Shown here in pieces: positions 1 to 44,571 of a stretch of 44,571 nucleotides of DNA. The translations under genes were made by a program, and so were the position numbers. This stretch comes from a virus. Positions within the stretch are counted from its first letter, which is position 1; the number at the start of each line of letters is the position of its first letter. The DNA lies in the IMG/VR virus record IMGVR_UViG_3300048592_001105, positions 1-44,571 of that record. The stretch is one strand, 5' to 3'. Under the pieces are notes generated by a model. It did no database searches. It was not told the DNA's origin and was given only the letters and a program-made list of their open reading frames with translations.

Positions 1-137
1 CCTGGCTGAACGAAGGCAATGTCGCATTCCATGGACTGACGCCGATTGAAATGATCTACATGAGGCGCGAAGAAGATGTTATGAAATTCCTGCAATCTCA
101 TCTCGACCCTGAAAACAGAGAGGTATTCAGAGGCTGA
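1..137 (+). CDS. Xre/MbcA/ParS-type antitoxin, 3' end only
   Basis: The open frame enters from the left edge and ends with a TGA at 135-137. The visible 44 residues run from WLNEGNVAFHGLTPIEMI to a short charged tail. This W-L-N ... G-x-T-P-x-E-(M/L) pattern is the hallmark of the C-terminal toxin-binding domain (DUF2384) of Xre-type antitoxins paired with RES toxins. The stop codon overlaps the start of the RES gene by one base, so the two are translationally coupled. As in known RES-Xre modules, the protein should neutralise the toxin and repress the operon. The DNA-binding half lies outside the window, so autoregulation is inferred. The family call rests on about 40 residues plus the neighbour. 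Confidence 0.75.
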   Translation, partial: WLNEGNVAFHGLTPIEMIYMRREEDVMKFLQSHLDPENREVFRG

Positions 138-790
138 TGTCGATCAAGAGATATAAGGAACTCCTGCTTGAACTGGGTTCTGCAACGCGTCTGAGTCATA
201 AAGCCAAGCTCATGGAAGAGCTGAATGAAAGCAAGAAAATCATCAGCAAGGTTTGCCTTGGAAAATTCACCAAGCTTCCAGCGGATCTGGGCATCTCAAA
301 AGCAGGAGCCTATTGCCGGGGCACCTATTTGAAGTATAAGGATACACCGCTCGGCAGCGGTCCTGGAACAGGCAGATTCTGGAGTGACAGAAATCTCTTT
401 TCGCCACTCTATTTCGCATCAAACGAATTTGCCGTTTTTCCAGAAAGACGGGAGTCCGGTTTTGATATCGTTGAGCCGCATTTTCGCTTTTGGGTTACGG
501 TGGACCTGCAGAATGTACTCGATCTGACTTCGCCAGAAATTCGCAAGAAGGCCAAAATATCCAAATACGAAGTGGAGATCGAGTGGGCGGCATGGACAGG
601 CATACCTTGCCCCACCCAGATTCTAGGCAAAGCGGCTTTTGATCTTGGCTACGAAGCGATCATGTTCCATAGCGTCAGGCATAAGGGAACGACGAACCTC
701 GCGGTCTTCGCTTCAAATCTTGATGTTCATCGCTCGTCGATTGTCATACAGGACTCGCACAACAATTTCTCAAACGATAGAATCCCATAG
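137..790 (+). CDS. RES-domain toxin (probable NAD-degrading)
   Basis: A 217-residue protein whose ATG shares its A with the antitoxin stop. RES-family signatures appear in order: an arginine-containing early strand (AYCRGTYLKYKD, about residues 58-69), GRFW (about 79), PLYFASNEFAVFPE (about 91-104), a leucine-rich VLDLTSPEIRKK stretch, and a C-terminal G-Y-E-A-I-x-F-x-S-V-R followed by N-L-A-V-F. RES toxins of the Xre-RES family deplete cellular NAD+ and cause growth arrest. Length is within the family range. The gene order antitoxin then toxin, with overlapping codons, matches canonical type II RES-Xre pairs. It probably belongs to the chromosome or host replicon rather than to the phage. 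Confidence 0.8.
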   Translation: MSIKRYKELLLELGSATRLSHKAKLMEELNESKKIISKVCLGKFTKLPADLGISKAGAYCRGTYLKYKDTPLGSGPGTGRFWSDRNLFSPLYFASNEFAVFPERRESGFDIVEPHFRFWVTVDLQNVLDLTSPEIRKKAKISKYEVEIEWAAWTGIPCPTQILGKAAFDLGYEAIMFHSVRHKGTTNLAVFASNLDVHRSSIVIQDSHNNFSNDRIP

Positions 791-829
791 GCAGGAGTCC
801 GGGAAGGACTCTCTGCTTGAAGTGTGTTT

Positions 830-1918
830 TTAAGCCTTCTTGCGCATGGCCAGCAGCAGCCCTATGGATTGATCAACAACCGCTGTTTCATCGGGACCAA
901 GGCCAGCAAGCTTTGCGCTGATTGAGTCGGTCTTGACCGAAACTCCTCTCAGTTCACGTTCGAGGGTTGTGGGGATGCCGCTGACTTTCTCCCGCAGCTC
1001 ATTGATCTCTTCTTTGATCCCTTTGATCTCTACTTTAATCTCTGAAATGGTCTGCGAGAACATGGCGATGAACTGCTTTTGCTGATCAAGTAGCGTTGTC
1101 ATGGAATCCAGCAATAGATCGCTGGCAGGGTCATTGGCAACTTGCGCTGCCTTTGGAGCAGGTTCAGTTGTTTCCTTGACAGGAGCCAGCTGAATGACAG
1201 TATCATCTTTTTCAGGTGCTTTGATTGGGGTGACAACGGCAGGATTATTCATCTTCATCACGACGTTCTCCGGGCAGGGTAGTTTGTGTTGAACCATGGC
1301 TTCGTATGCACTCAGAGGAATTCCATTGAAGATCGTTACGCCACGCGATACGTCCTCCAGAAAACCTGAGTTGCGTCCACCATGCCATGCGCCGCTAAGC
1401 GCCGATTCCTGTCCTTTCACCAGGAAGCGATCGAAGAACTTGGAAACGTCCTTGAATTTGACTGTGTCGCCGATGGATTTGAAATTGGCCAAAAGCCACC
1501 ACAAGCGAATAGAAATGGGAACAGCCGGGGCGCTTCGTGTGTGCTCGGCGGGAATCTCCCGAAGCTTTGCCAGAATATGAGAGCCCCCAAATACCTTCGA
1601 TTCAAATTCCTCTTTGATGCCGGAAACCCCAGCGCCTGCAATAAATATCGGCTTTCCAGAGTAAAGATCCCGGACCCGATGGTACATGAAGTGGCTTGCC
1701 ACCGTGGTAACAATGATAGCTGCATCGTGTCTTGTGGAGATTACTTTGGTGGGGGAGGCTTCTTCGAGGTGTTCCGCTTTGAGCCAAAGCTCTTCGCAGT
1801 ATCTTATGAACTGATTCTCGCTGGTCTTAAGACCGGCCACCAGCACAGATCGAATCGGTCGCTGCTGTGGCGCTTTTGCATCAGACGCCCGCGACTCCTG
1901 CATTTGAGGGGAATTCAT
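830..1918 (-). CDS. Orphan protein: nucleotide-binding-like N-terminus plus C-terminal coiled coil
   Basis: A 362-residue protein of unknown function. Residues about 23-110 read as alternating strands and helices: SVLVAGLKTSENQF, then DAAIIVTTVASHFMYHRVRD, then GKPIFIAGAGVSG. This resembles the DUF2325-type Rossmann-like fold (V-x-V-x-G, D-x-x-I-V, S-H), but I cannot confirm membership. The middle (about 115-210) is mixed alpha/beta. Residues about 230-270 are proline- and alanine-rich linker. Residues about 280-340 form a long charged heptad-like coiled coil (ISEIKVEIKGIKEEINELRE). There is no signal peptide or membrane segment, so it is presumably cytoplasmic. It lies convergent to the RES gene and 176 nt from the next minus-strand gene. 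An oligomeric cytoplasmic protein is likely; its role is unknown. Confidence 0.6.
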   Translation of the reverse strand: MNSPQMQESRASDAKAPQQRPIRSVLVAGLKTSENQFIRYCEELWLKAEHLEEASPTKVISTRHDAAIIVTTVASHFMYHRVRDLYSGKPIFIAGAGVSGIKEEFESKVFGGSHILAKLREIPAEHTRSAPAVPISIRLWWLLANFKSIGDTVKFKDVSKFFDRFLVKGQESALSGAWHGGRNSGFLEDVSRGVTIFNGIPLSAYEAMVQHKLPCPENVVMKMNNPAVVTPIKAPEKDDTVIQLAPVKETTEPAPKAAQVANDPASDLLLDSMTTLLDQQKQFIAMFSQTISEIKVEIKGIKEEINELREKVSGIPTTLERELRGVSVKTDSISAKLAGLGPDETAVVDQSIGLLLAMRKKA

Positions 1919-2094
1919 TTTTTGTCCTTTTTAGACGGTAAGGTGATAACTCGGGCGCTGATGGTTTCGCATCAAACCCTTCCTCACGATTAGAGTAGTG
2001 ATGATTAGAATTTCAATAGCGAATCCGGAGTGGATAAAAAAAATCGTTTTCGATGCTCCGGCTGATCCATGTTGGAGCAAATCGCAGGCGCGGC

Positions 2095-3150
2095 TTACTG
2101 GAGAGTTTGTGAAGTGGATGGTATCGATATCGTTGCAATCTTCGTTTCTATGGCGTTTTCAGCGTTCTCCACAGTGCGGACGTGCTGTTGCCAGCGTTCC
2201 TTGATTTCCAGTCGCATTTGCATCGTGAGCAAACTGTCTTCAAGCGTCATGGTGAATCTTTCGCGGCTGATTCCCAAAGCCATGATGTCTATGCCCCGCA
2301 GAGTGATGCCATGACGCAGATAGGAGTGCATCATCGTCAATCGATCGATCAATGCTTCGACGCCATCGAGGCTTTTATCGGCATCCGTGTATTGGCCACA
2401 AAAGATGAATTCCGCTCCCGTAAGAGAACACCCTATAAGCATAACGTCCGGCTTTTCTTCAAAAGTTGTGAGTCTGAATCTGTGTGCAGATGAGATCTGG
2501 TCCATGGATTTTCGTTCGAGGAATTTTGTCAGCCAGAGATTTGATGGCAGACGGGCGACTTTTCCGCGCAGCGCAGTCCAGTCCAGGGATATATGGGAAG
2601 GCACGATCCTATTTACGGGGACGTGAAGTATGAGCGGGCGGATGCGGCCTCCTTCCTGAATCCTTTTCGCAAGAGCATTGAGATCTTTTATTATGCTCTC
2701 ATGGCTCATGAGGTTATGGCATTCAAACGGCTCGTCACTCTCAATTTGAGCCAGTCTTTTCTTGAACGTCACGAAGTAGGAGTTGGTCCGATGCTTCGTG
2801 TAGACAATCGAGCCGGCGATCAGGAGCGTCATGGGCCAGTGCTCGAAAGTGATGGCCTCGGAAGGCGGCTTGCAGAACACAAGAACACTTTGCGACAACG
2901 CGCCACCAATGATCAGCAGTCTGCTCATGATATGCATGTACCCCCGGCTTAGCTGGAAGGGGAGTGAAGCGATGGCGAGCCCTGCCATCAACATAAGAAA
3001 GATAGTGGATGGGTTGAGTCCAAATTGCTCCTGGTACTGAAAGAAAACCAGGAACGGAAATACGCTGGTGGAGAAGATCAGCGTATCAGCCGAGAGGCCC
3101 TTTCTGTGAAGAGCCACCAGTTCCTTCATAAATGTGTCATTCAATTTCAA
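2095..3150 (-). CDS. Orphan protein with membrane-embedded N-terminus
   Basis: A 351-residue protein with no family I recognise. Residues about 20-120 contain three to four hydrophobic segments: LIFSTSVFPFLVFF, TIFLMLMAGLAIASLPF, LLIIGGALSQSVLVF, and WPMTLLIAGSIVY. A mixed alpha/beta cytoplasmic domain follows (about 130-330) with no evident catalytic motif, and the C-terminus is helical and charged. The start ATG at 3150 is followed downstream on the same strand by the 362-residue gene, so the two may be co-transcribed. Both are absent from typical phage maps and look like host or accessory genes. Confidence 0.6.
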   Translation of the reverse strand: MKLNDTFMKELVALHRKGLSADTLIFSTSVFPFLVFFQYQEQFGLNPSTIFLMLMAGLAIASLPFQLSRGYMHIMSRLLIIGGALSQSVLVFCKPPSEAITFEHWPMTLLIAGSIVYTKHRTNSYFVTFKKRLAQIESDEPFECHNLMSHESIIKDLNALAKRIQEGGRIRPLILHVPVNRIVPSHISLDWTALRGKVARLPSNLWLTKFLERKSMDQISSAHRFRLTTFEEKPDVMLIGCSLTGAEFIFCGQYTDADKSLDGVEALIDRLTMMHSYLRHGITLRGIDIMALGISRERFTMTLEDSLLTMQMRLEIKERWQQHVRTVENAENAIETKIATISIPSTSQTLQ

Positions 3151-3298
3151 AATGCGTTCTCATATTTGCTGTTAAATAAGGCATTTCGTAATCAAAACAG
3201 AAAAATAAAATGTCAGTAATTATATCTATAAATCAATTGCTTAGCGTATAAAACCGCTTGTTTCCAGCATGGTGCAATGCTAGCGCATCGCCGATGAT

Positions 3299-3568
3299 AT
3301 GGAAATGAAAAAGAAAGCCTCGACCCGCGCAGCAAAACGAGCCAGCTTCAAGAGTATCAAGGAACGTGTAAGTCGAAACGTCCGCAGAAAGCGGCGTGAG
3401 AACGGGCTTACGCAGGAAGAGTTGGCTGATATGCATGGGCTGAATCTCAGAACATTGCAGTCTATCGAAGCGGGATCCACTGACATCAAGCTGTCCATGC
3501 TCTGGCGGTTGGCCAAGGCTTTCGGTGTTGATGTCGAGGAGCTTGTCAAGGAGCCGGACAGGACATAG
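3299..3568 (+). CDS. Small Xre-family DNA-binding regulator
   Basis: An 89-residue protein with a very basic N-terminus (KKKASTRAAKRASFKSIKERV) followed by a canonical Xre/Cro helix-turn-helix at about residues 27-82. The signature runs L-T-Q-E-E-L-A, then LNLRTLQSIEAGSTD, then LWRLAKAFGVDVEEL. It starts at ATG 3299, with an in-frame ATG at 3305 as alternative. It stands alone between the minus-strand orphans and the gene-poor control region ahead of the primase. It may be a repressor acting on the palindromes at 4008 or 5196, but its size is also typical of solitary chromosomal regulators. Confidence 0.75.
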   Translation: MEMKKKASTRAAKRASFKSIKERVSRNVRRKRRENGLTQEELADMHGLNLRTLQSIEAGSTDIKLSMLWRLAKAFGVDVEELVKEPDRT

Positions 3569-3632
3569 CGTCCGCTCGATGCTCGACGCTTTCCATTATC
3601 CAGCCTTATCCCCGGATATTTAAGGACTCAAA

Positions 3633-3839
3633 CTAAAAAGTTTTCTTAACTTGACCAAGCAAATGCTCTGTGTCTTTGCTTGCAAGCTCGTCAATAATTC
3701 GATCGAGTTCTATTACGGTCTGCATTGTGATCACCCAATGACTATATTGCCAGAGCGGTCCTGGGGCAGGCTGGTCAAGCCTTTCCAGCTCATCTGCAAA
3801 TGATTTTCTAATGCTGATCAAAACTTCTCGCGTATGCAC
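3633..3839 (-). CDS. Small hypothetical protein
   Basis: A 68-residue frame with a purine-rich GGAAGGGAAAGG-like stretch about 10 nt before its ATG on the minus strand, which supports translation. The predicted product is helical and charged, with no Cys/His motif, membrane segment or recognised domain. It is convergent with the Xre gene, about 65 nt away. A chance ORF is possible. Confidence 0.35.
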   Translation of the reverse strand: MHTREVLISIRKSFADELERLDQPAPGPLWQYSHWVITMQTVIELDRIIDELASKDTEHLLGQVKKTF

Positions 3840-4007
3840 GGATGCCTTTCCCTTCCGCTACGGTATTAAATACAGTAGGCCCGTCTTCCTACGTACCCAA
3901 AGGCAGCCGCCTTGGATACGCTTGTAACCTAATATGGACAGGGGTTGTGGAGAAATGTTGCGAAATTCTGTTTTCCATTTCACGATGTTGGCAACTTATA
4001 TAATCGT

Positions 4008-4027
4008 TGTTCAACAATTGTTGAACA
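4008..4027. promoter_or_regulatory. 20-bp perfect palindrome, candidate operator
   Basis: TGTTCAACAATTGTTGAACA is its own reverse complement over all 20 bases. It lies in an A/T-rich stretch with no supported gene. A perfect dyad of this size fits a dimeric repressor site, for example for the Xre protein at 3299, but no experimental or comparative support is available here. Confidence 0.4.
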
Positions 4028-4374
4028 GCTGTTAAACATCTGGAGCGGACAGTCATCACAGGTTTTGGGATTGACGCGCAGAGACACCAAACCCATAATC
4101 ATATTGCAGTCGGGCTCGAAATTATGTTTTCGAGACGAGCCGCCCGGTTTGCCAACCACGAGTTTTTTTCAGCAGAACGCCCCCTCAGCTCAACTTTTCA
4201 TCTTCCACCGTCTAATTCTTTTGTATAGTCTCGGATGTCGCCAGGTTCAGTCAGTCAACGCATGGAGTGACTATTGAGCGGACAGAAGCAGATTAGGTTT
4301 TGGAACAGCTCTTGAAAATTAAACGAATCATCTGCGGTTTTGCTGCAGCTCACTTTTGCTGAATAGGGAAGTGA

Positions 4375-4569
4375 TGGCTAAAGGGAAGGGATTCTGCGAC
4401 TGTTGACGCAGTCGCAAAACCTGTCTGGGACGAAGTCCACAGAACTTTGAAAAGACCTTACCAGTCTGGTGTTCTGTATGACCCGTCCTGGGTTCCTCTG
4501 GCAATTAAAAAAAAACATTCAGAGAGAATTTTAATTTCAGATCGCGGAATTTTTATTCGTGACGAGTAA
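4375..4569 (+). pseudogene. Possible coding remnant without a start codon
   Basis: A 64-codon frame open between the TGA at 4372-4374 and the TAA at 4567-4569 has protein-like composition (for example KPVWDEVHRTLKRPYQSG and SERILISDRGIFIRDE) but no ATG. An ATG at 4374 in another frame has a purine-rich stretch before it but stops after ten codons at 4404. This could be a frameshifted small gene or chance. I do not recognise a family. Confidence 0.2.
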
Positions 4570-5195
4570 AAGTGCTTTTCATTGCTCGGTCTATAAACCA
4601 TGTGCATGCAAGGTTTCATAGGTCAAACTAGCAAGCGCTCGAACTCGATTCACGATGTGCCGTCGAACGCGTTCGGCATTAGCTGCCAACGTCGATGCAC
4701 ATCTCCTGGTGCCTGATCAGATGGATCGAATGTTCTTCGTCCTTCACAGTGCCGATGGCGGGTGCCTGAGTTTTCAGGAAGTTGCATGAAGCGGTGCTCT
4801 TCGATTGAATGACGTAGCTGAAGAATAATCCTCGAAATATTGAGGACTTGCAGCTGAAGAGGTCCTTCAATTGAGCGTGTCTGAGATGCTCTTTATCCCA
4901 AACATATCAAATTGTTGCAGATCTTTTCTCGTTCCGTTGAGCGTCTTTTCCCAGGATGCTTTTTCTGGCGAGAATTGAAAACTGCTATGATTTTGAAGAC
5001 TTGCAAAGTAATCCACAATGACTGTGCAGTACGTCCAACTGTGAAAAAGTTGGGAGTATCAGGAGGTTGCATGGCCACATAAAAGTGGCTTGATTTAAGG
5101 TTCCGTTTTTCTGACATCTATTTTTTCTGCACGTAAAAGCGTGTGCCGTAATGGCTCTTTACCCATAGAGAGATATATGGAGAGGGAGGTATTTT

Positions 5196-5214
5196 CTTAA
5201 AACAGGGTTTTAAG
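5196..5214. promoter_or_regulatory. Dyad symmetry upstream of the primase gene
   Basis: CTTAAAAC (5196-5203) and GTTTTAAG (5207-5214) form a perfect 8-bp inverted repeat around AGG. It is A/T-rich and about 120 nt before the primase start, so an operator is more likely than a stable RNA hairpin. Confidence 0.35.
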
Positions 5215-5238
5215 ACAAAACGCGGAAAACAAAGGACA

Positions 5239-5302
5239 AGGAAGCGAAGCTGAAGGCTTCGCGGCTACTGAGGAAGCGAAGCTATGAGCTTCGCAGCTAC
5301 TG
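5239..5302 (+). repeat. Tandem 32-nt repeat, each unit a hairpin
   Basis: Two head-to-tail copies (5239-5270 and 5271-5302) are identical at the ends and differ mainly in the loop. Each holds GCGAAGC, a short loop, then GCTTCGC. The 5-nt loop is TGAAG in copy 1 and TATGA in copy 2. The flanks AGGAA and GCTACTG are shared, with one G/A difference. The array ends 33 nt before the primase start. It could be a protein-binding iteron, an origin element or a structured mRNA leader. Confidence 0.6.
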
Positions 5303-5335
5303 AAAGAATTCGCTTTTGACGGGAGTGCGATTGGA

Positions 5336-7792
5336 ATGCGGATTTCAAAAGAAACCACGGATCAGATCAAGGCTCTGCTGCCACCCGAAAAGCTTGCGGG
5401 AATAATGGGCCTTGAAGTTAAGAAATCGATGATCGTATGCCCATACCACCCGGATTCAAATCCGAGCATGAGCTGCAAGTGGCCCTTTTTTTTCAACTGT
5501 TTTGCCTGTGGTGCCAAGCGTGACGTGATCCGGTTTTACTGCGAGCAGCGCGGGCTCAAATTCCCGGAAGGTATCCGGGATCTGGCGGCGCTTGCAGGAA
5601 TTGCTTTGCCAGACACGCCATCCAAAAAGAAGCAGAAGCGGGAAAAACCTAAATCGGAAGCTGAACCCCTATGGTTCGATTCCATCGAGGAGGCGCGTCG
5701 CCACTATCAGTCCTGGAAGAGTTACAGGTACGTGACCGACCACGGCTGGTTCAATGATGATGGCACTCCCAATAAGCGCGTCTTTCGTTTGCATCCTCTT
5801 GATCCCTTCATGCGCAAGCAATGCCCCACGATTTTTCCTGTAGGCGGCCGCTGGGTTAACAAAAAGCCTGATGGCCACCCGCGTCCGCAGCCATACCTGT
5901 GGGACGCCTGCAAGGAATCCGAGAAGGTGTTTATTTTCGAGGGAGAGTGTGATGCCGAGGCCGCACATGCTCTCGGATTCGCCGGCACAACCACAGGCAA
6001 TTGCAATAGCTGGCACAAGGATTACGATCGCTACTTCCGCGGGCGGCATGTCGTAATCGTTCCGGACTGTGATGAAAATGGTCAGAATTACGCTAATGCC
6101 ATTGTGGAGTCCCTGCGTCCTGTCTGTCTTGGCCTCAAGGTTCTGGATCTCGGCGGATTGGATGGCTATGACTTCAGAGACTGGCTAAAGGCCGGTGGAA
6201 CACCTGAAGCCTTTCGGAAGCTCATCGATGCAGCTCCTGATATTCTCCTCGCCTGGAACGCTCCCAAGGCGTCCTGGAATGGATTTGAGCGTATTCCGTA
6301 CTTTGATCCCGACGAGATGCTCCACTGGTCGATTCGTTACCGGATTGAATACCTGGCAGCGGACCTTCAGGCGCCTATCGATGCGATAGCAGCGGGTGTG
6401 ATCGCCGGTCTATCGGCTGTGATAGGGGCGAAGGTCTTTCTTTATCCCAAAGTCCACAGCATGACCTGGCGCGTTTACGCCTGCATCTGGTATCTGCTCG
6501 TCGCCCCGCCTGGTGACAAGAAGACAGCCATTCTGAGGGCATCCCTTGCGATGCTTTTTCAGCTGGATAAGGAACTCGCCCGCCTGAACAAGGAAATGGC
6601 TGCGGCGCGTGAGGCCGAGGAAACCATCCTACGAGTGGAGAAGCGTCAGCTTGAGTCGCAGCTGGCCATGGCGATCGAAAAGGGTGGCGACGTTTCGTTT
6701 TTACAGGAGCGCCTCGCTGGAAAGATCGCGCGCCTCAATGCGCTGGCTGCGGAGGGGAACCGCTCACTCATAGTCCAGGATGTTACCGCTGAGAAAATGA
6801 TGGAGCTTTTGGTTCAGAACCCGGACGGTCTTTGCAAGCTCCACGATGAACTAGCGGCTTTCGTTCGCAGCCTTGAAAAAGGGACCGTGAGTGATGCCCG
6901 CTCCCTGTATCTTGAAGTCTGGAATGGAGGTGAGATCAAGGTCGACCGCAAAAAGGGATCATTCGCTGGCTGGTCGATCCTATCATTCGTTAGCAGCACC
7001 CAGCCTGATTGGCTGAAAAAGATCATCGATGAGATCATGGCCGGTACTGAGCAGAATGATGGACTTATTGCCCGCTTTGGACTCATGATTGCCCACGATC
7101 GTCCGATCGGAACCTACAAGTGGCACGACGCGCCCTATCACCCCGAGGGCTGGAAGATTTTCGAGGAAGTGTTTCGGCGTCTCTTTGAACTAAAGGTTCC
7201 GGACGATCAAAAGGCCCTCCATTTCGATGCCGAGGCGCAAGTCTTCGTCGTCCAGTGGATGGAAAATCACCACAACACCTGGCGTGACAGCAAGGATCGC
7301 CCGGCTCTGCGCAGTCACATGGATAAGCAGGTAAGCCTTTTCTGTTCCCTCTCAATAATCTTTCACATGCTTTTCTGCTTCGAGAATGGTGAAATCACGG
7401 GCGAAAATAGCGAATTCAGCCGGGAGATTTCCATCCATTCCGTGCGGATGGCGGCCAACTGGTGCCGCTACATAGGCTACCATGTGCGCAAGGTCTACGA
7501 GCCAAAGCAAGGCTACTGGGACCCCTCGGTTCGCTCATTCGCGGCTCAGGTGATTGCTGGCAGGATAGTCGACGGCATGTCGCGTTCGGAAATTCTTGCG
7601 AAGAGGTTTCAGCATCTAAAGACAGCGAAAGACCTTGATAGCGCCATCCAGGGCCTGCGCGAGCTGAATCTCGTGCAGGAGACGGAGTCCTTTCTGCTTG
7701 GCGGTGTGCGCACGCAGAAGCTCATTCGCATCAACCCGGCATCGCTGGAACGCTCCCATTCAGACTCAGGAAAGGCTGATGAAAATGCGTGA
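5336..7792 (+). CDS. Phage primase-helicase (CHC2 zinc finger, TOPRIM, DUF3987-like)
   Basis: An 818-residue replication protein with a clear GGGAG ribosome binding site. A CHC2-type zinc finger spans C35-x2-H38 and C55-x2-C58 (CPYHPD and NCFACG), as in DnaG-type primases. A TOPRIM domain follows, with E202 in IFEGECD and the D244-x-D246 pair in IVPDCDENG that binds metal in this fold. From about residue 330 the protein resembles DUF3987 helicase-like proteins: a hydrophobic segment, a degenerate nucleotide-binding loop VAPPGDKKTA (about 398-407), a charged helical insertion (about 420-470) and a C-terminal winged-helix-like part. It should prime and unwind phage DNA. It heads the early operon. 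The degenerate P-loop makes ATPase activity uncertain. Confidence 0.85.
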   Translation: MRISKETTDQIKALLPPEKLAGIMGLEVKKSMIVCPYHPDSNPSMSCKWPFFFNCFACGAKRDVIRFYCEQRGLKFPEGIRDLAALAGIALPDTPSKKKQKREKPKSEAEPLWFDSIEEARRHYQSWKSYRYVTDHGWFNDDGTPNKRVFRLHPLDPFMRKQCPTIFPVGGRWVNKKPDGHPRPQPYLWDACKESEKVFIFEGECDAEAAHALGFAGTTTGNCNSWHKDYDRYFRGRHVVIVPDCDENGQNYANAIVESLRPVCLGLKVLDLGGLDGYDFRDWLKAGGTPEAFRKLIDAAPDILLAWNAPKASWNGFERIPYFDPDEMLHWSIRYRIEYLAADLQAPIDAIAAGVIAGLSAVIGAKVFLYPKVHSMTWRVYACIWYLLVAPPGDKKTAILRASLAMLFQLDKELARLNKEMAAAREAEETILRVEKRQLESQLAMAIEKGGDVSFLQERLAGKIARLNALAAEGNRSLIVQDVTAEKMMELLVQNPDGLCKLHDELAAFVRSLEKGTVSDARSLYLEVWNGGEIKVDRKKGSFAGWSILSFVSSTQPDWLKKIIDEIMAGTEQNDGLIARFGLMIAHDRPIGTYKWHDAPYHPEGWKIFEEVFRRLFELKVPDDQKALHFDAEAQVFVVQWMENHHNTWRDSKDRPALRSHMDKQVSLFCSLSIIFHMLFCFENGEITGENSEFSREISIHSVRMAANWCRYIGYHVRKVYEPKQGYWDPSVRSFAAQVIAGRIVDGMSRSEILAKRFQHLKTAKDLDSAIQGLRELNLVQETESFLLGGVRTQKLIRINPASLERSHSDSGKADENA

Positions 7793-7876
7793 ATTTGAGA
7801 CTTTTGTGCAATATTTGCATCAAATTTTTGTCTGAAAAGTTGGAACAATCCGCCCGATTCAAATGGAGATAGCGCA

Positions 7877-7984
7877 ATGTCTGACTTTGATGTTCCCAAG
7901 GAAAAGCCGCTTTCTGATGAACCATTTCAGGGATACCCGCCGCCCGGCGATCTGCCGATTATCAAGAATGGAGCCTTCTCATGA
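7877..7984 (+). CDS. Very small phage ORF, 35 aa
   Basis: An ATG at 7877 with GGAGAT just upstream opens a 35-residue frame. The product begins MSDFDVPKEKPLSDEP and includes GYPPPGDLP, so it is proline-rich and acidic. Its TGA overlaps the next start as ATGA. The ribosome binding site and coupling argue that it is translated. Function unknown; no domain visible. Confidence 0.5.
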   Translation: MSDFDVPKEKPLSDEPFQGYPPPGDLPIIKNGAFS

Positions 7985-8274
7985 TGTTTTGTCGCGTATG
8001 CAGGGAGGAGGTTCCAGGGTGGCTCCATGACTGCTATCTGGAACTCGATTGCCGTGAGCATGGGTTTGCAAAGTGGGAAGTGGTGCGTGGGTCTTCTCCT
8101 GTTGAGGCAGCGATCACCTATGCAGAGCTGCTGGATAAGCGCGAGGGCTGCGGCCCGAGGAACCGGGTTATTGATGCGGCGTTCATAGCAGATGAGGAGG
8201 ACTTTTACGTTTACGACATCAGGTTTGATGGCGAGGAATACCTGGCAATTCCAAAGGTTGTGCCGGACACCTGA
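7981..8274 (+). CDS. Hypothetical phage protein with N-terminal Cys/His cluster
   Basis: A 97-residue protein coupled to the preceding small ORF by an ATGA overlap. The N-terminus has C-R-V-C followed by further Cys and His residues (MFCRVCREEV ... DCYLELDCREHGF), consistent with a zinc-binding knuckle. The rest is acidic alpha/beta with an EEYLAIPKVVPDT end. I do not recognise a family. Its place after the primase suggests an early accessory protein. Confidence 0.6.
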   Translation: MMFCRVCREEVPGWLHDCYLELDCREHGFAKWEVVRGSSPVEAAITYAELLDKREGCGPRNRVIDAAFIADEEDFYVYDIRFDGEEYLAIPKVVPDT

Positions 8275-8318
8275 GCCAACAGTTTCCTTTTTAAATCCAC
8301 CAGCAAGGGGGCCTTACC

Positions 8319-8579
8319 ATGTCCATGTTTGCCGAACTGATTAAAGAGTGGATGAGCGGACACCCATCGCGCTCTCCCGCAGCGCTCCATCGCCTTACCG
8401 GAGTCTCAAAGCCTCAGATTGGGCGCATCCTGAAGGGGAAGACGCCTACCATCGACGAAGCTCTGCGCCTGGGGGTTGTGCTTCCGGCCGGAAAGGTTCT
8501 AAAGTTCATGAACGAGCACTACCCCTCCTGGCAGATTTTCATTTCCAAGGTGATGTCAACCGGGAACGTCGCCGCCTGA
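8319..8579 (+). CDS. Small HTH-like phage protein
   Basis: An 86-residue protein. Residues about 19-50 (SPAALHRLTGVSKPQIGRILKGKTPTI) fit an Xre-like helix-turn-helix: a helix, a glycine turn, a recognition helix with S-K-P-Q-I-G-R-I, then G-K-x-P-T. The C-terminus is helical. ATG 8319 or 8325 may be the start; an AAGGGGG stretch lies just upstream. A DNA-binding regulator of early genes is plausible, but the fold is inferred from pattern only. Confidence 0.55.
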   Translation: MSMFAELIKEWMSGHPSRSPAALHRLTGVSKPQIGRILKGKTPTIDEALRLGVVLPAGKVLKFMNEHYPSWQIFISKVMSTGNVAA

Positions 8580-8644
8580 TCTTTCGAGTAACTGGCAGTT
8601 ACTAAATCGGCTTTCAGTGCAGCGATTTTCTTTGAATCCAAAAA

Positions 8645-8752
8645 ATGGGGACTGTATATTCCCGAATGTGGGCGACGCCGAAACTTGAGCCGGCGGCGCT
8701 TTCTGGCCTCCCCTTTGAGTCTGTTGGGGAGGCCTCTCCGCAAGGTTGCTAA
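8645..8752 (+). CDS. Possible 35-aa ORF containing a strong hairpin
   Basis: An ATG at 8645 (or in-frame 8666) opens a frame to the TAA at 8750-8752, giving a proline- and alanine-rich peptide (KLEPAALSGLPFESVGEA). No good ribosome binding site is visible. A 9-bp perfect inverted repeat (8705-8713 with 8726-8734) lies inside it, so the stretch may be an RNA structure instead. It sits 15 nt before another small ORF. Confidence 0.3.
   Translation: MGTVYSRMWATPKLEPAALSGLPFESVGEASPQGC
8705..8734 (+). promoter_or_regulatory. Stable 9-bp stem-loop without a U-run
   Basis: GGCCTCCCC (8705-8713) pairs perfectly with GGGGAGGCC (8726-8734) across a 12-nt loop. No T-run follows, so it is not an ordinary intrinsic terminator. 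An mRNA structure that sets processing or translation of the following small ORF is possible. Confidence 0.4.
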
Positions 8753-8767
8753 TAAAGGATAAAACCA

Positions 8768-8872
8768 GTGAACAAACAAAACGACAAAAAGCTGGAGCCC
8801 CGCGTGGGCGACTTTCTTAGCACCTGGCGTCCCGGGGAGATTCCCCGGGGTGCTTTTTATCCCGAGGACTGA
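8768..8872 (+). CDS. Very small phage ORF, 34 aa, GTG start
   Basis: A GTG at 8768 preceded by AAAGGATAAAACCA opens a 34-residue frame to the TGA at 8870-8872. The peptide begins (M)NKQNDKKLEPRVGDFLSTW and ends with GAFYPED, which has normal protein composition. A GC-rich hairpin followed by a T-run lies inside the frame (8831-8858). Either the peptide is made and the hairpin attenuates transcription, or the frame is fortuitous. Confidence 0.4.
   Translation: MNKQNDKKLEPRVGDFLSTWRPGEIPRGAFYPED
8831..8858 (+). terminator. Intrinsic terminator-like hairpin within a small ORF
   Basis: CCCGGGGA (8831-8838) pairs with TCCCCGGG (8842-8849) across a GAT loop and is followed by GTGCTTTTT. This is the classic form of a rho-independent terminator. 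Co-oriented phage genes continue downstream, so it may act as an attenuator dividing two early transcripts. Confidence 0.6.
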
Positions 8873-8930
8873 TGCGCTTCTTCATTTTCTCTTCTGAAAG
8901 CATCCCCGTCCTTGGAAAAATGGACCATGG

Positions 8931-9155
8931 ATGCATCACTACCGCGTTACCATCCCCTACATTGATGCTGTCGATGAACCCATCGAAGCCGAATCCGCAG
9001 CGCGAGCCGCGCTCAAACTTCTAAATACGCAGCGAGTCCTTGAGCTGATCGAAACGGGCGACGAGATCGAAGCCGTTGTCGAGACTGACCTCGGTACGAA
9101 GTTCGTGTTCAACGCCACCGCAAACATTTCCTTCCACCTCCAGAGGGTCGGCTGA
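8931..9155 (+). CDS. Hypothetical phage protein, 74 aa
   Basis: A small acidic alpha/beta protein (HHYRVTIPYIDAVDEPIEAE, then AARAALKLLNTQRVLELIE) with no membrane segment. The final TGA overlaps the ATG of the exonuclease gene at 9155, so the two are translationally coupled and probably act in the same process. No family is recognised. Confidence 0.6.
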   Translation: MHHYRVTIPYIDAVDEPIEAESAARAALKLLNTQRVLELIETGDEIEAVVETDLGTKFVFNATANISFHLQRVG

Positions 9156-10027
9156 TGCAGCCCGGTATTTATCCGGATCTCGACATTGCGAAGTATCACA
9201 AGAGCGTCGGCGTATCGAAGACGAGCCTCTGCAAGCTCGATCGCGCACCGAAGGTCTTTCGTGACTACCTCGATAATCCTGGCTCCGGGAAAAAGTCCCG
9301 CTCGCTGACAACGGGCAGCATTTTTCATCTGGCCATGGAGGGTGCCTTTGAGCGTGATTGTCGCGTGAGTCCCGAGGTTCCTGACAAGCGCTGCAAGGAA
9401 TGGAAGGATTTCGTGAAGGCGCATCCGAACCATTTCTGTGTGACGCCGGCCGAGGCCCAGATCGTCATGAACATGCGCTCGGCCATGCTCGCAACCGAAG
9501 CTGCCCGCGAATATCTCACCCGCCCGGGGCGTTTTGAGGTGTCCTACTACTGGCTCCATAAGCTCACGGGCACCCTCTGCAAGTGCCGTCCGGATTGGAT
9601 CTCAGCCGACCAGTCGGTTGTGATCGATTTCAAGACGGCGTCCGACGTGACGGAAGAACGCTTCGTCCGCGACGCCCTGCGCTATCACTACTATGTTTCT
9701 GCGGCCCTTACCGTTGATGGGATACATACCATAACCGGAATCCGCCCCCGATACATCTTCCTCGCCATTGAACCCCATTCGCCCCACCTCACCTCCGCCT
9801 TCGAGGCTACGGCGGACGATCTGCGGCTTGGACGCAGCTTCATCCGTCGTAACCTCGCCCTCCTCAAACGGTGCGAAGAAAAAGGGACCTGGCCGGGACT
9901 CCCCGAAGAAATCCGGGCGCTGGATGTCCAGCGCTTCCTCCGAAATATCGCTGATCAGGACCTGGACGACGACACAGATGTCGATGCTGACGCCAGTGAT
10001 CAGTTGCCAGCCAACTACTGGGAGTAA
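9155..10027 (+). CDS. RecE-like exonuclease, PD-(D/E)XK fold
   Basis: A 290-residue nuclease of the phage RecE/DUF3799 type (PDDEXK-like). Motifs in order: GSIFHLAME with H58, FEVSYYW with E128, CKCRPDWI with D147, VVIDFKTA giving D158-x-K160, and RYHYYVSAAL with the paired tyrosines typical of this group. It should resect duplex DNA 5'-3' to leave single strands for recombination. The next genes encode a RecA-like ATPase, SSB and RusA, a complete phage recombination module. The acidic C-terminal tail (DDDTDVDADASD) may contact partners. Confidence 0.85.
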   Translation: MQPGIYPDLDIAKYHKSVGVSKTSLCKLDRAPKVFRDYLDNPGSGKKSRSLTTGSIFHLAMEGAFERDCRVSPEVPDKRCKEWKDFVKAHPNHFCVTPAEAQIVMNMRSAMLATEAAREYLTRPGRFEVSYYWLHKLTGTLCKCRPDWISADQSVVIDFKTASDVTEERFVRDALRYHYYVSAALTVDGIHTITGIRPRYIFLAIEPHSPHLTSAFEATADDLRLGRSFIRRNLALLKRCEEKGTWPGLPEEIRALDVQRFLRNIADQDLDDDTDVDADASDQLPANYWE

Positions 10028-10033
10028 ACCGAA

Positions 10034-10975
10034 TTGAGTTTGAAACTGCGGGCGGCCGAACGAAAAAAGGTTTTCGTCAAGGCTGGCCTGACCGCTCCAA
10101 GCGGCCATGGAAAAACCTTCTCCGCGCTCCTGATCGGGCGCGGCCTAGCCAGCGCCTGGCAGAAGGTCTGCATCATCGACAGTGAAGGGTCTGGCGACAA
10201 GTATGCCGGCCACAGGGCGCTGGGACCATACCAGGTGATCAACCTTTTTGAAAACGAGCGCGATCCCGATCGCTTCTCGCCGGCACGCTGGGTCGATGCG
10301 ATCCATATCGCTGAGGAGAGCGGCATGGAAGTCGTCATCCTCGACTCGGCCAGCCATGAATGGCAGTGGTGTCTTGAACTCAAAGAGAAGATGGGAAAGT
10401 CGATCCACGACTGGAAGCTGATCACGCCGCACCACAATAAGTTCATCCGCGCCGTCAACCAATGCAAGATGCACGTCATCGTCTGCACACGCAGGAAGGT
10501 CGAGTATATCCTGCACGAATCCGGCGGGAAAAAGACGGTGGAAAAGGCCGGCATGAAGTCCGAGATGCGCGAAGGCTTCGAGTATGAACTCGACGTGAAT
10601 ATCAGTCTTGATCGCGGCCACCTTGCAACGATCGAAAAGGATCGTGCCGGCATCTTCCACGATCGGGCTCCATTTGTGCCAACCCAGTTCACTGGCAGAG
10701 AGCTTTTGGCCTGGTCGCGTGCCGAGGATTTAAAGCCGGAAAGCGAGCGTCAGTCGGTCACCAGCAACGCGCCGATCTCGATTCACGATCCGCGGATCCA
10801 CGAATGGATTCAAAAGCAGCTTCAGCTGCTCAAGGTGCCGGAATCGGAGTGGCCAGGGATCACGCAAATGCTCCACGGGTGCCCCCGAAACGAGCTGCGT
10901 TCGCGCCTGGATGAGGCTGTGGCTGCCCTTGCCCCGCCCATGGATGACGCCAATCCTGATGAGGCTTTTTCATGA
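10034..10975 (+). CDS. Phage RecA-like AAA ATPase (AAA_24/Sak4-type)
   Basis: A 313-residue ATPase starting at TTG 10034, 7 nt after the exonuclease stop. Walker A is GLTAPSGHGKTFSALL (about 18-33) and Walker B is MEVVILDSASHEW (about 97-109). Phages commonly pair such a protein with an exonuclease and SSB, where Sak4-type members anneal or exchange strands. The last 70 residues are a helical C-terminal extension. ATP binding is well supported; the exact recombinase class is inferred from context. Its end overlaps the next start as ATGA. Confidence 0.75.
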   Translation: MSLKLRAAERKKVFVKAGLTAPSGHGKTFSALLIGRGLASAWQKVCIIDSEGSGDKYAGHRALGPYQVINLFENERDPDRFSPARWVDAIHIAEESGMEVVILDSASHEWQWCLELKEKMGKSIHDWKLITPHHNKFIRAVNQCKMHVIVCTRRKVEYILHESGGKKTVEKAGMKSEMREGFEYELDVNISLDRGHLATIEKDRAGIFHDRAPFVPTQFTGRELLAWSRAEDLKPESERQSVTSNAPISIHDPRIHEWIQKQLQLLKVPESEWPGITQMLHGCPRNELRSRLDEAVAALAPPMDDANPDEAFS

Positions 10976-11070
10976 GTTTTCTTGTTTTTCTCTGCCTTTT
11001 CCCCTTCGCCATCTTTGCAGCCGGATTTTTCTTTGGCTCGCTATTCACCCGGAGTGATCTCAATAAATGA
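10972..11070 (+). CDS. Small membrane protein, 32 aa
   Basis: The start overlaps the ATPase stop (ATGA) and the stop overlaps the next start (ATGA). The product begins MSFLVFLCLFPFAIFAAG and continues into FFFGSLF, a single membrane helix of about 20 residues followed by a short polar tail TRSDLNK. Coupling on both sides is strong evidence for translation. Function unknown. Confidence 0.6.
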   Translation: MSFLVFLCLFPFAIFAAGFFFGSLFTRSDLNK

Positions 11071-11705
11071 TGCGTCCCCATCCCGCCGACCGTGACCCTT
11101 TTTCTGTTCACGGCCACCTCTCCCGTATCCTTGGCTTTCTTGCTGATGACGATAAGGTATTCAATCGCTCACTGAACTGGGCACTGACTGCCGCCGAGTC
11201 CGGCGCCCGCATAAAGCGCAAGGGCTGGCCCGAAGGTCAGTATCTGATCATGCACCAGGGTATCCCGGACAGCTCGCGCGGCCGTCTTCACCTGACTCCC
11301 TCGCTTCTCCGTGCCACAGCAATCTTCCCAGGCAAAAAGCGGCTGATTCTCGTCAAGGGCGGGGAGGCTTCGATCTTCTGCGGCAGTGCCCTGCTCGATG
11401 AAGGCGAGATCGCGGCCGATTGGGGTTATGCCGAGGATGCCCACAGCTTTCAATGGGCCTATGAGCAGCTGAAGTCCGGCAAGCGTTTGCGCCGCCGCAG
11501 CTGGCCCGATAGCAGCTTTCTTTGTATGGCCAAGGGCTTTGAGATCGAGCGTCTGAAATGCGGCCGCTCTCTAAGCGAAACGCTACGGAAAAAGCTCGCG
11601 GTCGACCCTTCGGTTACGGTGCTTGCGCTCGTTCAGGAGGGAATGATCAGCGAACTCCACGACTATCCGCTGTCGAGCTGCGACTGGAAACTGGTGGACC
11701 CATGA
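11067..11705 (+). CDS. Tandem Tad2-like (DUF2829) protein, candidate anti-Thoeris
   Basis: A 212-residue protein built from two copies of a DUF2829-like domain. Copy 1 (about 32-122) starts FNRSLNWALTAAESGARIKR and continues KGWPEGQYLIM. Copy 2 (about 127-212) starts FQWAYEQLKSGKRLRRRSW and continues PDSSFLCM. Each ends with a D-W motif (AADWGYAE and SCDWKLVDP). The F-x-x-A-L ... G-x-R-x-R-R-x-x-W opening and D-W ending are the DUF2829 signature. This family includes Tad2, which sequesters the cyclic ADP-ribose signal of Thoeris defence. Known Tad2 proteins are single-domain oligomers, so a fused pair is unusual. Copy 1 has a longer middle. Coupled to SSB by ATGA overlap. Confidence 0.7.
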   Translation: MMRPHPADRDPFSVHGHLSRILGFLADDDKVFNRSLNWALTAAESGARIKRKGWPEGQYLIMHQGIPDSSRGRLHLTPSLLRATAIFPGKKRLILVKGGEASIFCGSALLDEGEIAADWGYAEDAHSFQWAYEQLKSGKRLRRRSWPDSSFLCMAKGFEIERLKCGRSLSETLRKKLAVDPSVTVLALVQEGMISELHDYPLSSCDWKLVDP

Positions 11706-12133
11706 GCAGCATAAACTCTGTCATTCTCGTCGGCCGCCTCGGCCGCGATCCGGAGCTTAAGCATACGCAGGGCGGTCACGCCTTTACGCGCCTTGGCCTT
11801 GCAACGAGCGAAGGCTGGACGGATGACGAGGGCCAGCGTCAGGAAAAAACCGAATGGCACCAGGTCATGGTCTGGAAAAAGCAGGCTGAGTACATCGCCA
11901 AATATGGGAAAAAAGGCTCCCTTCTTTTCGTTCGCGGTCATCTGGAAACGCGCTCCTGGGAGGACCAGAGCGGAGTGAAACGCTACCAGACGGATATCGT
12001 CGCTGAGAAGGTGAAGCTTATCGACTGGCAGCGTGAGGAAAGCCCACCCACCGATGCGCGGCCGCGTGCTGGGAAACCTCTGAATGTCCAGGGTGAGTTT
12101 GGAAGCGCTGACAATGGGGAAATTCCATTCTGA
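11702..12133 (+). CDS. ssb: Single-stranded DNA-binding protein
   Basis: A 143-residue SSB with a typical OB fold: SINSVILVGRLGRDPELK at the start, TEWHQVMVWKKQAEYIAKY in the middle, and LFVRGHLETRSWED. The C-terminus ends acidic-polar in DNGEIPF, matching the D-x-x-I-P-F tip that recruits partner proteins. The ATG at 11702 overlaps the preceding stop; an in-frame upstream extension overlaps the Tad2-like gene and is not needed. It coats DNA made by the exonuclease and replication fork. Confidence 0.95.
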   Translation: MSSINSVILVGRLGRDPELKHTQGGHAFTRLGLATSEGWTDDEGQRQEKTEWHQVMVWKKQAEYIAKYGKKGSLLFVRGHLETRSWEDQSGVKRYQTDIVAEKVKLIDWQREESPPTDARPRAGKPLNVQGEFGSADNGEIPF

Positions 12134-12720
12134 TGGTGCCCGACCGGTGCTTCGCGGCCGGACACCCCAAATCCCATGAGGGAGACAAGTCCATCAAGTT
12201 TAGCATACCGATCGAGCCGGAAGGAAAGAAAGAGGCCCGGCGCAACCTCAACGGCCAAGTGTTCAAGCATCCCGATACCCGGCGCCTGATGAAGTCCATC
12301 GCCGCTTTTGTCCAGAGCCTCTATTTCGGAAGCCCTTTTGATGGTCCCCTTCGTGTCCGCATCCGCGCATTTCGCACAAGGCCAAAATCAAAGCGCTCGG
12401 AAATATATGCAGATACCAAGCCCGACGCTGACAACATTCAAAAGCTGATTGGCGATGCGCTGGAAGGCATTCTCTGGACCAACGATTCCCGCATCGTCGA
12501 TGTCAGGTGTCAGAAGCTTTTCGCGCCGAAAGGAAAGCCTGGCTGGATCGAGATCACTGCCGAGGAAATCGAGCAAACCTGCCTGAGAAGCCATTGGCTT
12601 CATCAAAAAAACTGGAGAAACCATGGATCTGAATCCGGAGACGCTGCAGTCGCTCGCCGTCGGCGCATCAGGCGGCATCCCGCTCACGCTGCTGCTTTTA
12701 AGCTCCGTCCGCTCTCTTAA
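12133..12720 (+). CDS. rusA: RusA-type Holliday junction resolvase with overlapping tail
   Basis: A RusA-fold endonuclease whose start overlaps the ssb stop. The hallmark metal-binding segment KPDADNIQKLIGDALEGIL followed by NDSRIVDV (about 97-125) carries the conserved aspartates that cleave four-way junctions. The conserved core ends near PGWIEITAEEIEQ (about residue 150). The remaining 45 residues run into the next gene in another frame and look non-native (arginine-rich AVARRRRIRRHPAH). RusA proteins are usually 120-140 aa, so the ancestral stop was probably lost or shifted. The first 15 or so residues before FSIPIEPEG are also extra. Confidence 0.85.
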   Translation: MVPDRCFAAGHPKSHEGDKSIKFSIPIEPEGKKEARRNLNGQVFKHPDTRRLMKSIAAFVQSLYFGSPFDGPLRVRIRAFRTRPKSKRSEIYADTKPDADNIQKLIGDALEGILWTNDSRIVDVRCQKLFAPKGKPGWIEITAEEIEQTCLRSHWLHQKNWRNHGSESGDAAVARRRRIRRHPAHAAAFKLRPLS

Positions 12721-12862
12721 GGACAGCTTCAACAATCTGTCGACACGCCTGCTCAAGCTTGAAGTCATTTTCGAGGCGACCTGCCGCGATGCCGTTCAAA
12801 AGCTGACCTCGCGCGTGGAAGATCTCGAAACCGAAATTGAAAAACTAAAGGATAAGACATGA
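12623..12862 (+). CDS. Small hydrophobic/coiled-coil phage protein
   Basis: A 79-residue protein with a GGAG ribosome binding site, overlapping the rusA frame by 98 nt. A short hydrophobic segment (GIPLTLLLLSSV) is followed by about 50 residues of heptad-patterned coiled coil (FNNLSTRLLKLEVIFEA, then LTSRVEDLETEIEKLKDK). The layout resembles small phage membrane-anchored lysis or scaffolding accessories, but no family is certain. Its stop overlaps the next start (ATGA). Confidence 0.6.
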   Translation: MDLNPETLQSLAVGASGGIPLTLLLLSSVRSLKDSFNNLSTRLLKLEVIFEATCRDAVQKLTSRVEDLETEIEKLKDKT

Positions 12863-13179
12863 GATTGACGTTTGACCAGATTGCTGAAGAGGCCAAAGCC
12901 TACTCGAACCTGACTTCTGATCAGCTCGATGGCATGGCGACGGAGACGCTTCACGAGCAGCTCTCGCTTCGCCTTGTCGCCGAGGAGGAAGTGGGCGCCA
13001 GTAAACGGGCGCTCGCAGGTTCGGCCAATGAGCTTTTAAAGCGCATCCGCGCTGATGTCCTCTGCATCAATCGTGAGATCCGCCGCCGCCATGCGGCTCA
13101 AAAAGAGGAGAAGACACGCAGTGAGACACTGAACCTTGAGGCTCTGCCGGAGCCTATAGATGCTGAAGTGGTCGCCTGA
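12859..13179 (+). CDS. Hypothetical helical phage protein
   Basis: A 106-residue, highly charged and mostly helical protein (LTSDQLDGMATETLHEQLSL and LLKRIRADVLCINREIRRRH). No membrane segment or catalytic motif. Start coupled by ATGA to the preceding coiled-coil gene. It may be a DNA- or protein-binding accessory; function unknown. Confidence 0.6.
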   Translation: MRLTFDQIAEEAKAYSNLTSDQLDGMATETLHEQLSLRLVAEEEVGASKRALAGSANELLKRIRADVLCINREIRRRHAAQKEEKTRSETLNLEALPEPIDAEVVA

Positions 13180-13217
13180 TTGTCGGGCGATCCTGTTTAT
13201 GCCAATTGGAGTTTTGA

Positions 13218-13502
13218 ATGTCCGTAGTAAAAGAAAAAGAGTTCGCCGACGTGCTCCTGCTCGTCGTCGCCATCGCAAAGTTTGTTCGTAAGGAGCTGGC
13301 CGGCGATGGTCTTCAGACCACTGACCTGATCAAGCTTGCCGCGTCGCGCGAGTTCCAGTCGCGCCTCGTCGATGCGATCTCCGGAGTTGGCGAGATCCCA
13401 AAGGAGCTTTCCGGGATCACCGCGCTCGACGGAGTTGATCTGGCCATTTTTGCGCTGACAGCAGCCCGCGAGGTTGTATCGGATCAGGAGCGCGCGGCCT
13501 AA
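13218..13502 (+). CDS. Hypothetical phage protein, 94 aa
   Basis: A 94-residue alpha-helical protein with a GGAG ribosome binding site. Its hydrophobic helices (DVLLLVVAIAKFVRKELAG) are amphipathic rather than clearly transmembrane. The stop region overlaps the endolysin start at 13502 by one base, placing it in the lysis segment. Function unknown; a lysis accessory is possible. Confidence 0.55.
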   Translation: MSVVKEKEFADVLLLVVAIAKFVRKELAGDGLQTTDLIKLAASREFQSRLVDAISGVGEIPKELSGITALDGVDLAIFALTAAREVVSDQERAA

Positions 13503-13999
13503 TGGATTTTCAGGCAGCAGTTGAGCTGGTCCTGAAGCTGGAGGGTGGGGCACGAATCGTCTCCCACCCGAAAGACCCGGGCGGGCTGACCAAATACGGA
13601 ATTTCCCTCAAAGCGCATCCAGAGCTCGGGGCGGCCGGAATCCGGAACCTCACCAAGAAAGCGGCCATAGGCATCTACCGGAAGGACTACTGGGAGCCGC
13701 TTGGCCTGGATCGTTTCGCTCCCGAGCTGGCGCTCCCGTTCTTCGATGCTGCAGTCAACCTTGGCGTCAGCAATGCCGCACGGGTCTTTCAAAAGGCTCT
13801 CGTTCGGCTGGGCATGGACCTCAAGGTCGATGGCGTCCTCGGCCCGAAGACGGCCGCCGCTGCCGGACGTGTTCCGCCGCGCAGTCTGCTCGCGGTCTTT
13901 CTCACCGAGCGTTTGAGTTATTATCGTGGGCTTGAAACGTATGAAACATTTGGCTTTGGCTGGGATCGGCGTATAATTGAGATCGCATTGGCATCATGA
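13502..13999 (+). CDS. Phage endolysin, glycosyl hydrolase 108 family
   Basis: A 165-residue peptidoglycan hydrolase. Residues 13-34 (LEGGARIV, DPGGLTKYGIS) are the GH108 signature, with E14 in L-E-G-G as the predicted catalytic acid. Y-x-x-Y-W (IYRKDYWEPLG) and FFDAAVNLGVSNA follow, then a PG_binding_3-like C-terminal half (KVDGVLGPKTAAAA). It cleaves the glycan strands of murein at lysis. There is no signal peptide, so it needs a holin; small membrane proteins next to it are candidates. Confidence 0.9.
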   Translation: MDFQAAVELVLKLEGGARIVSHPKDPGGLTKYGISLKAHPELGAAGIRNLTKKAAIGIYRKDYWEPLGLDRFAPELALPFFDAAVNLGVSNAARVFQKALVRLGMDLKVDGVLGPKTAAAAGRVPPRSLLAVFLTERLSYYRGLETYETFGFGWDRRIIEIALAS

Positions 14000-14006
14000 G
14001 GTCAGA

Positions 14007-14195
14007 ATGAACTCTGAATTGAAAAATCGGCTGCTTGCCAACGTGATCCAGGGTACCAAACCCGCTCCCCTTGCCTTTCGCCGGAGGAAGCGTTCGCTCG
14101 TCTCACCGAGCGGCATGATTACGGCCGTGATCCTGATCATGGCTTTTCTGGGGCTGATCATGCTGCTCCTATCCAAAGTCCAGCCCCTCTTTTGA
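14007..14195 (+). CDS. Small single-TM protein after endolysin (possible holin/lysis protein)
   Basis: The best start is ATG 14007, after GAGG at the endolysin stop, giving 62 residues. A polar, basic N-terminus (FRRRKRSLVSPSG) precedes one strong membrane helix (MITAVILIMAFLGLIMLLL) and a very short tail. Position right after the endolysin and the single membrane helix suit a class III-like holin or a lysis regulator, but no family signature is visible. Confidence 0.55.
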   Translation: MNSELKNRLLANVIQGTKPAPLAFRRRKRSLVSPSGMITAVILIMAFLGLIMLLLSKVQPLF

Positions 14196-14202
14196 GGTGT
14201 CC

Positions 14203-14439
14203 ATGGCCAATCCAGGCCAGCTTCTGAAGTCCATCCGTCTAAAGCACCGTCTATCTCTGCGCGATCTTGAACGCCTCTCGGGTTATTCCCGTGGCTATAT
14301 CCAGGACATTGAGTCGGGACGCCGTGTGCCTCGCATCTTCACGATGCGCTGCATTGCTGATGCGGTCACGGCTGATGGTGAGGAGCGCACGCAGTTGGTC
14401 CAGGCCTTCGCTGATGAGCTGATGGGGGCTGCATGCTGA
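14203..14439 (+). CDS. Xre-family HTH protein
   Basis: A 78-residue helix-turn-helix protein: LLKSIRLKHRLSLRDLERLS then SRGYIQDIESGRRVPR, a textbook Xre recognition pair. ATG 14203 has GAGG five bases upstream; a GTG at 14197 would add two residues. It lies between lysis and methyltransferase genes, so it may control late transcription. The 3' end overlaps the next gene by 7 nt. Confidence 0.75.
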   Translation: MANPGQLLKSIRLKHRLSLRDLERLSGYSRGYIQDIESGRRVPRIFTMRCIADAVTADGEERTQLVQAFADELMGAAC

Positions 14440-15011
14440 CCATTTCGGTGGCGGATGATAGTGATGGATGGGTCGCGGAGAATTTCAGGAGCGAAGCCCG
14501 CCGCGCTGCAGATGCCTTGAATCGGACGGCCGCGCTCGCGGTGGAAGAGATCCGGGCAGAGATGCCGCTGAAATTTACTCTCAGAAACAGCTGGATTCAA
14601 AAAGGTGTGCGTTGGGATCGTGCGAACTCGAATGATCTGCAGGCCGAAGTCTACGACATCGATCCCTATATGCGAAAGCAGGAGGAAGGGCAGCACTATG
14701 AGCCGCAGGGCCATGTAGCGATCCCCTCGGCAGCAAGACCCACCAAGGGTTCGCCGATCCCACGCAGCATGCTCCCCAACGCTCTGCGCGGCCGGCCTGA
14801 TGTCTTCCGTTTCGACTTCTCAAAAAACTCCAGCTATAAGCCTTATCCTCTCAATGGAATTTTCCAGCGCGTTGGTGGCGGAAAATACTTCAAGGTTCTT
14901 TACCTCCTCAAAGACCGGAAGGATACGCGCCCCACCTGGAACTTCGCGGAAAAGGTGGAGCGGGCTGTCGACGCTCACTTTCGCGGCAGCTTCGCTGCAG
15001 CTTCAGATTAA
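14433..15011 (+). CDS. Phage virion-like protein (neck/minor tail-type)
   Basis: A 192-residue protein. The stretch FTLRNSWIQKGVRW, a later YMRKQEEGQHYEP, then GHVAIPSAARP, and VLYLLKDRKDTRPTWNF resembles a recurring class of phage structural proteins (F-x-x-R-N-x-W-x-x-x-G-I-R, x-Q-x-x-G, I-A-V-P). Those are often annotated as neck or minor tail proteins. It is unusual for such a gene to sit before a methyltransferase and far from the head genes at 36 kb, so either the structural block is split or the resemblance misleads. Confidence 0.45.
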   Translation: MLTISVADDSDGWVAENFRSEARRAADALNRTAALAVEEIRAEMPLKFTLRNSWIQKGVRWDRANSNDLQAEVYDIDPYMRKQEEGQHYEPQGHVAIPSAARPTKGSPIPRSMLPNALRGRPDVFRFDFSKNSSYKPYPLNGIFQRVGGGKYFKVLYLLKDRKDTRPTWNFAEKVERAVDAHFRGSFAAASD

Positions 15012-15034
15012 AAATTTTGGAGATTATCAGGAGA

Positions 15035-15937
15035 ATGCTAGTTGGCTTTGATCTTTTTTCGGGCTATGGCGGCATCTCACTCGGACTCGCCGAGTGGGTC
15101 CGTCCCGCCCTTTACTGCGAAATCGAACGTTTCCCCCAGTCCATCCTGCTCTCGCGCATGGCCGATGGACAGCTGGCCCGGGCACCGATCTGGGACGACA
15201 TCCGAACACTCAGCGGCCGCGGATGGCGTGGAGCGATCGACATCGTCTACGGCGGCTTCCCTTGCCAGGACATCTCTCTTGCAGGAACTGGCCGCGGTCT
15301 GGACGGCAAGCGCTCGGGGCTTTTCTTTGAAGTCGTGCGGCTGGCCGAGGAAATCGAGCCCACATTCGTATTCCTCGAAAACGTGCCCGCGATCCGGACT
15401 CGCGGTCTGGACCGGGTTGTCGGGGAATTTTCCCGCCTCGGGTATGACTGTCGGTGGCGAACTCTTTCCGCTCATGCTGTCGGAGCCCCGCACGTCCGAA
15501 ACCGCTGGTTCCTGCTTGCTGCCCACCCCGACCGCATCAAACGCTGGAACCAACCGCTCGCCAGGCAGCAGCCGAGTTCGTCCATCATTGCATCACATGG
15601 CTCGGCACAACCTCTGGCCGACGCCGACCGTTCACGGGAATTATCAGAACAAAAAGCAGGGCGGATCGCAGCTGATCGGACTGGCGACCGCAGTCCGCCT
15701 CTGGCCGACGCCGCTCGCGCGGGATTGGAAGTACCCGGGCGGAAACCGAAAGACCGTTCCGCTCAGTGGGCTCACTGGTGGTCCGCTGAACCCGCTGTGG
15801 GTCGAATGGCTTATGGGTGTCCCAATCGGGTGGACCGAATCAAAGCCCTGGGCAATGGCGTTGTGCCAGCGCAAGTCCGCGAAGCGTTCCGCAGCCTGAT
15901 GGGTTTCGATGTCCCTTCTGATCAGAAGATGTCCTGA
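15035..15937 (+). CDS. Cytosine-C5 DNA methyltransferase
   Basis: A 300-residue m5C methyltransferase from ATG 15035 (GGAG upstream; a TTG at 15017 would add six residues). Motif I is FDLFSGYGGISLGL (5-18), binding S-adenosylmethionine. Motif IV is GGFPCQDIS with catalytic C77. Motif VI is LENV (E115). Motif VIII is VRNRW (155-157). A short variable region follows, with LADADRSREL, a second LADAARAG and AEPAVGRMAYG, and motif X is ALGNGVVPAQV near the end. It probably protects phage DNA from host restriction; no partner endonuclease is visible. The 3' half also encodes recognisable motifs in the +1 frame (separate entry). Confidence 0.92.
   Translation: MLVGFDLFSGYGGISLGLAEWVRPALYCEIERFPQSILLSRMADGQLARAPIWDDIRTLSGRGWRGAIDIVYGGFPCQDISLAGTGRGLDGKRSGLFFEVVRLAEEIEPTFVFLENVPAIRTRGLDRVVGEFSRLGYDCRWRTLSAHAVGAPHVRNRWFLLAAHPDRIKRWNQPLARQQPSSSIIASHGSAQPLADADRSRELSEQKAGRIAADRTGDRSPPLADAARAGLEVPGRKPKDRSAQWAHWWSAEPAVGRMAYGCPNRVDRIKALGNGVVPAQVREAFRSLMGFDVPSDQKMS
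15429..15899 (+). other. Second, overlapping coding frame with conserved protein motifs
   Basis: The +1 frame relative to the methyltransferase is open through its whole length (15042-15899). From about 15429 it shows motifs I recognise from a phage protein family found next to m5C methyltransferases: FPASGMTVGGELF, LLPTPTASNA, LWPTPTVHGNY, LWPTPLARDWK, and LNPLWVEWLMGVPIGWTE. The same bases encode methyltransferase motif VIII, LADAD, LADAA and EPAVGRMAYGCPNRVDR in frame 0. No dedicated ribosome binding site is seen; an ATG at 15444 or a +1 shift at TTTTCCC (15428-15434) are possible entry routes. Whether it is translated is unknown. Confidence 0.5.
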
Positions 15938-15996
15938 GACTTCAGTGTTCAAGCCGTGGCACTTTCTGCTCCTGATTTCAATTTCAGGAGTTGTTT

Positions 15997-16206
15997 ATGA
16001 ATCATGAAGAAAAAGTGCTCGCGTTGCTTGAATCCATGGAATTGGCGGCGACCTGCCCGGACTGTGGCAGGCTCTCCATGGAGGTCTGGATGGCAAAGGG
16101 CAGCTGCCCTTATTGTCACAACAGGCCTATGGAAAAAGAGGAAAGCATACCGAACATTTTTGTCAGCGCAAGTCAGCGATATGTTCCGCAGCCTGAAGGG
16201 GACTGA
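15997..16206 (+). CDS. Small zinc-ribbon protein
   Basis: A 69-residue protein from ATG 15997, 7 nt after AGGAG. Two C-x2-C knuckles (ATCPDCGRL and GSCPYCHNR) about 17 residues apart form a zinc ribbon. The helical N-terminus (EEKVLALLESMEL) precedes it. It is the last plus-strand gene of the early module. A DNA-binding or late-transcription role is plausible by analogy, not proven. Confidence 0.65.
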   Translation: MNHEEKVLALLESMELAATCPDCGRLSMEVWMAKGSCPYCHNRPMEKEESIPNIFVSASQRYVPQPEGD

Positions 16207-16220
16207 TATCTAAAGTTGGG

Positions 16221-16709
16221 TCAAGGGTTGCTGATGCTATATGTCAGCGAACCCTCTCCAAACATTTGGGGCTCGAACTTCACTTTGCAAGTTTGACCTT
16301 CTTTAATGTCAAAAGTTATGGTGTGGGTATTGCCAAGATCAGTTCGGACGTATTGGTTCTTCTTATCCTCGAAGCATTTGTCGTCACGGCCTGGAAAAAC
16401 TCTGCAGTTGATGGGCTGGACCCATTCCAGCTTGAGCACTTTTTTGCCCTCGCTGCTTTTCCAGGTGAGAGTTCCCGCGTTTGCCAGCGTGCCAACTATC
16501 GCATCGTTCTCCGTTACGATATAAACGGCCTTCATGCCGTTGAACTTGTCAGGTCTTGAAACCTCGATACTTGCTGTACTATTCTCCTGTTTGAATCCAG
16601 GGTCCAAGGACGTATCGATGTCTTTTGGATTCACAATCACGCAAGCATTTGTCAGAGCGAAGAGAGCGAGTGGCAGAAGGTAAAGGGCTTTCACTGCAGA
16701 TTTCTCCAT
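16221..16709 (-). CDS. Secreted lipoprotein of unknown function
   Basis: From ATG 16709 the product is 162 aa with a clear signal: basic start, hydrophobic core (ALYLLPLALFALTNAC) and a cysteine as likely lipidation site. The mature part is beta-rich (TASIEVSRPDKFNGMKAVYI, then GTLTWKSSEGKKVLKLEW) and ends with HTITFDIKEGQTCKVKFEP. An upstream in-frame extension would hide the signal and is unlikely. It starts 10 nt after the neighbouring lipoprotein gene's stop, so they form an operon. I do not recognise the fold. Confidence 0.65.
   Translation of the reverse strand: MEKSAVKALYLLPLALFALTNACVIVNPKDIDTSLDPGFKQENSTASIEVSRPDKFNGMKAVYIVTENDAIVGTLANAGTLTWKSSEGKKVLKLEWVQPINCRVFPGRDDKCFEDKKNQYVRTDLGNTHTITFDIKEGQTCKVKFEPQMFGEGSLTYSISNP
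16224..16255. terminator. Stem-loop between convergent genes
   Basis: AGGGTTGCTGA (16224-16234) pairs with TCAGCGAACCCT (16244-16255) with one bulged base. It covers the last codons of the minus-strand lipoprotein and lies 17 nt past the zinc-ribbon stop, so it may terminate both transcripts. No strong T-run on either side, so confidence is limited. Confidence 0.45.
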
Positions 16710-16719
16710 GGTTTTCTGC

Positions 16720-17196
16720 TTAGTTTTTGCTGTCCAGCTTCCCGCATGGAAGACTGCGTACTCGATCGCGCTTTTCAACAGCAACGAGATTTGCGGCCAG
16801 GCTTTTGTCCTCGCTGCCGCGAATTCTCACGGTGCTGCCTGCCTGGTCCATCCAAAGCCATGATCCCATTTTGCTGGTTTCGCATTCGGACCTATCCGAA
16901 TAGAGAATCATTTTCCCTGGCAGTCTATGCTCGATTCTGCCGAAATCAGCACCGAGTGCCGTCTCGGTTCCATCAAGCTGAGTCCAGTAGTATCCATCCG
17001 CATCGATGCTGAGATATATGGAACCCTTCGAGAGGTTCAGGAGCCAGTCGCCTGCGAAGCTTTCAAGGTTCACCCGACGAACTTCGGCTGCTGTATCCGG
17101 ATCGAGTTCATCTGCACGCATGCCTCCTTTGCCGCCACCGCAGGCGGTGATGAATGTAAGGGCTATAATGGAGAGAAGGAGAGTGGTCAAGCGCAT
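16720..17196 (-). CDS. Secreted lipoprotein of unknown function
   Basis: From ATG 17196, preceded by AAGGA, the product is 158 aa. It begins MRLTTLLLSIIALTFITACG, a good signal peptide with an I-T-A-C lipobox, followed by GGGKGG. The mature region is a small beta-rich domain (FAGDWLLNLSKGSIYLSID, GYYWTQLDG, RLPGKMILYSD) with two further cysteines, similar in layout to lipocalin-like or META-type sensors, without a firm match. It is first of a two-gene operon. Confidence 0.65.
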   Translation of the reverse strand: MRLTTLLLSIIALTFITACGGGKGGMRADELDPDTAAEVRRVNLESFAGDWLLNLSKGSIYLSIDADGYYWTQLDGTETALGADFGRIEHRLPGKMILYSDRSECETSKMGSWLWMDQAGSTVRIRGSEDKSLAANLVAVEKRDRVRSLPCGKLDSKN

Positions 17197-17302
17197 GGCG
17201 CATTCCTTTACCGTGAAGGTGTTCGGCATCCGGGGCGTCCGCAAGCTATCAGAATCAGCCACCAGTGGCTTGCTCAAAATTTCTGGAACCAAGGCAAAAT
17301 AA

Positions 17303-17330
17303 AAAAGCGCGAGCCATAACCCGCGCTTTT
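17303..17330. terminator. Bidirectional intrinsic terminator
   Basis: AAAAGCGCG (17303-17311) pairs perfectly with CGCGCTTTT (17322-17330). A-runs on the left and T-runs on the right give U-tracts on both strands. It separates the regulator/secreted-protein operon from the lipoprotein operon, both on the minus strand. Confidence 0.75.
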
Positions 17331-17349
17331 GATTTAATTTAATAAAAAC

Positions 17350-17754
17350 TTACTGTGCCACAGCCGCTCTTGCCGCAGCTCTGCGGTCGATCAGCGTGAG
17401 GCTATCGATCTCATTGCCTGCCGTTATCGTGTATGATTTGTTCTCGCCGAGCGTCCCGACCGAATCAAGCGGAAGCTTACGATCACGGAGCATCTCGAAG
17501 TCAGTCTCTGGAACCTTGATGTCGGCCTTAAGCAACTGACTCCTGGTGAGAGTCATTTGCGGCTGAAGTTCCCGGTTGGTCAAGAGGCCGATATCGCCTA
17601 GGCCGTTGTCGAATAATGCGCCTTGACCTCGGTCGGCGACCATTAGTTGTTCAAGGAGTTGTTCGCGTGCTGGTGGAGTGCCGCCGCCGGTTCCCCATCC
17701 CGCAAACGCGGAAGCTGCGTATATGCTTGAAGCGAAAACAAAAAAAGTTTTCAT
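17350..17754 (-). CDS. Small secreted protein paired with a regulator
   Basis: From ATG 17754 (AAAGGAAG upstream) the product is 134 aa. It has a signal peptide, MKTFFVFASSIYAASAFA, cleaved before GWGTGGG. The mature part is polar and helical with no cysteines and ends in an alanine-rich tail (RRAAARAAVAQ). It begins 4 nt after the regulator's stop, so it is co-translated with it. No family recognised. The pairing suggests an exported effector or signal controlled by the neighbour. Confidence 0.6.
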   Translation of the reverse strand: MKTFFVFASSIYAASAFAGWGTGGGTPPAREQLLEQLMVADRGQGALFDNGLGDIGLLTNRELQPQMTLTRSQLLKADIKVPETDFEMLRDRKLPLDSVGTLGENKSYTITAGNEIDSLTLIDRRAAARAAVAQ

Positions 17755-17758
17755 GTGC

Positions 17759-18511
17759 TCACTTCCTTTCTTTTGATTCGGTAAGAGGGCCGATAACAGA
17801 TGAAATAACGAATGGTATGCCGCCCTTGTATTCTTCATTGGCCAGGATTTGCGACAACCTCCGCTTGTGCTGCAGAGTCTCGTTATGGACTGCGGCCACT
17901 CCCTTGGGATTCAGCCCGGCTGTGTTCGAGAATACGTTAGTGCCAGGTCTTTTTAAATGGATTACTTCCGTGTTCGCGTGAACTTGTTGCTTGATGAGCG
18001 AGTCATCGGCCACGATGAGCCCTCGGAGCAAGACATCTATCCGCCCATTTTGACCTATCTTTAGCACTTTAAGTTCCTGCAGGGCTTCGACAGCCTCTGT
18101 ACCACGAGCACCGAATTCCTGAACAATTTCTTGCAAAGTCCAATTCGCGCATTCAACCGCGAGGCCGACTTCATACAAGTTGCGATCTTGAAAAACTACT
18201 CGAAAGATTTTTTCGCGGTCGACTTCGGCTGAATCGAGAGACTCTGAAGCTTGGCCGTTGGGAAAGAACTCGCGCACGTCATCTGGGAAATAATCGCCCA
18301 GGACGTTAACAAAGGAGTCAGGCTTGAGATACTTTAGTAGTTTGTACGCATGATAGAAGCTAACTCGGTGCTTCTGTTCGCCGTTCGTGATTCTATAGAC
18401 GATTGAGTAGTCAAGGCCGACTTGCTGGACGAACCATCGCAAGCTCTCGTTCCTGGCGTCAGTGCAAGCTTTTATCTCGTCGCGTAAATATTCAATCAGC
18501 TTCTGCGTCAT
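17759..18511 (-). CDS. HTH transcriptional regulator-like protein
   Basis: A 250-residue cytoplasmic protein. The N-terminus (about 22-62) reads as an Xre-like helix-turn-helix: LRWFVQQVGLDYSIVYRITN then SFYHAYKLLKYL. The middle part (about 120-165) resembles a winged helix: NWTLQEIVQEFGARGTEAVE then LKVLKIGQNGRID. This two-part layout recalls TIGR02147-like regulators of deltaproteobacteria, but I cannot confirm membership. It probably controls its operon partner, the secreted 134-aa protein. Confidence 0.55.
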   Translation of the reverse strand: MTQKLIEYLRDEIKACTDARNESLRWFVQQVGLDYSIVYRITNGEQKHRVSFYHAYKLLKYLKPDSFVNVLGDYFPDDVREFFPNGQASESLDSAEVDREKIFRVVFQDRNLYEVGLAVECANWTLQEIVQEFGARGTEAVEALQELKVLKIGQNGRIDVLLRGLIVADDSLIKQQVHANTEVIHLKRPGTNVFSNTAGLNPKGVAAVHNETLQHKRRLSQILANEEYKGGIPFVISSVIGPLTESKERK

Positions 18512-19285
18512 TTAGCCGATTCTCCCACGTAATATATGGAGACGGTCTTATACACCGTGCATGCGGCTGTCCACACGCTTTCACCGTCCTGGGTAATTTT
18601 CTCCGTAAAATAATCGAAAAAGGTATATCAAAATGACGAGATTCTTGTTCCGAGCGGTTTTTCGCTTTCAAAGTGAAATAAAATATAAATAAACAAATTT
18701 TTCAAATACAAAATGACGCTGGCTGAATTTATTGATTTTCACTGTTTCCGTGTCTGCTCCACGACTTGCAGTTTTTCATCTTTTAAAGAGCTTTCATGCT
18801 GACACGGAAAATAGCTGGCCTAAGTTTGCCACTTCTCTTATCTCGTCCTTAACCGGCGTGGAGAACTTCGCCTGTACGTTCATCGGACTCAAAATGATGG
18901 GAGAGATACGATGCCAGCCAACCAGAAATCCTCTTTTGCTTATCCCAGTCCCCTTCCTTTTTTCTCACCGCCGCATTCCTATGGTTTCGCGGTATCTCTC
19001 CAACTGGCATTGCCTCAGACCTCGTCAGAATTCTTAGTTCTCTGTCGACCAACCGATCCTCAGCTGCCTGGGGTTAAGGTAATCAGCAGAAGCTGGGGTC
19101 AGTGCTGAACTTACATTCAGCGCAAGATCGAAAATTGGCGAATAAAAAGAAGACCGTTTCAGCAGATTGTAAGCTACTCCCACAGCTTGAGTTTGCAAAG
19201 AAATCTTCATAGCGGGGGAGCCAGGTTCTGTAATGATTGGCTCTCCCATCTCCATGTTTTTATCAACCGCTCCGAGGATTTTGTG
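18512..19285. other. Intergenic region between divergent cargo operons
   Basis: About 770 nt with no supported gene. It must hold the promoters of the minus-strand regulator and of the plus-strand exported-protein operon. Inverted repeats seen: TTTCCGTGTC (18745-18754) with GACACGGAAA (18801-18810); GGAGAGATAC (18900-18909) with GTATCTCTCC (18992-19001); ATGCCAG (18911-18917) with CTGGCAT (19004-19010). The stretch around 18660-18720 is strongly A/T-rich. Confidence 0.5.
19214..19247 (+). promoter_or_regulatory. Leader stem-loop before the exported-protein operon
   Basis: GGGGGAGCCA (19214-19223) pairs with TGGCTCTCCC (19238-19247), ten pairs including one G-U, around a 14-nt loop. A short T-run (TGTTTTT) follows 7-8 nt later, ending just ahead of the first gene at 19286. 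It may be an attenuator or a stabilising 5' hairpin. Confidence 0.45.
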
Positions 19286-19996
19286 ATGAACAAATCGAGA
19301 ATAATTGTCGTTTGCCTGTATTTGCTGTCCGCCGGCTGCGGCGTGACGAGTCAAAAATCCGAACTCCTTAGCTTCGATGAGCTAGTCTTTCTGCCTAACA
19401 ACACCGACCCAGCAAACCGTATCGGATTCGATGGAAAGGGTGCGCCTATCGCAGCTTTCGGACGCGCAGTGGACTCTGAATTCATTATCGATTACGGAAC
19501 TAAGGCCGTCTGGACGCCCCTGCATAGACCTGTGAACCTTCGCGGATCGTCCGTGATGGTCGTACCAGTCCTGGAATTCAATGCCAGCATTATGCCTGTG
19601 TATCCTGATGAAGATGATAACCCCCCCCAGTATATTATTAGCTGCAGCGATCATCGCTGGGATCCGCAGAATCACAATGCATCGTTCGTTGTCCGGACGC
19701 GCTACAAGCAAAATGGTATTGAGAAAATTCTATACACACCTGCTATTCCTGTCTCCCATCGCACCCAGCCCCGGTATCCAGCGACCGAGCGCCCCGGCCG
19801 CATAAAGCTGGAGGCCATATACGATGACGGCGGCATCACCGATCTGTCGATTGAAATCGGCATGGTCGTGCCTCGCGTCGCAGTTGGTTACTGTACGGAA
19901 GACGATGGCGGCGTTTCGCGCGATGTAGCAGCCAGCGGCAGCGCTTTCAATATTAAATTGGCGAGAATCATTATCCCTCATGCTGAGAATAAATAA
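19286..19996 (+). CDS. Lipoprotein, first gene of the exported-protein operon
   Basis: ATG 19286, 7 nt after CGAGGA, gives 236 aa starting MNKSRIIVVCLYLLSAGCG, a signal peptide with an L-S-A-G-C lipobox. The in-frame upstream extension would bury this signal. The mature protein is beta-rich with three more cysteines (YIISCSDHRW, VGYCTEDDGG). No family recognised. It opens a run of eight co-oriented genes whose products nearly all carry export signals. Confidence 0.6.
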   Translation: MNKSRIIVVCLYLLSAGCGVTSQKSELLSFDELVFLPNNTDPANRIGFDGKGAPIAAFGRAVDSEFIIDYGTKAVWTPLHRPVNLRGSSVMVVPVLEFNASIMPVYPDEDDNPPQYIISCSDHRWDPQNHNASFVVRTRYKQNGIEKILYTPAIPVSHRTQPRYPATERPGRIKLEAIYDDGGITDLSIEIGMVVPRVAVGYCTEDDGGVSRDVAASGSAFNIKLARIIIPHAENK

Positions 19997-20024
19997 ACCC
20001 TTTCGACAGCTGAAAAGGAAGCCT

Positions 20025-20888
20025 ATGAAAGCATTAGCGAGTTTCATTGCCTTTGCAGGCATCTCGGCCCAGGCCGCGACGGTTGAGTGTCCGACGACGG
20101 TTCAATCCAAGTATTTCAGTTGCCCATGGGGCACGGACTGCCGTCTCTTGAAAAAAGATATCACCAATCAACCTTTCAGTTGGAACGGTGAGCCCTATCT
20201 GGCCGAAATCCAGGTGACGGTAGATAGCACTTCCTGTACAGGCTTTCCGAAGGACGGATCTGAATCTGATTTGTACCTCGCCGCAAACGGGTTGGAACTT
20301 GGAGCGTCTGAAAAGGCAGCTACAGTCATCAAACTAGGGATTTCGCAGACGATCAACCTGATAGGCGCTGGTCCGATCCGAATTTTCGACAAAGATCCAG
20401 ATTGGACTCTTGGGTACCAAGCAGGCAGCTTTTGCGATATCAAGATCTCGTGCACTGATTCACTTGGTGTCAGTACCACCAATCAGTGGCTGAGCACATC
20501 AGGCGGTCTTGCAGATAGAGTCAGTCTCCAGCGGATTTTCCTGGAGAAAGAGCAGCTGCTTACCTACTACTACGATACCTACATAGGCGATAAAACGACA
20601 GAAAGCTGGTTGAGGGAAGAGGCTGACCGCCTGACAGAGTTCGGCGACGACGCTGAAGTTGTAGTAGGCAAACAGATTATCAAAATGTTGGACGATGCAA
20701 GCAAAACGGAAATATTCAAACCATTCGATGATGCTCGGACCAATCTCAATGCTGAGCTGATTCCACTTGAAACTTGGGAAATTAAGCTATCCTGGGCGCT
20801 GAGTAAAGCAAATGAGAGCGAAAAGGATGCTATTAAACGTGTCCTATCAAAGGTGAAAGATGCGAGAAATCCACCCAAAAAGCCTTAA
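20025..20888 (+). CDS. Exported protein, paralogue A
   Basis: ATG 20025 (AAGGA upstream) gives 287 aa with a signal peptide MKALASFIAFAGISAQA. The N-terminal half is cysteine-containing and beta-rich (FSCPWGTDCRLL, VDSTSCTGFP, DKDPDWTLGYQAGSFCDIKI). The C-terminal half is helical and charged (WLREEADRLTEFGDDAEV ... DAIKRVLSKVKD). The segment D-x-D-P-D-W-T-x-G-x-x-x-G-S-x-C recurs in the next gene, so they are paralogues. Unknown function; periplasmic or surface location expected. Confidence 0.6.
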   Translation: MKALASFIAFAGISAQAATVECPTTVQSKYFSCPWGTDCRLLKKDITNQPFSWNGEPYLAEIQVTVDSTSCTGFPKDGSESDLYLAANGLELGASEKAATVIKLGISQTINLIGAGPIRIFDKDPDWTLGYQAGSFCDIKISCTDSLGVSTTNQWLSTSGGLADRVSLQRIFLEKEQLLTYYYDTYIGDKTTESWLREEADRLTEFGDDAEVVVGKQIIKMLDDASKTEIFKPFDDARTNLNAELIPLETWEIKLSWALSKANESEKDAIKRVLSKVKDARNPPKKP

Positions 20889-20918
20889 CTACTAAAAACT
20901 CGATCGACGAGGTTCAGT

Positions 20919-21758
20919 ATGGTCTTTTCTGTTAAGAGTTTGATAATTGCATATATCATATTTACGGTTCCTGGATTTCGGGCGGACAAATGCATAGCGG
21001 ACACAATCCAGCATGAAACCGAAATTGATTTCAAATGCCCAGGTCCTGGTGGGACCAATTGCGCTTTAAATACCCTCAACGTCCCAGACAGTCTTTCCAA
21101 GTATCATCAAGAATTTGTGGTAACTTACGATTTCACCAGTTGCGGTTCGACGGAAAGACTTTCCACTCTCTACGTGACAGCTAAGGAACGTGTGGTTTTT
21201 GAACTTTGGTACAAGCGTCGGGATACACAGCGTATCAAAGGCTATGAACTCTCAGTCCAGGATATAGATCCTGACTGGACCAGTGGGGAGAACCTCGGTT
21301 CAGCTTGCAAACTAAAAATGATCTGGTCTTCGCAGCTTAGCGACGAGGCAAAGCGGGAGTTCGATACAACGACCAGCAACGTGATTGAAACTTTGAAAAC
21401 AGCTCGCAAAGCGTTAGTTGATAATGCCAGTTATCAATCCTGGAGCAAGAGAATCTCTTCTGATCCGGAAACTTGGGCAGGACGACTTAAAAATTATATT
21501 GCTCAGCTACGGGCGAGCGGCAATACCGAGAGTGCAGACAATCTGGAAAGCGTTCTCCTTGGAGAATCTACCCTGCTCGAACTCCAAAAGAATGAAATGA
21601 AACTGGTCTGCCTTGTAAGCGAAGTGCTGGAAAATGGTCGCAAGATTCAAGACGACCGAATCGCGTCAACTTATGGAAAACATGAAGATCTGCAAACAAA
21701 ACATGACCAGCTCAAGGCGACAATTGGCGTCAGAGTCTGTGTTCCTGCTGCAGAGTGA
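20919..21758 (+). CDS. Exported protein, paralogue B
   Basis: A 279-aa protein with an N-terminal hydrophobic signal (SVKSLIIAYIIFTVPGF) and GAGG upstream. It shares the layout of the preceding protein: a C-P-G-P-G-G-T-N-C start, FVVTYDFTSCGSTE, DIDPDWTSGENLGSACKLKM, then a helical C-terminal half (ETLKTARKALVDNASYQSW). This points to tandem duplication and divergence. A late cysteine pair (VCLVSEVLE... and RVCVPAAE, by eye) is specific to this copy. Function unknown. Confidence 0.6.
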   Translation: MVFSVKSLIIAYIIFTVPGFRADKCIADTIQHETEIDFKCPGPGGTNCALNTLNVPDSLSKYHQEFVVTYDFTSCGSTERLSTLYVTAKERVVFELWYKRRDTQRIKGYELSVQDIDPDWTSGENLGSACKLKMIWSSQLSDEAKREFDTTTSNVIETLKTARKALVDNASYQSWSKRISSDPETWAGRLKNYIAQLRASGNTESADNLESVLLGESTLLELQKNEMKLVCLVSEVLENGRKIQDDRIASTYGKHEDLQTKHDQLKATIGVRVCVPAAE

Positions 21759-21767
21759 GGTCTCGAT

Positions 21768-22961
21768 ATGAAGACGAAGTTTTTGCTTTTGTTACTGAGC
21801 GCACTCGCCTTCGGCTGCCCAGTGGCAAGCTTTGCCCAAAGCAATCCAATGGAAGGATTTAAGACCAACGAGAACACGCAGTTCCTTGATTCAGTTACCT
21901 CTCTGAAGAAAAATTTCTTCTATGTGAAGAATGATCTGTTCGCTAGCAGGAATGGCCTCAAGGATCGTTACGACGACATAAATCAGCGTTTGAAGGACTG
22001 GACTGTGAAATGGAGTGCTATCCAAATCTACGTTCAAAACAACAGGAAACTTCCCATTCGGGATATCCAACGTGAAGTGTCGCTGAAGTTCTTCGATCAA
22101 GTGGAAGCCTTCCACAAGATACGCCTTGATGGGTCAGAACTCAGCCAGGATCTCATCAATGCAGCTGACCTTCTGCGCGGTTCTGTGCGTTCCAGGCATA
22201 TTCCAATCGTTCCCGGCGATGATTTCACGCAGAACTATCAAGCTTTGGGCGGCGCAGTTGATACGTTTGGGAATTTGCTCGTTACGATGGATGCAACCCT
22301 CTATGACAACCTGCAGTCCATCACTAGCACTTTTCAGGATCTGGAAGTGGCTTTTACACAGTTTGTAAGCGGAATTTATCTCAACGACGGCATCGAAAAG
22401 ATCCAGGAAGCGCGCCGAATGGTCCTGAACCTCTTTTTTGCCGAAAAATGGTATCGTCCCTACGGATCCAAACTTCAGAAACTGATGATCGCCATGGGTT
22501 CACATCTAACTTACAAGAATATTCTGGAAGTCACGCGCCTCCGCGCGGAAGTTGATACTGCCTGCAAAGCGACGCGTTTAGCCTTGCTGGCCAGCAAAGA
22601 CCTCGATCCATACTTTCGGGACAGCCTTGTGGCAGATACCGAAGCCACATGCACAGATTTCTTCACTCGCGTTGACGATCGCTTGATGCGTTGGAACTCA
22701 ACAAACCAAGCTTCGGATAGCGTGAATTACAAAAAGGACCTAGCCGGGAAAAAATGCAAACCTGGAATGGTCAACACATCGAATAAGGTGAACTGTCGCG
22801 CCTATGCTTGGGCCACAAAGATCAGCGAATCTCAGATCAACGCGATGGATGATAGGCAAAAAGCCAATCTGGAAAAACTATGGTGGGCCATTCTCAAAGG
22901 TCAAGTCATGGACGCCAATGCTCTTGGCCTTCAGGGTGCGCCATTTCAAGGGGCTCTATGA
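21768..22961 (+). CDS. Exported helical protein of unknown function
   Basis: A 397-aa protein with a signal peptide (MKTKFLLLLLSALAFGCPV, then ASFAQS). The mature part is almost wholly helical, with long amphipathic stretches (FFYVKNDLFASRNGLKDRYD, IEKIQEARRMVLNLFF) and scattered cysteines near the end (GKKCKPGMV, KVNCRAYAW). It follows the paralogue pair by 9 nt and overlaps the next gene by ATGA. A structural or export partner role is possible, without evidence of activity. Confidence 0.6.
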   Translation: MKTKFLLLLLSALAFGCPVASFAQSNPMEGFKTNENTQFLDSVTSLKKNFFYVKNDLFASRNGLKDRYDDINQRLKDWTVKWSAIQIYVQNNRKLPIRDIQREVSLKFFDQVEAFHKIRLDGSELSQDLINAADLLRGSVRSRHIPIVPGDDFTQNYQALGGAVDTFGNLLVTMDATLYDNLQSITSTFQDLEVAFTQFVSGIYLNDGIEKIQEARRMVLNLFFAEKWYRPYGSKLQKLMIAMGSHLTYKNILEVTRLRAEVDTACKATRLALLASKDLDPYFRDSLVADTEATCTDFFTRVDDRLMRWNSTNQASDSVNYKKDLAGKKCKPGMVNTSNKVNCRAYAWATKISESQINAMDDRQKANLEKLWWAILKGQVMDANALGLQGAPFQGAL

Positions 22962-24685
22962 AAACCAACAAATGCACTATGTTTTTAGCAGTAGGCTTCC
23001 TGGTCAATGCCCTGAGTGTTAAAGCTCAAGCAGTCGACGAAATCGGGCCAGACGATAACGTCCACCCATCCAAGACGCCGATTGAATTTAAACCTTTTCC
23101 TTTTAGACATCCCGAATCTGGCGCTCCGATTGTGCCACAAACCATTATCCGTTTACCCAACGGCAAAGCTCAGACAGCGCAGCAGTATTTCTCTGAATTG
23201 AATAGAATAGAACAGGAACTCAATAGACTAGGTTATACTCTTCGCAGCGGCGATCCTGTCCAGATTATTGCAGCACTGACAGACAATCCGGAACTGGCAG
23301 CTGCGGTGAAAAAGTACGACGTTCTCATCAGGCAGTTCGACAGCACCTACATGAAATATATCCGCGACCCTGAACTCATCCGTAAGGAAATCGAACAGGA
23401 ATTACGAGATCAGGCTCAGCGAGCGGTAGACGAACTCTATGAGAAAGCCAAGAAAAACCTACTTCCTAGCGAGATTGTCATCGAGCCTATTGAAGGCTAC
23501 ATGGTCAACCGCGTAAATAACAACCTCTATGTACCGTGGACGCGTGATTGGAGTTTCAAAGCAGGAAACACAAATATCGGCGCAGAAGCCAACATCTCCG
23601 CGCGTCTGGGCGTCGATAGCAACGCTTATCAGGTAATCGGTGAAGCAATCGTTAAGGGCAATTTACTCGGCCAAGGGTATGATCTCGCTAGCCTGGGCGC
23701 CAACCTCGAAGGCTATGAAGTCCCGAAGGATACCAAGTCCAGACCACCCGGAAACTACCTGGAGTTCCAACTCCAAGTCGTCGGCTTGAAACGATGGGTC
23801 AAAGTCTACGACCTTTCCAAAGAAACTTTCAATTTCAAGGATTTGGTGGATAAAGCGAAAGCGGAAGTGGGGCTGGGTGATTTGCTTCCCAAGCGCCCTA
23901 CACCCAGTACAGGAAAACCGCTTAGTCACTTTCTAGCAGGTGATGAGCACAAATTTCGTTTCGCTATTGGACCAATTCCCTGTTCGGCAACGATCGGCTA
24001 TGCGGGGAGTGTCGGCTTTGATACCAAAATTGCCAGCAAGTTTTCAGGAACTAAGCTGGATAAAGGCGCGAGTGGGACCGTGCAGATCCCTCCAGCTGTG
24101 ACTTTTTCGGGATCTTTAAACGCAGGGCCGGCGGTCTATGCTGAAGTCTATGGCAGCGGGGCTGCGGATATTGAAGTAGCTCGCGCTGGCTTTGAAGCTT
24201 CTGTGGTCGTAATCGATACTGGCATCGATGTAGACGTTGGAGCTAACCTGAGTCTCGACACAAAGACTTTTGAACCAGCTGTGGATCTAACTATGGTTTC
24301 AAACTATCACTTGATGGCTCTTAATGGGCGAGCAGCGGGTTTCGCTGAAGCTTATGTTCCCGCTGCCAAGCTTCCTCCGTGGGAACTGAAACGCTGGGAA
24401 CACACCATCATTGACTGGCAAGGCTACAGTCGTCGAGGTACGATCTTCAATGTGACTCGCCGCATCACCCCTCATGGTGAGACTATCTCAGGAGCACCGA
24501 CGAACGATGATGTGAAGAATATCGATTTAATGGAAGGCATAAAATCGAATTTCAGGGAAGCAGTGAATGATATTAGCACTAATACGCAGGACAAGGTCAC
24601 GGCTGGCAACCAGATGATTGACACGAATAACGTTGCGACAGCTGCTTACTTCGATTGGGTTGCTTCGTTCGGTAAAAATCCTTAA
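22958..24685 (+). CDS. Large exported beta-rich protein
   Basis: The start ATG 22958 overlaps the preceding stop (ATGA), giving 575 aa with a signal peptide (TMFLAVGFLVNALSVKAQA). Residues about 60-170 are helical (SELNRIEQELNRLGYTL). From about 190 to 520 the protein is dominated by alternating strands rich in Gly/Ala/Val/Asp (SATIGYAGSVGFDTK, AGPAVYAEVYGSGAADIE, VDVGANLSLDTK), compatible with a large beta-sandwich or lipid-binding sheet. A helical tail ends it. Only a longer out-of-frame-like extension exists upstream, which I reject. No family recognised. Confidence 0.6.
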   Translation: MKTNKCTMFLAVGFLVNALSVKAQAVDEIGPDDNVHPSKTPIEFKPFPFRHPESGAPIVPQTIIRLPNGKAQTAQQYFSELNRIEQELNRLGYTLRSGDPVQIIAALTDNPELAAAVKKYDVLIRQFDSTYMKYIRDPELIRKEIEQELRDQAQRAVDELYEKAKKNLLPSEIVIEPIEGYMVNRVNNNLYVPWTRDWSFKAGNTNIGAEANISARLGVDSNAYQVIGEAIVKGNLLGQGYDLASLGANLEGYEVPKDTKSRPPGNYLEFQLQVVGLKRWVKVYDLSKETFNFKDLVDKAKAEVGLGDLLPKRPTPSTGKPLSHFLAGDEHKFRFAIGPIPCSATIGYAGSVGFDTKIASKFSGTKLDKGASGTVQIPPAVTFSGSLNAGPAVYAEVYGSGAADIEVARAGFEASVVVIDTGIDVDVGANLSLDTKTFEPAVDLTMVSNYHLMALNGRAAGFAEAYVPAAKLPPWELKRWEHTIIDWQGYSRRGTIFNVTRRITPHGETISGAPTNDDVKNIDLMEGIKSNFREAVNDISTNTQDKVTAGNQMIDTNNVATAAYFDWVASFGKNP

Positions 24686-24706
24686 GAATGAACTGGAGGA
24701 TAGCCA

Positions 24707-26551
24707 ATGAAGAAGCAAATTTTGATTTTAGCTGCTCTTTTTGTTCTGGCTCTGCTGGCTTTGATCCCTCGGAAATATCATGGACATACAAGTGATGGAA
24801 AACTAATACGATTGGGCAAACCCAAGGTTGGCCAAGCCTATCGCTGGAATTTTTCCTTCACGACGGATGGCGACAACAGCTTTGACGCTATCTTCGCTGT
24901 ACCTGCATCCTCATCCTCCAGCAGACAGGTCTACAATACCGAGTTGCAGGGTCTACTTGTGCAAAGCATTTTGGATCAAAACCAGGATGGTGTGAAAGTT
25001 TTGTACGAATTTGAAAATCTGACTGCAAAAGTACAAGTGAACGGAGTAGATAACGAGATTCTCTGTCAGCGCATTGCCAAGGCAGGTAAGTCCCCTTTCA
25101 TTGTAAGTTTTGATGCAAACGGTCGCCTTATAAGCTTACAAACCGATTCGGGCAAGGATGCCGACTCGCAGGCATTAGCCACCATACTCTATCGGTTGCA
25201 GCAGCCATATGTTTTCGACTCCAAGACTTTCACCGTCACGGAAAATGATGAAAATGGAACTTATCAGGTTAAGCTTGTCTATGAAGCAGCTAATTCGGTC
25301 CTGAAGAAGACAAACCAAAGCTATGAGAGCAAGGACAACTCGCCGTTTATGCTGGAATCAACATATGAAGTAGACCTAGCTTTGGATGATGATGGCGCGA
25401 AGAAAATTGATGGCAATCAGATTCTGACTTTCAAGGCACAAAATCAGACGTTCTCGAAGGCGCATAGCAATTGGTCTTTGGAGCGCACAGGCACGATGAA
25501 GTTGACGGCTGATCAACTCGCAGTTCTGGATGCCAAAGCAAGGTCTGACGCACTTAAGCAGTTGATCGGCGGAGCCGAGGATGATCAGGAAAAGCTTGAA
25601 CGCCTAGTCGAGGAAAGTCGATTGGTCGACCTTCTGGCGAAGGTGCAGGAAGAGAACTTTGGCAGTTCGGAAAACAGAGTCGGAAAGATTCTATCCCAGC
25701 TGGTTGCCCACATTCGGCTGCATCCAAAGGTTATCCCCGAGGTTCTAAATATCGTGGAGACAGCAGATTTCAACAGTCCAGGTTTCGTTTATAGCCTGGG
25801 AGCCCTGGTGCGAGCAGGCACTCCGGAGGTACAAGACGCGTTCACCGAGTTACTGCGGAATGGATTCAATGACGATCCTAAACGTCTCTTCCGTCTTATC
25901 AGCTATATACATGATTTGAAGGAGCCTACACATGAGTTGGTGCAGGAAATTCTGGCTATCGCCAACAAAAACGATGGTTTTGTTTCGGAAGGAGCTTTGC
26001 TCGCAGCAGGATCTCTGTCGGGGCAACTAGATAAGCAGCACGATGATTTCGGCGTCACAATAATGCGCGACCTGCTGCAACGATGGTCGGCGGCGGCGGA
26101 CGTCGATGACAAGGTACGACTTCTCAATGCCATCGGAAATTCTGGTTCAAAAGCAGCTTTTCCGGTCATTCGTCAGGGTCTTAATAAGAGCGAGAGCTAT
26201 CTGACACGCAAGGCCGCAGCGGAAGCTCTTCGGAAAACTCAGTATCCTTTAGCCCAAGCCCTGCTGATAGATACTTATATCAATGATCCCCATGATGAGG
26301 TCAAGCTCGCTGCATTAGCAAGCATGCAATCACAGACGCTGGAGCCATCAATTGTTCTATCACTGGTGCAAGACTTACTCCGCTCGAAATCAAATGATTC
26401 GCTTCAGATCCGTTTAATGCGCACTCTCTGGGTTTATCGTGCACAGGAGCCTTTGATCACTCAAGTGGTCACGCAAATCTCAACTCGTGGCGGTGACTCG
26501 GGACGCGAAGCGATCACTTTGCTAGATACTGCCCCTAAGATCCAAAAATAG
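24707..26551 (+). CDS. Membrane-anchored HEAT-repeat protein, vitellogenin-N-like layout
   Basis: A 614-aa protein with a perfect GGAGG site and an N-terminal anchor or signal (MKKQILILAALFVLALLAL). Residues about 35-250 are beta-rich (GQAYRWNFSFTTDG, VKVLYEFENLTAKVQVNG, FIVSFDANGRLISL). Residues about 280-610 are helical repeats of HEAT type (ALLAAGSLSGQL, RLLNAIGNSGSKAAFPVIRQ, TRKAAAEALRKTQYPLAQAL). A beta-barrel followed by a helical arch, with GTPEVQDAF near the junction, resembles the lipid-transfer architecture of vitellogenin/MTP N-domains. That similarity is inferred from layout only. Confidence 0.55.
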   Translation: MKKQILILAALFVLALLALIPRKYHGHTSDGKLIRLGKPKVGQAYRWNFSFTTDGDNSFDAIFAVPASSSSSRQVYNTELQGLLVQSILDQNQDGVKVLYEFENLTAKVQVNGVDNEILCQRIAKAGKSPFIVSFDANGRLISLQTDSGKDADSQALATILYRLQQPYVFDSKTFTVTENDENGTYQVKLVYEAANSVLKKTNQSYESKDNSPFMLESTYEVDLALDDDGAKKIDGNQILTFKAQNQTFSKAHSNWSLERTGTMKLTADQLAVLDAKARSDALKQLIGGAEDDQEKLERLVEESRLVDLLAKVQEENFGSSENRVGKILSQLVAHIRLHPKVIPEVLNIVETADFNSPGFVYSLGALVRAGTPEVQDAFTELLRNGFNDDPKRLFRLISYIHDLKEPTHELVQEILAIANKNDGFVSEGALLAAGSLSGQLDKQHDDFGVTIMRDLLQRWSAAADVDDKVRLLNAIGNSGSKAAFPVIRQGLNKSESYLTRKAAAEALRKTQYPLAQALLIDTYINDPHDEVKLAALASMQSQTLEPSIVLSLVQDLLRSKSNDSLQIRLMRTLWVYRAQEPLITQVVTQISTRGGDSGREAITLLDTAPKIQK

Positions 26552-26568
26552 TGTGAAAGGATAAACGC

Positions 26569-28536
26569 GTGTTTAAGCTTAAGAACATAGGCAGTGTGAT
26601 TTTGCTCTTCGGTTTAGCTGCCTGTGGTGGTTTGACCCAGAAATCGAAGGTCAAGAACATCTATGGGACCAGCCCCTCGCAGATGAATACGACTCTCTGC
26701 AATGATTCGATGGAAACTATCTACATTGCTGGTGCGGATGATCTAAACCAACAGACTATGATCACCCGTGGTTGGGAAGATGTCGCTCCTGGCACTTGCA
26801 AGAATCTCAGCACCTTTCTCTATAAGGACGCCAATTCCGTTGAGCAAATCGGTTACTTTGCTGACTTCGCTATTCGCTTCAAGAATAAGCCATTTGAAGG
26901 CGTAGCAGGGCTAAGCAAAATTGGTAAATATCTGTGCATCCCCAAGAACAAGACAGTAGATGCTAAAGATTGGTCGTATCAGTGGGATTACGCAAGCCTT
27001 GCCATGGGCGGCGACTACAGCGGTCGATGCCCTGAAGACGGAGAGCGTGTAGCCGCCTATAAGTTCGCCTGGACGGAGACCTCGGAAACGGTGTTTTCAG
27101 TTCGAGTTCAAGGTCGCGTCGGGAGTTCAGATCCCAGTACGCAGCTGAACGAATATGGATTCCCTGTTAACAGCTTGATAGATGCTGACTTGCAAAGGCT
27201 CTTAAGTGAAGATGCTTATCAGTTCTTTAAAGATCGTGGCATAGCCGACAAAGACAACCCAGTCTTTCTTGCTCGCAAGGAACTTGCAAAACTGCCAACG
27301 ACTTCATTGAACCAGAATCAGCAACAGTTGATGGTCGCATTGCGTGCATGGTGCTGGACTATCATTGAATTCTGGAAAGCTGCAGCACTTTTAGCGGAAG
27401 AGCAGAAGAAAAAGGAGTTGGAAGGTCTTGATCGAATTAGCAACGGGATGCCCGGCTTGATTCGTGGAATTGTAGGTTCGGCAGGTTGCACAGGTTTGTC
27501 CATTGCTGCAGGGGATGCTTCGGATTTTTACGAAGTGGTGGTCGGTTACGACCTCTGCGGTGAAAAATTGGATTGGAGCGATCGTACTCTGAGCGGACTG
27601 GGCCTAGTCGTCGGGAGCGGTGTTATGTGGCGGGGCATGTCAAAGGCCGCCGATGCTGGGAGTGATATCAAAGAGATCGCTGACGGCATGACCCGAGTTA
27701 GTCGGCAAGCCGAACGCCTGGGAGTGACCGATCCAAAGAATGCAAAGCGCGTGCTTGAGGCCCTTGGCGAGTGTGCTTTGAAAACAGCTGCTGTACAGCC
27801 ATCCATGCTAGATCGCATCAATCGCATTGTTAATCCTTTCTATATTCCTGAAGCTTATGCCGGCACCTGTAATGTGGAGCAGGCTCTACGGAATGCGGTA
27901 GAAAGAATTGGCGAATTAGGTTTTAAGAATGCCGATGAAATGATGGAATTCGTGGAGCAGCTGCGCAGAATCCCGAATTTCAAATTGAAGCACTTGACCT
28001 ATTTTATCGAACTTGCAAGGAAAGACGGTTTTGGTAAAAAGTCCCTGGCGGAAGTGGCCGGCTTTATTAAAGCAGCCCACACTAATATCCTTCCAGATGT
28101 GAGGAAGGTCGGTAATATCGTAGTCGAAGAAGACAAATTTTTGCTCCGCGCTCTGGCCCTATCGGATGACGTTAATGCATCGGGCTATCTTCGACTGCAA
28201 GAAGGCATGGCCGCAGCCCGTTATGAAGCTGTCAGTGGGAAAAGCCTGTTAAACAGCTCCGCTAAGAATTGGGACTTTGAAATTGAAGGAACATTGGAAA
28301 AAGTGAGCCTCAAGGGGCCTCTTTTGTCCAACATTGGGCTTGTTCCCGACATGAAACCTTTCGCTCGGAAGAACGCTGTCGCTGGTATCGGCAATCGTGC
28401 TAGAGATGATCTTGAGTCAGGACTGGCGGACTTGGTGCTGGTTGACCTCTATGGCCTGAACGACTCTGAAAAGGGCATCATTAGAGATCTGCTTAAAGAT
28501 TTCGTAACAAATAAAAAACTCAAAATCTTGGAATGA
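26569..28536 (+). CDS. Lipoprotein polymorphic toxin with pretoxin domain
   Basis: A 655-aa protein starting at GTG 26569 (AAAGGA upstream). Lipobox L-A-A-C at C19. Residues about 30-200 are a beta-rich extracellular module. Residues about 296-362 (AAGDASDFYEVVVGYDLCGE, then KLDWSDRTLSGLGLVVGSG) match the pretoxin pattern D-x-x-x-x-x-x-G-x-D-x-x-G-x-K-L. The last 110 residues carry NWDFEIEGTLEKVSLKGPL, with D569, E571 and K582 spaced like a PD-(D/E)XK nuclease, then ADLVLVDLYGLNDSEKG. Such C-termini are variable toxin tips. The next gene overlaps by ATGA, the usual immunity position. Target unproven. Confidence 0.55.
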   Translation: MFKLKNIGSVILLFGLAACGGLTQKSKVKNIYGTSPSQMNTTLCNDSMETIYIAGADDLNQQTMITRGWEDVAPGTCKNLSTFLYKDANSVEQIGYFADFAIRFKNKPFEGVAGLSKIGKYLCIPKNKTVDAKDWSYQWDYASLAMGGDYSGRCPEDGERVAAYKFAWTETSETVFSVRVQGRVGSSDPSTQLNEYGFPVNSLIDADLQRLLSEDAYQFFKDRGIADKDNPVFLARKELAKLPTTSLNQNQQQLMVALRAWCWTIIEFWKAAALLAEEQKKKELEGLDRISNGMPGLIRGIVGSAGCTGLSIAAGDASDFYEVVVGYDLCGEKLDWSDRTLSGLGLVVGSGVMWRGMSKAADAGSDIKEIADGMTRVSRQAERLGVTDPKNAKRVLEALGECALKTAAVQPSMLDRINRIVNPFYIPEAYAGTCNVEQALRNAVERIGELGFKNADEMMEFVEQLRRIPNFKLKHLTYFIELARKDGFGKKSLAEVAGFIKAAHTNILPDVRKVGNIVVEEDKFLLRALALSDDVNASGYLRLQEGMAAARYEAVSGKSLLNSSAKNWDFEIEGTLEKVSLKGPLLSNIGLVPDMKPFARKNAVAGIGNRARDDLESGLADLVLVDLYGLNDSEKGIIRDLLKDFVTNKKLKILE

Positions 28537-28925
28537 TTATGCTGACGCACTTCCGATTTCAGAAGCGCTCCAATAGAATTAGAACTGGTCTGGCCGAAAT
28601 CACTTTCCTGTTTCTGCTTGATGAGATGCAACACTATCCGCAGCTTATGGCAGCCTTTGAAAGTGCATGGGTGGATCAGCTATTGTACGATCTGATCGTC
28701 GAATTAGATATGGGTCTGCCTGACAATCCCACAGCGCAAACTTTTTTACAGGTAATCGAGCGCACCCGGACAAAAATGGCAAATATGCCCGACCCTGTGC
28801 CTGGAGAACTGAGCAGGAAGTTGGCGCGAGACCGAGGTGTATTTCAGGATCAAGAATTCGGTACGATCGATCGATCAAGGATCATCGAGGCGCTGGATGA
28901 CCTCGAACAATTGATTAAGGGTTAA
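28533..28925 (+). CDS. Candidate immunity protein for the lipoprotein toxin
   Basis: A 130-aa cytoplasmic, mostly helical protein (AEITFLFLLDEMQHYPQLMA, then WVDQLLYDLIVELDMGLPDN) with no export signal, unlike every other product of the operon. Its start overlaps the toxin stop by ATGA. Small, unexported, acidic-helical and last in the operon: this is the classic immunity-gene profile. No known immunity family is recognised, so the call is from context. Confidence 0.5.
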   Translation: MIMLTHFRFQKRSNRIRTGLAEITFLFLLDEMQHYPQLMAAFESAWVDQLLYDLIVELDMGLPDNPTAQTFLQVIERTRTKMANMPDPVPGELSRKLARDRGVFQDQEFGTIDRSRIIEALDDLEQLIKG

Positions 28926-29429
28926 GATGCTGAATTGCTCGAAAGCGTCCTTGACGGCTGATTCTGCAGTGCAATTGTTTGATCACATGGCCAGACAAGG
29001 AAGGTCCTTGCATTCACTTCGGTCAGAGCAAACTGAAATCAAGTGGCCGTGCTTTCGATCCCAGTTCCGTTCGCACAAATGATCCTCGAAAGCCGGGCAA
29101 CGTCCCTTTTGCATAATCGAATATGATGTTCCAAATCTGTAAACATCAATAGTTACGGTATTTAAGGATCATGAGGGAAGCGACATTTCGTTATCTTTCT
29201 TGAGGCTGTTTGTGAAGTCATTTTCGCAAGAAATAGATCGCAAATGCTATGGATGTAAGAAATCGTCACAGTGTTTTTTTATTCCAATGATATCATATGG
29301 TTATTTTACAATAGTTGGTCGTTTTGTTGTTGACAGTTGCTCTAGAATCCTTCATCTGTAGGATCGCATCCAGAGGCTGATCGTTTGCTACAGGTCCTCT
29401 GGAAAATGGATATTTTGAAAGGACAGCCC
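28926..29429. other. Intergenic region, no gene seen
   Basis: About 500 A/T-rich bases between the toxin/immunity operon and a lipoprotein gene. Nothing with a ribosome binding site and sustained frame was found on either strand. A TTGACA at 29330-29335 and a TAGAAT at 29343-29348 are present but not at promoter spacing to one another, so I do not call a promoter. Confidence 0.5.
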
Positions 29430-30050
29430 ATGATTTACCCGTCCATCAACTACGCCCTCGTGGGGCTCGCAATTGCGACCGGCTTTGGCTGCGGTAAAAA
29501 ATCTGACTCAACGACCCCCGCGCCTGCGCCCAATGCATCGCCTACGCCCCAACCAGTGGTGGACGTGGATCCGCTCATTCCGGACAAGCCCGCACCGGGC
29601 TATATGTTTGAAGACCTTGTAAAAGGTTCTTACTGCACAGTCACCGTGAAAAGCTCAGATCAAACCTATTTGCTTGCCAAAGTAAAGAAGTTGAGCAATG
29701 ACGTGGCTTTCGATTTCACCTACTACTATCCCAAGGATGGTAATGTTGCCTATAACGGTTACGTTCTTTCCAGCTTTATGCTGACGCAAAGCGATTGCGA
29801 TTTGGTCAAGATGATCGACGCGGAACCAGTCCCCTTGCTTTTGGCTCCGCTTTACGTATATGCGAACCAAGACTTGTCAGGTGAGCCTGTCTGTACTGTT
29901 CCTGCAGGTAGCAATTCTGTAGGCGAAACAGATGTTGAGATTTTCAGCAAATATGCGCACGTAAAATTCAAGAGCGCGGATACCTGCCCAGGATTGGAAA
30001 GTGGATTCCTCAAATCTGCTCCCAATATCATCGCGCTCTACGTTAAATAG
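29430..30050 (+). CDS. Lipoprotein with proline/threonine-rich linker
   Basis: ATG 29430 (AAAGGACAG upstream) gives 206 aa starting MIYPSINYALVGLAIATGFG and then C-G-K-K, a lipoprotein-type signal with cysteine 22. A low-complexity spacer (TTPAPAPNASPTPQPVV) follows. The folded part has paired cysteines (GSYCTVTVKSSD, TQSDCDLV, EPVCTVPAGS, ADTCPGLESG), suggesting disulfides in an SH3-like or beta domain. It is a single gene with its own upstream region. Function unknown; outer-membrane or surface location expected. Confidence 0.6.
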   Translation: MIYPSINYALVGLAIATGFGCGKKSDSTTPAPAPNASPTPQPVVDVDPLIPDKPAPGYMFEDLVKGSYCTVTVKSSDQTYLLAKVKKLSNDVAFDFTYYYPKDGNVAYNGYVLSSFMLTQSDCDLVKMIDAEPVPLLLAPLYVYANQDLSGEPVCTVPAGSNSVGETDVEIFSKYAHVKFKSADTCPGLESGFLKSAPNIIALYVK

Positions 30051-30080
30051 TGAAAACCAAGCCCTCGCACACACCTTCTT

Positions 30081-30101
30081 TGACAGCCTCAAAGGCTGTC
30101 A
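30081..30101. terminator. Hairpin between convergent genes
   Basis: TGACAGCCT (30081-30089) pairs perfectly with AGGCTGTCA (30093-30101) around a CAA loop, between the lipoprotein stop at 30050 and the minus-strand gene ending at 30106. Only weak T-rich sequence follows, but position and stability support a shared terminator. Confidence 0.55.
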
Positions 30102-30105
30102 TTGA

Positions 30106-30354
30106 TCAGCTTCTTCCTCGGATTTTTTTAGGCGAAAATCTATTGTAAACTGCTTCGCACAATGCCGTTTCTGTCCCAGAACTTTCAAGAGTTTTTCTAT
30201 TCCCACGCTCCTGAACGTCTGCAGTCCATGATCCCGAAGCATTCTGATATATCAGTAAACCCTCGTCCAACGGATGAATCTCTTTTGAGATAAATAGGGA
30301 CGAAGGATCAGAGCCTTCTTGAATTAACAATTTTTCCAGCTCAAATCTGTTCAT
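30106..30354 (-). CDS. Small immunity-like protein (Imm59-like pattern)
   Basis: An 82-aa protein with a GGAGAG site before ATG 30354. The sequence follows the pattern M-x-R-x-E-L-x-x-x-L-x-x-x-G, then W-x-x-x-x-x-E-R-G, then A-C-E/x-A at the end (MNRFELEKLLIQEGSDPSS; GSWTADVQERGNRKTLESSG; ALCEAVYNRF). I associate this with the Imm59-type small immunity proteins found beside polymorphic toxins. No toxin lies immediately upstream; the neighbour is a DNA-binding protein. It may be an orphan immunity gene. Confidence 0.45.
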   Translation of the reverse strand: MNRFELEKLLIQEGSDPSSLFISKEIHPLDEGLLIYQNASGSWTADVQERGNRKTLESSGTETALCEAVYNRFSPKKIRGRS

Positions 30355-30403
30355 TAAGTCTCTCCATTAAAGAACAGCTAGACGGGCGATGAGTGACGAA
30401 TGT

Positions 30404-31027
30404 TCACACGGCCGCCACCACACCCGCCAGCACAAGAAAAAGTCGCCAAGCCGAGTAATTGATTGCCCGATAACTCGGCTTTGACGTATCCAGCTGCCAT
30501 CGGCGAACTGCTGGCTCCTCGACGCCAACCATTGCAGCGATATCATCAGACGAGTAATCCCCAAATGCCTCTTGGATTTCTTCCGGTGTTGGTGTCACAT
30601 AGCCCTCGTTGAACGGCCGTAGGCATGGCTTTCTCGGCAGGCGTGGCCGCTCCCGATATGCCTCCAAAAGTAGAACGTTCCTGGCAACGGCCTCTTCACT
30701 TGTGGCCGCAGGCACAATACCATCAAGGATCAGAAAGAGCCGCCAGGCCGAATATGGGATGGTGCGATAGCTTGCTTTGGTTTCGTCGAGCTTCCACCGT
30801 CTGACGGTTCGTTCATCCACACCTACCATCAAAGCGATATCAATGGAAATATAGTCCTTCATCACCTCGCGGATTTCCCGAGGGGATGGCGGCTCATAGC
30901 CTTGATCAAAGGCTTTCAGGGACGACTTTCTCGGCGAGAATGGCTTGTCCTGACAACTCTTCAGGAATTCTATCCGTCGCTGCACAAGCGACATATTTGA
31001 TTCTTCAGCAGTCAAAATATTATTCAT
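30404..31027 (-). CDS. Tandem-duplicated HTH regulator
   Basis: A 207-aa protein consisting of two copies of a domain of about 75 residues. Copy 1 contains PRKSSLKAFDQGYEPPSP, ISIDIALMVGVDERTVRRWK and SAWRLFLILDGIV. Copy 2 contains PRKPCLRPFNEGYVTPTP, SSDDIAAMVGVEEPAVRRWQ and SAWRLFLVLAGVV. The A-x-M-V-G-V-x-x-x-x-V-R-R-W element is a helix-turn-helix. Two DNA-reading heads in one chain suit a palindromic operator; dyads lie just upstream. It probably regulates the ardA cassette. No Shine-Dalgarno precedes its ATG; translation is coupled to a 12-codon leader ORF. Confidence 0.7.
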   Translation of the reverse strand: MNNILTAEESNMSLVQRRIEFLKSCQDKPFSPRKSSLKAFDQGYEPPSPREIREVMKDYISIDIALMVGVDERTVRRWKLDETKASYRTIPYSAWRLFLILDGIVPAATSEEAVARNVLLLEAYRERPRLPRKPCLRPFNEGYVTPTPEEIQEAFGDYSSDDIAAMVGVEEPAVRRWQLDTSKPSYRAINYSAWRLFLVLAGVVAAV

Positions 31028-31062
31028 TTTTTGCAATCTATGCAGGTGATGTTTTTAAACAT
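31024..31062 (-). CDS. 12-aa leader peptide coupled to the HTH regulator
   Basis: On the minus strand GGGGAGGAGC immediately precedes an ATG that opens MFKNITCIDCKK and then stops. The TGA shares bases with the regulator's ATG (ATGA). The downstream gene has no ribosome binding site of its own, so ribosomes finishing the leader probably reinitiate on it. The C-x-x-C could be chance. Confidence 0.5.
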   Translation of the reverse strand: MFKNITCIDCKK

Positions 31063-31071
31063 GCTCCTCCC

Positions 31072-31085
31072 CGCACCATGGTGCG
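31072..31085. promoter_or_regulatory. 14-bp perfect palindrome upstream of the regulator
   Basis: CGCACCATGGTGCG is perfectly self-complementary and lies 10 nt before the leader ORF on the minus strand. It shares an ACCATGG-like core with the GGCCAATGG repeats nearby, so it may be a variant operator for the duplicated-HTH protein. Confidence 0.45.
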
Positions 31086-31162
31086 AAAGGCGCTAGTAGC
31101 CTATGTGCCAGAGGCTATACTCTGCCACGCCCGAAGCAGTATTTCTGCTATGAAGAAGAATT

Positions 31163-31181
31163 TACCGGACCATTGGCCCAA
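31163..31181 (-). repeat. Operator-like repeat, copy 1 (inverted)
   Basis: The minus strand reads TTGGGCCAATGGTCCGGTA, 19/19 identical to the plus-strand copy at 32147-32165 and sharing 15 bases with 32087-32101. Its core GGGCCAATGGTCC is an imperfect palindrome. It lies about 100 nt upstream of the leader ORF and regulator. Confidence 0.65.
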
Positions 31182-31200
31182 AGTCAAAGACTTTTCTCTG

Positions 31201-31229
31201 AAAAAGCAGGGGTTGCAGCGAACCCCCGC
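31201..31229 (-). terminator. Intrinsic terminator of ardA
   Basis: On the minus strand a GC-rich stem (GCGGGGGTT with AACCCCTGC, one mismatch) closes a 6-nt loop and is followed by TTTTT (31205-31201), starting 8 nt after the ardA stop. It separates ardA from the downstream regulator. Confidence 0.75.
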
Positions 31230-31236
31230 AAAAAAT

Positions 31237-31737
31237 TCAGCTCCTGTACTCTACGATTTTATCTTTCCATTCCGTATAGAACCCCTCAAAGCTAAGATCG
31301 CGGCCAATAGCTTCGTAATCAATATAGCCTGACAAATGACTGGGGATGTCTCCGAATATGCCGTCGTCTACGTATTGCTCTGCCAGCTCCTCGAAGGTAC
31401 GGCAGCAATGAATGACAACATTGTCCATGTTTTCCATTGCTTCGTCGAAGTCCATGCTTTCCTGATCAACCAGAAACTCGAAAGCCTCGCGCTGCCAATC
31501 GTCCAGCTTTTCGTATTCCTCCAGTACCGAGTTGAGTTTGAAGATGTCTTCATACTCGCCAATCTCAAAAGGCAATTCCCAATCAGCAATATAGAAATCG
31601 TGATCACCGTTTGCGGTGTAAAGGTTATAGATGCGCCGCAGACGCTCCTCATCTGTTGGAAGGGTGATCCATTCGCCACGCAGGACGCCGGCATTATAGG
31701 CTGCCAGGGAACCAAACCAAATGCGAAACTCAGACAT
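31237..31737 (-). CDS. ardA: ArdA antirestriction protein
   Basis: From ATG 31737, after AGGAG, the product is 166 aa, the usual ArdA length. The sequence matches ArdA throughout: MSEFRIWFGSLAAYNAGVLR, GEWITLPTDEE, FYIADWELPFEIGEYED (the family's best-conserved block), EKLDDWQREAFEFLV, and GDIPSHLSGYIDYEAIGRDL. ArdA is a highly acidic DNA mimic that blocks type I restriction-modification enzymes, common on conjugative plasmids and ICEs and less so in phages. It follows a small HTH gene and shares with it a 20-nt leader repeat. Confidence 0.92.
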   Translation of the reverse strand: MSEFRIWFGSLAAYNAGVLRGEWITLPTDEERLRRIYNLYTANGDHDFYIADWELPFEIGEYEDIFKLNSVLEEYEKLDDWQREAFEFLVDQESMDFDEAMENMDNVVIHCCRTFEELAEQYVDDGIFGDIPSHLSGYIDYEAIGRDLSFEGFYTEWKDKIVEYRS

Positions 31738-31750
31738 AAAAACTCCTGTT

Positions 31751-31770
31751 CGGGCATTGTGCCCAGCTGT
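31751..31770 (-). repeat. Shared 5' leader repeat, ardA copy
   Basis: CGGGCATTGTGCCCAGCTGT (plus strand) is identical to 32044-32063. In the mRNA it gives GGGCA-CAA-TGCCC, a 5-bp hairpin a few bases before the AGGAG of ardA. The duplicated leader suggests common post-transcriptional control of the two genes. Confidence 0.65.
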
Positions 31771-31775
31771 GTTGG

Positions 31776-31798
31776 GCCTTCCCAATTGCTGGGAAGGC
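31776..31798 (-). promoter_or_regulatory. Hairpin between HTH gene and ardA
   Basis: GCCTTCCCA (31776-31784) pairs perfectly with TGGGAAGGC (31790-31798) across a 5-nt loop. It lies 16 nt after the HTH stop and has no U-run in the minus-strand direction. It may act as an mRNA stabiliser or processing site between the genes. Confidence 0.45.
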
Positions 31799-31814
31799 GT
31801 GAAACTAGATTGGA

Positions 31815-32030
31815 TCAGTCATCGAAGCGAAGAGGTAGCGGCTCGGCCTCTGCGGCATCTTCCAGCATGTAGATGACATCGGCGGGGATCGGTTCCAAAT
31901 CAGCCTCCCAAGCCTTCCAGAGCTTCACGGAAGCTCCGTAAACCCTCGCCGCATCGCGCACGCTGAGGCGTGCTGCCATGCGAAGAACTTTGACTTGGAC
32001 GCCAGTGTAGAACTCGAAAGAAAGAACCAT
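31815..32030 (-). CDS. Small HTH regulator of the ardA cassette
   Basis: A 71-aa protein after AGGAGTTTCCG. A helix-turn-helix is visible at about 14-50: VKVLRMAARLSVRDAARVYG then ASVKLWKAWEADLEPIPADV. The form (R-x-x-A-x-x-x-Y-G-x-x-x-x-x-x-x-W-E) is that of small plasmid-type Xre regulators. It precedes ardA on the same strand and has two copies of the operator-like repeat upstream, so autoregulation is likely. Confidence 0.65.
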   Translation of the reverse strand: MVLSFEFYTGVQVKVLRMAARLSVRDAARVYGASVKLWKAWEADLEPIPADVIYMLEDAAEAEPLPLRFDD

Positions 32031-32043
32031 CGGAAACTCCTAT

Positions 32044-32063
32044 CGGGCATTGTGCCCAGCTGT
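32044..32063 (-). repeat. Shared 5' leader repeat, HTH copy
   Basis: Identical over 20 nt to 31751-31770 and in the same position relative to the AGGAG and start codon (the following bases read AGGAGTTT in both). The repeat extends the idea of a duplicated translation-initiation cassette. Confidence 0.65.
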
Positions 32064-32086
32064 ATCTAACTTCTCTCTAGTTATAC

Positions 32087-32101
32087 TGGGCCAATGGTCC
32101 G
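32087..32101 (+). repeat. Operator-like repeat, copy 2
   Basis: TGGGCCAATGGTCCG, identical over 15 nt to the other two copies. It lies 57 nt upstream of the minus-strand HTH start, in promoter range. Confidence 0.6.
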
Positions 32102-32146
32102 ATGTAAAGTTAATTATACAATTATTATAGGTTATTATTGTTGATA

Positions 32147-32165
32147 TTGGGCCAATGGTCCGGTA
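32147..32165 (+). repeat. Operator-like repeat, copy 3
   Basis: TTGGGCCAATGGTCCGGTA lies 60 nt from copy 2, about six helical turns, and is identical to copy 1 in inverted orientation. Two phased sites upstream of the HTH gene fit cooperative repression. The rest of this 435-nt intergenic stretch (32031-32465) holds an ATGCGGG/CCCGCAT stem at 32328-32348 and no visible gene. Confidence 0.6.
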
Positions 32166-32465
32166 TATTTTCTTTGAGCTTGGGAATAGCAGAAAGGAGA
32201 TTGTTCATACTCAAGCGGCACTAGCGGGTGGCAAGTCCCGAACAGTAGGTCCGCTTCGGTATGGTGCGCGCGCTTTTTTAAGGTGAAGGTACACATTATT
32301 TCGATTGCAACTGGCCGCGTCTCGGGGATGCGGGATATTTACCCGCATAAAATCGCTGCCATGCAATAATCCGTTGCCTTTCGGCTCCATGGGATGGTAC
32401 TTATTTGCTTTCTATGTCTTTGTGACTAATCAAAATTATAGTTAAATGAAATCAGTGAGTTTACT

Positions 32466-33479
32466 GTGGTGGCTCGGAGCCTTGAAGTGCGATTAAGAAG
32501 GATTCCATGGTGCCTAGTCGTTTTTGCGACAGTGCTTCTGGCAAGTAGCGCCCATGCGCAGCCATTGCCTGATGATCGTGGAATTTGGAAGTTGCTCCTG
32601 CTGCCAGAGGATAAGATAGACCTTCTGGATCTGAAGCTAGCTGCTGACAAGGCAATTGACCCATCGGTAGATGTGGATGCGACCAGAAAACAGGTCGAAG
32701 CCATGGTCGCTGACATCCAAAGGAATCTGCCAGCCGTAGCGACAAGCAGGCATAAATTAGTGGCCATCCGGCAATACCTTTACGGGAAAGGCTCATGGAA
32801 TAAATTCCAACCCTTTCAATATGACTTTAATGATCCAGATGGCAAGAGCATGCCCTTAAAGCTGCTCAGCAATTATCTTCGGACCCGCAAGGGCAATTGC
32901 GTGTCGATGCCAATACTGATGATGCTGCTCGCTGACCGACTGGGACTTGATGTATCGCTGTCTTACGCTCCCGCGCACATTCTCATGAAATTTACGGAGT
33001 CAGAGACAGGCAGAACTTACAACGTTGAGGCAACGAGTGGCGGCGGATTTTCCCGTGACCAGTGGTATCAGGAAACGATGCACGTAACGGATGATGAAAT
33101 CAGAAATGGTGTCTACCTGCAAAAACTAACCAAGAAAGAAACGGCTTATGCTCTGGCCGACCTGCTGGGTGAGCGATATGTCTACTTGAAAGCCTACGAC
33201 AAGGCTCTGGCTTTTTATGAGATGGCACTCACACAGAATCCGAAGAGTGTGCAGTTCATGCTGAGTGTCGGAGGCAGCTACGCGAAGATCTATGCTGCGG
33301 AGTTTTACAAGTACGAGCGAATTTCTGATGTTCCCCCGAAAGACCGGCCTCGTCTGTATTTTCTCAGAAAACAGAATCAGAAATACTTTCAGATGGCAGA
33401 AGCCAGGGGCTGGCGTGAAAAGCCCCAAAAATCTACATTGAGCACCCAAAAGCAAACATCCAACCGATATGGGACATGA
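32466..33479 (+). CDS. Exported transglutaminase-like protein with TPR-like C-terminus
   Basis: A 337-aa protein starting at GTG 32466 with a signal peptide ([17 protein letters not shown]). The core [30 protein letters not shown] and TYNVEAT gives C145, H171 and a following acidic residue, the arrangement of SirB1/Transglut_core2 proteins. Residues about 225-270 ([35 protein letters not shown]) look like a TPR unit. It could act as a periplasmic cysteine peptidase, amidase or transglutaminase. The Rhs-type toxin starts 1 nt after its stop, suggesting a joint function such as processing. Confidence 0.7.
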
Positions 33480-33480
33480 C

Positions 33481-34287
33481 ATGTCTAAGAAGAGTCTATC
33501 CGTGATCGTGGTCGCAACAATACTAGGAACATTCAGTCAGATAGCTGATGCGCGGTTTGTGAGCCCAGATCCTTTGTTTCTGGAAAACCCTGAGGCTTGC
33601 GTGAAGTCGCCGACAGAGTGTAACCTTTACTCGTATGCGAAAAACAACCCGGTGAATAATATCGATCCTGATGGAAGAGTGACGATTGTTCTAAATGGGA
33701 CGTGGGCTGAAAATGCAGATTGGGCGCAACCAAACAGCCGATTTATGCAGGCAGTTGGTAAAACCTTTGGAGAGACTCCGGATTATGTTTCTTGGAATGG
33801 TGGAAACAATGGCGATGCTCGAACTGCTGGTGCTGAGAAACTAGCAGCGTTCATAAACAGCCCAGGCGTCATCGGGCGTTTGATTGGCGGTGAAAAGCTT
33901 AACATCGTTGCACATAGCCATGGTGGTAACGTGATCAAAGAATACAGCAATAGCGATTTTGCAAGGAAAATTGATACTGTCGTTAACTTGGGAACTCCTC
34001 AGCGTTCTGACTATTCTATGAACATGAGTAAAGTTGGTCAATATATAAACGGCTATTCAATGTTTGATGCTATTCAAAATCATGGGTTTTTGGATGGACC
34101 CGATGGTGGTGTTACGACTACGCTACTCAGAGGCATCTACGGACCAGCAGGTGGCCCTGGTTCAGCCGGTAGAATTGATCCATTTGCGAGAAATCTCGAA
34201 ATTTCTACGGGTCGTAATCCAGTCGGATCACATATCGAGCTTCATACTCCTGAATCCTGGAATCAAATAAGTAGGGCAATAAAATGA
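33481..34287 (+). CDS. Sec-exported mini-Rhs protein with lipase-like toxin domain
   Basis: ATG 33481 gives 268 aa. A signal peptide ([20 protein letters not shown]) is followed at once by the terminal Rhs core motif: [11 protein letters not shown], then [19 protein letters not shown] (about 25-66). The rest is an alpha/beta-hydrolase-like domain with [13 protein letters not shown] (S146 as nucleophile in A-H-S-H-G), NLGTPQR and a late HIELH (H251 or H255). Full Rhs proteins have thousands of residues; here only the last core repeat survives. It likely hydrolyses lipids or esters. The next gene overlaps by ATGA. Confidence 0.7.
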
Positions 34288-34499
34288 CAAGAGCGCAAAA
34301 GCGACTATTGCTCCATTCGCCTCTCATGATTGCATGCGCTCTCTTAGTGTATGTCGGTCTATTCGAGTCTGAAGAGTCAAGAAAACTGACATTCGCTTTT
34401 TTTATTGGTCCAGCATCGGTCCTTTGTGCTCTGTTTCAGGTAGTGATTTGGGTCGGGCTTTATCGAGACAGTAAGGCTCAATACCGGAAAAGGGATTGA
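34284..34499 (+). CDS. Two-TM membrane protein, candidate immunity to the lipase toxin
   Basis: A 71-aa protein overlapping the Rhs stop (ATGA). Two membrane helices ([16 protein letters not shown] and [20 protein letters not shown]) joined by a short polar loop, with basic ends ([16 protein letters not shown]). A small membrane protein right after a lipase-type toxin fits a cognate immunity protein working at the membrane. No family is recognised. Confidence 0.5.
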
Positions 34500-34558
34500 A
34501 TCAATACTTGCCTAAAGTGCGGAGTAGAACACAAAATGGTGGCAAGGATTTAGGGCCT

Positions 34559-34831
34559 ATGAGTTCAACAAAAGGTGCTGATGTCAAAGTAGTTCTTGGA
34601 GATGAATTTGATGAAGATCTGCGGAAGAAATTAGGATCTGTTTTAAAGGCTCTTGGAGGGAAGAAGATCAGTGATGAATATGGAATCGGCGGATCACAAG
34701 AGCTTTCCGAAGTGATCGTAGTGATAGGCGAAGCGCGTATTGTTATAGAGTCGGAGACATATATGGGGTTGTCTATATCTGGACCCGAAGCCGTTATACA
34801 GCAAATATGCGAATGGATGCAGAAGGCCTAA
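34559..34831 (+). CDS. Small soluble protein after the toxin cassette, possible second immunity
   Basis: ATG 34559, after AAGGATTTAGGGCCT, gives 90 aa; a longer TTG-initiated form from 34496 is less likely. The product is alpha/beta (KVVLGDEFDEDLRKKLGSVL, SEVIVVIGEARIVIESETYM, GLSISGPEAVIQQICEWMQK) with no export signal. It is co-oriented and 60 nt downstream of the two-TM gene. Function unknown; immunity is inferred from position. Confidence 0.5.
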   Translation: MSSTKGADVKVVLGDEFDEDLRKKLGSVLKALGGKKISDEYGIGGSQELSEVIVVIGEARIVIESETYMGLSISGPEAVIQQICEWMQKA

Positions 34832-35314
34832 CAGGGCTAGGACTATGCAACCACCACTACCGACCTCCGTTGACCGACGCCTTGATCCAGTGTTAGGCTA
34901 CCCATGGTGTTGCGACCAAAATGGCTAGGATCTGTTTTGTTCGCTTCTATATCGAATGCATTAACCTCATGATGGATAAGGTTTTCAACGGACTATATCT
35001 TTCAATGTGTTGGTATATATGGATAACACGTTGCTTGTCGCTTGTAAGCCATGCCTGGTAAGGTTTTAGGGGCCGTATGGCTATGAAAGACATTCATATC
35101 ATGGATTTGAAGGTTTTGGGTCCTCCCAGCCGCCCCTATGCCAATGGTTGACGATCAACCGCCCCTTCTCGCCAAAATTTAAAAAAATTTTGCGTCAACA
35201 GCAACACAAGGCATTCCACTATGAGTCTCGGCCAAAGCATTGCTGGACAAGGGTTTTAGCCATCTCAATTTACGCTGTTCAAGTGTTGAATCTGTGACTT
35301 TTTATGCGATTTCC
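34832..35314. other. Intergenic region, no gene seen
   Basis: About 480 nt with no supported gene. A 23-codon frame from ATG 35077 has no clear site. An A/T-rich symmetric stretch AAAATTTAAAAAAATTTT (about 35176-35193) precedes a GC-poor segment. Likely a former boundary of cargo insertion, but no terminal repeat was found. Confidence 0.4.
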
Positions 35315-35788
35315 TCAATAGAAACCAACAGGACCGTGATGCTTAAGACAGAGAGCAGTCTTCCCAATCACATATTCGTCGCACCCTTGAAACAGACACT
35401 TGGTTTGACCAAACCCGCCAAATGCCAAAACAGTCAAAAACTGCTTCACTGGTATCAGATCAAAGTCTTTGAAGTGGCTGGCATTTCGTAGCTTGGCTGC
35501 AACCACTTCGCTAAGGTTTTCGTCAGGCGCCAGCTCTATGCACCAGTATTGGCCGCATAATTTGCATTGGCCCAGGACCGGACTCTGTTTCACATCGGAC
35601 AAAATCTGGCAATTGGTTCCGAGATCAAGAGACATACGTGGTGAGAGAAACTCCGGAAACCAGGACAGACCAACGAGCATTTGGTTATGCGCCTTGTTAT
35701 CAAGAGTACAAAAAAAATCTGGAAGACTGAGGCAATTGCATCCTGTGGATGATTTGTCGGCTGTCGATTGCACGCAAGATTCTCCCAA
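35315..35788 (-). CDS. Cysteine-rich zinc-finger-like small protein
   Basis: Up to 157 aa (TTG 35788; the ATG at 35680 would give 121). Cysteine pairs GQCKLCGQYWCIE (about 74-86) and KCLFQGCDEY ... ALCLKHH (about 130-150) suggest two zinc sites. An N-terminal stretch GCNCLSLPDFFCTL adds more cysteines. No family is certain; small cysteine-rich proteins of this layout also occur as immunity proteins. It is convergent with nothing and is the last gene before the phage head module. Confidence 0.5.
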   Translation of the reverse strand: MGESCVQSTADKSSTGCNCLSLPDFFCTLDNKAHNQMLVGLSWFPEFLSPRMSLDLGTNCQILSDVKQSPVLGQCKLCGQYWCIELAPDENLSEVVAAKLRNASHFKDFDLIPVKQFLTVLAFGGFGQTKCLFQGCDEYVIGKTALCLKHHGPVGFY

Positions 35789-35849
35789 CTAATATTAGCC
35801 CAACATAGCATAACCATCTCAAAAATTACTACGTGTCAATACCAATCGT

Positions 35850-35884
35850 CACCAGGTTTTGTCCGCAAAAAGCGGACGCTGGTG
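35850..35884 (+). promoter_or_regulatory. Nested stem-loop upstream of terminase
   Basis: CACCAG (35850-35855) pairs with CTGGTG (35879-35884), and inside it GTCCGC (35861-35866) pairs with GCGGAC (35872-35877) around AAAAA. A second inverted match, CAGGTTTTG (35854-35862) with CAAAACCTG (35902-35910), overlaps it. The position directly before the small terminase gene suits a late promoter/operator or a packaging (cos/pac-type) site; this is inference. Confidence 0.4.
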
Positions 35885-35955
35885 CGCTTCACCTTACACA
35901 CCAAAACCTGTTATCAATGAGTGCCGAATCATCGGCATGCCTGGAGATCAGAAAA

Positions 35956-36573
35956 ATGGAACGACAGACAGCAACAATCCGCGAGTTTGCTCGCATTGTT
36001 GGTGTAGATCCAGCCTCCGTCAGTCGCGCAGCGAAGAAGGGTGAGCGCCTTTCCACTTCCGTGTTGCGTGAAAGCGGATCGCCTAGAATCATTATCTATG
36101 ATGGCTGCATCGAGTGGCACCAGAACAAGGACCTGCGCAAGGATCGCAATCTGGCTAATCAGGAGCCGGACGAAGGTGATGACGCCGAGGAGATGACTCC
36201 TGCGGAATCCAATCGCGTTCTTAGGCACTACGAGGCCCTGCAGGCCAAATTGAGCTTTGAGAAGGAAGCCGGCAACCTTATCAGCATCGAAAAATTCAAG
36301 ACTGAAGCATTTACCGTAGCTCGCGCCACGCGCGATAGCCTTCTCTACCTGCCGAACGAAAGCGAACGCGAATTCAAGCGACTTCTGACCGACTTCATCC
36401 GCAATAATCTCGGTGAGGATCGCATCAAGGACTTTACCAAGGACCTCAATGAACTGGGACTGGCGTTCCGTGTCTATCAGAAATCCTCGATTACGAAAGC
36501 GTTGAGGGATATGGTAAGTGAGCGTTTTGGCACCGAGTCGCTCCTTAAGGAGGACGATGAAACGGCGTCCTGA
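35956..36573 (+). CDS. Terminase small subunit (Nu1-like)
   Basis: ATG 35956 with GGAGA 8 nt upstream gives 205 aa; upstream in-frame ATGs lack such a site. An N-terminal helix-turn-helix (TIREFARIVGVDPASVSRAA, KKGERL) is followed by a long charged helix (SNRVLRHYEALQAKLSFEKE) and a C-terminal part that would contact the large subunit. This is the layout of lambda Nu1/phage DNA-packaging proteins. It recognises the packaging site and recruits TerL, encoded next in overlapping frame. Confidence 0.75.
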   Translation: MERQTATIREFARIVGVDPASVSRAAKKGERLSTSVLRESGSPRIIIYDGCIEWHQNKDLRKDRNLANQEPDEGDDAEEMTPAESNRVLRHYEALQAKLSFEKEAGNLISIEKFKTEAFTVARATRDSLLYLPNESEREFKRLLTDFIRNNLGEDRIKDFTKDLNELGLAFRVYQKSSITKALRDMVSERFGTESLLKEDDETAS

Positions 36574-38416
36574 TTACCTCGGCCCCCGCCTCGGCACCAC
36601 GTTCACAGACTACCACTTCGGAATCCGGCCCAACCCCAACACAACGATCGCCGAGTACGCTGAGAAAAACCTCTACCTCGTCTCCGGCAAAAATCCTTTC
36701 CCCGGCCTCGTTGAATTCTCCCGCACACCCTATCTCTTTGAGATCATGGATGCGCTTATGCCCGACAACGGCATCGAGCGCGTCGTGCTGATGAAAGGCT
36801 GGCAGACAGGCGGAACGCTTACGATTCTCTCCTGGATGCTTTGGGTCATGGGCGCCGCTCCTGCCCCGATGATGATCGTTCAGCCGGTTTCCGAGCTGCG
36901 CGACAAATTCTCAAAGCAGCGCATCAATCCAATCGTCGCCAACTGCCGGGATCTTCGCAACAAGGTGGAAGAGCATCAGAAAAATATCGCCGGCAGCAAA
37001 CGGGAAAAGGACACGCTGATATCAAAGCACTTCCCCGGCGGCCACATCACTCTATCGACCAGCACATCGGAATCATCGCTCAGGTCAGAGAGCATTCAAT
37101 ACCTCGCATTCGATGAAGTCTCGGCCTACGAAGAGGATTGCGAGGGACACGGCGACCCCTGCGGCATCGCGCTGGGACGCACCTCAGCCTATGACGGCCG
37201 TAAAAAAGTCTTCTACAACTCAACTCCGACCATCAAGGAACACTGCCGCATCGACCGCGAATACCTCGCCACCGATCGGAGAAAATATTTCGTTCCATGT
37301 CTCAGCTGCGGTGAAATGCAAATCCTTGTCTGGGCGCAGATTGACCGCTCCACTGACAACCCCGCCTATCTTTGCATCCGCTGCGGCTATCGCCACTACG
37401 AACAGGACAAATCAGAGATGCTGCGGCGCGGCGAGTGGCGAGCAACTGCGGCAGCGGTCGACGGCGCCCGTGGCTACCATCTTCCCGCCCTCTATGCACC
37501 GCCTGGCATGTGGTCCTGGAGAAACTGCCTGGAGCAGTTCCGCAAGGGCGTCGACAACCAGGTCGAGATGAAGGTCTTCGTTAATAACTGCCTCGGCGAG
37601 CCCTACGAGGACGACACGATCATCACCCGCGATCCGGAATCGGTCATGGGCCTCTCTGAGGACTATTGGCCAGCCGAGCGACTCCCGCCTGGCATCGGCG
37701 TTATCACAGCCGGCGTTGATACCCACCCTTCTCATGTCGATATCGTCACACGCGGCTGGGGCCGCGGCGGCGAAAGCTGGGTGCTCGATCGCTGGATCGA
37801 ATACGGCGATTCAAATGATGGCGAGCTCTGGGATCGTGTCTATGCCCGCTTGCAAACCACATACCCCCACAGCAATGGCTCCGATGTCCTGCGCATCGCG
37901 GCCACATGCGTCGATACTGGCGGACATAATACTGGCGCGGTCTACGCGTTCTGCAGCCATCTGATGCGGCAGTTCATCGTACCCATCAAGGGGGCCAAGG
38001 GCATTGCCGCACCGATCGTGGACAGACCCACCGAAAAGACGGAAGCCGGCGTCTACCTTTTCTCGGTGGGAAAGCTTGCGACACACGGCCGCCTTTACTC
38101 GTCCATCGACAAGTCCATCGCCAAATTCAAGGAATTTCAGGAACTGAAAAAGACCGATCAGAACGCCACCTACCGATCGGCTGAAATCATTCATTTCCAC
38201 AAGAGCCTCGGCGAAGGCTTCTTCAAGGAGCTGACCGCCCCAAAAAGCATCTGGAAAAAATCGGATGGCAAATACCAGCTCACCTATGAAACCACGGCCG
38301 GCATAGCCGACCATGCCCACGACTGTCTTCGCTACGCGGACGCCGCACGAGAGATCTTCAGCGTGAACATCGACCAACGCTGCGACGAACTCGACGGCAT
38401 CCTGCCCGCCGCGTAA
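36557..38416 (+). CDS. Terminase large subunit (GpA family)
   Basis: A 619-aa GpA-type packaging motor starting at ATG 36557 after AAGGAGG, overlapping TerS by 17 nt. ATPase features: IERVVLMKGWQTGGTLTILS in place of a standard Walker A (a known deviation in this family), IQYLAFDEVSAYEED as Walker B, NSTPT as the coupling motif. A zinc ribbon CLSCGE ... CIRCGYRHY lies in the middle. The nuclease half starts at VITAGVDTHPSHVDIVTRGW and includes TCVDTGGHNTGAVY and IADHAHDCLRYADA. It cuts and pumps phage DNA. Length agrees with lambda gpA. Confidence 0.9.
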   Translation: MKRRPDYLGPRLGTTFTDYHFGIRPNPNTTIAEYAEKNLYLVSGKNPFPGLVEFSRTPYLFEIMDALMPDNGIERVVLMKGWQTGGTLTILSWMLWVMGAAPAPMMIVQPVSELRDKFSKQRINPIVANCRDLRNKVEEHQKNIAGSKREKDTLISKHFPGGHITLSTSTSESSLRSESIQYLAFDEVSAYEEDCEGHGDPCGIALGRTSAYDGRKKVFYNSTPTIKEHCRIDREYLATDRRKYFVPCLSCGEMQILVWAQIDRSTDNPAYLCIRCGYRHYEQDKSEMLRRGEWRATAAAVDGARGYHLPALYAPPGMWSWRNCLEQFRKGVDNQVEMKVFVNNCLGEPYEDDTIITRDPESVMGLSEDYWPAERLPPGIGVITAGVDTHPSHVDIVTRGWGRGGESWVLDRWIEYGDSNDGELWDRVYARLQTTYPHSNGSDVLRIAATCVDTGGHNTGAVYAFCSHLMRQFIVPIKGAKGIAAPIVDRPTEKTEAGVYLFSVGKLATHGRLYSSIDKSIAKFKEFQELKKTDQNATYRSAEIIHFHKSLGEGFFKELTAPKSIWKKSDGKYQLTYETTAGIADHAHDCLRYADAAREIFSVNIDQRCDELDGILPAA

Positions 38417-38438
38417 CCCCCACCCCACCGGAGCCCCA

Positions 38439-38645
38439 ATGACCCCCGAAGAGGAACTTACGGCCGTGCAAAAGGCCATCGCCACCATTCTGAGTGGCGG
38501 CCAGGAGGTTGACATTGAAGTCAACCAGAACCGCCGCCGCATCACCCGCGCCAGCCTCAAGCTGCTTTATGAGCGCGAAAAGGAGCTGAAAGCCCTGATC
38601 CGTCGCCAAAACGGGGGAGGCATCATCCATGCAATACCTCGTTAA
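38439..38645 (+). CDS. gpW-like head-tail joining protein
   Basis: A 68-aa protein, the same length as lambda gpW, with GGAG upstream and located between TerL and portal as in lambda-like phages. The sequence is helical with a beta hairpin (EVDIEVNQNRRRITRASLKL) and a charged helix (LYEREKELKALIRR). It should complete the head before tail attachment. It overlaps the portal start by 17 nt. Confidence 0.7.
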   Translation: MTPEEELTAVQKAIATILSGGQEVDIEVNQNRRRITRASLKLLYEREKELKALIRRQNGGGIIHAIPR

Positions 38646-40182
38646 AGCGCAAAGACCATCCTTATGGTCACGAGTGCAAAGCGTCTTCATGCCCTCGGCA
38701 TGGAACGCACCGCCGCAGGTTGATAACCCTTATCATTCAACATCACGCGAGCCCGGCTCGACCAGCGGGTGGAACCCGCCCTCGTCAAATGTCGACGAAT
38801 CGCTCCTGCCTGTCCTTACGACCCTCCGCGATCAATCCCGCGACCTCGACCGAAACGAGAGCATCGCCCGCGGTGGACTTGAAAATTACGTCACCAACGT
38901 GGTCGGCGACGGACTGCGGCCTCAGTCCCGCATCGATCACGATCTGATCGGGATCACTGAGGAAAAGGCGCGGGAGTTCGAGCGTCGTGCCGAAAAAATA
39001 TTTGCGCTTCACATGAGCAAAAACACTGCCGACTGGCACGGCACCGGAAACTTCGCCACCCTTCAGGCCCAGGCGCTGCGGGCCAGCATGCTCGATGGCG
39101 ACTGCCTCGCAGTCCGGCGTTTCAGAAATCGCCCAGGTGCGATCATGGGAACAGCCATCCAAATCATCGAGGCATCCCGCATCCGAACCCCGATGGAGAT
39201 CAAGACGGACATCGATGTGCGCGAAGGGGTCGAACTCGACAAAACCGGAATGCCGATCGCCTACCATATCGGCAAAACTGGAGCCGACCGATTCCTCGGC
39301 AGCGAGACGGTGCGCGTTCCCCGCTTTGACTCGGAAGGCACAGCGGCCGCCCTTCACCTATTCCACCAGCGCCTGCCTGGTCAGAGCCGGGGCGAGCCTT
39401 TCCTTGCTCCCGTCATCGGAAAATTCAAACAGATTTCCCGCTACAGTGAAGCCGAGATCGATGCGGCCGTCATCAATGCTTTCTTCGCTGCAGCACTGAC
39501 CAGCGATGTCGGTGGAATTTTCGGTGATCGCTCGAAAGCCCACCTTGCAAATCCTCAGACCAAGCCGCCCGAGCGCAAGCACCATAAGTTCGGCCCCGGC
39601 ACGATTCTGGAGCTTTTGCCTGGCGAGAAGCTCGAAGGCACAACGCCGGGTCGCCCGAACATGAACTTCGATGCCTTCGTGCAGGCCGTCATCAAACAGA
39701 TCGGCATCGGACTCTCAATTCCCTATGAAGTGCTCACGCAGCATTTTTCGTCGAGCTATTCCGCAGCCCGCGCCGCGATCCTTGAAGCATGGAAGGTCTT
39801 TAAAGTCCGCCGGGCCTGGCTCGTGAGCGAATTCTGCCAGCCCGTCTGGGAGTGGGTGATAGCCGACGCCATTGACAGCGGACTGCTCGATGCTCCAGGA
39901 TTCGACGACCCACTCAAGCGTCACGCCTACCTCACAACGCAGTGGTGCGGCACGGAAATGGAAGCCATCGATCCGCTCAAGGAAGCGAAAGCCAGCGAAA
40001 TTGAAATCGCCATCGGGGTGAAATCGCGTCGATTCATCGTGGAGAGTCAGGGCCGCGACTTTGACAAACAGACCCAGGAGTATGAGGAAGAGAAGGAGAT
40101 CTTCGCCGACCCGGCAGCACAAAACCAAAGCATGGGCAACACGAATTCCGGGCAGGAACGTCCGCAATCTGCGGACAGCTGA
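38629..40182 (+). CDS. Portal protein, lambda family
   Basis: A 517-aa portal of the lambda gpB type. Features: LRDQSRDLDRNESIARGGLE near the N-terminus, then NYVTNVVGDGLRPQSRI, DGDCLAVRRFRNRPG, IQIIEASRIRTP, HLFHQRLPGQSRGEPFLAPV and LSIPYEVLTQHFSSSYSAAR, all typical of this family. The C-terminal tail is acidic and polar (QEYEEEKEIFADPAAQNQS). It forms the dodecameric gate for DNA entry. A GAGG site sits within the end of the gpW-like gene. Confidence 0.92.
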   Translation: MQYLVKAQRPSLWSRVQSVFMPSAWNAPPQVDNPYHSTSREPGSTSGWNPPSSNVDESLLPVLTTLRDQSRDLDRNESIARGGLENYVTNVVGDGLRPQSRIDHDLIGITEEKAREFERRAEKIFALHMSKNTADWHGTGNFATLQAQALRASMLDGDCLAVRRFRNRPGAIMGTAIQIIEASRIRTPMEIKTDIDVREGVELDKTGMPIAYHIGKTGADRFLGSETVRVPRFDSEGTAAALHLFHQRLPGQSRGEPFLAPVIGKFKQISRYSEAEIDAAVINAFFAAALTSDVGGIFGDRSKAHLANPQTKPPERKHHKFGPGTILELLPGEKLEGTTPGRPNMNFDAFVQAVIKQIGIGLSIPYEVLTQHFSSSYSAARAAILEAWKVFKVRRAWLVSEFCQPVWEWVIADAIDSGLLDAPGFDDPLKRHAYLTTQWCGTEMEAIDPLKEAKASEIEIAIGVKSRRFIVESQGRDFDKQTQEYEEEKEIFADPAAQNQSMGNTNSGQERPQSADS

Positions 40183-40301
40183 AAGCTTTACAGGAAAAGC
40201 CTCTTCGGGATATTCTTCGCCTTGCCTCTCACGAGAGTCTTCCCGGACTGCTCACTCCTCACCCCCTCGAAATCACGCCCCCAACCACCCGGAGCCCTTG
40301 C

Positions 40302-41507
40302 TTGTCTTTTGCTCTGAACTACATCACAAGCACCCCATGGGCCATCACCGAAGACTCGCTGCGGTCCATGATTGCCATTGCGACTGAACACGGATCAATC
40401 GAAGCACTTGAAAAAGTGCGTGGCACAAGGGCCAAAAACACCGAGCGCGCGACAGTTCGCAGCGGGGTGGGCATCATCCCCATTCGCGGCCCTCTCTTCA
40501 AGCACGCAAACCTGATGACCGATCACTGCGGCGCCACCTCCTATGAGATGGTGATGCGCGATTTTCATCAAATGCTGGCATCATCTGAGGTTCGCAGCAT
40601 AGTTTTCGATATCGATTCGCCAGGCGGCGAAGCCAACGGCACATCGGAACTATCCGATGCGATCTTTGCAGCTCGCGGCCTAAAGCCCACGGCCGCCTAC
40701 ATCGGCGGAACCGGAGCCAGCGCCGCCTACTGGATTGCGAGTGCCTGCGACAAGGTCTTTGCCGCAGATTCGGCCATCATTGGAAGTATCGGCGTGCAGC
40801 TTGCTCTGCATAACGAAAAAAATGAAGGCGAAATCCGCTTCGTCTCCTCGCAGAGCCCCCGGAAAAACCGCGACCCTGCGACCGAGGAAGGGGCAAAAGA
40901 CATCCAGACCATCATCGATGGCCTTGCTGAAGTCTTTATCGGTAAAGTCGCCCGAAATCGCGGTGTCGACCGCGCGGCCGTCCTTGAAAAGTTCGGCCAG
41001 GGCGCTGTCTTCGTCGCCTCGGACGCGATGAGTCGCGGCCTGATCGATCAACTTTCAACGCTCGAAAGCGTCATCTCAAATCTTGGAGAACATCAATTGG
41101 CATCCGATCAGCCAATCACTGCTGAATTTATCAAAGAAAGCCATCCGGCCGTTGCCGAGCATTTCATGCAGCTCGGCGCCGAGCGCGCTTTGGTCAAAGT
41201 CCTTGCCGATCAGAAGCGTTCGGAATCAATCAAAGGCATGGCCGAGGGACTCGTCTCAAACGAATTCTGCCAGACCCTGATTTCGAGCGACATGACTGCA
41301 GCCGATGCAGCCCTGGCCATCATTCAGGAGGCAAAGAAAAACCCACAAAAGCCAAAAAAAGGCCCAAAAGAGTCCTTTGAAAGCCAGCTAGAAGGGCTCG
41401 ACGTACCACCCAAAGACCAACCTTCATCCGCATCACTTGCCGAGCAGCAGGACTGCATTCTTGCTCTCGCCCAAAAAGTCGATGGCTTGAAAATTAAAGG
41501 AACTTAA
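40302..41507 (+). CDS. Head maturation protease, S49 (SppA/lambda gpC) family
   Basis: A 401-aa protein starting at TTG 40302 (GGAG upstream). The peptidase domain has VGIIPIRGPLFKHANLM, IVFDIDSPGGEANGTSELSD, and YIGGTGASAAYWIASACDKV with nucleophile S140, followed by SAIIGSIGV; K188 is a candidate partner lysine. The C-terminal 130 residues are charged and helical, like the lambda gpC segment that also encodes scaffold Nu3. An internal in-frame ATG at 41166 might yield a scaffold, without a strong site. It cleaves the portal and scaffold during head assembly. Confidence 0.88.
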   Translation: MSFALNYITSTPWAITEDSLRSMIAIATEHGSIEALEKVRGTRAKNTERATVRSGVGIIPIRGPLFKHANLMTDHCGATSYEMVMRDFHQMLASSEVRSIVFDIDSPGGEANGTSELSDAIFAARGLKPTAAYIGGTGASAAYWIASACDKVFAADSAIIGSIGVQLALHNEKNEGEIRFVSSQSPRKNRDPATEEGAKDIQTIIDGLAEVFIGKVARNRGVDRAAVLEKFGQGAVFVASDAMSRGLIDQLSTLESVISNLGEHQLASDQPITAEFIKESHPAVAEHFMQLGAERALVKVLADQKRSESIKGMAEGLVSNEFCQTLISSDMTAADAALAIIQEAKKNPQKPKKGPKESFESQLEGLDVPPKDQPSSASLAEQQDCILALAQKVDGLKIKGT

Positions 41508-41902
41508 TGGACTTTAACCCTTCCTATCGGGTCGTGGACTCCTACACGCCTCGCCTGATCCATCGCGGCAACTTCCCCACCTACCGCGGATCAGTAACGA
41601 TTGAACAAGGTCAAATTTTGAAGCTGGGCTCTGTGCTCGGCCGCAAGACCGCAAGCGGCAAGTACGTCCTCTGCAGCAAGACTGCCGATGATGGAACAAC
41701 TGCCATCACGGACGGCAGCGAAAAGCCGGTCTGCATTCTGCAGGTCGACATCGATGCCACGGAGTCCGATAAATTCGCTCCGGTATTTCGCACAGGCGCT
41801 TTTCTCGGACTTGATCTTGTGCTTGGCAAGGGCCACACACTGCAGTCCGTCGACGATGATCTCAGCCTGCGTTCGATCTATATCGAGAAAGGGGAGGACT
41901 GA
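41507..41902 (+). CDS. Head decoration protein, lambda gpD family
   Basis: A 131-aa protein whose start overlaps the protease stop by one base. The family pattern is present: a short N-terminal strand (YTPRLIHRGNFPTYRGSVTI), EQGQILKLGSVLG, KTADDGTTAITDGSEKPVCI and APVFRTGAFLG. It trimerises on the capsid surface to stabilise the expanded head. It directly precedes the major capsid gene, as in lambda. Confidence 0.85.
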   Translation: MDFNPSYRVVDSYTPRLIHRGNFPTYRGSVTIEQGQILKLGSVLGRKTASGKYVLCSKTADDGTTAITDGSEKPVCILQVDIDATESDKFAPVFRTGAFLGLDLVLGKGHTLQSVDDDLSLRSIYIEKGED

Positions 41903-41907
41903 GATAT

Positions 41908-42933
41908 ATGGCTCTTCCCATTTACGGCACCTACTACCTCAATCGCCTGATTACGCGCATCGTGCCAAAGCCCAAGTTCTTTCTCGATCGCTTCTTCCCG
42001 ACTGAAGTGCAGTCGACCAAAGAGGATGTCTATTTCGATGAAGCTCCCGGTGTCAAAGCCGGTATTGCTCCCTTCGTGCATCCCCTTGTCGAGGCACCCA
42101 TGTTCCGTGAGCAGGGCTACCGGACCAAATCCCTGCGGCCCGCTTATATCAAAGAAAAGACCGGACTCACTCCCGATCGTGGCAACGTCCGCATTGCCGG
42201 CGAGGCCTTCGGCGGCGAACTGACTCCGATGCAGCGCCTTGAACTCATGCTTGCGCGTGATGTCGCCCGTCTTCAGGAACGCTGGCGAAACCGCCTGGAA
42301 CTCATGGCGGCCGAGGTAGTCAAAACCGGGAAGCTCACCATCAAAGGTGACGGGATCGACGCTGTACTGGACTTTGAACGCTCGGCAAGCCTCACAAAAA
42401 AACTCACTGGCGACAAGGCATGGACGAACAAGGATCTCCCCATGCGCCAGCACTTTGAAGGGGTCCAGCGCGAGGTTGCTTCGCTCAACCTTGGTCAGAC
42501 GCGGCCCTATAACGTCATCATGGGACCTGAAGCGTATGACCTCTTCGCTGCGAACAACGAGGTCAAAAGTCTTCTGAATGAAATGATTCGCGGAGCCGAT
42601 CTGGAGCTGCAGATCACGCCCGGCACACAGTCCTTTGAGAGCCTTGTCTATAAAGGCAAGTTCGGTAACGTCCGCCTCTGGGTTTACGAAGCCATGTCCG
42701 ATGACGGCAAGCTCTACATTGAACCGAAGCAGGCCCTCTTTTTCTGCGACAGCATCCAGGGCGTTCAGTTCTTCGGAGCCATCCAGGATCTCGACGCCAA
42801 CCTGATGGCACTTAAGACCTTCCTCAAAAGCTGGAAGATCGAGGACCCAAGCCAGCGCATCGTCCTTTTGCAATCGGCGCCCGTCCTTGCAACCTTTGAC
42901 CCGAACACGGCCTGCCTTCTCAATGTTGCCTGA
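41908..42933 (+). CDS. Major capsid protein, lambda gpE family
   Basis: A 341-aa capsid subunit, same length as lambda gpE. Recognisable parts: FFPTEVQSTKEDVYFDE, APFVHPLVEAPMFREQGYRT, LRPAYIKEKTGLTP, and LMLARDVARLQERWRNRLEL, and near the end FFGAIQDLDANL and SAPVLATFDPNTACLLNV. It forms the icosahedral shell. The AGATATATGG start context shows no strong ribosome binding site; reinitiation after the decoration protein, 5 nt upstream, is probable. Confidence 0.92.
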   Translation: MALPIYGTYYLNRLITRIVPKPKFFLDRFFPTEVQSTKEDVYFDEAPGVKAGIAPFVHPLVEAPMFREQGYRTKSLRPAYIKEKTGLTPDRGNVRIAGEAFGGELTPMQRLELMLARDVARLQERWRNRLELMAAEVVKTGKLTIKGDGIDAVLDFERSASLTKKLTGDKAWTNKDLPMRQHFEGVQREVASLNLGQTRPYNVIMGPEAYDLFAANNEVKSLLNEMIRGADLELQITPGTQSFESLVYKGKFGNVRLWVYEAMSDDGKLYIEPKQALFFCDSIQGVQFFGAIQDLDANLMALKTFLKSWKIEDPSQRIVLLQSAPVLATFDPNTACLLNVA

Positions 42934-43210
42934 AACGGACGAGGCTTTTGAATCAGAAGGACAGCCCTTCATGGGCACGCTGACTTCGTTTGATCTGCCT
43001 TCAGAGGCCGGTACACCAGGGCTTCTGACCCGGGTGCATCGGCTCCTTATAGGCGATGAGATTTCGGATGGTCTTTCGGAAAAGGCCGTCATCAGACGGA
43101 CAGTGAACGGCGAATCGTTTGAGATTAAAAACCGCATTCGATCCGGTGTTGGAATTACCGAGCTTGATCTGGCGAAAGTCGAATCCTCACCTTTTGAGAG
43201 AAACTTTTGA
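42923..43210 (+). CDS. Head-tail joining protein (FII-like)
   Basis: From ATG 42923, overlapping the capsid stop, a 95-aa protein. It is acidic and beta-rich (GTLTSFDLPSEAGTPGLLTR, VHRLLIGDEISDGLSEKAVI, RRTVNGESFEIKNRIRSGVG). Size and gene position right after the capsid gene match lambda gpFII-type attachment proteins. Sequence evidence alone is moderate. Confidence 0.6.
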   Translation: MLPETDEAFESEGQPFMGTLTSFDLPSEAGTPGLLTRVHRLLIGDEISDGLSEKAVIRRTVNGESFEIKNRIRSGVGITELDLAKVESSPFERNF

Positions 43211-43698
43211 ACTCTGACCTTCCGCTGATCCGCATAAGGGCCGAGATCGAAAAGTGCCTCTCCCGGGCACTGCCCGATTTCAAGCGGTTCAATGCCCGCG
43301 TGACAAAGCTCTCTGAAGCGGACCTGCCGTGTCTGAATCTCTACTTTCACAGGGATCGTCTCGTAAAAAACCAGAATCTCCATGATGACAGGGAGGTTCG
43401 TTTTGAAATCGAAGCATGCTTCAAGGCACATTCTGATGCAGAGAGTGAGCTGTCATTGGCCAGAAGGCGCATCGAGGATGCCATCGAAGGAAACCAGGAA
43501 CTAAGAAATATCGTAACGGACTGGTCCTTTCACATGGTGGACTTCGCTCATGAAATGGTCGGAAACGTGCGCATTGCCGCTCTGGCCATCACTTGCTCGA
43601 TCGAGTACATGAGGCCACGCCTTCCGCCTGCGGCTGAGTTTGCTGGCCCGCTCAGAGAGGTCTGGATCAACAGGGAGAAGACTCCATGGACGAACTGA
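43207..43698 (+). CDS. Tail terminator-like protein (gpU/neck type)
   Basis: A 163-aa protein beginning at TTG 43207 on top of the previous stop. IRAEIEKCLSRAL, then LPCLNLYFHRDRL, then REVRFEIEACFKA and LARRRIEDAIEGNQELRNIV resemble the gpU/tail-terminator group that caps the tail and joins it to the head. The match is by layout and position between FII-like and baseplate genes. Confidence 0.55.
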   Translation: MNSDLPLIRIRAEIEKCLSRALPDFKRFNARVTKLSEADLPCLNLYFHRDRLVKNQNLHDDREVRFEIEACFKAHSDAESELSLARRRIEDAIEGNQELRNIVTDWSFHMVDFAHEMVGNVRIAALAITCSIEYMRPRLPPAAEFAGPLREVWINREKTPWTN

Positions 43699-44342
43699 CG
43701 ACGGAACTTCTCGTCGTGATCCAGGACCTTCAAAGGCGGGTGAATAACCTCCTTCGGCCTGGACGGATCATCGCAGTTGATCCAAAAGCCGAAACCGTTC
43801 GCGTTCGACTATCCGATGGCGACGGCTCGGAAGGAAGCCTGCCGCTGGATACTCCCTGGATCAAGGTCATGCAGGAGCGCGCCGGCGAAACGTCGAGCTG
43901 GGAGTTTCCAGAAATCGGTGAGCAGGTTCTGGTGCTCTCGCCTGGTGGCGAACTCAGTGGCGGCCTGGTTGGACATGCGATTCATTATGCAGACCGCCCA
44001 TCGCCGTCCACCGACTCCAAGGTCAAGATCCATCGCTTTTCGGATGGCTTTTCCTTCAGCTATGACCAGACCACGCATACGCTTCTGATCTCCCGCCCTT
44101 CTCAGCTCAGCATCGTCATCGATGCCGAAAAGCTCCAGGTCAAAGCCAAAACTGTTGAGTTTCAGACTGAAAAAGCAGCCATTCGCAACGCAGCCGGCGA
44201 CGAATTTTTGGGACTCACATCAAAGGCGTTCAAGTCGGTTGAAAGTTCCAAGACGGCCACGATGATGGGACCTCAACCTCTTCTCCCTGCCTCAACTGAA
44301 CTGAGAGGATTGACCACAAAAATGGATTCGTTTGGAGGATAA
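43686..44342 (+). CDS. Baseplate assembly protein V (P2 gpV-like)
   Basis: A 218-aa protein overlapping the previous gene by 13 nt. The N-terminal OB-like domain (RVNNLLRPGRIIAVDPKAET, VRVRLSDGDGSEG, TPWIKVMQERAGETSSWEFP, EIGEQVLVLSPGGELSGGLV) is typical of the Phage_base_V family. A beta-rich C-terminus follows (TLLISRPSQLSIVIDAEKLQ, VKAKTVEFQTEKAA) that would form the spike helix. It is the membrane-piercing spike of contractile tails, so the virion is probably a myophage. Confidence 0.88.
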   Translation: MDELTTELLVVIQDLQRRVNNLLRPGRIIAVDPKAETVRVRLSDGDGSEGSLPLDTPWIKVMQERAGETSSWEFPEIGEQVLVLSPGGELSGGLVGHAIHYADRPSPSTDSKVKIHRFSDGFSFSYDQTTHTLLISRPSQLSIVIDAEKLQVKAKTVEFQTEKAAIRNAAGDEFLGLTSKAFKSVESSKTATMMGPQPLLPASTELRGLTTKMDSFGG

Positions 44343-44345
44343 CCC

Positions 44346-44531
44346 TTGCCACTCGCAGGCACTGATAGCGCACTAGCCGATGCTCTCCATGCTGCCGCCA
44401 CTGCCACCAGCGGTGATGCAAAATCGGCCTGGAAAAAAGTGGCAGAAATTATCATCAGCCACATTACTGGCAATTCTCTCGTCACCGGGACCACTCCCAA
44501 TGGCCCTCTGACCAACGGAAAGGTCACATGA
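44346..44531 (+). CDS. Small phage tail-associated hypothetical protein
   Basis: A 61-aa protein with a TTG start at 44346, 4 nt after gpV. An alanine-rich helix (ALADALHAAATATSGDAKSA) precedes IIISHITGNSLVTGTTPNGP, a pattern I associate with small proteins between gpV and gpW in P2-like tails. Its stop overlaps the gpW/gp25 start (ATGA). Function unknown. Confidence 0.6.
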   Translation: MPLAGTDSALADALHAAATATSGDAKSAWKKVAEIIISHITGNSLVTGTTPNGPLTNGKVT

Positions 44532-44571
44532 TCGGAATGGACGAAGTCACCGGCCGGCGCATCGAAGGCGA
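44528..44571 (+). CDS. Baseplate gpW/gp25-like protein, 5' end only
   Basis: The first 14 codons read MIGMDEVTGRRIEG and run off the window. Proteins of the P2 gpW/T4 gp25 family typically begin M-x-G-M-x-x-x-T-G-R-x-(I/L)-x-G. The ATGA overlap and gene order after gpV agree with this. It would form part of the baseplate wedge. Only the N-terminus is visible. Confidence 0.65.
   Translation, partial: MIGMDEVTGRRIEG

Follow-up and report, generated by a model that had tools for sequence, protein, structure and literature searches.

Overlapping reading frames of a phage cytosine methyltransferase gene are both under selection and very probably encode two parts of one enzyme

In the window, a 44,571-base IMG/VR virus record, a single m5C DNA methyltransferase gene can be read in two overlapping frames. 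Comparison of the gene with its relatives shows two open frames, each under purifying selection, and the selected frame switches by region. The two frames very probably encode two proteins that join to form a single m5C DNA methyltransferase. In the simplest model, separately initiated polypeptides would assemble into one enzyme: frame 0 would provide the large catalytic domain (motifs I-VIII, a probably unstructured linker and motif X), and the +1 frame, translated from its own start codon and without frameshifting, would provide the small DNA-recognition domain with LPTP-type target-recognition blocks and motif IX. What we say about the translation, complex formation, enzymatic activity and target sequence of the two-protein enzyme is what we infer from comparing sequences.

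In m5C enzymes resembling M.HhaI, the large domain is built from motifs I-VIII together with motif X, and the small domain consists of the recognition region and motif IX. The frame-0 ORF of the window (15035..15937, plus strand, as are all features of the gene given below; 300 aa from the ATG at 15035) encodes the m5C DNA methyltransferase large domain, with the motifs expected of the PF00145 family, I, IV (PCQ), VI (ENV), VIII and X, all on one chain. Motif IV (GGFPCQD, 15251..15271) is invariant in 148 relatives; motif VIII is VGAPHVRNRWFLLA (15479..15520) and motif X is IKALGNGVVPAQ (15839..15874), where stops become frequent in the +1 frame. The frame-0 protein matched PHROG 363 (3.7e-63) and PF00145 (2e-34), the Pfam match being limited to residues 11-180 and ending past motif VIII; in a PDB sequence search, M.HaeIII and M.HhaI matched over motifs I-VIII. 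Motif IX (LTPxExxRLxGFP), which lies between the recognition domain and motif X, was not found on the frame-0 chain, and a IX-like segment is present in the +1 frame. Because the Pfam match ends after motif VIII and motif IX is in the +1 frame, we class the frame-0 chain with split enzymes, as their catalytic half, and not with complete single-chain members. Judged by conservation and substitution pattern among the relatives, no recognition region is conserved in frame 0 itself.

The +1 ORF (15042..15899) comprises 285 codons plus a stop, with a TTG start right behind an in-frame TAG (15039-15041). An earlier note on this DNA had described a long open +1 frame and motif sets in two frames within 15429-15899; every motif string named there is present at the stated position, and the ORF itself extends well upstream of 15429. 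Along the +1 frame lie the segment FPASGMTVGGELFPL (xPxSGMTxxGxLYxL, 15429..15473), which AlphaFold predicts to be a beta hairpin, three recognition blocks (LLPTPTASN, 15516..15542; LWPTPTVHG, 15612..15638; LWPTPLARD, 15699..15725) and the motif IX-like LNPLWVEWLMGVPIGWT (15786..15836; compare LTPxECARLMGFP of ordinary enzymes). The second and third blocks overlie LADAD (15614-15628) and LADAA (15701-15715) of frame 0, and the twofold LADA/WPTP correspondence claimed earlier is exact, with CTGGCCGACGCC present precisely twice, at 15614 and 15701. The +1 product would most likely be a small-domain/recognition polypeptide.

As a protein, the +1 product matched PHROG 1008 (1.7e-23). No Pfam or NCBIfam match was obtained, nor any PDB match by fold or by sequence, including PDB sequence searches with +1 profiles, and an AlphaFold model of the +1 protein alone was of low confidence (pLDDT 64). 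Its N-terminus, which runs over motifs I-IV, is for much of the stretch under little amino-acid constraint, so the model has to tolerate a long, poorly conserved extension, which counts against it. At motif IV itself the third bases of frame 0 are free, and the +1 frame is therefore unconstrained there.

A +1 frame may be open merely through the composition and codon bias of frame 0, and the window taken by itself leaves room for such a shadow ORF. The open +1 frame of 285 codons is only mildly unusual here: when frame 0 was shuffled synonymously, +1 stayed open in 611 of 20,000 trials (3%), a probability of 0.03 given frame 0. Since the window alone is weak on this point, the case rests on relatives. 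We used 148 nonredundant, divergent relatives, with synonymous shuffling as the null and with the frame-0 protein and codon usage held fixed. The +1 frame was open in 134 of the 148, against 6.1 expected, and contained 30 stops against 634 expected. Stops were avoided over motifs IV-VIII (21 versus 404 expected), and past motif IX the deficit was absent (180 versus 159). Low-GC relatives were open as well (29 of 35 with GC<0.5, 0.12 expected), and among relatives picked by frame 0 only, all 30 were open (0.84 expected) with 0 stops versus 129.

The control frame +2 matched the null, with 1616 stops observed and 1648 expected, and 13 canonical m5C enzymes taken from some of the same genomes gave no open +1 frame (114 stops versus 131.5 expected). 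BLOSUM shuffle z-scores, which ignore shared ancestry and are hence inflated, served only for the comparison of +1 with +2. The openness, the substitution pattern described below and the base choice in relatives cannot derive from frame 0, and the shadow ORF, to which we give a next to negligible probability, was rejected on the synonymous shuffle, the +2 control, the canonical methyltransferases and the substitution pattern. The suggestion of the earlier note that a second protein is encoded in the methyltransferase gene is thus supported by the openness (134 of 148) and by the substitutions. Neutral evolution of the +1 frame in relatives, which had been named as a ground for dropping that idea, was looked for, and the stop counts and the canonical enzymes show that the frame does not evolve neutrally.

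Substitutions between close pairs locate the switch of the selected frame. Counted at frame-0 codon positions 1, 2 and 3, the window and relative L089 differ by (4,1,11) over motifs I-VIII and by (25,7,5) over the recognition region plus motif IX; the corresponding counts are (28,21,69) and (38,8,4) for the window and L009, and (16,6,37) and (33,9,6) for L091 and L099. The fastest-changing codon position thus moves by one base at the boundary between motif VIII and the recognition region. Within the recognition blocks the variation falls mainly on frame-0 position 1, which is position 3 of the +1 frame, and the LADA strings of frame 0 are therefore mostly shadows of the +1 WPTP strings. Pairs from E. 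coli and Salmonella were less informative: the recognition zones of L250 and L251 are near-identical, and that of L252 is strongly diverged. The earlier note took both motif sets for real family motifs; they are not equivalent along the whole gene. The +1 set stands, with its PHROG 1008 match, and both frames are selected around motif IX; in the recognition blocks the +1 frame is the selected one, leaving LADA as a by-product.

Around motif IX, the frame-0 stretch WWSAEPAVGRMAYGCPNRVDR (15776..15838) is constrained jointly with the +1 motif. In 111 sequences with less than 80% nucleotide identity, three frame-0 Arg were kept in 108/109, 106/106 and 111/111 cases (background 0.45, 0.57 and 0.40), though the bases concerned are free in the +1 frame. 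A frame-0 Trp base was kept in 82/83 (background 0.20) where the +1 frame would tolerate others, and a frame-0 Glu base in 71/75 (background 0.56). The frame-0 Gly of this block is GGG in 111/111 sequences, and the third base of an Ala/Val codon is fixed to T. The binomial p-values for the block overstate significance because the sequences are related; the base choices are inexplicable by one frame alone, and both frames are constrained. Further upstream, over FPASGMTVGGELFPL, a frame-0 Gly is nearly always GGG, which lets the +1 frame read Gly (G in 74/77 of the clade).

We also considered programmed frameshifting, by which one chain would be read in frame 0 to motif VIII, in +1 for the recognition region and motif IX, and again in frame 0 for motif X. 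The order of selected frames along the gene (frame 0, +1, frame 0) is the one that a twice-shifted chain needs. A shift, however, needs the +1 frame to be open downstream only, and the stop avoidance over motifs IV-VIII lies well upstream of any shift point, including the +1 ribosomal shift at 15428-15434 that had been proposed for the window. Moreover, the bases of the IX block are constrained in both frames, and a single ribosome pass cannot use them twice; the distance of about 14 nt between GW and the LGN of motif X is also less than the IX-X link of M.HhaI. Because the +1 frame is open upstream and both frames are used at motif IX, frameshifting is disfavoured, and we rate it as highly improbable.

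Start codons and Shine-Dalgarno-like sites suit independent initiation of the +1 protein better than a shift. In the window, an AGGAG site (15029..15033) precedes the frame-0 ATG (15035) by 1 nt and the TTG at 15042 by 8 nt. Of the two, this TTG has the better spacing from the AGGAG that they share; it lies 7 nt past the frame-0 ATG and is the most likely candidate start of the +1 product. In 118 loci, the early class, +1 is open from the start of the gene onwards; 103 of them have a start codon 11 nt ahead of motif I (ATG in 92, GTG in 7, TTG in 4), and the +1 starts of this class mostly lie 4 or 7 nt past a frame-0 start. In a late class of about 60 loci the +1 frame becomes open only within the gene, and the first +1 starts there have an anti-Shine-Dalgarno energy of -8.3, compared with -6.1 for shuffled sequences and -3.8 for the remaining start codons in +1 (Wilcoxon p=5e-8).

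Outside overlapping genes, the +1 protein has homologues both as separate genes and as in-frame fusions to motif X, which answers the concern that none might exist beyond methyltransferase shadow ORFs. In hhalign (99.65%, E 5e-25), a +1 profile aligned to the recognition-IX-X segment that methyltransferases of actinophages carry. Among 61 classifiable actinophage loci, this segment is in frame with motifs I-VIII in 11, forms a second, non-overlapping gene in 7 (as also in RedFox 42/43), and in 43 is carried by a gene that shares roughly 170-305 nt with the first, in +1 (as also in Stasia, Zaka and Vagabond); a +2 overlap was not seen. The AlphaFold model of a single-chain relative is M.HhaI-like (Foldseek E 8e-17), with I-VIII and IX-X confident and the LPTP stretch left without a resolved structure. 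In the A4 mycobacteriophage Kampy, RNA-seq showed that both methylase genes are transcribed early (PMC4626039).

Some actinophage single-chain genes (L298, L253, L262, L264, L299 and L006) still have their first LPTP blocks in the +1 frame. The return to frame 0 varies among them, lying within the recognition array or, in L298, just before motif IX, and it often coincides with a TAG that immediately precedes an LLPTP in frame. The +1 openness of these genes was left out of the analysis, being counted to the first stop and hence circular.

The same homology bears on the possibility that the +1 protein is real and has another role (anti-restriction, regulatory or inhibitory), with frame 0 being a complete methyltransferase. 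An E...R...G.P segment before motif X in frame 0 is conserved in its own right, as this reading would have it. Against it, the +1 segment is homologous to methyltransferase segments that carry recognition region, IX and X in one frame, and frame 0 is without a conserved recognition region. In addition, a precedent exists in M.EcoHK31I, whose motif IX is placed on a second polypeptide in the account given by PMC3404938, and the title of the original M.EcoHK31I paper says that two proteins are required. We therefore consider another role unlikely, and keep to two proteins forming one enzyme.

To collect relatives we scanned IMG/VR, GTDB genomes and annotated phages; the locus counts are lower bounds and not estimates of prevalence. 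Across these sources at least 169 loci carry the motif-IX-like string; in at least 157 of them it is read in +1 of a PCQ methyltransferase gene whose frame 0 is itself open throughout, and in at least 145 loci motif IX is followed, exactly 62 nt past its start, by the LGN of motif X in frame 0. The scans gave more than 500 confirmed stretches from IMG/VR and at least 392 from GTDB. Among the relatives are phages of Acinetobacter, Synechococcus, Lacticaseibacillus, Salmonella and Paenibacillus, and those found by frame-0 patterns alone also carry LPTP blocks in +1. A wider reading, to which we give roughly even chances, is that of a very widespread overprinted phage/prophage family in which the +1 protein would be an exchangeable specificity subunit, with evolutionary transitions among forms that are single-chain, split, partly overlapping or overprinted throughout.

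Annotation of the examined records mostly gives frame 0 alone (e.g. E. coli PT62, with the prophage gene LZ175_RS06105, and Salmonella phage S9-5), and the recognition part is therefore absent from predicted proteomes. Paenibacillus phage Diva (L004) is annotated with a +1 gene, g50 (1676-2380), within the cytosine methyltransferase gene g49 (1492-2544), merely as an internal gene; its motif X lies farther past motif IX than in the 145 loci above (149 nt versus 62 nt). PHROG 1008 and PHROG 363 are separate families with the common label 'DNA methyltransferase', which is silent on two frames of one gene. A search of E. coli genomes for EcoHK31I-like genes returned four prophage genes only. The annotation of E. 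coli PCP07014 (L252) calls its prophage copy, which has an internal stop, a pseudogene; stops lie close together in both frames, and both products would therefore be truncated.

The coding region for the small polypeptide of M.EcoHK31I lies within that for the large one, in a different frame. As in the window, the large polypeptide of this enzyme (YGGCCR, Lee et al. 1995) carries motifs I-VIII and X without IX, and IX comes from a second ORF, according to PMC3404938. A published prediction places its recognition domain on the large polypeptide, whereas selection places the recognition region of the window gene in the +1 frame. M.EcoHK31I is also part of a restriction-modification system, whereas over the examined part of the window we recognised no partner endonuclease. 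By its architecture, the window gene would be filed with the M.EcoHK31I kind. M.AquI (CYCGRG) is likewise made of two polypeptides, alpha and beta, with I-VIII on one and IX on the other, the split lying between VIII and IX (PMC3404938); its small subunit, however, carries both IX and X, as in the split actinophage genes Stasia 76/75, Zaka 91/90 and RedFox 42/43, whereas motif X of the window gene is in frame 0. Fragments of M.SssI, M.HhaI and other enzymes are able to complement one another (PMC3404938, PMC3439449).

In the open literature searched, with most subscription journals outside its scope, we found no description of a widespread overprinted phage family. The M.EcoHK31I kind is known; the breadth, the dual-selection evidence and the placing of the recognition region in the +1 protein are new. 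To our knowledge, there are few documented cases from bacteria and DNA phages of long overprinting on one strand in which both frames are clearly selected. The present case is linked to a known enzyme fold and to an activity that can be tested, and its recurrence in at least 157 examined phage/prophage loci gives a natural series in which to follow the making of two genes out of one. Methylation specificity predicted or cloned from the frame-0 protein alone should fail.

Several other features of the window were observed. Three ORFs of about 600-655 aa follow one another at 22880-28533 without a PHROG match. A 43-nt direct repeat, 84% identical (15861-15903 and 16158-16200), copies the 3' end of the methyltransferase gene; the downstream copy lies past a small zinc-ribbon-like ORF (about 15997-16206) and looks like a cassette insertion at the methyltransferase tail. 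The adjoining minus-strand ORFs (16221-16784 and 16720-17292) have lipoprotein-like N-termini (LTNAC and ITAC) and are possible lysogenic-conversion genes.
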